Shown here one piece after another: positions 1 through 64,000 of a stretch of DNA of 64,000 bases. The stretch comes from an uncultured Mycoplasmatota bacterium (lineage in GTDB: Bacteria; Bacillota_I; Bacilli_A; RF39; UBA660): contig CANSRH010000006.1 of NCBI GenBank assembly GCA_947649365.1, positions 1-64,000 of the forward strand. Direction: 5' to 3'. Below the pieces are notes generated by a model. The model was not told the origin of the DNA and did not search any database. It saw only the letters and a list, made by a program, of their open reading frames with translations. Every line of letters begins with the position of its first letter. Positions within the stretch are counted from its first letter, which is position 1. The position numbers and the translations under genes are program-made.

Positions 1-157
1 TTATTATAACCCCCCCCCGAATGTTGTCAACAAAAATTAAACGTTATCATAATGTTAGTCAATAGATAAGCAAAAAAATAATAACTTTTAAAAAAGTCAT
101 TATTCTTATATTACTCACATTTAAAATTTTTAACCAGTTAAAAAATTTTCAAACAAA

Positions 158-1678
158 TTATTTTTCAGCATCAATTCTTTGAAATAAGATTTCTGGTTCA
201 TTCAAATCGTATACAGCATCTTCATTAAATTGAAATTCTTGATTCGTAGAATGAATTTGTTTCAATATCTTTTCACTTGTTTCTGGTAAAAAAGGACTTA
301 AAAACACTGCACATATACGAATACTTTCAATCAAATTATAAAGAACTGTTTCTAATCTTTCTTTTTTACTTTCTTCTTTTGCTAAACTCCATGGTGTAGT
401 CTCATCAATGTATTTATTACTACGACGCAACACATCAAAAATTTCATCCAATGCCCCACCAATTTCCAAACGATTCATGCGAGCATCTACTTTTTCTTCC
501 AATCCATTCACCATAGAAAGAAGTTCACCATCAACTTCTTCTATCACCTTTTTATTTTCTAAGTGACTTGCAAAATACTTCTTGGCCATCGCAATAGTTC
601 GGTTCACCAAATTCCCTAAAATATTTACTAAATCCCCATTCGTCCTTTCAATAAGGAGTTCTTTTGTAAACACACCATCAGAAGCAAAAGGAATTTCATG
701 CAAAACATAATAACGAACTTCATCCACGCCATACTCATGAACTAAATCATCTGCATAAACAACATTTCCTTTGGACTTACTCATTTTACCATCACTCATA
801 ATTAACCAAGGATGTCCAAAAACTTGTTTTGGCAAAGGCAAATCCAAACTCATCAAAAAACAAGGCCAATAAATCGTATGAAAACGAATAATATCTTTTC
901 CAATCAAATGCAAATCCGCAGGCCACCATTTCAAAAACTCTTCCTTACATCCATCTGTGTCATAACCGATATTGGTTATATAATTTGTTAAAGCATCTAG
1001 CCATACATACACCACATGTTTTGGATTTTCTAAAACAGGAATTCCCCAATCAAACGAAGTTCTAGAGACACACAAATCTTGTAATCCTGGTTTCAAAAAA
1101 TTATGAATCATTTCATTTTTTCGAGACTCAGGTTGTATAAACTCCGGATGAGTTTCAATATATTCTATCAATTGATTTTGATACTTACTTAATTTAAAAA
1201 AGTAAGCTTCTTCCGTTTTTAGTTCCACAACTCTCCCACAATCAGGACAATTTCCATCAACAAGTTGTGACTCCGTCCAGAAAGACTCACATGGCGTACA
1301 ATAAAGACCTTTGTATTCTCCTAAATAAATATCTCCTTTATTTAACATTTTCGTAAATATTTTCTGCACAATTTCTTCATGATGCGTATCCGTTGTTCTA
1401 ACAAACTTATCATAACTTGTATTCATAACATCCCAGATAGTTTTTATTTCACTCGCAACACCATCAACATATTCTTTTGGAGTCACTCCTGCTTCTTTTG
1501 CCTTCAACTCAATTTTTTCTCCATGTTCATCCGTACCCGTTTGAAAATAAACATCAAATCCTTTTAATCTCTTATAACGAGCAATTGCATCCGCTAAAAC
1601 AATCTCATAAGTATTTCCAATATGAGGTTTTCCTGACGTATAAGCAATTGCTGTTGTAATATAATATTTTTCTTTCAT
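158..1678 (-). CDS. metG: Methionyl-tRNA synthetase
   Basis: ORF 506 aa; TSGKPHIGNTYE (HIGH-like), CxxC pairs (CTPCESF, CPDCGR), KMSKSKGN signature. Confidence 0.97.
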   Translation of the reverse strand: MKEKYYITTAIAYTSGKPHIGNTYEIVLADAIARYKRLKGFDVYFQTGTDEHGEKIELKAKEAGVTPKEYVDGVASEIKTIWDVMNTSYDKFVRTTDTHHEEIVQKIFTKMLNKGDIYLGEYKGLYCTPCESFWTESQLVDGNCPDCGRVVELKTEEAYFFKLSKYQNQLIEYIETHPEFIQPESRKNEMIHNFLKPGLQDLCVSRTSFDWGIPVLENPKHVVYVWLDALTNYITNIGYDTDGCKEEFLKWWPADLHLIGKDIIRFHTIYWPCFLMSLDLPLPKQVFGHPWLIMSDGKMSKSKGNVVYADDLVHEYGVDEVRYYVLHEIPFASDGVFTKELLIERTNGDLVNILGNLVNRTIAMAKKYFASHLENKKVIEEVDGELLSMVNGLEEKVDARMNRLEIGGALDEIFDVLRRSNKYIDETTPWSLAKEESKKERLETVLYNLIESIRICAVFLSPFLPETSEKILKQIHSTNQEFQFNEDAVYDLNEPEILFQRIDAEK

Positions 1679-1695
1679 TTAAAAAACCTTCTTTC

Positions 1696-2430
1696 TTAAT
1701 ATCCACCATCTATTTTAATAATTTCATTCGTAACAAATGTATTCTCTTCACTACCTAAATAATAAACCAAACTTGCTATCTCTTCTGGTTCAGCAAACCG
1801 TTTTAAATAAATTTTAGAAATTTCTTCTTCCACCAAAGCACTGGGCAAATCTTTATTCATATCTGTATTGATCCATCCAGGTGCTACTGCATTTACTAAT
1901 ACTTTTGGAGCATACTCGATTGCAAAATTTTGAGTCAAAGAATTAATTGCTGCTTTTGAGGCATCGTAATCAATACTAGTAGGAAAATTACAATCCATTC
2001 CATTTGTACTAGAAATATTCACAATACGAGTCATAAATTCTTGATTTTTCATAAAAATCCCAAAATACTTACACATCAAATACGTTCCAGTAACATTATT
2101 ATGCATCGTTTCTTCAAATAGACTTGTAGGTCGTTCAGCCATTTCCATATCATAAACAATCCCTGCATTATTAACAAGTACATCAAGTCGACCAAACGTA
2201 TTTTTAACTTCTTGAAGCATTCGCGTTACATCACTCTCGTTTGCAATATCCCCCATACAAATAAGACATTTGATTGTTTTATTCACCTCTAGTTCCTTTT
2301 TTATCGTTAAAAATTCCTCAAAATGACTTCTTCCGTTCAATACAAGGTTATACCCCCCCTCAGCAAATTTTTTAGCAATGGCAAGACCTAAACCTCTTCT
2401 TGCACCTGTTATCATAACTACTTGATTCAT
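1696..2430 (-). CDS. SDR-family oxidoreductase (FabG-like)
   Basis: TGARRGLG nucleotide-binding motif, NNAG, YDASK catalytic motif. Start set to the Met at 2430 (RBS GGAGGAG); the 30 upstream residues in the ORF track are T-box leader. Confidence 0.9.
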   Translation of the reverse strand: MNQVVMITGARRGLGLAIAKKFAEGGYNLVLNGRSHFEEFLTIKKELEVNKTIKCLICMGDIANESDVTRMLQEVKNTFGRLDVLVNNAGIVYDMEMAERPTSLFEETMHNNVTGTYLMCKYFGIFMKNQEFMTRIVNISSTNGMDCNFPTSIDYDASKAAINSLTQNFAIEYAPKVLVNAVAPGWINTDMNKDLPSALVEEEISKIYLKRFAEPEEIASLVYYLGSEENTFVTNEIIKIDGGY

Positions 2431-2446
2431 AAAATCTCCTCCTAAA

Positions 2447-2650
2447 CAAAAAAAATCATAAATTAAGGGCGAGCAACAATACCCGCGGTACCACCTTAAT
2501 TCATGACTTTTATCATGCACTTAAATTCGTAACGAGAATGAACCGATTTAACTCCAGAACCATGTTCTTAATTTTTCCTTTATTTGCTCCCACCAACACA
2601 AACTCTCTTTAAAATTCCAAATCAATACTCTTTCCTTCTTCATTAATTAC
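2447..2650 (-). promoter_or_regulatory. T-box leader (probable Met specifier) upstream of the SDR-metG operon
   Basis: Minus strand has AATTAAGGTGGTACCGCGGGTATTGTTGCTCGCCCTTAATTTATGATTTTTTTT (T-box sequence plus terminator), stem I GAAGGAAAGAGTA and AGAGAG elements, and GAACATGGTTC with candidate ATG specifier at 2561-2563; promoter TTGAAA-N17-TACACT just upstream. Confidence 0.92.
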
Positions 2651-2679
2651 CAGTAGTGTAACATAGAAATTTTTTAGTT

Positions 2680-3201
2680 TCAAGCAATATCCACTTTACC
2701 AACAATAATAGAAGCAATCAATTTCAAAAGTGATAAATTTTCTTCTTTAAGTGGAGAATCTTGATAAAGAAGAAGAAGACCCAAACAATCAGTAGAAGAA
2801 ATAATAGGAAAAATAAAATAATAACCTTTTTTTTCTATTCCATTAAACATGTACGACTGCAAACTATTTTTATTAATACTCTCTCGATTTTGAATCAACG
2901 AAAGAAGCTGTTTATCCAAAGGAGAATCCATTGCTTCCTTAAAAAAATTAGCATAAATGACTTTATCACGATCCGTCACCAGCAAATTACAATCATAAGC
3001 ATTAACGACTTTATCACAAATCGAATCAATGCATTCCTTAAAATCTTTCATCTTAGAAAACTTTTTTAAAACAATTTTATCTTCCTCCACAAATATCTCT
3101 AAACTTTCCCCATCACGAATTCCCAAATTACGACGAATTTCTTTCGGTAAAACAATTCTTCCCAGCTCATCAATTCTTCGAATAACTCCTGTTGACTTCA
3201 A
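2680..3201 (-). CDS. spoVT: AbrB/SpoVT-family transcriptional regulator, SpoVT-like
   Basis: N-terminal MKSTGVIRRIDELGRIVLPKEIRRNLGI swapped-hairpin AbrB domain plus C-terminal GAF-like region, 173 aa. Confidence 0.85.
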   Translation of the reverse strand: MKSTGVIRRIDELGRIVLPKEIRRNLGIRDGESLEIFVEEDKIVLKKFSKMKDFKECIDSICDKVVNAYDCNLLVTDRDKVIYANFFKEAMDSPLDKQLLSLIQNRESINKNSLQSYMFNGIEKKGYYFIFPIISSTDCLGLLLLYQDSPLKEENLSLLKLIASIIVGKVDIA

Positions 3202-3328
3202 AAGATAATCACTCCTTACACCTACTAGTTTGAGTTACATAAAGAAAAATTATACAAAAGAAAACAAAAAACAAGAAAAAAGAAGCTTCTTTAAAGAAAC
3301 TTCAAAAAATATAGCAGAAAAGAAAAAT

Positions 3329-6300
3329 TTAACTCTCTTCTACATCTGACAAAATGAGTTGTAACAAAGGAACAAACGAATACAAAAAATGTTTTTTTTC
3401 TCTTCCAAGTAATAAAGAAATTAATATTCGTTTATTCAAATATTTCAAAGAAAATGCCGGATTAATATTATACGCTTCTAAAAACAACTTATCTCCCTTT
3501 ATTTTAGAAGAAATTTCTATAGGCAATTCTATTTCTACCATACGTTCTGTTTGTTTCACATGAGAAATATCCAATCGTTTCGCTAGCTTTTCAAACCATT
3601 CCTCATACATGTAAATTTCCATTTCTTCTGTAATTTTTCCAAAGCGGTCTTCTAAAACACCACGAATTCGTTCCAAAGAAGGCTGATCTTCAATTTCATT
3701 AATCAATTGATGAATTTCAATCTTAACATCCTCATCTGTTACATAACTATCACTAATATGTGTACTAACATTAACCAAAGATTTTACATCCGTCTCCTCG
3801 TCTTCCACAATTTCTCCTTGTAAACGTTTCATTTCCTCTTCAATCATTTTCATATAAAGTGTAATACCAACGGACTCCACAAAACCTGCTTGTTCACTTC
3901 CCAAAATATCCCCTGCTCCACGTAAAGACAAATCACGCATTGCAATACGATACCCACTTCCAAGTTCCGTAAAATCTTTTATCGCCTGCAAACGTTTTAC
4001 TGCAATATCGTTCAAAACTTTTCGTTTATCATATAACAAATAAGCATAAGCCATTCGATCACTTCGACCCACACGTCCACGTAATTGATAAAGTTGACTC
4101 AGTCCAAAATGGTCAGCATCATAAATAATCAAAGTATTTGCATTTGGAATATCAATACCAGTTTCAATTATAGTTGTACAAACCAAAATATCAAAAGAAT
4201 AAGAAACAAAAGATTCCATAATGGCATCCAATTCTTTTTTCGTCATCTGTCCATGAGCAAAACGAATACGAGCTTCTGGAACAAGTCGTGCTAGTTGCTG
4301 ACTAAACTCTTCAATCGAAGCCACCTTATTGTACAAAATAAAAATTTGACCTTTTCGAGATAATTCCTTATAAATAGCATCTTTCACAATCAAATCATTC
4401 TCACTTACTACATACGTCTGCACAGGATAACGATTAACTGGAGCAGTATCAATAATCGATAAATCCCGTAAACCACTCATAGCCATCTTTAAAGTTCTTG
4501 GAATAGGAGTTGCAGAAAGAGTCAAAACATTCACATCGTTTTTAAATTGTTTAATTTTTTCTTTATGTGTTACTCCAAAACGTTGTTCTTCATCCACAAC
4601 AAGTAAACCCAAATTTTTACATTGAATATCCGAACTCAGCAAACGATGCGTACCAAATACCAAATCAATTTTTCCAAGTTTCAAATCTTCTAAAATTCGT
4701 TTTGTTTCTTTCTGGGAAGTAAATCGATTCAAAAGAGCAATTTCAATAGGATACGTTGAAAATCGCTTTATAGCAGAACTATATTGCTGCTTTGATAAAA
4801 TCGTAGTTGGACACAAATAAAGAACTTGCTTATTATTAAGTATGGTTTTAAACATTGCTCGAAAAGCGACTTCTGTTTTACCAAAACCAACATCTCCGCA
4901 CAAAAGACGATCCATAGGAACTGGACTTCTTAAATCATTTTGGACATCCTCTATTGCTTTTAATTGGTCCTTTGTCTCTTCATAAGGAAACTCCATTGCA
5001 AATAAATCTTCCATTGGATAATCAACATAACTAGCACCCTTTGTACTTGTTCGTTTTGCATACAAGCGCATTAATTCCTCAGAAATATCCTTAATTTTCT
5101 TTTGAACTTGTCGTTTTTTTAGCTCCCAAGAAGAACTATTCAACTTATTCACCTGCGGTTTGCTGCCATCTTTATCCGTATACTTATAAATCGATGAAAT
5201 TTTCTCAACAGGAATATAAACCTTATCATTACCCAAATAATTAATTTGAATAAAATCTTTCTGCATTCCCATTTGATTTAACGTAACTACTCCGTTATAG
5301 ACACCAATTCCATGACTACGATGAACCACGTAATCCCCAAGTTGCAAAGCGTTTAGCGAATTAATCTTTTTTCCTATCTTTAGTGTATTCTTATACTTAA
5401 TATTCTCCTCATGGACTTCTTCAATATCGTTTTCAGATAGAACAACCAAAGATGGAAAAAGAAAACCTTTATTAATTTTTTTAAGTACTATATTTACCTG
5501 TTTTTCTGTTATAGATCCAGATTTACATAAAACGGAAAAAGGAAACAACTCACGAATTTCAAGAACTTGTCGTTCTTTAGACAAACAAAAAACAATTGTT
5601 TTCTTCTGCTGTAACCAAATCTCGACTTTTTCCTTTAACAAAGAAAAATTAGAACGAAAATTTTCTATTTCCGTGGCATGATATTTCCTTAATGGAAATT
5701 CACTAATTTCAGGAGTTTCTAACGTATCTATAAAAAGAAAAGAAAAAACTTGTAATTCAGAAAAATCATACATATATTTAGTAGAATCAGAAATTTCATT
5801 CGCTTTCTTATACTCTAAAATATCCTCCTGCAACCTATTATTTCCTGCCAAAATTTGTTGATAATCATAAAAAGCAACCAAAGGACTTTTTAAATAATCA
5901 AGAAGAGAACTATGTCCATCCACTACCAATTCTTCATAAGGAGAAAGAGTAATTTCAGTAATCGATTGTAAAGATAGCTGCGTATAGGAATCAAAATAAC
6001 GAATCGATTCTATCGAATTGCCAAAAAATTCAATACGAACCGGATGTTCTTCAAAAGTCAAAAACAAATCCAATATAAACCCACGAACTGCATAAGTTCC
6101 AGTCGCCGTCACCAAAGAATCTCTACTATAACCAAGTGCTTCTAAACGTTCTACCAATTCATCACGAGAATAAGTATCTCCAACATGCAAAGAGAACGTT
6201 TGATTTTTATTGCTTTCCAAAGAAGGCAAATATTTCAAATACCCCATTAAATTAGTCACAACAATATGTTTCCCTGATGACATCTTTTGTAAAGTTTCTA

Positions 6301-6562
6301 AACGTTTAATCTTCAAATCCGGTGAAATGGCCAAAGCAACACTAGACAAAAAGTCATCCATAGGAAAAAGAAGCACATCATCAGTATAAGTGCTTATTAA
6401 AGAAAACAATTGATTGCATTCATACAAAGAATTAGTCACAACAAGAATATTATTCTCCTTTTTTTCAAACAAAGAAAGCAAATAAAGTACATTTAGTTCT
6501 TTTGTTAAACCACTAATTCTTACATTTATTTCTAAAGTAAAGAGTTCTTCTAACCATTGCAT
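3329..6562 (-). CDS. mfd: Transcription-repair coupling factor
   Basis: 1077 aa; GDYVVHRSHGIGVY CarD-like RID, LCGDVGFGKTEVAFRA Walker A, DEEQRFGV, GRVGRSDR. Confidence 0.98.
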   Translation of the reverse strand: MQWLEELFTLEINVRISGLTKELNVLYLLSLFEKKENNILVVTNSLYECNQLFSLISTYTDDVLLFPMDDFLSSVALAISPDLKIKRLETLQKMSSGKHIVVTNLMGYLKYLPSLESNKNQTFSLHVGDTYSRDELVERLEALGYSRDSLVTATGTYAVRGFILDLFLTFEEHPVRIEFFGNSIESIRYFDSYTQLSLQSITEITLSPYEELVVDGHSSLLDYLKSPLVAFYDYQQILAGNNRLQEDILEYKKANEISDSTKYMYDFSELQVFSFLFIDTLETPEISEFPLRKYHATEIENFRSNFSLLKEKVEIWLQQKKTIVFCLSKERQVLEIRELFPFSVLCKSGSITEKQVNIVLKKINKGFLFPSLVVLSENDIEEVHEENIKYKNTLKIGKKINSLNALQLGDYVVHRSHGIGVYNGVVTLNQMGMQKDFIQINYLGNDKVYIPVEKISSIYKYTDKDGSKPQVNKLNSSSWELKKRQVQKKIKDISEELMRLYAKRTSTKGASYVDYPMEDLFAMEFPYEETKDQLKAIEDVQNDLRSPVPMDRLLCGDVGFGKTEVAFRAMFKTILNNKQVLYLCPTTILSKQQYSSAIKRFSTYPIEIALLNRFTSQKETKRILEDLKLGKIDLVFGTHRLLSSDIQCKNLGLLVVDEEQRFGVTHKEKIKQFKNDVNVLTLSATPIPRTLKMAMSGLRDLSIIDTAPVNRYPVQTYVVSENDLIVKDAIYKELSRKGQIFILYNKVASIEEFSQQLARLVPEARIRFAHGQMTKKELDAIMESFVSYSFDILVCTTIIETGIDIPNANTLIIYDADHFGLSQLYQLRGRVGRSDRMAYAYLLYDKRKVLNDIAVKRLQAIKDFTELGSGYRIAMRDLSLRGAGDILGSEQAGFVESVGITLYMKMIEEEMKRLQGEIVEDEETDVKSLVNVSTHISDSYVTDEDVKIEIHQLINEIEDQPSLERIRGVLEDRFGKITEEMEIYMYEEWFEKLAKRLDISHVKQTERMVEIELPIEISSKIKGDKLFLEAYNINPAFSLKYLNKRILISLLLGREKKHFLYSFVPLLQLILSDVEES

Positions 6563-6570
6563 AGTATCAC

Positions 6571-7116
6571 CTAATTGTATTGATTCATTGTTTTCTCTAT
6601 CCCATTACTAATAAAACAATCAATCACTTTTTCAAACATCACAAAATTACTTTTCAAACCCAAAAGTTCTTCTTTGGAAAACTTACCCAACACATAATCG
6701 ACAGTATTTCCATTTCTATCTCGTGAAATTCCTACTTTCAAGCGACTAAATGCATTGGTTCCTAAAGAAGTAATAATAGATTGAATTCCATTATGACCTC
6801 CAGCAGAACTATCCTTCTTTAATTTGTAATGTCCTATTGCTAAATCCATATCATCCTGAAGAACCAAAACATCCTGAATTTCTATATCATAATATTTCAT
6901 CGCTTTCACAACAGAATTACCAGATAAATTCATATAAGTCATTGGTTTTAAAAAAAGTACTTTCTCTCCATGAATGATTTGGATTTGATAAAGACCATCA
7001 AATTTTTTTTGCCAATCAACAGAGGAAAGGAACGAATCCAAAATCATAAACCCTACGTTATGACGTGTTTTCTCATATTCTTTTCCTGGATTCCCTAACC
7101 CAACAATTAATTTCAT
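6571..7116 (-). CDS. pth: Peptidyl-tRNA hydrolase
   Basis: MKLIVGLGNPGKEYEKTRHNVGFM; start moved to the Met at 7116. Confidence 0.96.
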   Translation of the reverse strand: MKLIVGLGNPGKEYEKTRHNVGFMILDSFLSSVDWQKKFDGLYQIQIIHGEKVLFLKPMTYMNLSGNSVVKAMKYYDIEIQDVLVLQDDMDLAIGHYKLKKDSSAGGHNGIQSIITSLGTNAFSRLKVGISRDRNGNTVDYVLGKFSKEELLGLKSNFVMFEKVIDCFISNGIEKTMNQYN

Positions 7117-7120
7117 ACCA

Positions 7121-7828
7121 TCACTTCCTAAAAATAGTTTTATAGCTTTTATAATTATGTACAAACAAAGGAGAAGATACAACCAAAGCATTCTTAGCAT
7201 GATGAACACACTTTATCAAAACAATACTTGCATTATAATTCTCTTTGGTGTACACAAATTGTATCTTTTTAGCAACCAATTGATATTTTTCACACAAAAC
7301 AAGAATTTCTTCTAAACGCTCTGGCAAATGAACCAAATAGAATACCCCATTTTCTTTCAAAGCATATTTTGCTATTTGAAACAATTCCTCCAAAGAAAGA
7401 AAAATCTCATGTCGAGCAATTGCCTTTTGTTCATTTTGATTAATCAAAGAACTTTCTTTGTACTTAAAATAAGGCGGATTCGCTGTAACAATATCAAAAT
7501 TATTTCCCGGGAAATATTTCCCAATGTGGATAACATTATCATGATAAAGAGAAACTTGATGTTCCAAACCATTCAACTTCACGCCTTCTAAAGCAAGTTG
7601 ATAAATCGACTCCTGAATTTCAAAACCCACTATTTTATTTTTATAATAATAAGATAAAACAAAAGGGATGACTCCGTTCCCTGTGCACAAATCTAATATT
7701 TGTTTTGAGTTATCCACACTATCCACAAACTCAGCTAGAAGCAAAGAATCCAAAGAAAATTTGAAACTTTCACTCTCTTGCACAATCTTCAAATTTTCAT
7801 AATCAAACAAATCATTGACGACTTTCAT
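7121..7828 (-). CDS. tRNA1(Val) adenine-N6 methyltransferase-like (TrmN6/YabB)
   Basis: SAM motif LDLCTGNGVIPF and NPPYFK catalytic motif; located next to ricT. Confidence 0.85.
   Translation of the reverse strand: MKVVNDLFDYENLKIVQESESFKFSLDSLLLAEFVDSVDNSKQILDLCTGNGVIPFVLSYYYKNKIVGFEIQESIYQLALEGVKLNGLEHQVSLYHDNVIHIGKYFPGNNFDIVTANPPYFKYKESSLINQNEQKAIARHEIFLSLEELFQIAKYALKENGVFYLVHLPERLEEILVLCEKYQLVAKKIQFVYTKENYNASIVLIKCVHHAKNALVVSSPLFVHNYKSYKTIFRK
7501..7516. promoter_or_regulatory. Candidate Noc-binding site (NBS)
   Basis: Perfect 16-bp palindrome TATTTCCCGGGAAATA containing the B. subtilis NBS core ATTTCCCGGGAAAT. Confidence 0.75.
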
Positions 7829-8603
7829 TATTCATGTCCACTTCTATAATTTCGTTATTACAATCCAATTTAATTTTTCGATTCAATACATCGACAGAAA
7901 TAACTTTTCCTTTTTTATTTTCATAATGAATAACATTACCAACAGAAGGAAGTCCCTTCTGTGCCTCCAAATAAGCTTGATCTTCGTAAGCCAAACAACA
8001 AAAAAGTCTACCACAACAGCCATTAATCTTTGAAGGATTCAAAGCCAAATTTTGATTCTTAGCCATATTCATAGAAACAGACTCCAAAGAAGTTAAAAAA
8101 GAACTACAACATAACTCTCTTCCACAAGGACCAATGCCTCCCACATTACAAGCTTTATCACGAGCTCCAATTTGACGAAGTTCAATACGAGTTCGATAAA
8201 TAGAAGCCAATTTTCTTGTAAGTTCACGGAAATCAACTCTCTCATCTGCCGTAAAAGTAAACAAAAGTTGTTTTTTACCAAACGTAAAACTAGCAGTTAA
8301 AAATCGCATATCTAGGGATAGCTCCCTAGCAAGCTTCTGCGCAGTTTTTAAGGAACTATCTGCATCCTTCAAATTTTGCAAATGTTTTTTATAATCTTCC
8401 TTTGTTGTCGTCCTAACAATTTCTTTTAAAGTATCCTTGAAATTGGCAATATCTTGTTCTGCCACTTTTTGCACTACTTTTCCATATTGCAAACCCTTCT
8501 CCGTATTGACAATTACACAAACATTATTATTAATATTCAATCCGCTTGCAGTAAAATAGTAAATCTTTCCTTTCTCACTAAACTTCACACCATAGATGTT
8601 CAT
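7812..8603 (-). CDS. ricT: PSP1-family protein RicT/YaaT
   Basis: Cys-rich CNVGGIGPCGRELCCSSFL and CCGRLFCCLAYE; synteny with holB. Confidence 0.92.
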   Translation of the reverse strand: MNIYGVKFSEKGKIYYFTASGLNINNNVCVIVNTEKGLQYGKVVQKVAEQDIANFKDTLKEIVRTTTKEDYKKHLQNLKDADSSLKTAQKLARELSLDMRFLTASFTFGKKQLLFTFTADERVDFRELTRKLASIYRTRIELRQIGARDKACNVGGIGPCGRELCCSSFLTSLESVSMNMAKNQNLALNPSKINGCCGRLFCCLAYEDQAYLEAQKGLPSVGNVIHYENKKGKVISVDVLNRKIKLDCNNEIIEVDMNNESRQ

Positions 8604-9426
8604 AAGAATCCTCCAATCTTAAAACAAAATCGTCCAATAACAAATGAAGATTCACATTAAAGTTTAAGCGGTCCAACATCTCCGAAACCAAACGAAGACG
8701 AGCCATTAAAATTTGACTTGAAAACGATTCCATCACTTTTAACTTTTCTGAAATAGATTTCCCTTGAAATAAATCATAATAAATTTGAAAAAGGGTTTTA
8801 AAGAAAAGAACCATTTCTTCTCTTTCTAACTTTTCATCCAAGACAATTTTATTATAAACGATTGTTTGTTGCTTTTCTACCTCAATTTTATACAAATAAT
8901 TCTCTGCAAGTTCATAAATTCGTTCTGAAATACCTTGGTTTTCTTTTTCATAAAAAATTTTGACTATCTCACATCGACTTTTAATAGTAGAAATCACGTT
9001 TTCACGATTATTAGTAATTAAAAAACCTAAAATATTCCTCTCAGGTTCCTCAATAAACTTTAACATCGTATTTGCAGAGGAAGCATTAAACTTTTCTGCA
9101 TCCTCTATAATATAAGTATTGTATCTTGACAAATAAGGGATACTAGAAAACTTTTGCTTCAAATCTTCCATTTGACTTTTTTTGATAGCTTGTCCATCTG
9201 GAATCACAATTTCTAAAGAAGGCAATTGGTCTGTTGCAATCAAATGACATAAATTACATTTGGAACATTGGGGAGTATAATCCTCTGGACAATTGACAAC
9301 CTTCACAAAGTCCTTAATATCTTGTAAAGCAGCCATTTTATCATTAGTTTCAATCAAAAAAACATGAGACAATTGATTCTCATTGTATTTTTTTATTAAA
9401 CCTTGAATTGCTTCATGTTGTGCCAT
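8578..9426 (-). CDS. holB: DNA polymerase III delta' subunit
   Basis: CxxC zinc motif (CSKCNLC), SSANTMLKFIEEPE. Confidence 0.92.
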   Translation of the reverse strand: MAQHEAIQGLIKKYNENQLSHVFLIETNDKMAALQDIKDFVKVVNCPEDYTPQCSKCNLCHLIATDQLPSLEIVIPDGQAIKKSQMEDLKQKFSSIPYLSRYNTYIIEDAEKFNASSANTMLKFIEEPERNILGFLITNNRENVISTIKSRCEIVKIFYEKENQGISERIYELAENYLYKIEVEKQQTIVYNKIVLDEKLEREEMVLFFKTLFQIYYDLFQGKSISEKLKVMESFSSQILMARLRLVSEMLDRLNFNVNLHLLLDDFVLRLEDSYEHLWCEV

Positions 9427-9446
9427 TTTTCACCACTCACTTCAAA

Positions 9447-9635
9447 TTATTTTGTCATAAAAAACATTGCCACCAAAGAAACTAAGCCTGGAACTCCTAA
9501 GAAAGTTACAGTACCAAGCGTAAAAACATTAATAGGAATCACAACATTCAATGAATTAATACATAAATCAAGACCATAGAGAAGTAAAAAAGCAAAAACA
9601 AACTTCTTAACCACTGCAACGATTTTTTTTAACAT
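9447..9635 (-). CDS. bofA: Pro-sigma-K processing inhibitor BofA family
   Basis: 62 aa two-TM protein with INVFTLGTVTFLGVPGLVSL; downstream of recR as in Bacillus. Confidence 0.8.
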   Translation of the reverse strand: MLKKIVAVVKKFVFAFLLLYGLDLCINSLNVVIPINVFTLGTVTFLGVPGLVSLVAMFFMTK

Positions 9636-9671
9636 AACAATATCACCTATTAATGCATTATATGCGAAAAC

Positions 9672-10301
9672 CTATCCAAAATATGAATCCGAAATAGTTT
9701 TGCGGTCATCAAGTGCTTTATCTAAAGTAACTACATCCATATATTCAATATCTGCTCCCATAGGAATACCATAAGACAAACGAGAAATGATAACATTCTT
9801 TTTCTCAAAAATTTTTTTAATAAACAATGTGGTGGTTTCCCCTTCAATATTTGATTTTAATGCTAAAATCAGTTCTGGTTTATCCAACTTTTCCACTCGT
9901 TCCATCAATGTAGATAAGTTAATATCTTCATACCCAATACCTTCGGATGGAGAAATCAAACCATTCAAAACATGATAAGTTCCACGATAATTTCCAACTT
10001 TTTCAAAAGTAAAAACACTCTTATAATCCTCAATAACACAAATAATATTCTTATCTCGTCCTTCATCTGAACAAATATCACAAACCTCTTTGTCTGTTAA
10101 ATGACCACAAATTTTACAAGAACGAAGAGTTTCTTTAGCTGTCAATAAAGAACTACTAAAATCAGCAATACTTTCTGTATTTAAATCCAAAGTAGCTAGA
10201 GCTAGACGTTCTGCACTCTTTTCTCCAATACCAGGTAACTTTTTATAGTATTCAATAATATTCTCAAGTTGTTTTGGATAAATCATATTAGAAAAGGCCA
10301 C
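9672..10301 (-). CDS. recR: Recombination mediator RecR
   Basis: LPGIGEKSAERLAL HhH, CxxC zinc finger, Toprim domain. Confidence 0.97.
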   Translation of the reverse strand: MAFSNMIYPKQLENIIEYYKKLPGIGEKSAERLALATLDLNTESIADFSSSLLTAKETLRSCKICGHLTDKEVCDICSDEGRDKNIICVIEDYKSVFTFEKVGNYRGTYHVLNGLISPSEGIGYEDINLSTLMERVEKLDKPELILALKSNIEGETTTLFIKKIFEKKNVIISRLSYGIPMGADIEYMDVVTLDKALDDRKTISDSYFG

Positions 10302-10584
10302 CCAAACCAGTTCCTAAAGAACCCAACTTAGCTTCAATTTCTTTATCAATTTTCTCAGTAGCATTCTTAGAAGCTAATATAATCATATCTTCCAATATTT
10401 CTAAATCTTCAGGCTCTAAATGTGTTGCAGTAATTTTAATGGAAACCATTTCCTTTTTCCCATTAAATTCTACCTCAACCATTTCTGATTTTCCTGTAAA
10501 AATAGTTTTATTAATTTCATCTTTCTTCTTTTCAATATCTCTTTGCATTTTTTGTGCTTGAGCCATTAAATTTTGCATATTCAT
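10288..10584 (-). CDS. YbaB/EbfC nucleoid-associated protein
   Basis: 98 aa; MNMQNLMAQAQKMQRDIEKKK; between dnaX and recR. Confidence 0.95.
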   Translation of the reverse strand: MNMQNLMAQAQKMQRDIEKKKDEINKTIFTGKSEMVEVEFNGKKEMVSIKITATHLEPEDLEILEDMIILASKNATEKIDKEIEAKLGSLGTGLGGLF

Positions 10585-10601
10585 ATATATTTTCCTTCTT
10601 T

Positions 10602-12269
10602 CTATTGAATTTGTACATGATCTTCATTAAAAATAGTCAAAACATCTGTATAATCCGTAGACAATTCGTCATTTTCTAAAACAGATTCTTCTTCATCCAA
10701 TTTTTCTTGAGGAAGGTCTGGCTCTTTTAATACCTCATATACATAATGTTCTTTCAACTTTTTAATATAATCTTTTTTCTTTTCTTCCCACTCTTCCAGT
10801 GGAAGAGCTACCAAATGCACCTCTGTCCCATAAAATTCTTGATATTTTTTCTCAATAGCAAGTAAATTATGATTAAATAGTTCTACAACACTCTTTTGAG
10901 GATTCGTTAAAATTTGAATACCAGGAGAGGCCATTACGACTTCTACATCTATTACCATAGATTTTATAGAATCCGAAATAGATAATGTATCAGCAAACGA
11001 AGACCAAGTTTCCTTATTTTTCTTAAGCAATCCCTTATCTGCTGAAGAAAAGCAATTATGAATTCGCACTTTTTTCAACTCGTCCAAATACGTTTCATAA
11101 ATTGAAGAAAACGAAGAAACTTCTTTTTCTATTTTCGACACATCGGCTTTTTCAGATTTTAAAATAGATTTTTTTTCCAAAGAAGTACTTGGTTCTTCAC
11201 CTTCTTCTTTCTTCTCTATACACGATTCTTTCTCCGGAGCCGTTTTTACTTGTATAGATTGTACCAAAATCATAAATATCAGCAAAAACGGATCAATATT
11301 CAAATTAATTTTATTAATCAAGTCATTCAATTCAAAAATTATTGTTTTAATTTGACTATAAATCAAATCCTCTCCTGCTAGCTTTAGCCGAATCCCTTCT
11401 GTGAATAACTCATCCACTAGTTTTTTAATAAAAATTTTATAATCGATAGAAGTTTTTTCCAATTTATCAAAAACCGCACGCAATTTAGCATAATCATTGT
11501 TCAAAAGTGCATCTACAATTTCTTTAATTTGAACCAAAGAAATGGAACCATAATTATTTAAAACAACATTTAAGTCAATAGAAGAATTACTTGTGGATAA
11601 CTGGTTCAAAATACTTAAAGCATCTCGACATCCTCCTTCGCACAAATAAACAATTTCTTCTAAAGCCTCCTCTGTCGCAGCAATTTTCTCTGTAGTACAG
11701 ACCTTTTTCAAATGAGCAAATAAATCTTCACTCGCGATTTTTTTAAAATCATACCTTTGACACCGAGATAAAATAGTAATAGGAACACTCTCTATATTTG
11801 TAGTAGCCAAAATAAATACAATATGACTAGGAGGTTCTTCTAAAGTCAATAACAAAGCATTAAATGCATTCTGCGTAAGCATATGCACTTCATCAATAAT
11901 ATAGACTTTATATTTACTAAAAGAAGGAGCTATTTTCACATTGTTAATAAGTTCTCGTATCTCATCCACTCCTGTATTGGACGCCGCATCAATTTCAATA
12001 ATATCTGCATTATTCTCTACATTCAAACAGCTGCTGCACTCTCCACAAGGGATACCTTCTTTTAAATTTTCACAATTAATTGTTTTAGCAAAAATTTTTG
12101 CAGTACTTGTCTTACCAGTTCCCCGTGGACCAGTAAAAATATAAGCATGAGAGATTTTCTCATTGATAATAGCATTTTTCAGCATTTGAATTGTATACTT
12201 TTGTCCAATCACTTCATCAAACGATTTAGGCCTATACTTACGATACAACACTTTATAATCTGTATTCAT
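10602..12269 (-). CDS. dnaX: DNA polymerase III gamma/tau subunit
   Basis: YRKYRPKSFDEVIGQ, GPRGTGKTSTAKIFAK, DEVHML. Confidence 0.97.
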   Translation of the reverse strand: MNTDYKVLYRKYRPKSFDEVIGQKYTIQMLKNAIINEKISHAYIFTGPRGTGKTSTAKIFAKTINCENLKEGIPCGECSSCLNVENNADIIEIDAASNTGVDEIRELINNVKIAPSFSKYKVYIIDEVHMLTQNAFNALLLTLEEPPSHIVFILATTNIESVPITILSRCQRYDFKKIASEDLFAHLKKVCTTEKIAATEEALEEIVYLCEGGCRDALSILNQLSTSNSSIDLNVVLNNYGSISLVQIKEIVDALLNNDYAKLRAVFDKLEKTSIDYKIFIKKLVDELFTEGIRLKLAGEDLIYSQIKTIIFELNDLINKINLNIDPFLLIFMILVQSIQVKTAPEKESCIEKKEEGEEPSTSLEKKSILKSEKADVSKIEKEVSSFSSIYETYLDELKKVRIHNCFSSADKGLLKKNKETWSSFADTLSISDSIKSMVIDVEVVMASPGIQILTNPQKSVVELFNHNLLAIEKKYQEFYGTEVHLVALPLEEWEEKKKDYIKKLKEHYVYEVLKEPDLPQEKLDEEESVLENDELSTDYTDVLTIFNEDHVQIQ

Positions 12270-12314
12270 AATTTATCCCTCGCTTATCTTCATTATAACA
12301 TAAAACAAACATCT

Positions 12315-12737
12315 TTAACGTTTATTTTTAAAAAAAGAAGATAACAATTGTTGATAACTTTGGTCTTCTTCAAAAGAATCCATTTTATAAAATTTTGTTT
12401 TAGAAAACTCATGTTTATAATTCAATTTTTCAGTCAAATAATATACTACCTTGATTCTACTTTGAAAAATGATTTCTGTACACATAGAACATGGTTTCAA
12501 CGTCACATACAAATCACAATCCGATAAATTCCACTTTTTCAATTTACGTGCTGCTTGCTTAATCGCCAAAACTTCTGCATGAGCCGTAATATCGTTTCGA
12601 GACTCACGTTTATTATATTGACAAGCAATGATTTTATTATTGTGGACAACTATCGCTGCAATAGGAACTTCATCTTTTTTAAAAGCCTTCTGAGCGCATT
12701 GAAATAATTTTTTTAAAATCTTTTCTTCCAAAAGCAT
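12315..12737 (-). CDS. tadA: tRNA-specific adenosine deaminase
   Basis: HAEVLAIKQA and PCSMC zinc deaminase motifs; next to SRP RNA and dnaX. Confidence 0.92.
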   Translation of the reverse strand: MLLEEKILKKLFQCAQKAFKKDEVPIAAIVVHNNKIIACQYNKRESRNDITAHAEVLAIKQAARKLKKWNLSDCDLYVTLKPCSMCTEIIFQSRIKVVYYLTEKLNYKHEFSKTKFYKMDSFEEDQSYQQLLSSFFKNKR

Positions 12738-12757
12738 AAAAACACCTCATAAAAAAA

Positions 12758-12828
12758 GTGCACACGAACAGAGACTGATATGGCTGCTATCTTCCGATCC
12801 TGACCAGATTACAATATATTCGTTGCAC
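12758..12828 (-). ncRNA. ffs: Signal recognition particle RNA, small bacterial type
   Basis: Minus strand GTAATCTGGTCAGGATCGGAAGATAGCAGCCATATCAGTC domain IV core; terminal pairing GTGCA-ACGAA / TTCGT-GTGCAC; followed by T7. Confidence 0.88.
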
Positions 12829-12864
12829 ATTCAAATAATAACACAATTATATAATTTTGCAACA

Positions 12865-12880
12865 TGTTTCACGTGAAACA
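12865..12880. promoter_or_regulatory. parS site
   Basis: TGTTTCACGTGAAACA, perfect consensus. Confidence 0.93.
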
Positions 12881-13092
12881 TTATATACAAAACATTTTTT
12901 ATAAAATAAAAAGTATCTATTAAATTTTATCCTCATTCTCTAGCAAAAATAAAATCATAACAATTTAAATGGAATCGAATATTTAAATTTAATTTAAACC
13001 TTTATCTAACTATTAAATTTATATATTCATTTGTCATTGCTTTCTGTTTAATTGTCTTCTCATTATCGATTGTTTTAAGAGCAAAAAAAGAA

Positions 13093-13108
13093 TGTTTCAC
13101 GTGAAACA
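13093..13108. promoter_or_regulatory. parS site
   Basis: TGTTTCACGTGAAACA, perfect consensus, abutting the gyrA stop codon. Confidence 0.93.
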
Positions 13109-13110
13109 TT

Positions 13111-15639
13111 CTAACTGTTTAGATTCTCTTCCTCATTTGTAGAAGAAATGGATTCATTTACTATTTCTTCATTTGAATCTTCTTGTAATTCATTAATAAT
13201 TTCGTCTGCACTTGTTTCTTCTGGAGTTTTCTCCACCAAACTAATAGTAGAAACTTCTTGATTATCTTTCAAATGAATTAATCGAACTCCTTGTGTAACT
13301 CTTCCTAATACATTTATTTGTTCTAAAGGAACTCTTATAATCATACCAGTGTTAGTAACTATAACTAAATCACTATTCTCACTCGCTAAATGGAACGCAG
13401 CCATATCTCCATTTTTATCAGTGACATTGAGCGCTTTCACACCCTTACTTCCACGTCTAGTTTGACGATAATCAGATACAGTAGTTTGTTTACCATATCC
13501 TTTCTTAGTAACAATAATTAAAGAATCATTCTCATTCGCCTTCTCTGCACCTATACAAATAGACTCACCCAAATTAATTCCTCGTACTCCACTAGCAGTA
13601 CGCCCCATAATACGTACTTCACTTTCAATAAACTTCACCATGCGTCCGTCACTAGAACCTAGTAAAATCATATCTTCACCGGTCGTCTTTTGAACAGAAA
13701 TCAACTCATCTGAAGTTCTTAAACTGATACAAATCTTTCCATTGGTACGAATATTATCAAACTCACTAATACTTGTTCGTTTCACTACACCTTGTTTCGT
13801 AGCAAATAACAAATATTTAGCTTCGTCTTCCCGCTTAATAGACAAAATCGAATTAATCTTTTCTTCTTTTTCAATTTGTAACAAGTTAATAATTGGAAGT
13901 CCCTTAGATTGTCTACTGAATTCCGGAATCTCATATCCTTTCAAACGATACACTTTTCCCTTGTTAGTAAAGAATAAAACATAATCATGTGTGGATAAGT
14001 TGGCGATATGTTCTACAAAATCTTCTTCATTTGTATTCATACCCTTAACGCCGACCCCACCACGGTTTTGTAACTTAAATGTATCAGAAGTAGTTCGCTT
14101 GATATAGCCATTGTGGGTAAGTGCAATCATAATGTCTTCCTCAGGTATCAAAGATTCATCTTCAATATACTCAATAGCTGACATATCAATATTTGTTCTT
14201 CTCTCATCTGCATACTTATTCTTAATTTCCAAAAGTTCTTCACGAATAATAGCTAAAACTTTTTCTTCGCTTGCTAAAATTCCTCTTAATTCCTCAATCA
14301 ATTTCAACAATTCAGCCAGTTCATTTTCAATTTTCTCTCGTTCCAAACCTGTCAAACGACGCAATTTCATCTCTAATATTGCATTGGCTTGAATATCATC
14401 CAGTCCAAACTTAGACATCAATTGTTCTTTAGCTATCACATCTGTCTCTGACTCACGAATGGTTTTAATCACTTCGTCCAAATGATCCAAAGCAATTTTT
14501 AATCCCTCTAAAATATGTACTCGGTCCAAAGCCTTATCTAAATCAAACTTTGTTCTACGAATAATTATTTCTTTTTGATAATCAATGTACTTAGAAATAA
14601 TATCCTTTAAACCCAATACTTTTGGAGAACCTTGGTCAATCATTAATAAATTAATACCATAGGTTGTTTGTAACTGCGTATATTTATACAAATTATTCAA
14701 AACCACATTAGCATTAGCGTCTCTTTTAATGTAGATAACTACACGAACAGGATTTTCCAAATTCGATTCTTCATGAAGTTCGCTGATACCATCAATAATC
14801 TTATCTCTTACAAGTTCGCCGATTCTTGATTGAAATTCAGCTTTATTCACCTGATAAGGTAACTCTGAAACAATAATTCTAGTTCTTCCATTATGTCCAT
14901 CTTCTTCAATATCCGCTTTTCCACGAATAGTAATTGAACCTTTTCCTGTCTCATATGCTTTTCGTATACCACTATTACCAAGAATAGAAGCACCTGTAGG
15001 AAAATCAGGACCTTTAATGTATTGCATCAAACCTTCTGTATCAATTTCATGATTATCTATATAAGCAACGCATCCATCAATCACTTCTCCTAAATTATGA
15101 GGAGGAATATTCGTAGCCATACCAACGGCTATTCCCATCGTTCCATTCACTAAAATATTAGGAAAACGACTTGGTAAAATAACAGGTTCTTTTTCCGTCT
15201 CATCAAAATTTGGCACAATATCAACTGTATTTTTATTAATATCTCGAACCATTTCAAGAGCAAGTTTAGAAAGTCTAGCTTCTGTATAACGCATCGCAGC
15301 AGCGCCATCGCCATCCATATTACCAAAATTTCCATGGCCATCTACAAGTTCATGACGAAAACTAAAAGATTGAGCCATACGAACCATTGCATCATAAATA
15401 GAAGAATCCCCGTGAGGATGATATTTTCCCATAACATCTCCAACAATTCTCGCACTTTTACGATGTGGTTTATCTGGAGTATAACCAGACTCATACATCG
15501 AATACAAAATACGACGATGAACTGGCTTCAAACCATCTCTCAAATCTGGAATAGCACGAGAAGTAATAACACTCATGGAATAATCTAAAAAAGCCCTTTG
15601 TACCTCATCAACAATATTATTTTCAATAATTCTTTCCAT
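13111..15639 (-). CDS. gyrA: DNA gyrase subunit A
   Basis: [39 protein letters not shown]-terminal GyrA-box repeats. Confidence 0.98.
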
Positions 15640-15652
15640 TAATTTAACCCTC

Positions 15653-18666
<3,014 letters not shown>

Positions 18667-18698
18667 ATTTTGCCTCTTTTACGCCCATATAATAAAAT

Positions 18699-18728
18699 AA
18701 TAGGTATTTATGTACTCCTATACCTATT
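18699..18728. repeat. Perfect inverted repeat in the recF leader
   Basis: AATAGGTAT ... ATACCTATT (9-bp arms) between a TATAAT -10 element and the recF start on the minus strand. Confidence 0.6.
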
Positions 18729-18798
18729 AAAATTATACCATAATAAAAAAACACTTTAAAGACTTTTTACATCCAAAGTGTCAAAAGAAAAAGGATTA

Positions 18799-19263
18799 TT
18801 ATTTATGAAGAGTATCATCAAATTGTTTTCGACTCCGTAGAACAGATTCTAAACGAATAGAACGTAATATTTGATTATCAATCACACCATAAGAAACATT
18901 CAAAGCAATCTTATCCCCATTAAGAAATTCAACAATCAATCTCCCATTTTGATAATAATAACGATCCACCATACTAGAACGTAACCAAGAGCAAGTACTA
19001 GACTTAGGAGAAGCAGTAGGAAAAAAGATAATATCCTTCGTTTCCTCAACAATTACAGGAGCTTTATAAAGAGCTCCAATCAAATTTTCTGTTCCCTTTC
19101 GTCTTCCGGATAAAGAACTCCCAAAATAAGCACAACTCTCTTCCATAATCGCATTAGCAGGTTGATCCACTATAAAATTCTTATCTTCTTCATACACTCT
19201 TGTTTTATCATTCATAGCATAAAGAGCCATTGTTTTATTATTAATCTCATACTTTCTCATCAT
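18799..19263 (-). CDS. comK: ComK-family competence transcription factor-like protein
   Basis: 154 aa; YEINNKTMALYAM, CAYFGSSLSGRRKGTE, IIFFPTASPKSSTCSWL, SYGVIDNQILRSIRL follow the ComK layout (FFGSSYAGRKAGT, FLFPTLSSTRPQCGWI, SYNSFENQVYRT). Confidence 0.82.
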   Translation of the reverse strand: MMRKYEINNKTMALYAMNDKTRVYEEDKNFIVDQPANAIMEESCAYFGSSLSGRRKGTENLIGALYKAPVIVEETKDIIFFPTASPKSSTCSWLRSSMVDRYYYQNGRLIVEFLNGDKIALNVSYGVIDNQILRSIRLESVLRSRKQFDDTLHK

Positions 19264-19349
19264 TTCACCCCCTGACTAAGTAAAATTGTTTTCTACAATA
19301 ACAAAGGAAATCCAAAAAAAATGTCGAAGAAAGAAAAAACCTACTATTT

Positions 19350-20468
19350 CTAGTAAGTTTTAATAGGTAAAATAAGTTGAATCAAAGACTCATCTGTCAC
19401 CGACTTAATCACAATCGGTTTCACATCATTCGTAAGAAGCAACAAAATTTCCTCTTCTCGAATCGTTCGCAAAGCTTCCAACATATATTTAGAATTAAAA
19501 GAAATATCAATCATAGCAGAAGGGTCAGTATCCACTTCTAACTTTTCCTCTACTTTTCCTATTTCAGAAGCATAAGAATTAATCACCATTTCCTTATTTT
19601 CAATTTTCATTTTAATAATATTTTTATCTTTTCCTTGTGTAAGCAAAGCTGCTCGATCCACACTTGCAGTAAAATCTGCTTTATTTAACTTAGCAATAAT
19701 ACCAAACTCGGTAGGAATCAAATTAGAAGTATTCGGATACGTTCCAGAAAGCAAATTCGTTTGAAATTTAATATTTTTATATTTAAACAAAACTTTATTA
19801 TTAAAAATATGCATTTCCACTAATTCATCATCCACAATAATTTTTTCAAGTTCTAGTATATTCTTTCCTGGAATAACAATATTCACATCTGTACTAACTG
19901 GAGTGGATAACTTTATATTCTTTTTGGCCAAACGATACGAATCGGTTGCCAAAAAAATGAGCAAATCCCCCATAATGGTAATATTAATCCCAGTAAACAA
20001 AGGACGCAACTCTTGAGTAGAAATAGCAAATACCGTTTGATTAATCAAAGACTTTAGCACTTCCCCATTCAAAACAATAGGTTCCTTATGTTCATCCATT
20101 TTCAAATTAGGATAATCATTGGCATCCAAACAATTCAAATTATATTGAGCATTCTCTGTATAAATACGAATCTTCAAACGGTCAATCATTTCAAAATGAA
20201 TAAGGTCACTTGGTAACTTACGAATAATATCCAAAATAAACTTACTTTGAATAACAATCGTACCTGTACTTTCAATAGTAGCAATCTCTTTAGCTTCAAT
20301 AAATGAATTAATAGTTAACTCACTATCACTCGCTGTTAAAGACAACCCTTGATTTGTCAAATCAAACTTAATTCCATTTAAGACAGGTATCACATTCTTA
20401 GTCGAAACTCCTTTTATAACATTATTCAAATTTTCTAGAATAATAGTTTTATCAATCGTAAATTTCAT
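19350..20468 (-). CDS. dnaN: DNA polymerase III beta sliding clamp
   Basis: 372 aa; MKFTIDKTIILENLNNVIKGVS; next to dnaA. Confidence 0.97.
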   Translation of the reverse strand: MKFTIDKTIILENLNNVIKGVSTKNVIPVLNGIKFDLTNQGLSLTASDSELTINSFIEAKEIATIESTGTIVIQSKFILDIIRKLPSDLIHFEMIDRLKIRIYTENAQYNLNCLDANDYPNLKMDEHKEPIVLNGEVLKSLINQTVFAISTQELRPLFTGINITIMGDLLIFLATDSYRLAKKNIKLSTPVSTDVNIVIPGKNILELEKIIVDDELVEMHIFNNKVLFKYKNIKFQTNLLSGTYPNTSNLIPTEFGIIAKLNKADFTASVDRAALLTQGKDKNIIKMKIENKEMVINSYASEIGKVEEKLEVDTDPSAMIDISFNSKYMLEALRTIREEEILLLLTNDVKPIVIKSVTDESLIQLILPIKTY

Positions 20469-20499
20469 TTTTGTTCCTTCTTTCTTATTTTTTAATTTA

Positions 20500-20619
20500 T
20501 TATTTTTATTATAGTGTGGATAAAGTGTATAACTTTATCAAACTCCCTTTATTCCTTAACAAATCCTACATAATGAATGTGGATAAACACTATTTTTTCT
20601 TCACAACTTATCCACTCTC
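20500..20619. promoter_or_regulatory. oriC: oriC, dnaA-dnaN half
   Basis: Perfect DnaA boxes TGTGGATAA at 20515-20523 and 20578-20586, near-box TTATCCACT at 20608-20616, flanked by an AT-rich stretch. Confidence 0.8.
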
Positions 20620-22026
20620 CTATAATTTATCCTTAATTTCTTTAATTTCTTGTTCTAGTTTTTTACTTGTTTTTAAATCCTCTGTAATCGTATTACAAGC
20701 ATGAATCACCGTCGAATGGTCTCTTCCTCCAAAATCAAGACCAATTTTAGGAAACGTTTCTTCAGTAAGGATTCGAGACAAGTACATTGCTATTTGTCTT
20801 GGGTAAGCAATATTTGCACTTCTTCTCTTCCCTTTTAAATCCTCTATCGTAATATGGTAATAACTAGCTACCACATTTTGAATACTTTCAATGGAATGTT
20901 CCGAATAGATATTCACATTAATAAAATCTTTCAAAGCCTCATTTGCAAATTCCAAATCAATGACATCAGGGACAATCATAGCAGTATAAGCCATCAATCG
21001 ATTTAAAGTACCCTCTAAAAAACGAACATCATTTTGACAACTATTGGCAATAAATTCAATCACATTCTCATCAATTTTCTCCCCAATACTTGTTCCCTTT
21101 AATTTTTGTTTAATAATTCGACATCGAAGATCAAAATCAGGAGGATAAATATCAACTGGTAAACCCCACATAAATCGACTTCGCAGTCGCTCTTCCAAAA
21201 TTTTTAAATCCTCAGGACTTCTATCAGAACTAATAATAATTTGTTTATTTACTTGATGAAGTGCATTAAACGTATGAAAAAATTCTTGTTGAGACTTCTC
21301 TGCTCCTACCAAATACTGAATATCATCAATAATTAGAACATCCACATTTCGATATTTATTTTTAAAATTGGTTGCATAATCAATAGAACTTTTCCCTTTT
21401 TCTTGACTAGCGATTCCTGTATATTCCGTCATAAACATATCGCTTGTTGTGTATAACACTTTCTTATTACTATGTTCAGTAATAAAATTTCCAATAGCGT
21501 GCATCAAATGTGTCTTCCCAAGGCCACTTTTTCCATAAATAAACAAAGGATTGTGGATTTTTCCAGGTTGTTCTGCCACTGCCATTCCTGCCACTTTAGC
21601 AAGTCGATTGGTATCCCCAACAATAAAATTTTCAAAATTCAAATCAGGATTCAAATTCGTATCCCAAATTTCTTCTCGTTTTACATCAAAAGAAATGGAC
21701 GAATTCTCAATTTCCTGTAGTTTTTCTTGTTCTGTCTCTTCTTTCGAAACAAACTTTAAATCATAATTAATGCCAGAAATCTTAAACAATGTTTCATCAA
21801 TCAAAGAATAATAAGTATCGCCGAGCATTTTTTTATGAATTTCCATTGGCACTTGTATAGTAATAGAATCATTATCTATTTTGAGTAACTTTAAATCATT
21901 AAACCACGCGGCATAACTTGCTGGATTGACTGAATTACGAATCGTATCAAGAAAACTATGCCAAAGATCTTCAACAACCAACAAATTCCTCACCCCGCTT
22001 GCTTTGCTACCTTTAACCAACTTCAT
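20620..22026 (-). CDS. dnaA: Chromosomal replication initiator DnaA
   Basis: NPLFIYGKSGLGKTHLMHAIGN, DVLIIDDIQYL, GGRDHSTVIHACN. True start may be an internal GTG/TTG near VVEDLWHSFLDTI. Confidence 0.97.
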   Translation of the reverse strand: MKLVKGSKASGVRNLLVVEDLWHSFLDTIRNSVNPASYAAWFNDLKLLKIDNDSITIQVPMEIHKKMLGDTYYSLIDETLFKISGINYDLKFVSKEETEQEKLQEIENSSISFDVKREEIWDTNLNPDLNFENFIVGDTNRLAKVAGMAVAEQPGKIHNPLFIYGKSGLGKTHLMHAIGNFITEHSNKKVLYTTSDMFMTEYTGIASQEKGKSSIDYATNFKNKYRNVDVLIIDDIQYLVGAEKSQQEFFHTFNALHQVNKQIIISSDRSPEDLKILEERLRSRFMWGLPVDIYPPDFDLRCRIIKQKLKGTSIGEKIDENVIEFIANSCQNDVRFLEGTLNRLMAYTAMIVPDVIDLEFANEALKDFINVNIYSEHSIESIQNVVASYYHITIEDLKGKRRSANIAYPRQIAMYLSRILTEETFPKIGLDFGGRDHSTVIHACNTITEDLKTSKKLEQEIKEIKDKL

Positions 22027-22075
22027 TGTATCTCAAGTTCCCACAAATGAAAAGTAAAATTCTAAATGTGAATAA

Positions 22076-22306
22076 CTATCCACAACTTATCAACAAGATT
22101 TAGCCTTATTCTAAACGACTTTTCATGATATATCAACACTATCCACAAATTTCTTTCATTTTTTTCTCCACAGTGAATAACTTTTATCCACACAGATGTT
22201 TATAATGTGAAAAAGTAGATTTTCCCAAGGAAATAAAAGAATAGTTATCCACGCATCCTTTCTCCAAATCAATTTTTTGAAATAACCTTGACTTTTTTTA
22301 TCCACT
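22076..22306. promoter_or_regulatory. oriC: oriC, dnaA-rpmH half: DnaA-box cluster
   Basis: CTATCCACA 22076-22084 and 22139-22147, TTATCAACA 22087-22095, TTATCCACA 22184-22192, TTATCCACG 22245-22253, TTATCCACT 22298-22306. Confidence 0.85.
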
Positions 22307-22351
22307 CATACTATAATAAGGAAGCTTTTAAATTTAAAGGAGGAAGAAGAA

Positions 22352-22477
22352 ATGTTTAGTACGTATTCACCAAACAAAAGAAAAAAAGCAAAGAAACATG
22401 GTTTTTTTGCACGTAAAGAAACAAAAATATTAAAAAATAGAAGAAAAAAAGGCCGTAAAAATTTAATTACGAAATAA
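22352..22477 (+). CDS. rpmH: 50S ribosomal protein bL34
   Basis: 41 aa, below the ORF-track cutoff: MFSTYSPNKRKKAKKHGFFARKETKILKNRRKKGRKNLITK; RBS AGGAGG; canonical dnaA-rpmH-rnpA order. Confidence 0.93.
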   Translation: MFSTYSPNKRKKAKKHGFFARKETKILKNRRKKGRKNLITK

Positions 22478-22482
22478 ACCAC

Positions 22483-22851
22483 ATGTGTGGTTTTTTTGCT
22501 ATTGAAGAGGAAGTGTGGATAACTTTGAAAAAGAAAGAAATCGTACGATATGAAAGAGAATTCAATGATATAATTAAAAATTCTCCCTTCATCAAAAACA
22601 AAGCATTTGTTATATATATAAGGAAAAAGAAAATTTCTAAACCCCACTTTGGACTTGCCATTAGTAAAAAAACAGGCAACGCAGTATGTAGAAACAAATT
22701 AAAACGTAGAACAAGAGCAATTATCGACGAAATAAAAGAGTCCTTTCCAAAAGAGAGAGATTATATTATAATGATAAAAAGAAGATGTGTGGAATTATCT
22801 TTCATAGAAATGAGAGAAGCGTTAATAGAATTAATAAAGGAGATAAAATGA
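22483..22851 (+). CDS. rnpA: Ribonuclease P protein component (start probably internal)
   Basis: FGLAISKKTGNAVCRNKLKRRTRAI; first residues of the ORF overlap the rpmH terminator. Confidence 0.92.
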   Translation: MCGFFAIEEEVWITLKKKEIVRYEREFNDIIKNSPFIKNKAFVIYIRKKKISKPHFGLAISKKTGNAVCRNKLKRRTRAIIDEIKESFPKERDYIIMIKRRCVELSFIEMREALIELIKEIK

Positions 22852-23795
22852 AACAAAAAAAAATTATAGCATTATTAATAGCAGTATTGTTCTTAACAAC
22901 AGGTTGTGGGACATCCAACTACTTAAAAGAAGAGAAAAAAGTAATTACCTACGAACGAACTGGCCAAAGTTTACAAAACAACATTCTATGCAAACCTGAG
23001 GAAAAAGAATTGTATGAGCTCTACGAAAAATACAATGATCAATTAAAAACAAAATTAGAAGACTTACCAACATGTCAAGAGTTCAAACCAAAAGATATAA
23101 AATATAGTGGTTTATGGGAAAGTATATTTGTAAAACCATTAGCATGGATTATATTAAAATTAGGAGTACTTATTAAAAATTATGGAGTTTCTGTTATGTT
23201 AATTGGTCTTTCCATTCGTTTAATATTATTACCTTTCTCTAAAAAAACCTTAGACCAATCAGAAAATATGAAAAAAGCGGCACCAGAAATAAAAAAGATT
23301 GAAAGCAAATATGCAGGTCGAAGTGATTCCGATGCCATGATGATGAAAAGTCAAGAAACAATGTTGATTTATAAAAAATACAAAATCAATCCTGTATCAG
23401 GATGTTTAATGGCCTTTATTCAACTTCCCCTATTCTTTGCATTTTTACAAGCCATCAATCGAGTTCCAGCAATATTTGAAGACACCTTATTAGGAATGAA
23501 CTTAGGAATGACACCTTGGATTGGAATACGAGAAGGACAATACATATATATTCTCTTAATCATTTTAATTATTTTAACCACTTATTTATCCTTTAAAAAC
23601 TCAATGAATGGGCAAAGTGGCAACAGTGAAATGGAACGTCAGATGCAATTTACACTAAAGTTTATGATTATCATGATTTCCATCGCATCCTTTAGTTTAC
23701 CAACTGCCATTGCATTATACTGGATAGTCACGAACGGATTTATAGTGATTCAAAACTTCTTATTTAAAAAATTAAGAAATAAAAATGAGAAATGA
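22848..23795 (+). CDS. yidC: YidC/Oxa1 membrane protein insertase, lipoprotein type
   Basis: Lipobox LTTGC, SVMLIGLSIRLILLPF; start at internal Met. Confidence 0.95.
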   Translation: MKQKKIIALLIAVLFLTTGCGTSNYLKEEKKVITYERTGQSLQNNILCKPEEKELYELYEKYNDQLKTKLEDLPTCQEFKPKDIKYSGLWESIFVKPLAWIILKLGVLIKNYGVSVMLIGLSIRLILLPFSKKTLDQSENMKKAAPEIKKIESKYAGRSDSDAMMMKSQETMLIYKKYKINPVSGCLMAFIQLPLFFAFLQAINRVPAIFEDTLLGMNLGMTPWIGIREGQYIYILLIILIILTTYLSFKNSMNGQSGNSEMERQMQFTLKFMIIMISIASFSLPTAIALYWIVTNGFIVIQNFLFKKLRNKNEK

Positions 23796-23806
23796 GGGAA
23801 GTAACA

Positions 23807-24418
23807 ATGAAAGAAGTAGTCTTAGAAGCAAAAACCAAAGAAGAAGCGATTCGATTAGCAACAGAAAAATTAAATGCAAATATCGATGAAATTATTTATA
23901 CAATAGAAGAAGAAAAGGGTAGACTATTCAAAGCAGCAAATTATAAAATAAAAGCAATGACTTTGATTGATTTAGTAGAAAAAATAAAAGAATACTTAGA
24001 AGAAGTAATAAAAAATTTAGGCATGGAAGCAAACTTTGAAACATCCGTAAGAGATCGTAAAATCAATATTGGAATGTATTCTGATAACAATGCGATATTA
24101 ATTGGAAAAAATGGTCAAACCTTAAAAGCATTAGAAACATTAGTGAAACAAAAAATAATGAACGAATATCGCACTTCCATCTACATAAATATAGATGTTG
24201 AAAATTACAAAGAAAAAAGAATTCAAAATTTGGAATCTCTTGCGAAAAAGACTGCTAGAGAAGTTAGAAGTACAAAAGTAGAAGCAACGTTAGAAAACAT
24301 GAATTCCTTTGAAAGAAGAGTTGTCCACAATGTATTAACAAACTTTAAAGGTGTAACAACAACGAGTGAAGGAGAAGAACCAAATCGTCATGTAATTATA
24401 AAACCTACAGAAGAATAA
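23807..24418 (+). CDS. jag: RNA-binding protein Jag/KhpB
   Basis: Jag-N, KH (GKNGQTLKALETLVKQK) and R3H-like domain; synteny with yidC. Confidence 0.93.
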   Translation: MKEVVLEAKTKEEAIRLATEKLNANIDEIIYTIEEEKGRLFKAANYKIKAMTLIDLVEKIKEYLEEVIKNLGMEANFETSVRDRKINIGMYSDNNAILIGKNGQTLKALETLVKQKIMNEYRTSIYINIDVENYKEKRIQNLESLAKKTAREVRSTKVEATLENMNSFERRVVHNVLTNFKGVTTTSEGEEPNRHVIIKPTEE

Positions 24419-24434
24419 AATGTAGGTTTTTGTT
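24401..24434 (+). terminator. jag terminator
   Basis: AAACCTACA ... TGTAGGTTTTTG. Confidence 0.75.
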
Positions 24435-24486
24435 TGCAAAAACAAAAAATTGTGTATAATAAAAATTCATAAAAAAGGAGTGAAAA

Positions 24487-25422
24487 ATGTTATATTTAAA
24501 AGAATTGATTACAAAAGAAACACCAATAATAAGTTTAAAAAATGATTCCTCTAGTACAGAGAAAGAAAAAAGTGAAATATTAGGAACAAACTATGCCTCT
24601 TATTCTTTATCAAGAAAAAAGGATTATTTAAAAATGATGTACAAAATAAATAATGATTGGTATTACTTCAAAGAAGAAAATGATTCCTCCTATTATTTAA
24701 TGGAAGAATTAATGGGGAGTTTTCTAGCAAATAAAATAGAAAGTCAAGCAGTAACCTATTCTATAGCAAGTAGAAAAGAAAAAAAGAATCCAAAGCAATT
24801 TGGTTTAGCTTCTAAAAATTTTAAAAAACCAGAATTTGATTATTATTTTTGTGATTTTTATCGAGAAATTTATTATTTACAAAATGGTCTTTATGATTAT
24901 GAAAATATTAAAAATATCGAAAATTTAAAAATAATATGTAAAACAGAAGAAGAAACCGAGAGACTAATAGAACAAGTTTTAAAAATGCTAGCTCTTGATT
25001 TATTTATGCTTCAAAAAGATAGAAATGGTGCCAATATCCAATTTCAAATTAATAAAAAGAATGATCAAATAAGCTTAGCTCCTTTGTATGATTTTTCCAA
25101 ATGTGCACCAAAAATAGAAAAAGATGGAATATATTTAAAAAATTATATTATTCGAATAACAGAAAAGACATTACATAAATTAATAAAGCAATATCCAGTT
25201 TTTCAATCCTACTTATCTATTTTGTTAGAAATAGGCTTTTTATCTGTTTGGGAGGAAATATGTGAAACTTATTCTTTTTGTAGAAGTGGAATTGCTTATG
25301 AACAGATAAAAAAATATTATGAAACAAAAGAGGAAAGTCAAAGAAAAGAATTGAGTTTATATTTAAAAAGAGAAACAAAAAGCCAACAAATTGAAAAACA
25401 AGGTCAACTTATGATAAAATAA
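24487..25422 (+). CDS. HipA-like kinase-fold protein (divergent orphan)
   Basis: ALDLFMLQKDRNGANIQF...ISLAPLYDFSKC resembles the HipA C-terminal catalytic/metal-binding segment (xDRxxxNxx...LAPxYDF). Confidence 0.5.
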   Translation: MLYLKELITKETPIISLKNDSSSTEKEKSEILGTNYASYSLSRKKDYLKMMYKINNDWYYFKEENDSSYYLMEELMGSFLANKIESQAVTYSIASRKEKKNPKQFGLASKNFKKPEFDYYFCDFYREIYYLQNGLYDYENIKNIENLKIICKTEEETERLIEQVLKMLALDLFMLQKDRNGANIQFQINKKNDQISLAPLYDFSKCAPKIEKDGIYLKNYIIRITEKTLHKLIKQYPVFQSYLSILLEIGFLSVWEEICETYSFCRSGIAYEQIKKYYETKEESQRKELSLYLKRETKSQQIEKQGQLMIK

Positions 25423-25441
25423 ACCTACTATAGGAGGACAT

Positions 25442-25657
25442 ATGAAAAAAATTATCACAGGAATTATCGTTGGTCTAATTTCATTAGCCATCACATTTGC
25501 AACCTTTGAAACATTCAGTTGGTATCATTTTGGTGACATACCAACCGAGGTAGTATTATTTCGATTAATCGGATTTTTTATCATAGTAAACATTGTTTTA
25601 ACAGGTGGAATCATAATCATAAGAAAATCCAAGAAAAGTGATGAAAAAAAATTTTAA
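25442..25657 (+). CDS. Small two-TM membrane protein of unknown function
   Basis: 71 aa; good RBS (AGGAGG); two hydrophobic segments. Confidence 0.65.
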   Translation: MKKIITGIIVGLISLAITFATFETFSWYHFGDIPTEVVLFRLIGFFIIVNIVLTGGIIIIRKSKKSDEKKF

Positions 25658-25718
25658 AAGTAAATTATTTTATAGTTTGCTTTTTTTGTGGTAGTATATA
25701 CACGAAGGAAGTGACTAT

Positions 25719-27068
25719 ATGGACACTACAATTGCATCAATATCAACAGCCTTAGGAAGTGGAGCCATTTCTATAATACGATTAAGCGGTCCGGATGCTT
25801 TAAATATAGTAAATCAAATATTCAAAGGAAAAGACTTAACAAAAGTAGAATCTCACACCATACATTATGGAAGAATTATAGAAGGAACAGAACAAATCGA
25901 CGAAGTATTAGTAATGGTAATGTTAGCACCAAAAACCTATACAATGGAAGATGTAGTAGAAATCAACTGCCATGGAGGAATAGCAACCACCAACAAAATA
26001 TTAGAATTGGTAATAAAAAAAGGCGCTCATTTAGCAGAACCTGGAGAATTTACCAAACGCGCTTTCTTAAATGGGCGAATCAATTTAATCGAAGCAGAAT
26101 CGGTAAGTGACATAATAGAAGCAAAAAGCAACAAGCAAAGAACCATGGCCATGAATGGACTAAATGGAAGACTAACCAACATCGTCAAAAAATTAAAAGA
26201 AGATATCTTAAACATAATTGCGAACATTGAAGTAAATATTGACTATCCAGAATACGAAGATGCTATAGAAATCACACCAAACTACTTAAAAGAACACTTG
26301 CAATCAATAGAAAAAAATATGGAATTATTGCTATCCAATGCCAAAATAGGAAAAATCATTAAATCAGGGATAGATATAGCAATCATAGGAAGACCAAATG
26401 TAGGGAAAAGTAGCTTATTAAATGCTCTACTTAATGAAGACAAAGCCATCGTAACAGATATTTCAGGAACAACCAGAGATATTATTGAAGCAAAAATGAA
26501 CTTAAATGGAATAGAAATAAATTTAATTGATACTGCTGGAATTCGAGAAACAGAAGACATCGTAGAAAAAATTGGAGTCAATAAAAGTAAAAAAATGATA
26601 GACCAAGCAGATTTAGTTCTTCTAGTATTAAATAACAACGAAGAATTAACAAAAGAAGATAAAGAATTATTACAAGAAATCCAAAACAAACCACATATTT
26701 TATTTATTAACAAAACAGACTTACCCAACAAACTAGAATTAGAAAGCAAAGAAACAATAGTAAAAGGAAACACAACCAATTTAAATGGGTTAGAAGAATT
26801 AAAACAAAAAATAATAGAAATGTACAATTTAGACAAAATAGAAGAAAAAGACTTAACCTACTTATCTAACGTCCGCCAAATAACATTAGTAAATAATGCA
26901 TTAGAAAACATTCAAACAGCGATACAAGACGCAGAAAAAGAAATTCCAATCGACATGTTAGAAATACATTTAAGAAATGCCTTTGATGAACTAAGCATAT
27001 TAATTGGAGAAAAATACGAAGACGAACTAGTAGATAAACTATTTAAAAATTTTTGTTTAGGAAAATAG
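25719..27068 (+). CDS. mnmE: tRNA uridine-5-carboxymethylaminomethyl GTPase MnmE
   Basis: GRPNVGKSSLLNALL, DTAGIRE, C-terminal FCLGK. Confidence 0.97.
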   Translation: MDTTIASISTALGSGAISIIRLSGPDALNIVNQIFKGKDLTKVESHTIHYGRIIEGTEQIDEVLVMVMLAPKTYTMEDVVEINCHGGIATTNKILELVIKKGAHLAEPGEFTKRAFLNGRINLIEAESVSDIIEAKSNKQRTMAMNGLNGRLTNIVKKLKEDILNIIANIEVNIDYPEYEDAIEITPNYLKEHLQSIEKNMELLLSNAKIGKIIKSGIDIAIIGRPNVGKSSLLNALLNEDKAIVTDISGTTRDIIEAKMNLNGIEINLIDTAGIRETEDIVEKIGVNKSKKMIDQADLVLLVLNNNEELTKEDKELLQEIQNKPHILFINKTDLPNKLELESKETIVKGNTTNLNGLEELKQKIIEMYNLDKIEEKDLTYLSNVRQITLVNNALENIQTAIQDAEKEIPIDMLEIHLRNAFDELSILIGEKYEDELVDKLFKNFCLGK

Positions 27069-27076
27069 GTGAAAAG

Positions 27077-27940
27077 ATGAAAATAATATTAAGTAGAAAA
27101 GGTTTTGATTCTGGGTACGGAGGTTATCCAAGTATAATTTTACCAAATAACGAAATGATAACTTTACCAATACCAAGTAACAATGACGAAGATTATTGTT
27201 ATGGAGAATTGAAAACCAGAAATGAAAAATCTGTATATCAAATAATGAAATCTTTAAATAAAAATATAAAATCTAGTAAAAATATTCCATTAACAAAAGA
27301 AACAAAATGTCATTTAGATCCGGATTTGTGTTATTTTTCTGTTCCTAGAAAAAGTGGATGGCGTGGAGCATTTGGTCAAATAGGAGCTGCTCAGAAAGTA
27401 TTAATAAATAACAAAGTAAAAGAAGGAGATTTGTTTTTATTTTTTGGTTGGTTTAATGATGTAGAGAAAGAAGAAGAAAATTATAAATTTAAAAAAGGAA
27501 ATGGCCGACATACCATTTTTGGATATTTACAAATTGATAAAATTATATATCCTAAAATAAATGAATTGCCAGAATGGTTAAAAAAACATCCTCATGCAAG
27601 TTCATTAAAAAAATTAAATAATTCTTCCAACTGCATTTACATAGCGAAAGAAAAATGTACGTTTAACGAACATATAAGAGGATATGGAATGTTTACTTAC
27701 AACGAAGAGTTAGATTTATCAAAAAAAGGAATGACCAGAACTTGTTGGGAGTTACCAGAATTTTTTAAAAATAAAAAAATAACTTATCACAATAAAGAAA
27801 GTTGGAAAGATGGATATTTCAAATCTGCATGTAGAGGACAAGAATTTGTAATAGAAGAAAATAAAGAAATAGAAAATTGGGCTATTCATTTAATTGAAAA
27901 ATATAGTACTAATGACATAAAAGAAATAATAAATAATTAG
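27077..27940 (+). CDS. Nmad3-like (nucleotide modification associated domain 3) protein
   Basis: MKIILSRKGFDSGYGGYPSIILPNNEMITLPIP opening, HLDPDL, GAFGQIGAAQ, FLFFGWF, HTIFGYLQI; domain name recalled from established families, not searched. Confidence 0.65.
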   Translation: MKIILSRKGFDSGYGGYPSIILPNNEMITLPIPSNNDEDYCYGELKTRNEKSVYQIMKSLNKNIKSSKNIPLTKETKCHLDPDLCYFSVPRKSGWRGAFGQIGAAQKVLINNKVKEGDLFLFFGWFNDVEKEEENYKFKKGNGRHTIFGYLQIDKIIYPKINELPEWLKKHPHASSLKKLNNSSNCIYIAKEKCTFNEHIRGYGMFTYNEELDLSKKGMTRTCWELPEFFKNKKITYHNKESWKDGYFKSACRGQEFVIEENKEIENWAIHLIEKYSTNDIKEIINN

Positions 27941-27952
27941 GAAGTGAAAAAC

Positions 27953-29815
27953 ATGAAATATGACATTATTGTTGTAGGAGGAGGACATGCTGGTTGTGAA
28001 GCGGCACACATTGCATCCTTTATGGGCAAAAAAACATTATTAATAACCATGAACAAAAAAAACATAGCAGACATGCCTTGTAATCCTTCAATTGGAGGAA
28101 CTGCAAAAGGAGTAATTGTAAGAGACATAGATGCTTTAGGTGGACTCATGGGAAAAATAGCAGACAAAAGTCATTTTCAAATCAAAATGTTAAATAGTAA
28201 AAAAGGTCCAGCTGTAAGAAGTCTTCGTTGTCAGGCAGATAAAATAGAATATCCCAAAAATATGTTAAAAGCATTAGAAGAAACACCTAATTTAGAAATT
28301 CTAGAAGGAATGGTAGAAGACCTCTTAGTAGAAAACAATCATATAAAAGGAGTTGTATTAAAAAACAAAGAAACCATTTATAGCGATGCCTTAATACTTA
28401 CAACAGGAACTTACTTAAAAAGTAACATTTTAAGAGGGTCCATTATTACAGAAGGGGGACCCCATGGAGAAGCAAGGAGCAATCATTTAAGTGACAATCT
28501 ACGTCGTTTAGGATTTACGATTCAACGATTAAAAACAGGGACACCTCCAAGAATCAAAGCTTCCTCTATTGACTTTTCCAAAATGAGTGAAGAATTAGGA
28601 GACAAAAAATATTATACATTTTCTCATGATAACAAGCCTACTTACAAACTAGAAGAACAACAAAAGTGTTATTTAATTTATACAAATGAGTTAACGCATC
28701 AAATTATTTTAGACAACTTAGACAAATCGAGTATGTATGGAGGATACGTGACAGGAATAGGACCAAGATATTGTCCATCCATAGAAGACAAAATTGTTCG
28801 TTTCAAAGACAAAGAAAGACACCAACTATTCTTAGAACCAGAAAGTACGCACTATGATGAATGGTACATTGGAGGTTTCTCTACCAGTATGCCAGAAGAA
28901 ATACAAGAACAAATGGTCCATAGTTTACAAGGGCTCGAAAAAGCAATCATAACAAAATATGCCTATGCAATAGAATACGATGCCATAGATCCATTAGAAC
29001 TAAAACCAACCCTTGAAACAAAAAAAATAGAATACTTATTCACAGCGGGTCAAATCAATGGAACCAGTGGATACGAAGAAGCAGCGGGTCAAGGATTACT
29101 AGCTGGAATCAACGCAGTAGTAAAACTTAACAAAAAAGACCCATTGATTTTAAAAAGAAACGAATCTTACTTAGGAGTACTAATCGATGACCTAGTCACC
29201 AAAGGAACTAGCGAACCTTACAGAATGTTAACCTCTCGTGCAGAATATCGTCTTTTACTTCGTCATGACAACGCAGACTTACGACTTCGCGAATATGGAC
29301 ATATCTATGGAACCATAACAGAAAAAATGTATCAAAACTATTTAAAAAGGAAAAAAGAAATCGAAGAATTAAAAGAATTTTTGAATCAAACCAAGTTAGA
29401 ACTTACAGAAGAAACCAAAGAAAAATTTCAAGAAAAAGGTTTTCATTTACCTCCAAACAAAACCACATTTTTAGAATTATTAAAACGACCAGAAATAACA
29501 ATAGAATTTTTAAACACCAGGAAAGAAATCCCTTTTTCAGAAGAAACAAAAGAAATAGTAAGCATAGACATTAAATACGAAGGATACATCAAAAAATGTG
29601 AAAAAGAAATAGAACGGATGTTAAAACTAGAAGAAAAACAAATACCTTACGACATTGACTACAACAAAGTAAAAAATCTTGCCAGTGAAGCAAGACAAAA
29701 ACTAGAAAAAATACGCCCTCTATCCATTGGACAAGCAGCAAGGATAAGTGGAGTCAATCCCGCAGATATATCCATACTTGCGGTTTACTTAAAAAAGGAA
29801 TATGCAAATGAATAA
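27953..29815 (+). CDS. mnmG: tRNA uridine-5-carboxymethylaminomethyl enzyme MnmG
   Basis: DIIVVGGGHAGCEAA FAD motif, GYVTGIGPRYCPSIEDK. Confidence 0.97.
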   Translation: MKYDIIVVGGGHAGCEAAHIASFMGKKTLLITMNKKNIADMPCNPSIGGTAKGVIVRDIDALGGLMGKIADKSHFQIKMLNSKKGPAVRSLRCQADKIEYPKNMLKALEETPNLEILEGMVEDLLVENNHIKGVVLKNKETIYSDALILTTGTYLKSNILRGSIITEGGPHGEARSNHLSDNLRRLGFTIQRLKTGTPPRIKASSIDFSKMSEELGDKKYYTFSHDNKPTYKLEEQQKCYLIYTNELTHQIILDNLDKSSMYGGYVTGIGPRYCPSIEDKIVRFKDKERHQLFLEPESTHYDEWYIGGFSTSMPEEIQEQMVHSLQGLEKAIITKYAYAIEYDAIDPLELKPTLETKKIEYLFTAGQINGTSGYEEAAGQGLLAGINAVVKLNKKDPLILKRNESYLGVLIDDLVTKGTSEPYRMLTSRAEYRLLLRHDNADLRLREYGHIYGTITEKMYQNYLKRKKEIEELKEFLNQTKLELTEETKEKFQEKGFHLPPNKTTFLELLKRPEITIEFLNTRKEIPFSEETKEIVSIDIKYEGYIKKCEKEIERMLKLEEKQIPYDIDYNKVKNLASEARQKLEKIRPLSIGQAARISGVNPADISILAVYLKKEYANE

Positions 29816-30521
29816 AGAAGAATTTATAAACTACACAAAAGAAATAGGAGTAAATTTAAAAGAAGAACAACTAGAACAACTAGAAATTTACAAAAACTTT
29901 CTAATAAAATACAATACGCATACAAATTTAACAGCAATCAAAGAAGAAAAAGGAATTTATTTAAAACACTTTTATGACTCTTTAACACTACACAAATACA
30001 TAAAAGACAAAAAGAAACTATTAGATATAGGTTCAGGAGCAGGTTTTCCAGGAATGGTTCTAGCGATTACCAATCCCGAAAAACAATTTCTTTTACTTGA
30101 CTCTAATCATAAAAAAATAAAATTCTTAAACGAATTAAAAGAAAAAATAAAAATAACCAATGTAGAATGTGTTCATGAAAGAGCAGAAAACTTTGTAAAA
30201 AAACACAAAGAAGAATTTGACGTAGTCACTTCTCGTGCCGTTGCAGAATTACGTATACTAACAGAACTATCTCTTCCTGCTTTAAAAATAGGCGGTTACT
30301 TTCTACCTATGAAAAGCAATATAGAAGAAGAATTAGAACATGCCAAAGAAACAATAGAGGTACTAAAAGGAAAAATAAAAGAAACCATTTCTTTTGAACT
30401 TCCTATAGAAAAAAGTAAAAGAACAATTTTAATCATAGAACATTTTAGCAAAACCGAAGAGAACTATCCAAGACCCTATGATAAAATAATGAAAAAACCA
30501 TTGAAAAAAAGAATGAAATAA
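29808..30521 (+). CDS. rsmG: 16S rRNA m7G527 methyltransferase RsmG
   Basis: LLDIGSGAGFPGMVLAI, TSRAVAEL. Confidence 0.95.
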   Translation: MNKEEFINYTKEIGVNLKEEQLEQLEIYKNFLIKYNTHTNLTAIKEEKGIYLKHFYDSLTLHKYIKDKKKLLDIGSGAGFPGMVLAITNPEKQFLLLDSNHKKIKFLNELKEKIKITNVECVHERAENFVKKHKEEFDVVTSRAVAELRILTELSLPALKIGGYFLPMKSNIEEELEHAKETIEVLKGKIKETISFELPIEKSKRTILIIEHFSKTEENYPRPYDKIMKKPLKKRMK

Positions 30522-30556
30522 GATATATTTATAGTAGGCTAAAGGGGCTGATTAGT

Positions 30557-32362
30557 ATGAACATGGATAAAAATATCCAAGAGATACCTATGGAGGATAT
30601 TATTCCCAACAGGTTTCAACCAAGACTTGCATTCAATGAAGAAGGAATTAACGAGCTAGCAGAATCCATAAAACAACATGGGATTATACAACCCCTTGTC
30701 GTAAGAAGATTAGGAGAAAAATTTGAAATCATTGCAGGAGAACGACGTTACAAAGCTGCAACCATGGCAGGCTTAACAAAAGTACCTGTAATTATTTCAG
30801 ACATTGATGATAACAAAAGTGCAGAGGTGGCTCTAGTGGAAAATATACAAAGAAGAAATTTAACCGCAATAGAAGAAGCAAAATCATATAAAAACTTATT
30901 AGACAGAGGATACTTAACCCAAGAACAACTAGCAAACAAAATGGGAGTATCACAAAGTTCAATAGCAAACAAACTCCGTCTATTAAATCTTGACGAAGAA
31001 GTCCAAGATGCGTTATTAAACGAAAAAATATCCGAGCGACATGCGAGAGCATTATTAACGCTTGAAAATAAAGAAGACCAAAAAAAATGGTTACAAAGAA
31101 TTATCGCTGAGCGTATGACAGTTCGACAATTAGACATGGAGCTAAAAAAATTACAAGAAAATGGGGGAGAAGAAGAAAGTAGTATCCCTTTAGTAGACAT
31201 CAATCCAAATATTGAAGACATCGTAAACAAAGCAGAAGATATCAATGTGATCCGTGAACCACATGATGTAGCTAGCATGTTACTCCCAGAAGGAGCTGTA
31301 AAAGAAGAACCAAAACCAGTAGAAGAAACACCTGCTCCTACCAAAATGCCAAACAAATTCTTTAATTTTTTAGAAGACGAGCAAGCAAACATGAGTGTAA
31401 TTGAACCTGACGAAATCTTTAATATGTTTAATCAAAGTGAAATTCCAACAGAAACTTCTATATCAACAGAGGAGTCATTGGTAGAACAAACACCTATAGA
31501 AGAACAAGAAGAAAGCCAATCGATAGAACCACCAAGCGAACCAAAAGAAGCAAATGATGTAGAATTACTTGAAGATTTAGAAAATGTAGAACCAATTCCA
31601 ACAGAAACTGCATTTATAGAAGAACCTACAATCAATCCATTTGCTGGATTGAACGAATTCATTCCAAATGAAAATATAGAAAAAGAAGCTATAGAACAAA
31701 ATCCTACAGAGTCACCTATATTAACAGGAATAGATAACGAAATAAACCAAGAAGTCGAAACTCCAAATGTAGAAATACAACCAGAACTAGAACAAAATTC
31801 TATGGTAGAACCATCTGTCCCTACTTTGGATGAAATACAAGAAAAACCAGTTATAGAGCCTATTTTAAGTCCGATGGAACCAGAAAATATTCAAATACCA
31901 GCAGATCAACCAGTAGAAGAAATAGAAACTCCAATAGAAGAAAAAAATGAAATAGAAATGGTAGAAACTCATAGTCCGATAATAGAAACAGAAACTTCAA
32001 AAGAAGAAGGAAACACAAATAATGAAGAAATTGCGCCATTTAAATCTATATTTTTCAACACAGGTGAAGAAGAAATTGAACCAGTGGTAGAAGAGAAACC
32101 AGTAGAAACAAATACCATTGAAGAAGTAAAACCTGTAATAGAAGAACCATTAGTAGATCCTTTAGACAGCATTGTGACATTAGAACCTGGATACGAACAA
32201 CGACAAAAAGAATTAGCGGGAAAAGATTTAAAAACCGCTATTAATGTAGTAAGAGCAACAATAACCGATTTAGAAGAAAGAGGATTTTTAGTAGATATAG
32301 AAGAAGCAGACTTAGAAGACATTTACCATATCACAATAAAAATCAATAAAAGTGATTTATAA
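30557..32362 (+). CDS. noc: ParB/Noc-family protein with long acidic C-terminal extension
   Basis: EIPMEDIIPNRFQPR, IIQPLVVR, AGERRYKAA, ENIQRRNLTAIEEA, QSSIANKLRLL; in the Noc position after rsmG; residues about 210-535 are Glu/Pro/Thr-rich. Confidence 0.85.
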   Translation: MNMDKNIQEIPMEDIIPNRFQPRLAFNEEGINELAESIKQHGIIQPLVVRRLGEKFEIIAGERRYKAATMAGLTKVPVIISDIDDNKSAEVALVENIQRRNLTAIEEAKSYKNLLDRGYLTQEQLANKMGVSQSSIANKLRLLNLDEEVQDALLNEKISERHARALLTLENKEDQKKWLQRIIAERMTVRQLDMELKKLQENGGEEESSIPLVDINPNIEDIVNKAEDINVIREPHDVASMLLPEGAVKEEPKPVEETPAPTKMPNKFFNFLEDEQANMSVIEPDEIFNMFNQSEIPTETSISTEESLVEQTPIEEQEESQSIEPPSEPKEANDVELLEDLENVEPIPTETAFIEEPTINPFAGLNEFIPNENIEKEAIEQNPTESPILTGIDNEINQEVETPNVEIQPELEQNSMVEPSVPTLDEIQEKPVIEPILSPMEPENIQIPADQPVEEIETPIEEKNEIEMVETHSPIIETETSKEEGNTNNEEIAPFKSIFFNTGEEEIEPVVEEKPVETNTIEEVKPVIEEPLVDPLDSIVTLEPGYEQRQKELAGKDLKTAINVVRATITDLEERGFLVDIEEADLEDIYHITIKINKSDL

Positions 32363-32367
32363 AAAAG

Positions 32368-32416
32368 AAAAGAATAGTTAGAACCAACATTAAGTTTGTC
32401 TAGCTATTCTTTTTTA
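32368..32416. terminator. Bidirectional terminator between noc and pbp
   Basis: AAAGAATAGTTAGA / TCTAGCTATTCTTT (14-bp stem, one G-U) with A and T runs. Confidence 0.85.
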
Positions 32417-34363
32417 TTCTTCGGTACGATCAATTCCCACATTTGTTGTCGTATTTCCTTCGCTTCCCTTAACATAATAAAATACTGCGGCATTTCCATC
32501 TTTAACAGGATCACCAGTAACTGGATCCTGTAAAATACCTACAATATTATCAGGAGTATCATACCAATGTGCTTCGGTATCTTTCAAATAATCCTCCATA
32601 GTTTCTATCCAAATATTTTTAGCCCACCGACTCGTTTCATTTCCTATTTCTCTTGCATCATCATATCCAAGCCAAATCATAAGCAACCCATCAGGATTAT
32701 AACCTACAGTCCAATAATCCGTTTTAGTAGTTCCAGTTTTTAAGGCATACTTTTTGCTCATCTTATTAGCAATAGACAAAGCAGTTGGAGACGTATAACT
32801 TTGAAACTTAGAATTACTAGTATTTGTAAGCATTTCATTTAAAATATAAACATAATTAGAATTCAAAACCATCTTTTTTTTATTCTTATGCTCATACAAA
32901 ACATTCCCATTCAAATCTTCCACTTTTTCTATAAAATAATTATCTGTTCTATAGCCGCCATTAGCAAGAGTAGTATAACCTTGGACATAATCAAGCATAT
33001 TTAGTTCACTTGTTCCAAGAGCAAGAGAAGGATTTGCTGCCATCTCACCAGTAATTCCCATTTTCTTTGCAGTATCCACTAAAGTCTCTTCCCCCAAAAA
33101 CAAATGTGTTTTCACGGCATAGATATTATCCGAATACGCAAGTGCTGCAGCCATAGTAATCTCCTTATTTGCATACAAATTATTATAATTCGCAGGACTA
33201 TAAACTTTATTATTAGAAAAAACAAAATTCGTATACTCACTCATAAACTTAGAAGAACTAGTCATTCCGTTTTCTAAAGCAGCATAATAAAGAAAAGGTT
33301 TCATAGTAGAGCCCACTTGTCGTTTTGATTGAAGCGCTCGATTGAACTGACTCTCTGCATAATTCATTCCACCTGTCAAAGCTCGTACAGCTCCACTCTC
33401 AGGATCTACTAAAACACTCGCAATTTGCATTGCCTCATCCGTCACTTGATTCAAAATAGACTCTTCTAACTTGGTTTGAGCATCCATATCCAAAGTTGTA
33501 TAAATTTTTAAACTTCCAGAATCCAAAAGAGAAGTAGGAATGCCTGGTAATTTTTCTAACTCTTTTAAAACTGCATCTTGGTAATACATAAGCATTTGTA
33601 AATTATTCGTTTCTCTCTTCCCATAAATCGAAACAGGATTTACAAACAATTGATGATAAGTTTCCTCATCAATCAATTCATTATTTAGCATAGTAAGAGC
33701 AACCACTTTTGCACGCTCAATACAAGCATCATAATGGTTCACTGGATTAAAACGACTAGGATTTTTAGGAATACCAGCAAGCATAATCGCTTCCTCTAAA
33801 GTTAACTCACTTGCATCCTTATCAAAATAATAGCGACTAGCATTCATAATTCCATAATTTCCAGCTCCAAAATTAATAGTATTCAAATATCCCTCTAAAA
33901 TCGCATCCTTATCATAATGGACTTCCAATTCCAAAGTTAAAAAAGCCTCTTCAATCTTCCGTTTCCAAGTTTGATCAAAATCCAAATACATATTTTTAAT
34001 ATATTGTTGACTAATGGTAGAAGCACCTTGTACAATGGTATGATTTTTAATATTGGTCATCATTGCTTTCGCAATTCGTAAATAATCAAATCCTTGGTGT
34101 TTATAAAAATTTTTATCCTCTACACTAATCACTGCATTCACCAAATGAGTAGAAATATGTTCCAAATTAACCCATTCGCTTGTTCCACTCCCCTGATAAA
34201 TTAAAGTATTCTCTCGATCATAAATATACATTTGACCGATATTAGCAAGCTCCAATTTGGGACTAAAATACGCATAGGCGTACAAACCTGTCATAACAAT
34301 TAGAAAAGCAACAAACAAAAAAACACTAGATTTTACAAGAAATTGTAATTTTCGCATGGTCAT
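32414..34363 (-). CDS. Class A penicillin-binding protein (transglycosylase/transpeptidase)
   Basis: ISVEDKNFYKHQGFD and GASTISQQYIKNM glycosyltransferase motifs; STMKPF (SxxK), KTGTTKTDYW. Confidence 0.95.
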   Translation of the reverse strand: MTMRKLQFLVKSSVFLFVAFLIVMTGLYAYAYFSPKLELANIGQMYIYDRENTLIYQGSGTSEWVNLEHISTHLVNAVISVEDKNFYKHQGFDYLRIAKAMMTNIKNHTIVQGASTISQQYIKNMYLDFDQTWKRKIEEAFLTLELEVHYDKDAILEGYLNTINFGAGNYGIMNASRYYFDKDASELTLEEAIMLAGIPKNPSRFNPVNHYDACIERAKVVALTMLNNELIDEETYHQLFVNPVSIYGKRETNNLQMLMYYQDAVLKELEKLPGIPTSLLDSGSLKIYTTLDMDAQTKLEESILNQVTDEAMQIASVLVDPESGAVRALTGGMNYAESQFNRALQSKRQVGSTMKPFLYYAALENGMTSSSKFMSEYTNFVFSNNKVYSPANYNNLYANKEITMAAALAYSDNIYAVKTHLFLGEETLVDTAKKMGITGEMAANPSLALGTSELNMLDYVQGYTTLANGGYRTDNYFIEKVEDLNGNVLYEHKNKKKMVLNSNYVYILNEMLTNTSNSKFQSYTSPTALSIANKMSKKYALKTGTTKTDYWTVGYNPDGLLMIWLGYDDAREIGNETSRWAKNIWIETMEDYLKDTEAHWYDTPDNIVGILQDPVTGDPVKDGNAAVFYYVKGSEGNTTTNVGIDRTEE

Positions 34364-34552
34364 TCACCATTTTTAGTATGGAAAATTATAAAATAAATAT
34401 AAGCAAGTAAACAACAAAAATGAATATTTCCAAAAAAAATATATATTCTATTAAAAAAACTACAAAATCCAATAAAACACAAAACCCTTGCTTTATTTCC
34501 TGTCAGGCCTAACAATCATTTTATAAAATACCAACAAGAAAGGAGAAAAAAT

Positions 34553-35263
34553 ATGAATCAAGAAAAGATTGGCAAATTTATCGCTGAATGTAGAAAAAAG
34601 CAAAAGAAAACACAAACAGAACTAGCAGAAAAATTAGGGGTATCCGACAGAACCGTTGGAAACTGGGAAAATGGCAGGAATATGCCAGATTTATCATTAT
34701 TTAAACCATTATGTAATGAACTAGCTATTTCTTTAAACGATTTAATGAGTGGAGAAAAAGTAACAGAAAAAGAATACCAAGAAAAATTAGAAGAAAATAT
34801 TATCAATACCATTCATTACACCAACAAGAAAATAGAAAGAAAAAATAATATTCTTAATGTACTCATAATAATCTTTGGAACATTCATTTCCGTTACAGCA
34901 CTAGCAATATTTCCAAGTGAAAGTAGTTGGGGAGCCATTTATTCGATTTTTGGAATAATCGTTTCCTCAGTAGGAATAAGTAAATTCACAAAACGGATTC
35001 CATATGGAAAAAGAATTCTATGCAATATTAGTTATTTTGTTCTCTTTCTTTTTGCATTTTTCTTAATCGATTATATTGGGGTAGTAAACATGAAGCAAGC
35101 ACCAAGATATTCAATAATGAAAATTACAGGAGAAGACATGGTTTATTACGATACACTTTTTTTTGATGTAGTAAGATGTAATAAAAACAAAGAAAACGAA
35201 ACATTTAAAATAATAAAAAATCAAAAATACGATAGAGAAAACATAGATACTTTTTGCAAATAA
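34553..35263 (+). CDS. XRE-family HTH regulator with C-terminal TM segments
   Basis: RKKQKKTQTELAEKLGVSDRTVGNWENGRNMPDLSLFKPLCNEL plus hydrophobic segments. Confidence 0.9.
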   Translation: MNQEKIGKFIAECRKKQKKTQTELAEKLGVSDRTVGNWENGRNMPDLSLFKPLCNELAISLNDLMSGEKVTEKEYQEKLEENIINTIHYTNKKIERKNNILNVLIIIFGTFISVTALAIFPSESSWGAIYSIFGIIVSSVGISKFTKRIPYGKRILCNISYFVLFLFAFFLIDYIGVVNMKQAPRYSIMKITGEDMVYYDTLFFDVVRCNKNKENETFKIIKNQKYDRENIDTFCK

Positions 35264-35372
35264 AAATCGAATTATTATAGGAAACATCTTTGGATGTTTT
35301 TTTCATTAAAAATAAAAGTTGAAATCAAGTCTAATTATTAGTATAATGACCTAGAAAAAAGAGGTGTTCCTC

Positions 35373-35735
35373 ATGGATTACAAAACATTTGAATTTAGCT
35401 TACTAAAAAATGACCAAGAAATACACAAAGAAATATACAGAAATCAAAGTGAAAACGAGAAAACAATACAATTTGATTGTTTAGGATACCAAACCACATT
35501 GGATTTAGAAACCGAGACCTTTACACGGAGCAATGACGAATATGAATTTTTCCTTGCCTTCCAAAAAAAATGTTGTACAATACACTTAAAAAGAGAAAAA
35601 TTAGATTTTGACATTCAAGTAGATGAGTGTGAATTAACAATTGCAAATAATAAAATCATTTTAGAGTATAGTATAGAAACAGAAGATGCAAAAAACAAAT
35701 TGCTATTTATAAGGAAGGATGAAACCCATGAATAA
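35373..35735 (+). CDS. DUF1934/YwiB-like protein
   Basis: Beta-rich 120 aa protein directly upstream of argS, as ywiB in Bacillus. Confidence 0.55.
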   Translation: MDYKTFEFSLLKNDQEIHKEIYRNQSENEKTIQFDCLGYQTTLDLETETFTRSNDEYEFFLAFQKKCCTIHLKREKLDFDIQVDECELTIANNKIILEYSIETEDAKNKLLFIRKDETHE

Positions 35736-37413
35736 AGAACTAAAACAAGTGATCAGCGAAATCAAAAAAGAAGAAATACCAGTAGAGCTAAAAATATCCA
35801 ATCGACCAGATTTATGTGATTATCAATACGATGGAATCTTTGGACTTGCAAAAGAAATGCATAAAAATCCTTATGAATTAGGAATAGAAATCGTAAATAA
35901 ACTAGAAGAGAATCCCACTTGCAAAGAAAAGTTTTCCAAAATAGAATGTGTACGACCAGGATTCATCAATTTCACCTTAAAGGACTCTTACATCAATGAA
36001 TTATTATCCAAAATGATTACAGAAGAAAAATACAATATCTCCATGCCAAAACAAGAAACCATTGTAATCGACTATGGCGGAGCCAATATAGCAAAACCGC
36101 TTCATGTAGGTCACTTAAGACCTGCAATTGTAGGAGAATCGATAAAACGAATTTTAAAATACATGGGACAAAATGTCATTTCTGACGTCCACTTAGGAGA
36201 CTATGGACTACAAATGGGCCAAGTAATTTATGGATTACAACAAGAAAATATTTCTCCAAAAGAAATTACTTTAGAAAAATTAGCAACTCTCTATCCCAAA
36301 ATAAGTGGACTATGCAAAGAAGATGAAACTATAAAAGGAATCTGTGAAAACATTACCAAAGAATTACAAGATGGAAAACAAGAATACCAAGAATATTTCA
36401 AAGAAATACTAAACATTTCCAAACAAGATATCAAAAAAATGTATGATTATCTAGGAGTTCATTTTGATTTATGGTTAGGAGAATCCGATGCCTACAAATA
36501 TATTCCAGAATTAACCGAAGAATTAAAAAAACAAAATCTAATAGAAACAAGCGAAGGGGCCAAAGTCATTCATGTAACAAGTGAAACAGACTCTTTGGAA
36601 ATTCCACCATTAATTTATCAAAAATCAAATGGCGGCTATTTATATGGAACAACGGATTTAGCGACCATTTATCAAAGAGAGATAGACTACAAACCAAATA
36701 AAATTTTTTATATAGCAGACAAAAGACAAAATCTTCATTTCACCCAAGTATTCCGTGTAGCAAAAAAATTAGAAAAAACCAAAGAAATAGATTGTGAATT
36801 TTTAGGCAATGGAACCATTAATGGTAAAGATGGGAAACCATTTAAAACCAGAGCTGGAGATACGCCAAAATTAGAAAATTTATTTAATGAAATCAAAGAC
36901 ATATTCTTAAAAGATGAACTACACAATGAAAACTATACAGAAGAAGATTTAGACAAAATTGTCAATTCTGTAATCAAATTTGCAGATTTACAAAATAGTC
37001 GAGAAAAAGAATATATATTTGATATCGAAAAATTCTCTAAAACTACAGGAAAAACAGGACCATATATCTTATATACTTATGTAAGAACAAAAAAAATTAT
37101 TAAAAACAATGAACAATATATAGACAAGTTATCAAAAACAATATATAATGTTCACGACCGAGAATTAAGAATGAAATTACTAGGATTAGAAGAAGCATTG
37201 AACATGGCTTTCAAAACTAGAATGTCCTCAGGTCTTGCTAATTTTCTTTATGAAATTTGCGTATTAGTGAATGCATTTTATGAAAACAATCATATTAATA
37301 ATCTAGAAGACAATAAAAAGAAAACCGATTGGGTCACTTTACTTGATTTAACAACAAGAATAATAAAAGATTTGTTAGATTTATTAGTAATAGAAATCCC
37401 ATCGAAAATGTAG
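35728..37413 (+). CDS. argS: Arginyl-tRNA synthetase
   Basis: DYGGANIAKPLHVGHLRPAIVGE; DALR anticodon domain. Confidence 0.96.
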   Translation: MNKELKQVISEIKKEEIPVELKISNRPDLCDYQYDGIFGLAKEMHKNPYELGIEIVNKLEENPTCKEKFSKIECVRPGFINFTLKDSYINELLSKMITEEKYNISMPKQETIVIDYGGANIAKPLHVGHLRPAIVGESIKRILKYMGQNVISDVHLGDYGLQMGQVIYGLQQENISPKEITLEKLATLYPKISGLCKEDETIKGICENITKELQDGKQEYQEYFKEILNISKQDIKKMYDYLGVHFDLWLGESDAYKYIPELTEELKKQNLIETSEGAKVIHVTSETDSLEIPPLIYQKSNGGYLYGTTDLATIYQREIDYKPNKIFYIADKRQNLHFTQVFRVAKKLEKTKEIDCEFLGNGTINGKDGKPFKTRAGDTPKLENLFNEIKDIFLKDELHNENYTEEDLDKIVNSVIKFADLQNSREKEYIFDIEKFSKTTGKTGPYILYTYVRTKKIIKNNEQYIDKLSKTIYNVHDRELRMKLLGLEEALNMAFKTRMSSGLANFLYEICVLVNAFYENNHINNLEDNKKKTDWVTLLDLTTRIIKDLLDLLVIEIPSKM

Positions 37414-37425
37414 GAGGAAAAGAAA

Positions 37426-37851
37426 ATGAATTTAAAAGATTTTACTAAAGAAGAGTTAGAAACTATGTCTTATGATGATATCGCCTACCATTTATTAAAT
37501 GAAAAGAAAAAACAAATGAAAATTATTGATTTATTCAATGAAATCGGATCATTAATTGGTTTATCATCACAAACAATTGAAGACAAAATAGGTGATTTCT
37601 TTGAAATGTTAACCTTAGACAAAAGATTTATCATGTTAGATGATGGTTCTTGGGACTTGCGAGTTCGTCATGCGCAAAATATTATTATTGATGAAGAGGA
37701 AGAAGATATCACTGCTGATGAATTAGAAGAAATAGAAGACCAAGAAGAAAATGAGGATTTGTTTTACGATGAAGACGAAACCGAGGATAGAGATGATGAT
37801 TTAAAAGATTTAGTTGTAATTGACGAGGATGAAGAAGACGGAATGTTATAA
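37426..37851 (+). CDS. rpoE: RNA polymerase delta subunit
   Basis: HARE-HTH N-terminus, highly acidic C-terminus; argS-rpoE synteny. Confidence 0.9.
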   Translation: MNLKDFTKEELETMSYDDIAYHLLNEKKKQMKIIDLFNEIGSLIGLSSQTIEDKIGDFFEMLTLDKRFIMLDDGSWDLRVRHAQNIIIDEEEEDITADELEEIEDQEENEDLFYDEDETEDRDDDLKDLVVIDEDEEDGML

Positions 37852-37891
37852 CTATTCTTTTTTCTTTTAAAAAATAGAGGGAGAAGAACAA

Positions 37892-38947
37892 ATGGAAGAA
37901 CGTTTAGAGGCGGTATTAAAAAGATACCATGAGATAGAAAATGAATTAATGAATCCAGAAATCATGCAAGATTTTAAAAAGATAAACACACTTTCTAAAG
38001 AACAAAGAACTTTAGAAGAATTAGTGAAAAAATACGAAGAATACAAAACAACACAAAATGTTATTAAAGAAGCAAAGAGTTTAATAAATGACTCGGAACT
38101 ACGTGAAATGGCTGAACTAGAATTAATTGAAAATCAAGAAAAATTAGAAGTCATTACTAAAGAATTAGAAATTTTATTAATTCCTAAAGATGAAAATGAT
38201 GGAAAAAATGTTATTATGGAAATTCGAGGAGCAGCAGGAGGAGACGAAGCGAATATATTTGCAGGAGACTTATTCCGTATGTATACGTACTATGCAGAAA
38301 AAAACAATTGGAAAATAGAAGTCATCAACGAAATTCCTGGAACCAGTGGAGGATTTTCTCAAGTAGAATACATGGTAAAAGGTGAAAATGTATACTCCAA
38401 ATTAAAATACGAAAGTGGAGCACATCGTGTACAAAGAGTACCAGAAACAGAATCACAAGGAAGAGTACACACATCAACAGCAACCGTAGCAGTCATGCCA
38501 GAAGTCGAAGATGTAGATATTGAAATCAAAGAAAGTGACTTAAAAATAGATGTATATCATTCAAGTGGAGCGGGAGGCCAATCAGTAAACACTTCCAATT
38601 CAGCAGTTCGAATTACACATCTACCAACCAATACGGTAGTAACATGCCAAAATGAACGAAGTCAAATGAAAAATAAAGAACAAGCTATGTCAATATTAAA
38701 AGCAAAAATTTATGATAATTTAGAACAACAAAAAAATAGTGAACTAACAGCAGAACGAAAAAGTAAAATTGGATCAGGAGATCGTTCTGAAAAAATAAGA
38801 ACCTATAATTATCCACAAAATCGTGTCACTGACCATAGAATAAACTTCTCTATCATGGAACTAGACAGAGTCATGGATGGAGCATTAGAGCCAATCATCA
38901 CAGCATTAATCACAGAAGACCAAAGAAGAAAACTAGAAGGCGAATAA
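37892..38947 (+). CDS. prfA: Peptide chain release factor 1
   Basis: RGAAGGDEANIF, GAGGQSVNTSNSAVRITHLPT, SGDRSEKIRTYNYPQNRVTDHR. Confidence 0.98.
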   Translation: MEERLEAVLKRYHEIENELMNPEIMQDFKKINTLSKEQRTLEELVKKYEEYKTTQNVIKEAKSLINDSELREMAELELIENQEKLEVITKELEILLIPKDENDGKNVIMEIRGAAGGDEANIFAGDLFRMYTYYAEKNNWKIEVINEIPGTSGGFSQVEYMVKGENVYSKLKYESGAHRVQRVPETESQGRVHTSTATVAVMPEVEDVDIEIKESDLKIDVYHSSGAGGQSVNTSNSAVRITHLPTNTVVTCQNERSQMKNKEQAMSILKAKIYDNLEQQKNSELTAERKSKIGSGDRSEKIRTYNYPQNRVTDHRINFSIMELDRVMDGALEPIITALITEDQRRKLEGE

Positions 38948-39669
38948 TGTTTACAAACAAAACATTAACAGAAAAAGACATAGAATTATTAAAAGAAAAA
39001 TATAGAAACAACTATATAGAGCAAATAGAAAAAGTAAAAAAAGGATATCCAGTACAATATTTGATAGGGAATGTAGACTTTTTAAACACCAATATAGTAG
39101 TCAATGAACAAGTTTTAATTCCACGATTTGAAACCGAATATTTAGTAGAAAAAATTTTGAAAAAGGTAGAAAAATACAAACAAAATCCTTTATCTTGCTT
39201 AGATATTTGTACAGGAAGTGGTTGTATAGCGATAGCAATGGCCAAAAATACAAACTTTAAAATCAAAGGGATAGATATTTCAAAAGATGCATTAAAAGTA
39301 GCAAAAGAAAATCAAAAAAGAAACGAAGTAAAAATAGAATGGGAACAAAAAGATATACTAAAAAACGAAACAATAGCAGATTATGAAATAATCATAGCGA
39401 ATCCGCCTTATATAGATAAGGAAGAAGAAGTGGACCCAGTAACAAAATACGAACCTCAAATTGCCTTATTTGCAGAAGAAAAAGGACTTCTTTTTTACAA
39501 AAAAATTTTAAAACAAATAAAAAACACGCCAAAATTAATTGCCTTTGAAATTGGCGAAAAACAAAAGGATACCATTACAGAATTTGCAAAATCCGCTTTT
39601 CCCAATGCAAAAATCACAATAGAGCAAGATTTATGTGGGAAAGATAGATATCTATTTATAGAACAATAA
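38947..39669 (+). CDS. prmC: Release factor glutamine methyltransferase
   Basis: LDICTGSGCIAIAMA, IIANPPYI; prfA-prmC order. Confidence 0.95.
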   Translation: MFTNKTLTEKDIELLKEKYRNNYIEQIEKVKKGYPVQYLIGNVDFLNTNIVVNEQVLIPRFETEYLVEKILKKVEKYKQNPLSCLDICTGSGCIAIAMAKNTNFKIKGIDISKDALKVAKENQKRNEVKIEWEQKDILKNETIADYEIIIANPPYIDKEEEVDPVTKYEPQIALFAEEKGLLFYKKILKQIKNTPKLIAFEIGEKQKDTITEFAKSAFPNAKITIEQDLCGKDRYLFIEQ

Positions 39670-39809
39670 AGTCAAGTTGATATAGAAATCTTTTACAAAA
39701 CTTGACATTTGATACTAGAAACGATAGAATGAGAATAGAATTAGTAACAAGAAGTCACTTACGAGTCACACAAAAAGAATAAAATGTTATTAATAAAGGA
39801 GTAAAAGAA

Positions 39810-41039
39810 ATGATTCAGTTTATTTATTATGCTTTATTTATTGTCACTCTTTTATACGGGTTGTACTTTGTGGTCACTGGATTTTTAGCATTTAAACATG
39901 AAGAAACAAAAGTACGTGCGTATAGGGCAAGGACAAAATTTGCGGTATTAATTGCAGCTAGAAATGAATCGCAAGTTATAGGAGATTTAATTAAAAGTTT
40001 AAAAGATCAAAATTATCCTGAGGATTTATATGACATTTATGCATTAATCAACAATTGTACAGACAATACATATGATGTAGCAAAAAAAGCAGGTGCAAAA
40101 ACAGTAAACGTAACAGTTCCTGTAAAATCAAAAGGAGACGTATTAAAATTTGCCTTTAAAAAATTAAAGAAAAAAGATTATGATGCATACATTGTTTTTG
40201 ATGCAGATAATGTAGTCCATCCAGAATTCTTAAAAATCATGAACAATACGTATCAATCAGGTTATAAAGTAGCACAAGGAAGAAAAGATAGTAAAAATAT
40301 GGAAGACAATTGGTTAAGTGCAAGTTATTCTTTATTCTATTACATTCAAAATTTCTTCTTTAACAAAGCTCGTATGAAAGTGGATGCTGCCGCCGCAATT
40401 AATGGAACAGGTTTCATGGTAGCAAAAAGTGTCATCGAAGAGGGATTTGATCCAAAGACTGTAACAGAAGATATAGAATTATCCATCATATGTGTACTAA
40501 GAGGACATAAAATTGCTTACATAGAAGATGCAATCACTTATGACGAACAACCGACGAAATTTGTCGATTCATGGCATCAAAGAAGTAGATGGAGCAAAGG
40601 AATCATTGAATGCAGTCGTCTTTACAGAAGAGAATTGCTCGCGAAATGGATAAAAGATAGAGATTTTTCTAGTTTTGACAAATTTATGTTTAGTATTGCC
40701 CCATACATTCAAATATTAGGAGTAATACTAACTTGCGTATTGGGAGTTTTCTATGTTTTAGGAATAGAATTAAACGATGTATTCTCTTACTTCTTCTCTC
40801 TAGGATTCATTTGTTTCGCGATTGGTTATCTTGGAGAAGTCATTATCAATATGTTTGTAAGTCTTTATTACAAAAGAGATTTATATGAAAATATTCATGG
40901 AATATTCTTATTCATGTTATTTATGTTATCATGGATACCAATCAATGCTATATGTTTGTTCAAAAAAGATTTAAAATGGGTAGAAATTTCTCACAATCGT
41001 AACGCAAATTTAGATCGTTTAGTGAATGAAAACAATTAA
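39810..41039 (+). CDS. Membrane family-2 glycosyltransferase
   Basis: LIAARNESQVIGDLI, DADN, EDIELS, QRSRWSKG motif, C-terminal TM helices; promoter TTGACA-N17-TAGAAT upstream. Confidence 0.9.
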   Translation: MIQFIYYALFIVTLLYGLYFVVTGFLAFKHEETKVRAYRARTKFAVLIAARNESQVIGDLIKSLKDQNYPEDLYDIYALINNCTDNTYDVAKKAGAKTVNVTVPVKSKGDVLKFAFKKLKKKDYDAYIVFDADNVVHPEFLKIMNNTYQSGYKVAQGRKDSKNMEDNWLSASYSLFYYIQNFFFNKARMKVDAAAAINGTGFMVAKSVIEEGFDPKTVTEDIELSIICVLRGHKIAYIEDAITYDEQPTKFVDSWHQRSRWSKGIIECSRLYRRELLAKWIKDRDFSSFDKFMFSIAPYIQILGVILTCVLGVFYVLGIELNDVFSYFFSLGFICFAIGYLGEVIINMFVSLYYKRDLYENIHGIFLFMLFMLSWIPINAICLFKKDLKWVEISHNRNANLDRLVNENN

Positions 41040-41087
41040 TTGAATAAAAAAACAAAAAATAAGACATAATTATTTAGGTGATAAAAA

Positions 41088-41594
41088 ATGAAAAAAATAA
41101 TTATAGTCTTATTTTTATTTACTATGATTTTATTTATAAACAAAGGAAAAGAAGAATACATCATTCCAGATAGTGCAATAAGACTTCGTGTCATAGCAAA
41201 TTCCAACACATTTGAAGATCAAGCAACCAAAATGGAAATCAAAAACAATATAGAAGATTTACTAAAAAACGATCTGATCAACATGCAAAACAAAAAGGAC
41301 GCAGAACAACTCTTAAACAATAAAATTCCTGAAATTAAAAATATGATCAACAACTATAACCTTACATACAAAATAAATTATGGGCAAAACTACTTTCCTG
41401 AAAAAAGTTACAAAGGAATTAAGTACGAAGAAGGAATGTATGAATCCTTAGTAGTAACCTTAGGAGAAGGAGCAGGAGAAAATTGGTGGTGTGTTTTATT
41501 TCCACCCCTTTGTTTAATGGATGCAACTGCAAGTGAAGCAAAAGACGTAGACTATCAATTTTTTGTAAAAAATATGTTTGAAAAATACATGTAA
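41088..41594 (+). CDS. spoIIR: Stage II sporulation protein R
   Basis: IIPDSAIRLRVIANSNTFEDQATKMEIKNNI, ENWWCVLFPPLC; downstream of prmC. Confidence 0.93.
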   Translation: MKKIIIVLFLFTMILFINKGKEEYIIPDSAIRLRVIANSNTFEDQATKMEIKNNIEDLLKNDLINMQNKKDAEQLLNNKIPEIKNMINNYNLTYKINYGQNYFPEKSYKGIKYEEGMYESLVVTLGEGAGENWWCVLFPPLCLMDATASEAKDVDYQFFVKNMFEKYM

Positions 41595-41604
41595 TGAGAA
41601 ACAC

Positions 41605-41637
41605 TTCCTCTTAGTATGATTTACTAGGAGGATTTTT
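41605..41637 (+). terminator. Terminator hairpin overlapping the mntP Shine-Dalgarno
   Basis: TCCTCTTAGTA-TGATT-TACTAGGAGGA + TTTTTT (11 bp with one G-U). Confidence 0.75.
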
Positions 41638-41638
41638 T

Positions 41639-42178
41639 ATGATAGAAATCATATCATTATTCATTATTGCGATTGCCTTAAGTATGGACACATTTTCCTT
41701 ATCTCTTGGAATAGGAACATCCAATTTATCCAAACGAAAATGTTTTCTATTCTCCATTTTAGTAGGAGCATTTCATTTTTTCATGCCCTTACTTGGGACC
41801 ATTTTAGGGAAAAAATTAGTAACATTTTTCATGTTAAAAAGTAATTTTTTATTAGGAGTCATTTTAATTTATTTAGCCATAACCATGTTAATTGAGATTA
41901 TCCATCCTGACGAAAAAGAAAAGAAAATGAACATTATGAACATGTTACTACTAAGTCTAAGTGTGTCCATCGACTCCTTTTCAACAGGAATAGGTCTAAA
42001 TGCTATAACAAGTAACATGTTTCTTGCTGTTATTATATTTTCAAGTGTAAGTTTTTGTTTTACTTATTTAGGTTTATTAATTGGTAAATATGCGAGTCGT
42101 CTTCTAGGAACTTATGCAACTATCTTTGGGGCCCTTTTATTAATTATCATTGGAATCACTCATTTGCTTCATTTTTAA
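41639..42178 (+). CDS. mntP: Manganese efflux pump MntP
   Basis: 179 aa six-TM protein; ALSMDTFSLSLGIG, SIDSFSTGIGL; next to spoIIR. Confidence 0.9.
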   Translation: MIEIISLFIIAIALSMDTFSLSLGIGTSNLSKRKCFLFSILVGAFHFFMPLLGTILGKKLVTFFMLKSNFLLGVILIYLAITMLIEIIHPDEKEKKMNIMNMLLLSLSVSIDSFSTGIGLNAITSNMFLAVIIFSSVSFCFTYLGLLIGKYASRLLGTYATIFGALLLIIIGITHLLHF

Positions 42179-42331
42179 TTTTTAGAAACGCAACACTATG
42201 ATGAAAAATAGCAAATAGCACGTTTACAATTTAGAATCTTTAAAAACGAAAAAAACTTGTAAAAGTATTCTAAATTTGACATTTTTCTCATAAAATTATA
42301 TAGTAAAAATGAATGAAGGAATAGTGATAAA

Positions 42332-43588
42332 ATGCAAAAATTAATCATTCAAGGGGGACATGAACTATCAGGAACAATAAAAATCAATGGTGCAAAAAAT
42401 AGTGTCGTAGCCTTACTACCTGCTGCTATTTTATCAGAAGAAGAAACAACCCTTTATAATGTACCAAATATTACAGATGTAACCGTATTAAAACAAATAA
42501 TAGAATTATTAAATGGGACGATAACAGAACACGAAGGATCATTAAAAATAAACAGTAGAAACATTAAAAATACAATCATACCTCAAGAACTTTCTGGTAA
42601 ATTAAGAGCTTCCTATTATTTTATGGGAGCCTTACTTGCCAAGTTCAAACACGTAGAAATTTATTTTCCTGGAGGATGTAACTTTGGAGCGCGTCAAATT
42701 GACTTACACTTAAAAGGATTTGAAGCACTGGGAGCAACTATTACCATGGAAGAAGACAAATTTATAATTGATGCCAAAGAGCTAGTTGGAAATAAGATTT
42801 ATTTAAACATTGCCAGTGTTGGAGCAACGATTAATCTTATGCTTGCAGCTACCAAAGCCAAAGGCGAAACGATGATTTACAATGCAGCAAAAGAACCAGA
42901 AATTGTGAATGTAGCAACATTTTTAAATAATATGGGAGCTAGTATCACGGGAGCAGGATCTAGCACGATTAAAATAACGGGAGTAGAAAAATTAAAAAGT
43001 GCTATTATTGATGTAATTCCTGATCGAATTGAAGCAGGAACGTATATAATTGCGGGAGCCCTACTTGGAAACAATTTAAAAATAACCAATATCATCCCAG
43101 AGCACATAGCAGCATTACTCGTTAAACTAACGGAAATGGGAGTAAACTATCAACTAGGGACCAACGAAATCCTCATCAATCAATGTAAAAATTTAAAACC
43201 AATTGATATCAAAACAGGAGTTTATCCTGAATATCCGACAGATTTAGCTCAACCCATATGTGTTTTACTAGCAAGTGCCAGTGGAATATCCCATGTAGAA
43301 GAAACCATTTATGAAAAACGAATGGGTCATGTAGAATATTTAAAGAAAATGGGAGCCAACATAGAAATCAATGAAAACAAAGAAACCATAATAGGTCCAA
43401 CCATTTTTCATGGAACAGAAGTAAAAGCCAGCGACTTACGTGCAGGAGCAACGTTATTTCTAGCTGCTTTAACAGCGAAAGAACAAACAATTATTACGAA
43501 TGTTGAATACATTTTACGAGGATATGAAAATATTGTAAAAAAATTATCAGCGGTAGGTGCTAACATCCGAATAGAAGAAATAGAATAG
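42332..43588 (+). CDS. murA: UDP-N-acetylglucosamine 1-carboxyvinyltransferase
   Basis: INGAKNSVVALLPAA, FPGGCNFGARQIDLH, PTDLAQP, RAGATLFLAAL; promoter TTGACA-N17-TATAGT. Confidence 0.96.
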   Translation: MQKLIIQGGHELSGTIKINGAKNSVVALLPAAILSEEETTLYNVPNITDVTVLKQIIELLNGTITEHEGSLKINSRNIKNTIIPQELSGKLRASYYFMGALLAKFKHVEIYFPGGCNFGARQIDLHLKGFEALGATITMEEDKFIIDAKELVGNKIYLNIASVGATINLMLAATKAKGETMIYNAAKEPEIVNVATFLNNMGASITGAGSSTIKITGVEKLKSAIIDVIPDRIEAGTYIIAGALLGNNLKITNIIPEHIAALLVKLTEMGVNYQLGTNEILINQCKNLKPIDIKTGVYPEYPTDLAQPICVLLASASGISHVEETIYEKRMGHVEYLKKMGANIEINENKETIIGPTIFHGTEVKASDLRAGATLFLAALTAKEQTIITNVEYILRGYENIVKKLSAVGANIRIEEIE

Positions 43589-43624
43589 TAGTAGAAAACT
43601 ACTATTTTTTTATGGAGGACAAAA

Positions 43625-44326
43625 ATGAAATACAAAATTGGGTTAATCATCATAATCGGAGTAATTTTAACTTCGTTCATTTATTTTCATACAACAGAAG
43701 ACAAACTAAATGTATTGGCACTAGGAGATGGAATTTCTACGGGTATGACCATTTATCATGTAGAAGGATATGATTACAACGAATACTTAACAGAAGCTTT
43801 AAACGAAGAAAACAATTTAGGAAATTTTTACCGATATTTCAATGAAGTCGATGAGACTGCACATAATTTAGTAACAAAAATAAATAACAACATCACAAGC
43901 ATTGATAAAAAAATACAACTAAAACAAGCCATTAAAGAAGCAGACATTATTACCATTTCGCTTGGAATGGATGAATTAAACAACTATGCTAAAAAAAATA
44001 CACTTGGATCGACCAAAATTAATGGTTTCTTAAATAAATATGAAGAAGTTATAAATATATTAAGAAGACTAAACGATAAAAAAATATATAGTATTGGTTT
44101 GTACCAAAGTCAGTTAATCAATCAAGCAAAAATAACAAAAATTAATGAAGAATTAAAAAAAATCGCTGAAAAATACAAGATAGAATTTATTAACATTGAA
44201 GAAATAACAGAACACAAAGACTTTTTTCTTCAAAAAAACAATTATTATGTAAATTACAAAGGACAAGAATTTATATACAATAAAATTAAAGAAACTAGAG
44301 ACAAAAACACAATGATAATTGTATAA
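43625..44326 (+). CDS. SGNH/GDSL-hydrolase-like protein with degenerate motifs
   Basis: N-terminal TM; LNVLALGDGISTGM (block I), ISLGMDELNN; terminal block NNYYVNYKGQEF lacks DxxH. Confidence 0.6.
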   Translation: MKYKIGLIIIIGVILTSFIYFHTTEDKLNVLALGDGISTGMTIYHVEGYDYNEYLTEALNEENNLGNFYRYFNEVDETAHNLVTKINNNITSIDKKIQLKQAIKEADIITISLGMDELNNYAKKNTLGSTKINGFLNKYEEVINILRRLNDKKIYSIGLYQSQLINQAKITKINEELKKIAEKYKIEFINIEEITEHKDFFLQKNNYYVNYKGQEFIYNKIKETRDKNTMIIV

Positions 44327-44338
44327 AAAGATTGACTT

Positions 44339-45085
44339 ATGAAACAAATGCGAGTAAAATGCAGTAGAAAAGCGAAGAGAAGAAATATGAAAAAAAGAAA
44401 ATCATTAATAAATAGTTTAAATAGAAGAGAAAACGAATATATACCTTACCCATTAAAAAAAATATATTTCCCTTCTAGTAGGCAAACACCAAGAGTTCCA
44501 GAAGAAGATTTGTTTATTCATTTGGAAAACAGCAATTTAAAAGGTAAAAATATAATTGGAGATTTAAATCCTCTAGTATGTAATGGGTACCAATATTTTT
44601 TTTGTTATTCTGAAGACACATTTGATGAAGAATACAAAAAAGAATATCCAGACTATTTTTTAGATCCAAATGCTCCAGAAGATGTAAAGATTTTATATTA
44701 TAACATACGGTATATTGCATTGATAGATGAAAAAGACCAAAAATATCTTTATTATTGTAAAAAATATTTAGATTATGAAAACTACTTAAAATATTATGAA
44801 TTTTTAAGAGGAAAATATTTAGGTAATTTTAACATCCAACCTAGTGATCTTTTAAAAATACAATTGACTGAAAAGTTTGGAATAGAAGGTGCAAGGTATA
44901 TATTTGAAAAAGCAAGAACGAAGCCTCAAAATTTTTATGCGATTCTAAGAAGTGAAATCAAAGAAGAACCTCTTGTCTGCTATAATCCATATCCTTCTTT
45001 AACAAATGTAGATAATAATCAAGAAGCAGAATTGGCTTTGGCATTAATAAAAAAGTATAGTACAGAAACGAAAGATTTATTTTAA
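44339..45085 (+). CDS. Hypothetical protein, basic N-terminus
   Basis: Intact 248 aa ORF; no family recognised. Confidence 0.55.
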   Translation: MKQMRVKCSRKAKRRNMKKRKSLINSLNRRENEYIPYPLKKIYFPSSRQTPRVPEEDLFIHLENSNLKGKNIIGDLNPLVCNGYQYFFCYSEDTFDEEYKKEYPDYFLDPNAPEDVKILYYNIRYIALIDEKDQKYLYYCKKYLDYENYLKYYEFLRGKYLGNFNIQPSDLLKIQLTEKFGIEGARYIFEKARTKPQNFYAILRSEIKEEPLVCYNPYPSLTNVDNNQEAELALALIKKYSTETKDLF

Positions 45086-45188
45086 ACATACAATAAAAAT
45101 AGACTTGCCAATTTGTACATATATGATATAATACGAAAAGAAAGAAATTACTATGCCCAAAAGGTGGGTATGGCGAAAGGAGCGAAAT

Positions 45189-45407
45189 ATGAGAGCAAAT
45201 ATTCATCCAGAAATGAAAGAAACAACAATTAAATGTGCCTGCGGAGCTTCATTTAAAACAAGATCTATAAAAGAAAACATCGAAGTTGAAATTTGTAGTG
45301 AATGTCATCCTTTTTATACAGGAAAACAAGGAAATACAAAAAGAACTGGAAATATTGAAAAGTTTAACCGTAAATATGGTTTAAATGAAGAAAAGAAAGC
45401 TGCGTAA
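45189..45407 (+). CDS. rpmE: 50S ribosomal protein bL31 (zinc-binding type)
   Basis: [26 protein letters not shown]...[15 protein letters not shown]-track start is too far upstream. Confidence 0.95.
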
Positions 45408-45436
45408 GCAGTTTTTATATGCTATAATTTTGATGT

Positions 45437-46384
45437 GTGAGAAAAATGAAAAAAATAGAGAAAAGAAAAACAAAAGAAATTATAGAAAAATGGATTAATA
45501 CCGAAAAAATAAAAAGATTTGGTGATTTTCTATTCTGTAAAATAAAATACAAAGCAAGCAGCAAAGACTATAAATATTTTGAAATGTATAAAATGAGTAA
45601 TTTTGAACGAAAGACATATATTACGAAAGGAAAAAATAACGAGTTAATAAAAAAATATAACAATCCAAAAAGAATGAAGCTTTTAAACAATCCTTTAGAA
45701 TATCATAAAACGTTTACTAAATTTTTAAATCGTGAATGGATAGAACTAAATCAATTAAAAAGTTTTAAAAGTTTTTGTACTCAACACAAAGAAATCATTG
45801 CCTACTCTAATAAAAAAACGAAACACATAGTACTTGAAAATAAAAATATAGAAAAGTTATACAAAGAATTAAAAGAAAAAAAATATATTCTTATAGAAGA
45901 AAAAGTAAAAACAACAGGAACATTAAAAAAGATTTCTCCAACTTCTGATGTTTATATTAAAATAATAACTTTATTAGGAAAAAGTTTATTAGCAATACTC
46001 TCTATTGAAGAAGAACAAGAAAAAATAATTGCTTCCATTAACATAGAAAAAGGAACCATTTTTCATGCAGCAGAAGACAATGAAAGAAAGAAACATGAAG
46101 TTCATCCAAAAACAAAAAAAGAAATTTTAGGAATCACAATTCCCAATTGGGAACATATAAAAGAGACTTGTGAACTTGCCTGTTTAGAAGTTCCAGAGAT
46201 AGGCTACATAGAATGGACATTTGCAATTGGAGAAAAAAGAATTTGTCTAATCCATGCAAGTGCAACCCCGTCTTATGAACTCTACCAAAGAGTCCCTCAT
46301 CTAGAACATGATTTAGGAATAGTTCCCATAATAAAACAAGGAGAAGAAAGGAAAATTGAAAATGAAAATAGCAATAGCAAGTGA
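45437..46384 (+). CDS. Putative sugar-transfer-associated ATP-grasp protein (divergent)
   Basis: C-terminal EIGYIEWTFAIGEKRICLIHASATPSYELYQ and FLNREWIEL...FKSFCTQHKEIIAYS layout. Confidence 0.45.
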   Translation: MRKMKKIEKRKTKEIIEKWINTEKIKRFGDFLFCKIKYKASSKDYKYFEMYKMSNFERKTYITKGKNNELIKKYNNPKRMKLLNNPLEYHKTFTKFLNREWIELNQLKSFKSFCTQHKEIIAYSNKKTKHIVLENKNIEKLYKELKEKKYILIEEKVKTTGTLKKISPTSDVYIKIITLLGKSLLAILSIEEEQEKIIASINIEKGTIFHAAEDNERKKHEVHPKTKKEILGITIPNWEHIKETCELACLEVPEIGYIEWTFAIGEKRICLIHASATPSYELYQRVPHLEHDLGIVPIIKQGEERKIENENSNSK

Positions 46385-46817
46385 TCATAGAGGAGAACAA
46401 TACAAAAAAGAAGTCATAGAATATTTAACAAGTAAAAAGTATGAAGTGATAGATTGTAGTCCAGAAAACACTCCTACAGACGATTATCCAGACTTTGCAT
46501 TTCAAGTATGCAAAAAAGTAGTAGAAAAAGAGGCAGAAATAGGAATTTTAGTTTGCAGAACAGGGATTGGAATGTCCATTGCTGCCAACAAAGTTCATGG
46601 AATTCGTTGTGCCAAGGTAAACTCCGTAGAAGATGCAACACTATGTAGAAACGATAATGGAGCCAATGTCATGACATTTAATTTCACGGATGGAATAGAC
46701 AAGATAAAACAATACATAGATGCTTTTTTAAGTGCAGAAGTATTAAATGACGAAAGACATCAAAGAAGAGTAAATAAAATCATAAAATACGAAAATGGAG
46801 AATACAATGAATTATAA
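46362..46817 (+). CDS. rpiB: Ribose-5-phosphate isomerase B
   Basis: MKIAIASDHRGEQYKKEV, DYPDFAF, RTGIGMSIAANK. Confidence 0.95.
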   Translation: MKIAIASDHRGEQYKKEVIEYLTSKKYEVIDCSPENTPTDDYPDFAFQVCKKVVEKEAEIGILVCRTGIGMSIAANKVHGIRCAKVNSVEDATLCRNDNGANVMTFNFTDGIDKIKQYIDAFLSAEVLNDERHQRRVNKIIKYENGEYNEL

Positions 46818-47004
46818 GATGTTAATCTATGTATTAAACATCATGCTGTGCACATTTGCATTAACTGGTCTCAACTTTGAAAAAATAATCAAGAAAAACA
46901 AAATAATAGAAACAAGAATTTTAGCAACAATACTAAGTCTTATTCTAGCATATCTATTAACCAACTTTATATTTGACTTTTTAAACTTTAGTAAAATAAT
47001 CTAA
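46807..47004 (+). CDS. DUF1146/YwzB-like small membrane protein
   Basis: Two TM segments; immediately upstream of spoIID. Confidence 0.7.
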   Translation: MNYKMLIYVLNIMLCTFALTGLNFEKIIKKNKIIETRILATILSLILAYLLTNFIFDFLNFSKII

Positions 47005-47015
47005 AGGAGGACAAA

Positions 47016-47945
47016 ATGAAAAATAAAATTCTTCTAGTAATCGTAGTCATTTTAAGTTGTATAACAATGGTAGTGATCGAAGTAAAGAAAAAGCAAGATC
47101 ACTCTTTTTTTGGCTCAGAAGCGGAAGAAAAAGAGCCTACAATCAATGTAAAAGACAAAGAAGATAACATAAAAAACATCAATTTAGAAGAATATTTAAT
47201 AGGAGTTCTAGCAGCTGAAATGCCAGCCTCTTTTCATGAAGAAGCTTTAAAAGCCCAAGCGGTTGCTTCCAGGTCGTATGCTGCTTATAAAATCAAAACC
47301 AATCAAAACCAAGAATATGATATTTTAACAGATGTAACCAATCAGTCCTACATAACAAAAGAAGAAATGCAAGAAAAATGGGCATCAGAATATGAATTTT
47401 ATTTAAGCAAAATAACAAATGCTGTAAATAGTACCAAAGGAGAAGTCATGTATTATGATAATGAAATCATCGAAGCGTTTTACTTTGCAATGAGCAATGG
47501 CGCAACAGAAGATGCCCAAAGTGTATTTGCAGAAAATCTTCCCTACATTAAATCCGTGTCTTCTACGTGGGACAATGAATCTTTAAATAATTTTATTGTA
47601 AAAGCAACTTTTACCAAAGAAAAATTTTGTGAAGCATTAGCCTTAGAAAATTGTACGACAATTAACATAAATAACACCAATCGTTCTTCAACAAATCGAG
47701 TCAACAAAATTACAATCAACAATCAAGAATTTAAAGGAACAGACCTTCGAAAAAAATTGAATTTACGTTCTACTGATTTTACAATTGAAATAGGAGAGAA
47801 AAACATTGACATAACCACCAAAGGTTATGGGCATGGAGTAGGAATGAGTCAGTATGGTGCAAATGGTATGGCAAAAGAAGGATATACCTACAAAGAAATT
47901 TTAAATTATTATTATAATGAAATTACAGTAAATAAAATAGTATAA
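47016..47945 (+). CDS. spoIID: Stage II sporulation protein D
   Basis: EEYLIGVLAAEMPASFHEEALKAQAVASRSYA; GYGHGVGMSQYGANGMA. Confidence 0.95.
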   Translation: MKNKILLVIVVILSCITMVVIEVKKKQDHSFFGSEAEEKEPTINVKDKEDNIKNINLEEYLIGVLAAEMPASFHEEALKAQAVASRSYAAYKIKTNQNQEYDILTDVTNQSYITKEEMQEKWASEYEFYLSKITNAVNSTKGEVMYYDNEIIEAFYFAMSNGATEDAQSVFAENLPYIKSVSSTWDNESLNNFIVKATFTKEKFCEALALENCTTININNTNRSSTNRVNKITINNQEFKGTDLRKKLNLRSTDFTIEIGEKNIDITTKGYGHGVGMSQYGANGMAKEGYTYKEILNYYYNEITVNKIV

Positions 47946-47989
47946 AACTTTTTCTTTTGGGAGAAACTACCTATTAGGAAGGTGAGAGA

Positions 47990-48625
47990 ATGACCAAAAG
48001 AAAGTTGAAAGGATATGTAAAACCAGCAATATTTTTTATAAGTATGAGTATCTTATTTTTGTCTTTAATGTTGATGACAAAAAATATGAAACCGAAAGAA
48101 GGACCAGAAGGAGAAGATTCGTATGTAATCAACTCCATAATTGATGTGGTAACACCTGTTGTAGAAACGACAGAAGAAGTAAAAATCATAAAACCTTACA
48201 CTAGTGATAAAGTAGCAATCAACAAAACATTTTACACAAAAGATGATACAGAAGAACAACAACAAAATTCTTTAATCTACTATGAGAATACCTACTTACA
48301 AAATAGTGGAGAAATCTATGCAAGTGACGAAGAATTTGATGTGATTTCTGTACTAGATGGAACAATTGTAGATATCAAACAAGACGAATTATTAAATACA
48401 ATAGTTTATGTATCACACAATAGTAACCTAACAACTATTTACTATGGTTTAAAAGATGTCAATTTAAAAGTAAATGATACCATTAAACAAAATGATATTA
48501 TTGGTAAAAGTAATCAAAATAAATTTTGTAACAAACCATATTCTATGCTATTTGAAGTCAATTACAATGGCAAAGTAATCGATCCTGAAAATTTCTATAC
48601 TATGGATATAAAAGAATTAAATTAA
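47990..48625 (+). CDS. spoIIQ: SpoIIQ-like protein with degenerate M23/LytM domain
   Basis: N-terminal TM; HNSNLTTIYYGLKDVNLKVNDTIKQNDIIGKS...MLFEVNYNGKVIDPENF; between spoIID and spoIIID. Confidence 0.85.
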   Translation: MTKRKLKGYVKPAIFFISMSILFLSLMLMTKNMKPKEGPEGEDSYVINSIIDVVTPVVETTEEVKIIKPYTSDKVAINKTFYTKDDTEEQQQNSLIYYENTYLQNSGEIYASDEEFDVISVLDGTIVDIKQDELLNTIVYVSHNSNLTTIYYGLKDVNLKVNDTIKQNDIIGKSNQNKFCNKPYSMLFEVNYNGKVIDPENFYTMDIKELN

Positions 48626-48636
48626 GAATAAAATAA

Positions 48637-48668
48637 CCCCCAATAACAATATAGTTGTATAGGGGGTT
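48637..48668 (+). terminator. Hairpin between spoIIQ and spoIIID
   Basis: AACCCCC ... GGGGGTT with inner ACAA/TTGT pairing. Confidence 0.6.
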
Positions 48669-48678
48669 GTTTACATAA

Positions 48679-48969
48679 ATGAATCAAATAGTAATAACAA
48701 GAATAAAAGAAGAAGCGATTTATCTAATAAAAACAGAAAAAACCATTCGCGAAGTGGCAAAAGATTTTAAAATAAGTAAAAGTACATTACACAAAGATAT
48801 GCAAAAAAGATTAAAAGATATTTCTCCTCAATTAAACGAAAAAGTACAAAAAATTTTAAAAAAGCATAAAAAGGAAAGACATATAAAGGGAGGAATAGCA
48901 ACAAAAGCACTCTATGCACAAAAGGAGAAAGAAAATGAAAAAAAGAGAATTTATAATCAATGTTTGTGA
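48679..48969 (+). CDS. spoIIID: Sporulation transcriptional regulator SpoIIID
   Basis: TIREVAKDFKISKSTLHKDMQKRLKDISPQL...HIKGGIATKALYAQKE. Confidence 0.95.
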   Translation: MNQIVITRIKEEAIYLIKTEKTIREVAKDFKISKSTLHKDMQKRLKDISPQLNEKVQKILKKHKKERHIKGGIATKALYAQKEKENEKKRIYNQCL

Positions 48970-49534
48970 TAGCAATTTTTTACTTTATGATAAAACAAAA
49001 GAAGAAACCATTAGTAAAGATTTTAAAAGTTTAAAAGAAGATCAAATAATCAACAGTGAACTATTAAAAGAAGAAATGTCTCTTTTATTAAAACAAAATC
49101 ATATTCATATTCCTCTTTTTGGTTGGGACGTAACTTTTATAAAAAGTCAAAAATTAAATCCAATTATGACAGAAAAATACAAAGAAATATTTTCAGATTA
49201 TTTTCGTAAAATAAAAGAAGTAAATATAGAAGACATAATCAATTTTGAAAAAGATAGCAGTTTTTTAAATTTAACAGACAGCTATATTGATTATTATTTT
49301 TTAAAGAAAAATAAAAGTAAACTCATAAGAATACATCCAGAAATATTTAATGATAATTATAACAAAATAATAAATTATATTATTACAAATATTTATAAAC
49401 CTGAAAAAATGATAGTATTTGGAACTTTATCAGACATATCTAAATATGCGGAGAATATTAATAAAAATTATGGAATCAATGTAACATTTCCTGAATACCA
49501 TTCTCATTTTATAATAGAAGAATACAAAAAATGA
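48935..49534 (+). CDS. Hypothetical protein overlapping the spoIIID end
   Basis: Intact 199 aa ORF, RBS AAAGGAGAAAG, overlaps spoIIID by 35 nt; no family recognised. Confidence 0.6.
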   Translation: MKKREFIINVCDSNFLLYDKTKEETISKDFKSLKEDQIINSELLKEEMSLLLKQNHIHIPLFGWDVTFIKSQKLNPIMTEKYKEIFSDYFRKIKEVNIEDIINFEKDSSFLNLTDSYIDYYFLKKNKSKLIRIHPEIFNDNYNKIINYIITNIYKPEKMIVFGTLSDISKYAENINKNYGINVTFPEYHSHFIIEEYKK

Positions 49535-49602
49535 CAAATTTTGTATTTTTTTTATAAATTTATGGTATAATTGCAAATAGTAAACTAGGTGAGGGAGAAG
49601 TT

Positions 49603-50328
49603 ATGATTAGAATAGTAGTTATTGAAGATGATAAAGACACACAAGCTCATATTAAAAAGATAATAAGAGAACTGGACTTTTTAAAAGAGGAAGAAATACA
49701 AATTGATTATTTCACAAAATATACAAATCAATTAAAAGAAATGATTATGGATACTACAGAACACAAAATTTATATAGTAGACATTAAGTTAGAAACAAAA
49801 GTTAGTGGTATCGATATAGCTAAATTTGTAAGAGAAAATGATTGGGAAAGTGAAATTATTTTTATAACGAATCATGATAAGATGTTTGAAACAGTTTATC
49901 GCAGTGTGTATGAAGTATTTGACTTTATAGAGAAATTCCATGAAATGGAGCAAAAACTTAAAAAAGATTTAAAAGTAATTTACAAAAGGAATTTTGATAA
50001 CAAAATGTTTAGATATAGAAATAATAACTTTAGTATACAAATTTATTATCGTTCTATTACTCATATTTATAGAGATAAAGAAACTAGAAAAATTATAATT
50101 AATACCAATAAAACAAATTACGCAATTATTATGCCTTTAACAGATATACTAAACTTCTTAGATGATAGATTCAGAATTGTACATAGAGCTTGTATCGTTA
50201 ATAACGATAGAGTAGAAGCTTATAATTGGTCAAAAGGTTTCTTTATGTTAGATACTGGAAAGAAAGTAGAAATGTTATCAAAGAAATATAAAAAGGAGAT
50301 TGAGGAATACAATGAACGAAATAATTGA
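49603..50328 (+). CDS. agrA: LytTR response regulator (AgrA-like)
   Basis: Receiver domain IRIVVIEDDKDTQ...IYIVDIKL and C-terminal LytTR domain; promoter TTGTAT...TATAAT. Confidence 0.9.
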   Translation: MIRIVVIEDDKDTQAHIKKIIRELDFLKEEEIQIDYFTKYTNQLKEMIMDTTEHKIYIVDIKLETKVSGIDIAKFVRENDWESEIIFITNHDKMFETVYRSVYEVFDFIEKFHEMEQKLKKDLKVIYKRNFDNKMFRYRNNNFSIQIYYRSITHIYRDKETRKIIINTNKTNYAIIMPLTDILNFLDDRFRIVHRACIVNNDRVEAYNWSKGFFMLDTGKKVEMLSKKYKKEIEEYNERNN

Positions 50329-51583
50329 CATTTTTTATTATGTTATAGCTATTTTTATTAGTATAACATTTTACAATATTTTTTATAGTAAAATTAATAG
50401 CAAAAAATTAGAAATTCAAAGAAAAACAATTATAATAATTTTTTGTGCAACAATATTGAATTTAGTAAACATACGGTACAGTCCATTAGCGATAAAAATT
50501 ATTTTTAATACTATATTGTTATGTATTGAACTAAAACTAATATTTAAAGACAACTGGAAAACTACAATAACAACTCATATTTTTATTTATTTGTTTTTAC
50601 AGTTATTAGAAATTATAATTACAAATTTACTATTATCTTTAAATATACTAACAAGTAATGATACTGCAAATTCATTAACTTTTATGAATCTATTTCTGAC
50701 AATTTTAATAAGTGTTATTGGATATATATTCTTTTTAATACCTATAGTGAAATTACTATTTCAAAAAGTTATCAATTTCTTTATAGAAAATCATACTACA
50801 TATAACATACTATATATAATTTATATTACTATTGTTATTTTAAGCTTAATAAATATACAGAATTTTGCAAATAGTAATTCTATTTCTCTAATATTTTTTC
50901 TATGTTTAGTATTTATAATTCTTTTTGTTTCCAATATAAAATTAATATATCATAGTGAAATATTAGAGGCATCTAATAAAAATTTGATAGATTACAATGA
51001 TAATTATGGAAAGTTTTTAGATGATTATAAAATATATAAACATAACATAAACCATAAATTATCTGCTATGAAATCCTATGGAAACAAAAAAATAAATGCT
51101 TTAATTGATGATTTATTACAAGAAGAAACAAATTTTAGTATTAAAAATAATGAATTATACAATATTCCAAATGGTATAAAAGGAATAGTGGCTAGAAAAT
51201 TGTATAATAAAGATTATAATATATTAATTAATAATAAAATAAAAAAAGACCCTTTTAGTAAATTAGAAGCAAGATCATTTAATAGTATATCCGAATGTAT
51301 AGGAATTGCATTAGATAATGCAATAGAAGCAAGTCAAGAGACAGAGGATCCAATAATAATTATGGACTTGTTTGAAGATAATAACAATTTATATTTAAAA
51401 ATAGGAAACAATTATTGCAATAGCATTGATTTAGACAATATAGGAAATAAATACTATTCAACTAAAAACCGTGGAAGTGGATTAGGATTATTTTCAATAA
51501 AACAAAATAAACTAGTAAAAGAAAAAATAGAAATTATCAATGATTTTTATTATATAGAATTACAAATAAAAAAAGCACGCTAA
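50312..51583 (+). CDS. agrC: AgrC-like sensor histidine kinase
   Basis: Multi-TM N-terminus, YKHNINHKLSAMKSY H-box, LDNAIEAS, RGSGLGLFS. Confidence 0.88.
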   Translation: MNEIIDIFYYVIAIFISITFYNIFYSKINSKKLEIQRKTIIIIFCATILNLVNIRYSPLAIKIIFNTILLCIELKLIFKDNWKTTITTHIFIYLFLQLLEIIITNLLLSLNILTSNDTANSLTFMNLFLTILISVIGYIFFLIPIVKLLFQKVINFFIENHTTYNILYIIYITIVILSLINIQNFANSNSISLIFFLCLVFIILFVSNIKLIYHSEILEASNKNLIDYNDNYGKFLDDYKIYKHNINHKLSAMKSYGNKKINALIDDLLQEETNFSIKNNELYNIPNGIKGIVARKLYNKDYNILINNKIKKDPFSKLEARSFNSISECIGIALDNAIEASQETEDPIIIMDLFEDNNNLYLKIGNNYCNSIDLDNIGNKYYSTKNRGSGLGLFSIKQNKLVKEKIEIINDFYYIELQIKKAR

Positions 51584-51602
51584 TTATTTTAAAGCGTGTT
51601 TT
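51572..51602. terminator. Bidirectional terminator between agrC and agrD
   Basis: AAAGCACGC / GCGTGTTTT with flanking A/T tracts. Confidence 0.85.
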
Positions 51603-51603
51603 A

Positions 51604-51723
51604 TTATAGCATTTCTTTTGGACAATCGGTTTCATCCCAAGCTAGTAAAAAAGTAAATGTAGATACACCATTATTCATAACTTTTGCCAAAGCTGATAAT
51701 GTATTTGAAAAAATAGTTGCCAT
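51604..51723 (-). CDS. agrD: AgrD-like cyclic autoinducer propeptide (39 aa)
   Basis: Not in ORF track. MATIFSNTLSALAKVMNNGVSTFTFLLAWDETDCPKEML; RBS AAAGGAGG; directly downstream of agrB; C-terminal DExxxPKE(M/L) as in staphylococcal AgrD (DEVEVPKEL). Confidence 0.88.
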   Translation of the reverse strand: MATIFSNTLSALAKVMNNGVSTFTFLLAWDETDCPKEML

Positions 51724-51777
51724 CAATAATCCTCCTTTCTTGTTTAAATATTTATATCAATAACATTTAAACCAATC

Positions 51778-52374
51778 TTAAAAATCTATATTTTTATAAT
51801 TATTATAAGAAATATGAAATAATTTATAGGTAATAGGACAAATACAAATAGCATTTAATAGAAATATAAAACCAATCACTTCTCTAATATTATGTTGAGA
51901 ACTATAAAAATAAAATAGTAAGAGAAAACTTGCTATTAGTAAAGCAATGCCTTTATTCATTATTCGTTTCTTTTTATTAAAAAGTGGTCTAGCAGGAGTA
52001 TCTGCTGGAGCCCAAAATAAAATAGCCAGTACCCCAATTCCTAGAAAAAGAAATAAAATTTTAGAAGGAACTGTCAAATATTTAATAATACTTGGAAATA
52101 AAATATAAACACCAATAGTAGTAATCCAACAATATATGTTTTTAGTGGCATGAATTCCAAAAGTAAATCCTCGAAGTATTCCGTAAAGAAATAAAAAAAG
52201 CAAAGTGATTTTAAACGTTCCTAAAAGAAAAGATAACAATAACACTACACTTATTTTAGTAACAAAAGAGTAAATAGATTCCAAAGTATAGCGAAATATA
52301 TTTATTTGACTTTCAGAACAAGCATTATTTTTCAATAAATAATTGATTGAAAAATTAACAAATTCTTCTTTCAT
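51778..52374 (-). CDS. agrB: AgrB-like accessory gene regulator protease
   Basis: LRGFTFGIHATKNIYC (catalytic His and Cys spacing), FWAPADTPARPL; promoter TTGAAA-N16-TATGAT. Confidence 0.93.
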   Translation of the reverse strand: MKEEFVNFSINYLLKNNACSESQINIFRYTLESIYSFVTKISVVLLLSFLLGTFKITLLFLFLYGILRGFTFGIHATKNIYCWITTIGVYILFPSIIKYLTVPSKILFLFLGIGVLAILFWAPADTPARPLFNKKKRIMNKGIALLIASFLLLFYFYSSQHNIREVIGFIFLLNAICICPITYKLFHISYNNYKNIDF

Positions 52375-52631
52375 ACTTTACCCACCCAAAAGAATCATAG
52401 CAATTATTTTAGGACTTTCAAAATAATTCGTATAAATAAAAAAATTTTTCGTTTAAAAGAAGAAAAAAGAATTTTTTTATTTTAAGAATATAACTTAAGG
52501 CAATAAATTGAGACAATAAAAACATAAAATAAATTTTTCTATCTGCGAAATTTGTCGAACGCATTTTGTTGTTTTGTAATTCCTTTCGGTGTTAAGGTTA
52601 ATACATGAGTAAGAAGGAGAGGTGCATAAAA

Positions 52632-52844
52632 ATGCGTGGAAAAGTAAAATGGTTTAATAATGAAAAAGGCTATGGATTTATTGAATGCAATGACCTAGAA
52701 GATATCTTTGTTCATTATTCAGCTATAAACAGAGAAGGTTACAAAACACTAAAAGAAGGCGACATTGTTGATTTTAAATTGATTGAAACTTCAAAAGGTC
52801 TTCAAGCAGTTGATGTTGTCTGTGCAGAATTAACTACAGTTTAG
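52632..52844 (+). CDS. Cold-shock domain protein
   Basis: MRGKVKWFNNEKGYGFIECNDLEDIFVHYSAI; start at internal Met. Confidence 0.95.
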   Translation: MRGKVKWFNNEKGYGFIECNDLEDIFVHYSAINREGYKTLKEGDIVDFKLIETSKGLQAVDVVCAELTTV

Positions 52845-52902
52845 TAGTTTTTTTGTTTTCAAAAACTTTTTTATGATATACTCATAATAAGGAAGGTGAA
52901 AT

Positions 52903-53436
52903 ATGGAAATTAATATTAGAGGAGACAAAGTAACAATTACAGATGCAATGAAAGAGCAAATTGTAAGCAAATTTAGTAGACTAGAAAAATACTTTGATAC
53001 TCCAGACACAATGAAGGTGTTTGTTAATATTAAAATTAATAACACATCTCAAATTATCGAGGTGACAATTCCTGCAAGTAAATTTACAATAAGGGCTGAA
53101 GAAAGCCATCCAGATTTATATGCAGCTATCGATTTAGTTGTAGATAAATTAGAAAGACAAATAAGAAAGAATAAAACAAGATTAAAAAATAAATACAAAA
53201 ATGCAGAAAGTTTTGATTTAAATTTAGATTTTGAAGTAGAAGAACTAGAAGAAAATCAAAACAAAATTGTAAAAAGAAAAACGATTGAAATGAAACCAAT
53301 GGATGAAGAAGAAGCAATATTGCAAATAGAACTTTTAGGACATGATTTCTTTGTATTTAAAAATATAGAGGAAGAATGTACATCTGTGCTTTATAAAAGA
53401 AAAGACGAAAAGTATGGTATTATCAATGTGAAGTAA
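52903..53436 (+). CDS. hpf: Ribosome hibernation promoting factor, long form
   Basis: MEINIRGDKVTITDAMKEQIVSKFSRLEKYF; C-terminal dimerisation domain; upstream of secA. Confidence 0.95.
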   Translation: MEINIRGDKVTITDAMKEQIVSKFSRLEKYFDTPDTMKVFVNIKINNTSQIIEVTIPASKFTIRAEESHPDLYAAIDLVVDKLERQIRKNKTRLKNKYKNAESFDLNLDFEVEELEENQNKIVKRKTIEMKPMDEEEAILQIELLGHDFFVFKNIEEECTSVLYKRKDEKYGIINVK

Positions 53437-53455
53437 GGAAAGTCCTTACTTTTTA
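53431..53455 (+). terminator. hpf terminator
   Basis: AAGTAAGGAAAGTCCTTACTTTTTA. Confidence 0.8.
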
Positions 53456-53520
53456 TTTGCTATTTGAAAAACTTTAATGTAGAATAAGGAAGTTATTTTG
53501 AACTATATGCAACATTAGAA

Positions 53521-54051
53521 ATGTTAGAGAATTTAACAACAGTAAATGTAGGATATGGTGAAATTGCTGATAAAAGAATTCATGGAAATTATAATGATTC
53601 AAACCATACAATTACACTTTATGAAAAGCATGATTTAAACACGGTTTTACATGAAACGCAACATGCAAGTGAAAATGACGATACCACTCTCTTTTGGCGG
53701 ATGAATGAAGGATATGCAGGAGCTTTGTGTGATGCATAGGGGTTTAAACTAACGTATCAAGATGAGAACGAGTATCTTTTGCTAATCAGTGAAGCAAATG
53801 AACTAGACAAAGAAATTAAAGAAACTCTTGCAGAATTAGCCATAAAAGCTGATGAAAATAACAAAGAAAATTTTATCATTTTAAATGCTTTATACAGCAA
53901 ATACAAATTAAACTCTTCTTTATTAGAAAATGAATACAATTATTCATTATATGGTTTAAACTTTGTTTATCCAATCACTGACAAAAATAAATACGATTAC
54001 GTTGATGTATTTGAACTTGTTTCACAACGTACAAAAATACACAATAAATAA
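53521..54051 (+). pseudogene. Degraded HExxH-containing protein fragment, interrupted by TAG at 53737
   Basis: ORFs 53521-53739 and 53779-54051 are in one frame, separated by a TAG codon; LNTVLHETQHASE; in-frame stop also lies upstream of the first Met. Confidence 0.7.
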
Positions 54052-54097
54052 ATAACTTATGCTATAATATACTTTAAAGAAAAAGGAGAGATACAAG

Positions 54098-56587
54098 ATG
54101 GGATTTTTAAGAAAATTAATAGATTCAGAATACAAGGAACTAAAACGCTTTGAAAAGATGGCAGATCAAATAGTAGCATTAGACGAAGAAATGCAAAATT
54201 TGAAAGACGAGGACTTTAAAAAGAAAACAGAAGAATTTAAAAAAGAGTTAGAAAACGGAGCAAATATAGATGATTTAATCATTCCTGCCTTTGCAGTTGC
54301 TCGTGAAGCGGCTTATCGTGGTATAGGAGAAAAACCTTTTTATGTCCAAATTCTTGGTGGACTTGCCATTCATTATGGAAACATTGCTGAACTAAAAACA
54401 GGAGAAGGGAAAACGTTAGTAACTATTTTGCCAGCGTATTTAAATGCCTTAACAGGAAAAGGTGTACACGTTGTAACAACTAACGAATACCTATCATTAA
54501 GAAATGCTGAGTGGATGCGTCCAATTTATGATTTACTAGGAATCACTGTTGGAGTAAACTTAAGAGATTTAACACCAAAACAAAAAAAGGAAGCATACAA
54601 TTGTGATATTACTTATTCAACAAATAACGAAATAGGATTTGATTATTTAAGAGACAACATGGTAGTGCAAGCAAATGAGCGTGTACAAAGAGGATTAAAT
54701 GTATGTATCATCGACGAATTAGACTCTATTTTAATCGATGAAGCAAGAACGCCGCTAATTATATCAGGAGGTCAAGCAAATACTGGAAATCTTTATGTAG
54801 AAGCAGATAGAGCAGTTAAAAATTTGATAAATGAAGAAGATTACACCATCGATGAAAAAGTAAAAAACGTTTCCCTAACTGAAGCAGGAAGCAAAAAGAT
54901 AGAAAAGTTTTTTAAAGTAGCGAATCTTTATGATTTAACAAACACAGGACTAGTACATCATGTAAATCAAGCTTTAAAAGCAAACTATGGTTTCAAAAAA
55001 GACATTGACTATGTTGTAAGTGATGACCAAGTAGTAATAGTGGATCAATTTACGGGTCGTCTAATGCAAGGACGTCAATTCAGTGATGGACTTCATCAAG
55101 CAATTGAAGCAAAAGAACGAGTAACAATAAATGTAGAAACCAAGACCATGGCAACCATTACTTTCCAAAATTTATTTAGAATGTATGGAAAACTATCTGG
55201 AATGACAGGAACAGCAAAAACAGAAGAAGAAGAATTTAGAAATATTTACAACATGTATGTAATACAAATTCCAACCAATAAGCCAATTGCGAGAATCGAT
55301 TTACCAGATTTAGTCTATGCTGACAAAAATGGAAAATACAAAGCTATTGTAAATACGATAAAAGAAATACATGAAAAAGGACAACCGATTCTAGTTGGTA
55401 CGATTTCTGTAGAAGCAAATGAATACTTAAGTAAATTACTTACAAAAGCAGGATTAAAACATGAAGTATTAAATGCTAAAAATCATGAAAGAGAAGCAGA
55501 AATCATTGCGAAAGCAGGAACCAAAGGGGCCATTACGATTGCAACCAACATGGCTGGACGTGGAACAGACATTAAACTAACTGAGGAAACAAAAGAATTA
55601 GGTGGACTCTATGTGATTGGAACAGAACGTCATGAATCGCGTCGAATTGACAATCAGTTGCGTGGTCGTTCTGGTCGTCAAGGAGATGTAGGAACCAGTC
55701 AATTTTTTGTATCTTTTGATGATGATTTAATGCGTATGTTTGGAACTGATAGAATAAAGCAAATTGTAAAAAGTTTAGGAATGACAGAAGACCAAGCCAT
55801 TCGTTCGAAAGCAATTACAAGAAGTATAGAAACTGCACAGAAAAAAGTAGAAGGAAACAACTTTGACATGCGTAAAAGTTTACTTGACTATGACAATGTA
55901 GTTAATGAACAACGAACGATTATCTATGAAAGAAGAAATGAAATATTAGACAATGAAAATATTCATGAAACAATTATAGAAATATTTAAAAATACGATTG
56001 ATAATTTAGTAGAAAGTCACATTGAGCCAGAAGGTTATTTGACCGATGATGACAAAAGTGAAATCATTGAATACATTAATACAAACTATTTAAAAGATAA
56101 ATTAATGTCTTCTCAAGATTTAAAAGAAAAAAATGAAGAAGAAATGAAAGAAATACTAGCAGAAAGAATTTTAAAAGACTATGAGAAAAAAATCAGCATA
56201 GCTCCAAACTTCCAAGAATTTGAAAGAGCGATTTCGCTTCGTATGGTAGACTCTCTATGGGTAGATCATATTAGCAATATGGAACATTTAAAAGAAGGAA
56301 TTATGTTGCGTGGATATGGACAAGTAAATCCTTTACAGGCTTATACAATGGAAGGCTTTGACTTATTTGAAAATTTATTAGACAACATAGATAGAAATAC
56401 TGCAGAATTCTTACTAAAAGCAAACATTGAACAAAATGTGGAAAGAAAACAGGTAATCAATGGTGTTGCCAATGATGGAAAAGAAAAAGTAAAACAAACA
56501 CCTAAGAAAACAGAGAATAAAATAGGAAGAAATGATCCATGTCCTTGTGGTTCGGGAAAAAAATACAAACAATGCTGCGGAAAGTGA
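54098..56587 (+). CDS. secA: Preprotein translocase ATPase SecA
   Basis: GEGKTLVTILPAYLNAL, DELDSILIDEARTPLIISG, C-terminal SEC-C CPCGSGKKYKQCCGK. Confidence 0.98.
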   Translation: MGFLRKLIDSEYKELKRFEKMADQIVALDEEMQNLKDEDFKKKTEEFKKELENGANIDDLIIPAFAVAREAAYRGIGEKPFYVQILGGLAIHYGNIAELKTGEGKTLVTILPAYLNALTGKGVHVVTTNEYLSLRNAEWMRPIYDLLGITVGVNLRDLTPKQKKEAYNCDITYSTNNEIGFDYLRDNMVVQANERVQRGLNVCIIDELDSILIDEARTPLIISGGQANTGNLYVEADRAVKNLINEEDYTIDEKVKNVSLTEAGSKKIEKFFKVANLYDLTNTGLVHHVNQALKANYGFKKDIDYVVSDDQVVIVDQFTGRLMQGRQFSDGLHQAIEAKERVTINVETKTMATITFQNLFRMYGKLSGMTGTAKTEEEEFRNIYNMYVIQIPTNKPIARIDLPDLVYADKNGKYKAIVNTIKEIHEKGQPILVGTISVEANEYLSKLLTKAGLKHEVLNAKNHEREAEIIAKAGTKGAITIATNMAGRGTDIKLTEETKELGGLYVIGTERHESRRIDNQLRGRSGRQGDVGTSQFFVSFDDDLMRMFGTDRIKQIVKSLGMTEDQAIRSKAITRSIETAQKKVEGNNFDMRKSLLDYDNVVNEQRTIIYERRNEILDNENIHETIIEIFKNTIDNLVESHIEPEGYLTDDDKSEIIEYINTNYLKDKLMSSQDLKEKNEEEMKEILAERILKDYEKKISIAPNFQEFERAISLRMVDSLWVDHISNMEHLKEGIMLRGYGQVNPLQAYTMEGFDLFENLLDNIDRNTAEFLLKANIEQNVERKQVINGVANDGKEKVKQTPKKTENKIGRNDPCPCGSGKKYKQCCGK
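56544..56571 (+). repeat. Att-like repeat, left copy (native secA end)
   Basis: CTTGTGGTTCGGGAAAAAAATACAAACA encodes CGSGKKYKQ. Confidence 0.6.
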
Positions 56588-56755
56588 GATAAATAAAGGC
56601 TTTGTGAGAGTTTTGTATACTAAAAAATGTTAACAAATTGAGATTTGTTTGCAAATAATTTAAAAAGTATGGCTTTATGCCTTTAAAATAAAGGATGTAA
56701 ACAGGAAAAATATGTGAACATCCTTTTAAATTTCAAGAAAGTGAGGTAATATCTA

Positions 56756-57640
56756 TTGAAAAAAGATGAAGTAACAACAGAAATTATTGTTAAAGAAAAT
56801 AAAGTGGGAATTTTAAGAGTAGGTAATGTTAATTATATTTCATTAACAGATTTGGCTAAGTATCAAAATTCTAGTGATCCATCTTTTACAGTAAAGAATT
56901 GGTTAAGAAGGATTACAACTATTGATTACATTGGTTTATGGGAAGAAATTCACAATCCTGATTTTAATTTGGTCGAATTCGACCAAATTAAAACTGAGTA
57001 TGGTAGAAATTCTTTTGCAATGTCTCCATCTCAATGGATTAAAAGAACCAATGCAATAGGTATTATCTCCAAGGGTGGAAGATATAGCATTGGAACTTTT
57101 GCTCATCCAGATATTGCTTTTGAATTTGCTAGTTGGTTATCTCCAGAGTTCAAATTATATTTAATAACTGAATTTGAAAGATTAAAAACTAATGAAGCAT
57201 ATCAAGAAAAAATAGATTGGCAAGCTAATAGAATACTTTCAAAATTAAATTATGTAGTTCACACTGATGCAGTAAAAACTTATATAGTTCCAACTCTTAC
57301 TGAAGCTCAAAAGAAATTTGTATATGCAGAAGAAGCTGATGTTCTAAATGTTGCATTATTTGGTATGACAGCTAAAGAATGGAGAGATAATAATCCAGAA
57401 CTTGCAAAAGAAGGAAATATGAGGGATTACACTGATTTACTCCATTTAGTAATATTAAATAATCTTCAAAATACGAATGCTGAATTGATTGAAGAAAAAG
57501 TACCTCAAAATGAGAGATTAGTGAGACTTAACAATTCCGCAAGAAGACAAATGAAAGTATTAAAAGACAATAAGAATATCAAAGAATTAGAATTATTACA
57601 AAAACAAGTTAATGAAGAAAAAGAATTATTAATTGATTAA
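56756..57640 (+). CDS. KilA-N domain protein
   Basis: YISLTDLAKYQNSSDPSFTVKNWLRRITTIDYIGLWEEIHNPDFN...SGGRYSIGTFAHPDIAFEFASWLSPEFKLYLITEFERLK pattern; TTG start. Confidence 0.9.
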   Translation: MKKDEVTTEIIVKENKVGILRVGNVNYISLTDLAKYQNSSDPSFTVKNWLRRITTIDYIGLWEEIHNPDFNLVEFDQIKTEYGRNSFAMSPSQWIKRTNAIGIISKGGRYSIGTFAHPDIAFEFASWLSPEFKLYLITEFERLKTNEAYQEKIDWQANRILSKLNYVVHTDAVKTYIVPTLTEAQKKFVYAEEADVLNVALFGMTAKEWRDNNPELAKEGNMRDYTDLLHLVILNNLQNTNAELIEEKVPQNERLVRLNNSARRQMKVLKDNKNIKELELLQKQVNEEKELLID

Positions 57641-57708
57641 AATAGAAGAGTGTTAACAGATAATGTTAATGCTTTTTTGTTTTATATAGAAAAGGAAAGG
57701 ATGATTAT

Positions 57709-58625
57709 ATGAGAAGAGTAAATGTAAGAAAAAGAGGAAAGGTTTATCAATATCAATTTGAGATTGGAACAATTAATGGTAAAAGGAAGTTTATTAATAA
57801 GTCAGGATTTAAAACTCAGAACGAAGTATATGTGGCTGGTCAAATTGCTTATGAAAAATATATAAATGGAGGTGTAACATTTAAACAATCTCAAATGTTA
57901 TATTCCGATTATTTAGATTATTGGATGAAAGAGTATTTTGAAATTAATTATAAATATACAACGGCAAAAAGATATTCTGAAACATTTGAAACTATAAAAA
58001 AAGAAATAGGTAAATATAAAATAGCCTATCTAACTCCCTATGTTCTAAATCAGGCATTACTTAGAATTGCACAAAGAGTGAATTCAAAAGATGCTCTAAG
58101 AAATTATCAGAAGGTAATTAGAAGTTCACTTAGAGATGCTGCTTATTACTTTGGATTTATTGAAAATAATCCAGCAGCTGACTTGCAATTACCTAGAGTT
58201 TGTTCTTTTGAGGTAAAAAAAACGATGTAAAACATATCTATACTCAAGAAGAGATTGATATGATTTTGTTAAGATTCAAGAATAACTATACTTTTACTTG
58301 TTCATTTCTAACCGCTTGTTTTACAGGAATGAGGACAGGAGAAGTATTGGCTTTAACATGGAATGATATAGATTTAGAAAACCAAACAATAAAGGTAAAT
58401 AAAACAGTTTATGCAAAGAAAAAAGATGAAAGAGGAAGATGGTATTTGGGAACAACTAAAACAGAAGGTAGTTGTAGAGAGGTTTATATATGTGATACTT
58501 TAAAAATAGCTTTGCAAAATTATAAAAAAAGCCAAGAAAAAAATAAGGGATTTTATAAAAAAAGATACTATAATTACTATTTAGAAGAAATTAAAAATAA
58601 ATATGGTAAAATAACCAATAATTAA
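57709..58625 (+). pseudogene. Tyrosine recombinase/integrase, frameshifted and 3' truncated
   Basis: Int-like N-terminus and SAM-like core, then TGMRTGEVLALTWNDIDLENQTIKV with catalytic Arg in another frame; no HxxR...Y box before the stop. Confidence 0.85.
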
Positions 58626-58657
58626 AAATTTACGAAAAAAGTGAGGAGAAATCAATT

Positions 58658-60745
58658 ATGGAAGTAACTATTAAAAATTGTAATAATATTAAAGAAGGAG
58701 TTATTGATATAGTCCCTAATAAAATTAACATTAAATATGGAACAAATGGAACTGGAAAATCAACCATTTCTAAAGCAATTATTAAGAAGATAAATGGTGA
58801 AACATTAGATGATTTAAAACCATTTAATAGTGATGAAAGTATAATGCCCGAAATAGTAGGATGTGAAACTTTTAAAAGTGTAAAAATCTATAATGATGAT
58901 TATGTTTCTCAATACTTATTTTTACCTAATGGAGATGAATTACATAAAAATTCTTTTGAGGTATTTATTAAGCCAGATAACTATGAAAGTCAGATAGAGG
59001 ACATTAATAGTATTTTAAATATAGTAAAGGAATATGTTTCAGAAAATAATATAATTAATAATCTTATAAACCAAAGAAATGAACTAAATAAAATATTAAA
59101 ATTAAATACGAAAAGAACCTCAATAAATTCTACTGGTCTAGGAAAAGCTCTGGCTACAGGAAATAAAATAACTAATATTCCCGGAGAATTATCGGAGTTT
59201 TCAGATTTCTTGAACTCTAAAGATAAAGTAAAATGGTATAGCTGGCAAAACAGTGGTCGAGAATATATGGTAGAAAATAAATGCCCTTTTTGTGCGAAAA
59301 AATTAGAAAATAAGTTTAAAACATATATGGATATATTAGATAATTTATTTGATAAAAAGAATGTTGAGGCATTATCAAAAATGGAATCTATATTTGACAG
59401 CATATTTAATTTAGTAAGTGAAGATGCAAACAAATTTATTGATGATGTTCTAAAAGATGAAAATCCTATTTCAAGTGAAAATAAAGAAAAGATTGCAAAA
59501 CTAATAGTTGAAATGGACGTTATATGCAATAAGCTTTTATTTTTTGTGCAATTAGATTACTCAAAATTAAAGGATATTGATGATCTAGAAAAAACATTAT
59601 TATCTACGATATTTAATACTAGTGAGTATAAATATATTTGTGGTGAGGATTTTCTTAATATTGCTAATAATTTAAATTGCAAAATAGATGAAATGCAATC
59701 TAGTGTTCAACTATTAAGAAAAAATATAAACATTTTAAATTCTAGTGTAAAAACATATGCAAATAAAAATAAGCAAAGAATTAATGACTTTCTTGATATC
59801 GTTGGAATGAATTATGAAGTAAAAGTAGAAAATGAAAAATTATTGTTATTATATAAAGGAACTGAAATTATAGTTGATGTGAATACTCACTTAAGTTGGG
59901 GAGAAAAGAACGCTTTTGCTTTATCTTTGTTTCTATTTGATTGTAAACACGAAAAACCTGATTTAATAATATTAGATGATCCTGTTTCATCATTTGACTT
60001 TAATAAGAAATATGCCATCACTCATTATTTATTTAATCAAAAAGATAGTTTACGAGGAAAAACCACTTTAATGTTGACTCACGATTTAGAACCAATAATC
60101 AATATGGTTAAAATTAAAAAGTTTGAATTTGTGTTTAGTTTTTATATAGAAAACACAAATGGAGTTATTACAGAAAATATAATATTAGAAAACGATATTA
60201 ATTCTATTTTAAATGTTACTAAAACTAATTATGAAAATATCAATCTTAACATAATTAATAGACTAATTCATCTAAGAAGATACCTTGAATTAAATAACGA
60301 ATATTCTTTTGAGTACAACATGATTTCGTCCCTTTTAAAAGGGTATGAAAACCCTAAATATATAAATGGAAGTATTAATAGAACGTTTACTGCTGAAGAA
60401 TTTAAAAATACAGAAGAGAAAATAAGATTATTTATAAAAGAATTTGATTATAAAGAAATACAGAAGAATATTAATAGTAGAGCTTATATGAAAAAGTTAT
60501 ACTTAGATACTATTAATAATTATGAAAAAACAGAAATATTTAGAATTATATTGAAAACATTTGGATTGCCTAATGTTAATCCTGTATTAGAGGAATTTAT
60601 AGATGAGGAATTTCATATAGAAAATACATACATATTTCAGTTAGATCCGTATGCGTATAATATTGTTCCTAATTATATTATAGAAATATGTGATGTTATT
60701 ATTAACAGGATGACGGTAGAAGAGCTTATTCCAGTAAATAATTGA
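58658..60745 (+). CDS. AAA_13/RloC-PrrC-like ABC-type ATPase (candidate defence effector)
   Basis: Walker A GTNGTGKSTISK, CPFC motif in central region, LSWGEKNAFAL signature, LIILDDPVSSFD Walker B, LTHD H-loop, LRRYLEL C-terminal motif. Confidence 0.8.
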   Translation: MEVTIKNCNNIKEGVIDIVPNKINIKYGTNGTGKSTISKAIIKKINGETLDDLKPFNSDESIMPEIVGCETFKSVKIYNDDYVSQYLFLPNGDELHKNSFEVFIKPDNYESQIEDINSILNIVKEYVSENNIINNLINQRNELNKILKLNTKRTSINSTGLGKALATGNKITNIPGELSEFSDFLNSKDKVKWYSWQNSGREYMVENKCPFCAKKLENKFKTYMDILDNLFDKKNVEALSKMESIFDSIFNLVSEDANKFIDDVLKDENPISSENKEKIAKLIVEMDVICNKLLFFVQLDYSKLKDIDDLEKTLLSTIFNTSEYKYICGEDFLNIANNLNCKIDEMQSSVQLLRKNINILNSSVKTYANKNKQRINDFLDIVGMNYEVKVENEKLLLLYKGTEIIVDVNTHLSWGEKNAFALSLFLFDCKHEKPDLIILDDPVSSFDFNKKYAITHYLFNQKDSLRGKTTLMLTHDLEPIINMVKIKKFEFVFSFYIENTNGVITENIILENDINSILNVTKTNYENINLNIINRLIHLRRYLELNNEYSFEYNMISSLLKGYENPKYINGSINRTFTAEEFKNTEEKIRLFIKEFDYKEIQKNINSRAYMKKLYLDTINNYEKTEIFRIILKTFGLPNVNPVLEEFIDEEFHIENTYIFQLDPYAYNIVPNYIIEICDVIINRMTVEELIPVNN

Positions 60746-60957
60746 TAAAATATTTAAATGTGACAAGGATTATGGTATAATATTAATGAGTGAAGGGTGC
60801 AAACAATGTTTGCAAAATGTTTGCGGATAAGAAAGAATTTATAGTAATAATAATACTATAAATACCACAAATACTGATGTTACGGAATCCACAAAATAAA
60901 GAAATACCAATAATATAGTAAATAACATAAATACTATATATACTAGATTTGCTTCAA

Positions 60958-60989
60958 CTTGTGGTTCAGGTAAGAAATATAAGGAGTGA
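60958..60989 (+). repeat. Att-like repeat, right copy (SEC-C coding remnant)
   Basis: CTTGTGGTTCAGGTAAGAAATATAAGGAGTGA encodes CGSGKKYKE-stop; differs from the secA copy at third codon positions over CGSGKKYK. Confidence 0.6.
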
Positions 60990-60993
60990 ATCA

Positions 60994-61593
60994 ATGAAAG
61001 ATAATACATTAGATTTTTTGATGAAAATAAATGATCTACAAAAAACAAGAAGGTATGGAAATTACCCTAATTTTAGTGAAAGTACGTCTGACCATACATT
61101 TAAATTAATCCTTATAGTTGATTATTTTTATAAAGAATTAAACTTAGCTTTAAATTATGAAAAATGTATTTGTCTTGCAATATACCATGATTTTGGAGAA
61201 ATGGATTTAGATAAAGATATAGATATTAAAGAAAACACTGATAAAAATATTCATAAAAATAAGGATATTTATGAAATGGAAAAGATTAAAGAGTTGTCAA
61301 AAACTTATTACAATTCAATGGAAGAATACTATTTAGAATATAAAAATAAAAATACTGAGGAAGCACTTTTTGTAAATGCTTGTGATAAATTAGAGGGGAT
61401 GATTCATCCATTGTCAGTAAATAAAGTAATTATGAATCACGAGCTTTTTGCAACCTATGCTGATAAAGCAGTTAAAAATTTTCCAAAACTAATGCCCATT
61501 TATCAACAAATTAAAGATATGTTAAAAATACGCTTTGAAGAATGGGGATTTGAATGGAAAAAAGAATACGATTCTGTATTTAATAAAGATTAG
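60994..61593 (+). CDS. HD-domain hydrolase (YfbR-like nucleotidase family)
   Basis: STSDHTFKLILI, YHDFGEMDL, ACDKLEGMIHP. Confidence 0.85.
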   Translation: MKDNTLDFLMKINDLQKTRRYGNYPNFSESTSDHTFKLILIVDYFYKELNLALNYEKCICLAIYHDFGEMDLDKDIDIKENTDKNIHKNKDIYEMEKIKELSKTYYNSMEEYYLEYKNKNTEEALFVNACDKLEGMIHPLSVNKVIMNHELFATYADKAVKNFPKLMPIYQQIKDMLKIRFEEWGFEWKKEYDSVFNKD

Positions 61594-61679
61594 TAATTAT
61601 GGTTGTAAATGGATAAGAAGAAATATAAGAATAATAAATATAAATAGCCGAATGTTAATTGAAAGGAGAGGATAATAGT

Positions 61680-62330
61680 ATGAATTTATATGAAAGAAAT
61701 CAAAAACAAAGAAACTTCTTTAATGAAAAAATTGAATCTTATGACCAAGTTCACGAAACTTATATGGAAACAAAAAGAATGTTAGCTGAGAATTTAGATA
61801 AAGACACAAAAAAGATTTTAGATTTAGGAGCAGGAACAGGATTAGAATTGATTTATTTATTTGAAAAGTATCCTAATGCAAATGCAGTAGTTATTGATAT
61901 ATCTGAAAATATGTTGGAAGAGTTATCTAAGAGGGATTTTGCAAAACGAGTAACAACAATATGTGGAGATTTTTTTGAAGTTGATTTTGGTAAAGATTAT
62001 GATGCAGTAATTTCAACATCTGCGCTCCATCATTTCAAACCAGAAGAAAAAGAAATTCTTTATAAAAAAATATTTGAATGTTTAAAAGAAAACGGATTAT
62101 TTATAAACTGTGACAAGATAAGTTTAAATCAAGAAGCGCAAAACAAAGCTCTATATGAGTTAGAACACAATATTGAAAATTATAAACACATTGATACTCC
62201 ACTTACAATTGAAAATGAAATAGCAATTTTAGAAAAAATTGGTTTTATTGGAATACATTCAAATAAAGTTGATAAAGAAGATTATAGCCTTATAAAAGCT
62301 CGAAAAAAAATAATAATATCAAAGCAATAG
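61680..62330 (+). CDS. Class I SAM-dependent methyltransferase
   Basis: KKILDLGAGTGLELIYLFEKYP, VVIDISENML. Confidence 0.92.
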   Translation: MNLYERNQKQRNFFNEKIESYDQVHETYMETKRMLAENLDKDTKKILDLGAGTGLELIYLFEKYPNANAVVIDISENMLEELSKRDFAKRVTTICGDFFEVDFGKDYDAVISTSALHHFKPEEKEILYKKIFECLKENGLFINCDKISLNQEAQNKALYELEHNIENYKHIDTPLTIENEIAILEKIGFIGIHSNKVDKEDYSLIKARKKIIISKQ

Positions 62331-62390
62331 GAATACAAAAATTTATATTATACTTCGGATTGACTTGATAATAGAAAGGAAAAAATCAAA

Positions 62391-62990
62391 ATGAATAATC
62401 AAGAAATTATAGAAAAAGTAAAAAATATGTCCATCGAAGAACAAAGAGAAATACCTTATAAAGAATTAGTAAGTATGGTAGATAAAATGAAAGCAGACGA
62501 AATTATAGAGTTAAGCAATGCGATAGGTTATCCTGTATTTACCAGAATGTGTATGGGAGACTTACGCCACAAATTTGTTTTACTACAAGATGGTGCGGCA
62601 ATAATTATTGAAAATGAAAAAGGAGAAATACTACTACAAAGTAGAGCGGATCGAGACAAGTGGGGGCTTCCAGGAGGATGTCAAGAATTAGGAGAACGTT
62701 TCGAAGATACAATTATTCGAGAAGTAAAAGAAGAAACAAATTTAGATATTTTAGAAAGTGACTTAGAATTATTAGCAGTTGTTTCTGGAGCATCTAGAAG
62801 AAATGATTATCCAAATGGAGATGTAGTTATTAATAATACTGCTTTATTTTACACAAATAAATATACTGGTGAATTAAAATGGGACAATGAATCAAAAAAT
62901 ATGAAATATTTTCCGAAAGATAAATTACCCAAAAACCAAAATGACCCTGATTTAATAAACGCTTTTATTGAAAAACAAAATAAGAAGTAA
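62391..62990 (+). CDS. NUDIX hydrolase
   Basis: Nudix box GGCQELGERFEDTIIREVKEETNL. Confidence 0.92.
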   Translation: MNNQEIIEKVKNMSIEEQREIPYKELVSMVDKMKADEIIELSNAIGYPVFTRMCMGDLRHKFVLLQDGAAIIIENEKGEILLQSRADRDKWGLPGGCQELGERFEDTIIREVKEETNLDILESDLELLAVVSGASRRNDYPNGDVVINNTALFYTNKYTGELKWDNESKNMKYFPKDKLPKNQNDPDLINAFIEKQNKK

Positions 62991-63070
62991 TGACAGATAA
63001 ACATTGAAATGGGTATCTGTTTTTTTAAATTAGAAAAAGATATGCTACAATAGAAAAAAGGTGGTCACTG

Positions 63071-64000
63071 ATGAAAAAAATACTAATTACAATTATTCTT
63101 TTCTTATTACTTCCAAGTCTAGTGTTTGCAAGTGAAATAACCAAAGAAAGTACAATTCAAATAAATAATAAAACCAGTAGCAAGATGGTAGACAACAAGG
63201 AAAATACTTTTATTTCTATCAACAAAAACGAGCCAATTACTATCAAAAGTGAAGAAGAAATAGCTGGAATATATATCATCTATGAAAGGCAAAGTCAAAA
63301 AGGAATTGTTTCTAACAACCATGCAAACGCTCCTGTTGGTAACAATGACTTTCTTCATGAATACCTTGATTTAGAAACTTTAATTGGTTTAGGAAAAGAA
63401 ATAACAATAGAATACAATGAAAATGTAAAAATAGCAGAAATTCATGTATTTAGCAAAGGAGAATTACCAGATTTTGTAGAACGCTGGAATCCTCCTCATG
63501 AAAAAGCAGACCTTCTTCTTTTTTCAACACACAGTGATGACGAACAATTATTTTTTTTAGGATTACTTCCGACGTATGTAGCAAAAGGAAAAAAAGTACA
63601 AGTCGTTTATTTCACCAATCATTATGACAATCCAAAACGTTTGCACGAACAACTACATGGTTTATACACAGTAGGAATAACCTCTTATCCAATCATTGGA
63701 ATCGTTCCAGATGCCTATTCTGAAACTTTAGAAGAAGCAATCAAAAATCTCCAAAAAGCACAATTAACAGAAAAAGAAGTCTTGGACTTTGAAGTAGAAA
63801 TGATAAGAAGATTTCAACCTCTGGTCGTTGTAGGACACGATGAATTAGGAGAATACTCTCATGGCCAGCATATACTTAACACCTATCTCCTAAAACAAGC
63901 AATAAAGGAAGCAGAAAATAAAGAGTATCTTTTCTCTACGAATCAAACAAAGGAGCCTTGGAGTGTACCAAAAACTTATCTACATTTATACAAAGAAAAC
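63071..64000 (+). CDS. PIG-L family deacetylase, secreted, partial at window edge
   Basis: Absent from ORF track (no stop in window): signal peptide MKKILITIILFLLLPSLVFA, LLLFSTHSDDEQLFFLGLL, GHDELGEYSHGQHI. Confidence 0.88.
   Translation, partial: MKKILITIILFLLLPSLVFASEITKESTIQINNKTSSKMVDNKENTFISINKNEPITIKSEEEIAGIYIIYERQSQKGIVSNNHANAPVGNNDFLHEYLDLETLIGLGKEITIEYNENVKIAEIHVFSKGELPDFVERWNPPHEKADLLLFSTHSDDEQLFFLGLLPTYVAKGKKVQVVYFTNHYDNPKRLHEQLHGLYTVGITSYPIIGIVPDAYSETLEEAIKNLQKAQLTEKEVLDFEVEMIRRFQPLVVVGHDELGEYSHGQHILNTYLLKQAIKEAENKEYLFSTNQTKEPWSVPKTYLHLYKEN

Follow-up and report, generated by a model that had tools for sequence, protein, structure and literature searches.

A predicted threonine-closed AgrD peptide in an uncultured family of gut Bacilli

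AgrB is usually viewed as a Cys, and occasionally a Ser, cyclase. A 39-aa micro-ORF behind agrB in an uncultured Mycoplasmatota bacterium does not fit this view readily. We numbered its residues back from the conserved acidic pair that would follow the cut (D at +1, E at +2). Counted this way, residue −5 is Phe, hydroxyl residues stand at −6, −8, and −9, and the sole Cys lies in the C-terminal tail, as an earlier note on this DNA had correctly observed. Which residue, then, could close the ring of a signal peptide? The earlier note favored Ser21, at −9. We addressed the question in the window, the whole 64,000-nucleotide stretch of contig CANSRH010000006.1 that was analyzed, and in relatives of its host, which is known from metagenome assemblies only.

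The agr-type cassette and its micro-ORF

The locus contains the following features.

49603..50328 (+): agrA-like response regulator (Response_reg 1.8e-7; NCBIfam AgrA 2.6e-10, below cut-off)
50300..51583 (+): agrC-like receptor histidine kinase (GHKL domain 1.1e-11; start probably the ATG at 50312)
51604..51723 (−): agrD, 39-aa precursor MATIFSNTLSALAKVMNNGVSTFTFLLAWDETDCPKEML (ATG at 51723; stop ends at 51604)
51607..51636 (−): C-terminal recognition tail DETDCPKEML, which AgrB is predicted to remove (D+1/E+2 anchor; compare S. aureus D33/E34)
51637..51654 (−): predicted macrocycle T24-F-L-L-A-W29, with the T24 side chain joined to the W29 carboxyl
51661..51663 (−): Ser21 (−9), the nucleophile of the earlier note; by the counts at −9 given below, it more probably belongs to the leader or to an exocyclic tail
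51731..51738 (−): agrD ribosome-binding site AAAGGAGG, read directly, 7 nt before the ATG
51778..52374 (−): agrB, membrane peptidase/cyclase of 198 aa (PF04647, 1.4e-29)

The best explanation of the locus is an agr-type quorum-sensing cassette, in which an agrA-agrC-like pair on the (+) strand is convergent with agrB-agrD on the (−) strand. R68, G73, H75, and C82 of AgrB match R70, G75, H77, and C84 of S. aureus AgrB in order and spacing, and H75, C82, P123, and D125 were invariant in 176 of 176 family members (see below), consistent with a membrane peptidase that has a catalytic Cys and His. A sequence search of the PDB found no solved AgrB relative. The kinase gave a weak NCBIfam AgrC match (5.8e-5), and its gene occupied the same place in all genus loci long enough to show position. 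A LytTR domain was detected in the L143 orthologue of the regulator (2.7e-7) and fell below threshold in the window's own copy; together with the GHKL domain, the receiver domain, and the conserved synteny, it points to an adjacent receptor kinase and LytTR regulator. Throughout the genus, the cassette lies between spoIIQ-spoIIID (sporulation) and csp-hpf, and these flanks were also seen in other genera of the family, as far as their loci extend.

Some neighboring sequences are recorded here in their own right. Throughout the genus, spoIIID and agrA are separated by a conserved ORF, which in the window (48914-49534, +) encodes 206 aa and has no Pfam match. Between hpf and secA, an ORF at 53521-54051 (+) is interrupted by an in-frame TAG (53737-53739), after which the frame stays open to 54051, and may be a decayed gene. 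Just after secA, 56756-57640 (+) encodes a protein with a KilA-N domain (8.8e-18), a domain often found in phages. At gathering score, Rfam matched only a T-box leader at 2462-2649 (−) and a small SRP RNA at 12749-12834 (−). The genome (1.47 Mb, 43 contigs) has a single AgrB; another genus member (genome G004) has a second, divergent AgrB (locus L019, 53 bits), beside which no AgrD was recognized.

The micro-ORF has the strand, start, stop, and length that the earlier note had given. A TTG at 51726 is an alternative start and would add one residue, for a possible 40-aa product. The agrD start lies 54 nt beyond the end of agrB, and the small precursor has the leader, the core, and the charged acidic/Pro tail of an AgrD. 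It matched no Pfam or NCBIfam model (E ≤ 1; 0 families), as might a chance or decayed reading frame. However, the main agrB was found in 18 of the 22 genomes of our genus sample, and all 18 have the same micro-ORF behind it, preceded by an RBS comparable to AAAGGAGG. Because it is kept with its RBS behind the main agrB in every one of these genomes, agrD is not a chance ORF, and we regard that explanation as refuted by the comparative data, with next to no probability left to it.

The aligned genus sequence reads NNGVSTFT-xxxx-W-DETxCPEEML. A codon comparison across the 18 genomes gave a pN/pS of 0.42 overall, which again speaks against a chance frame; by part, the ratio was lowest in NNGVSTFT (0.09), intermediate in the tail (0.31), and highest at the four variable ring residues (0.87). 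Across the genus, T24 is encoded by the synonymous codons ACT, ACA, or ACG. At the codon level, this is what a diversifying signal inside a conserved precursor looks like. The comparison confirmed the proposal of the earlier note that 51604-51723 (−) encodes a real AgrD of 39 aa behind agrB.

Upstream of agrB we identified two boxes.

52448..52516 (no strand assigned): TTCGTTTAAA at 52448-52457 and TTGAGACAA at 52508-52516

Both are degenerate copies of a genus element, TTTAGACAA/TTGTCTAAA. This 9-mer, with at most one mismatch, occurred in 16 of 16 genus agrB upstream regions vs 2.3 in shuffles. It usually comes as two copies in opposite orientation and may be a candidate binding site of the AgrA-like regulator. 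A further element, TGCGAAnTTTGTCGAACGYATTTT, lies upstream of the cold-shock gene at about 52541-52570 and recurs at this position in no fewer than 11 of 17 genus loci.

Residue −6 across the family

A search of the family to which the bacterium belongs, followed by selected genera, gave 176 AgrB/AgrD pairs. The AgrD behind each AgrB was chosen by its RBS and acidic anchor, blind to the nucleophile residue. Thr-rich genera were added after the first pass, so the sample is enriched for Thr. Position −6 was Cys in 106 AgrDs, Thr in 54, and Ser in 11 (97% C/S/T); before the extra Thr-rich genera were added, the counts were 89 Cys, 23 Thr, and 6 Ser (n = 123). The five other residues at −6 all occurred in peptides with a Cys at −7. 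In the ring columns −5 to −1, C/S/T together made up at most 5% each. The earlier note had suggested comparing S21 with T22 and T24 among homologs; in the 176 relatives, the T24 column (−6) was the only one restricted to Cys, Thr, or Ser. For comparisons by nucleophile type, we excluded five rows with Thr or Ser at −6 beside a Cys, leaving 52 Thr types and 8 Ser types.

Within the genus of the window, −6 is Thr in 16 of 18 AgrDs, Cys in one (STYC-FWAAW), and Ser in one (SNFS-LFGSW). The window and 15 other genus members thus have Thr where a Cys thiolactone or Ser lactone would have its ring-closing Cys or Ser. Similar mixtures were seen elsewhere: the AgrDs read in genus g98 comprised 26 Thr and 3 Cys types, those in g95 comprised 1 Thr and 2 Cys types, and g120 mixed Thr and Ser. 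The Thr state required 12 changes on the AgrB tree, at least six of them forced by well-supported branches. Exchange among Cys, Thr, and Ser at −6 is recurrent within the family. The earlier note had also considered that relatives might have Cys or Ser at −5, marking this copy as mutated. That pattern was not seen; Cys and Ser stand at −6, with Thr prevailing in the genus. We likewise rejected Thr as a decayed Cys in the window copy, given that Thr prevails genus-wide and also in other genera.

The residue at −7 differed with nucleophile type: each of the 52 Thr types had F, Y, R, or E there, and most Cys types had A or G (97 of 106). Despite the size of this difference in the raw counts, independent-pair tests on the tree had too few pairs for significance. 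How the leader is trimmed, or the geometry of the ring, may account for it. We also looked for AgrB positions linked to Thr. Once relatedness was allowed for, none was significant among the 176 pairs; N79, S36, N140, and W83 gave striking raw counts of co-variation and were set aside, since the independent-pair tests, where run, had too few pairs.

Ring size itself seems to vary in this sample: a Cys stands at −7 in seven of the 176 AgrDs and at −5 in three, which would imply rings of seven and five residues. In the wider Bacilli, the few readable AgrDs had Cys or Ser at the equivalent of −5, although the search pattern required C/S/T, which makes their frequency uninformative. At locus L262, which belongs to a different family of the class, an AgrB is followed by a candidate AgrD with Thr at −5 (TWGGL before YQPQKPEKL), which suggests Thr-type signals outside the family of the window.

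Cut site, ring closure, and competing explanations

S. aureus AgrB cuts M32|D33, and D33 and E34 have been modeled as AgrB contacts (PMC10196373). The corresponding pair was conserved in our sample, with D at +1 in 161 and E at +2 in 173 of 176 AgrDs. By analogy, the cut most likely falls at W29|D30, just before D30-E31, and would leave Trp29 as the mature C terminus; the earlier note had reached the same end point, and the alignment of D30-E31 with S. aureus D33-E34 supports it. Because the cut is placed by the S. aureus site and by D/E conservation, the ring would comprise six residues, T24 to W29. A cut one residue earlier, before W29, would instead give a five-residue ring, T24-FLLA, which runs from T24 to A28 and has the commonest AIP ring size (PMC12312760, PMC10301443). 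We consider this improbable: D30-E31 align with the post-cut pair of S. aureus and belong to a near-invariant anchor, and the −1 column is hydrophobic like the other ring columns, with W in 16 of 18 genus members. Furthermore, six-residue AIPs are known and active in C. acetobutylicum (PMC10301443), and ring size, which the earlier note had raised as a possible novelty, is therefore not one.

We think it likely that AgrD yields a six-residue Thr lactone, T24-FLLA-W29, through ordinary AgrB chemistry with Thr in place of Cys. AgrB (C82/H75) would cut W29|D30 and keep the peptide as an acyl-enzyme thioester on C82. The T24 hydroxyl would then attack the thioester to form the lactone T24-F-L-L-A-W29. 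Some protease would trim the N-terminal leader, and the exported peptide would be sensed by the AgrC-like kinase. The sequences show the gene with its partners and synteny, purifying selection, the restricted −6 column, and an intact AgrB active site; from these we infer where AgrD is cut, that a lactone forms, how long an N-terminal tail it keeps, export, and signaling. In favor of a Thr lactone are the restriction of −6 to C/T/S, the exchange of Cys, Thr, and Ser there, the invariance of AgrB H75 and C82, and a ring interior that diversifies as a signal should. Against it, secondary alcohols are weaker nucleophiles than thiols or primary alcohols, and the −7 residue differs by type, so Thr peptides could be handled differently.

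The proposal of the earlier note was that Ser21 closes a nine-residue lactone, STFTFLLAW, like enterococcal GBAP, which is indeed a nine-residue Ser lactone (PMC12312760). All 18 genus AgrDs keep Ser21, but all of them keep V20 as well. Across the family, Ser or Thr occupied −9 in 97 of 106 Cys types and was absent from 18 of 52 Thr types; moreover, 14 of the 52 Thr types had no hydroxyl residue anywhere from −10 to −7, for example SVGDARTIWLVW-DEPTCP. Because Ser or Thr at −9 is equally common in Cys types, it is no mark of a substitute nucleophile. The distribution at −9 among the 176 relatives follows neither the nucleophile type nor the conserved Ser expected of a GBAP-type class, which leaves the nine-residue ring unsupported and, in our judgment, very improbable. 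Mass alone would not decide for an STFTFLLAW lactone closed at Ser21, since its isomer STF-[TFLLAW] has the same mass. Of the earlier note's reading, a residue five from the end that is neither Cys nor Ser, and a chemistry unusual for a spore-former, are supported; the Ser21 ring is not. A different objection is that no stable ester ring forms at all. The product would then be linear peptides or, after trimming before T24, a head-to-tail cyclohexapeptide formed by an O-to-N acyl shift. Listeria thiolactones that lack an exotail rearrange within minutes, and the O-to-N shift also occurred in a lactone analogue (PMC11297923); the difference at −7 between Thr and Cys types could be taken the same way. 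However, the A or G at −7 in Cys types is no less compatible with trimming, and this explanation leaves both the strict C/T/S at −6 and the repeated exchange among these three residues unexplained. We hold it to be unlikely, about as much so as the five-residue ring.

Relation to known AIPs and implications

The predicted Thr lactone shares features with several known systems. The C. acetobutylicum AgrD, with its six-residue AIP "R6T0," is likewise encoded in a spore-former by an agrBD pair with a separate agrCA and forms a six-residue ring (PMC10301443); ring closure there is through Cys, whereas a Thr lactone is predicted here. Hydroxyl nucleophiles in AgrB-made rings are found in the S. pseudintermedius AIP and in C. 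difficile Agr2, NSA[SSWVA] (PMC12312760), the latter being a Ser lactone on our reading of the ring sequence that the paper gives. Both differ in having Ser at −5 and a five-residue ring, rather than Thr at −6. Fsr/GBAP of E. faecalis is also a lactone signal from an AgrB-type peptidase (PMC12312760), with a nine-residue Ser ring, whereas the comparative data here point to a six-residue Thr ring. S. aureus agr has in common with this locus the R/G/H/C active site of AgrB, the cut before Asp-Glu, and the AgrC/AgrA partners. It differs in its five-residue Cys thiolactone; in the window, agrCA and agrBD are convergent, and AgrD falls outside the Pfam and NCBIfam models. As Ser lactones and six-residue rings are known, Thr as the predicted ring-closing residue is what remains new. 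A search of open-access papers, which takes in few subscription journals, turned up no Thr AIP.

Taken together, the comparisons suggest that a large uncultured family of gut Bacilli probably makes natural six-residue Thr-lactone AIPs, and that its AgrB took Cys, Ser, and Thr interchangeably many times. If true, this would be a signal class missed by thiolactone-trapping methods and, as far as our search reached, not reported earlier. Swaps of Cys, Ser, and Thr at one site, even within a genus, would amount to a natural experiment on what AgrB needs of its nucleophile. A search for AIPs that relies on Cys or on thioester trapping would overlook the whole set of such signals. The bacteria concerned here have sporulation genes, and their agr cassette lies beside spoIIQ/spoIIID.
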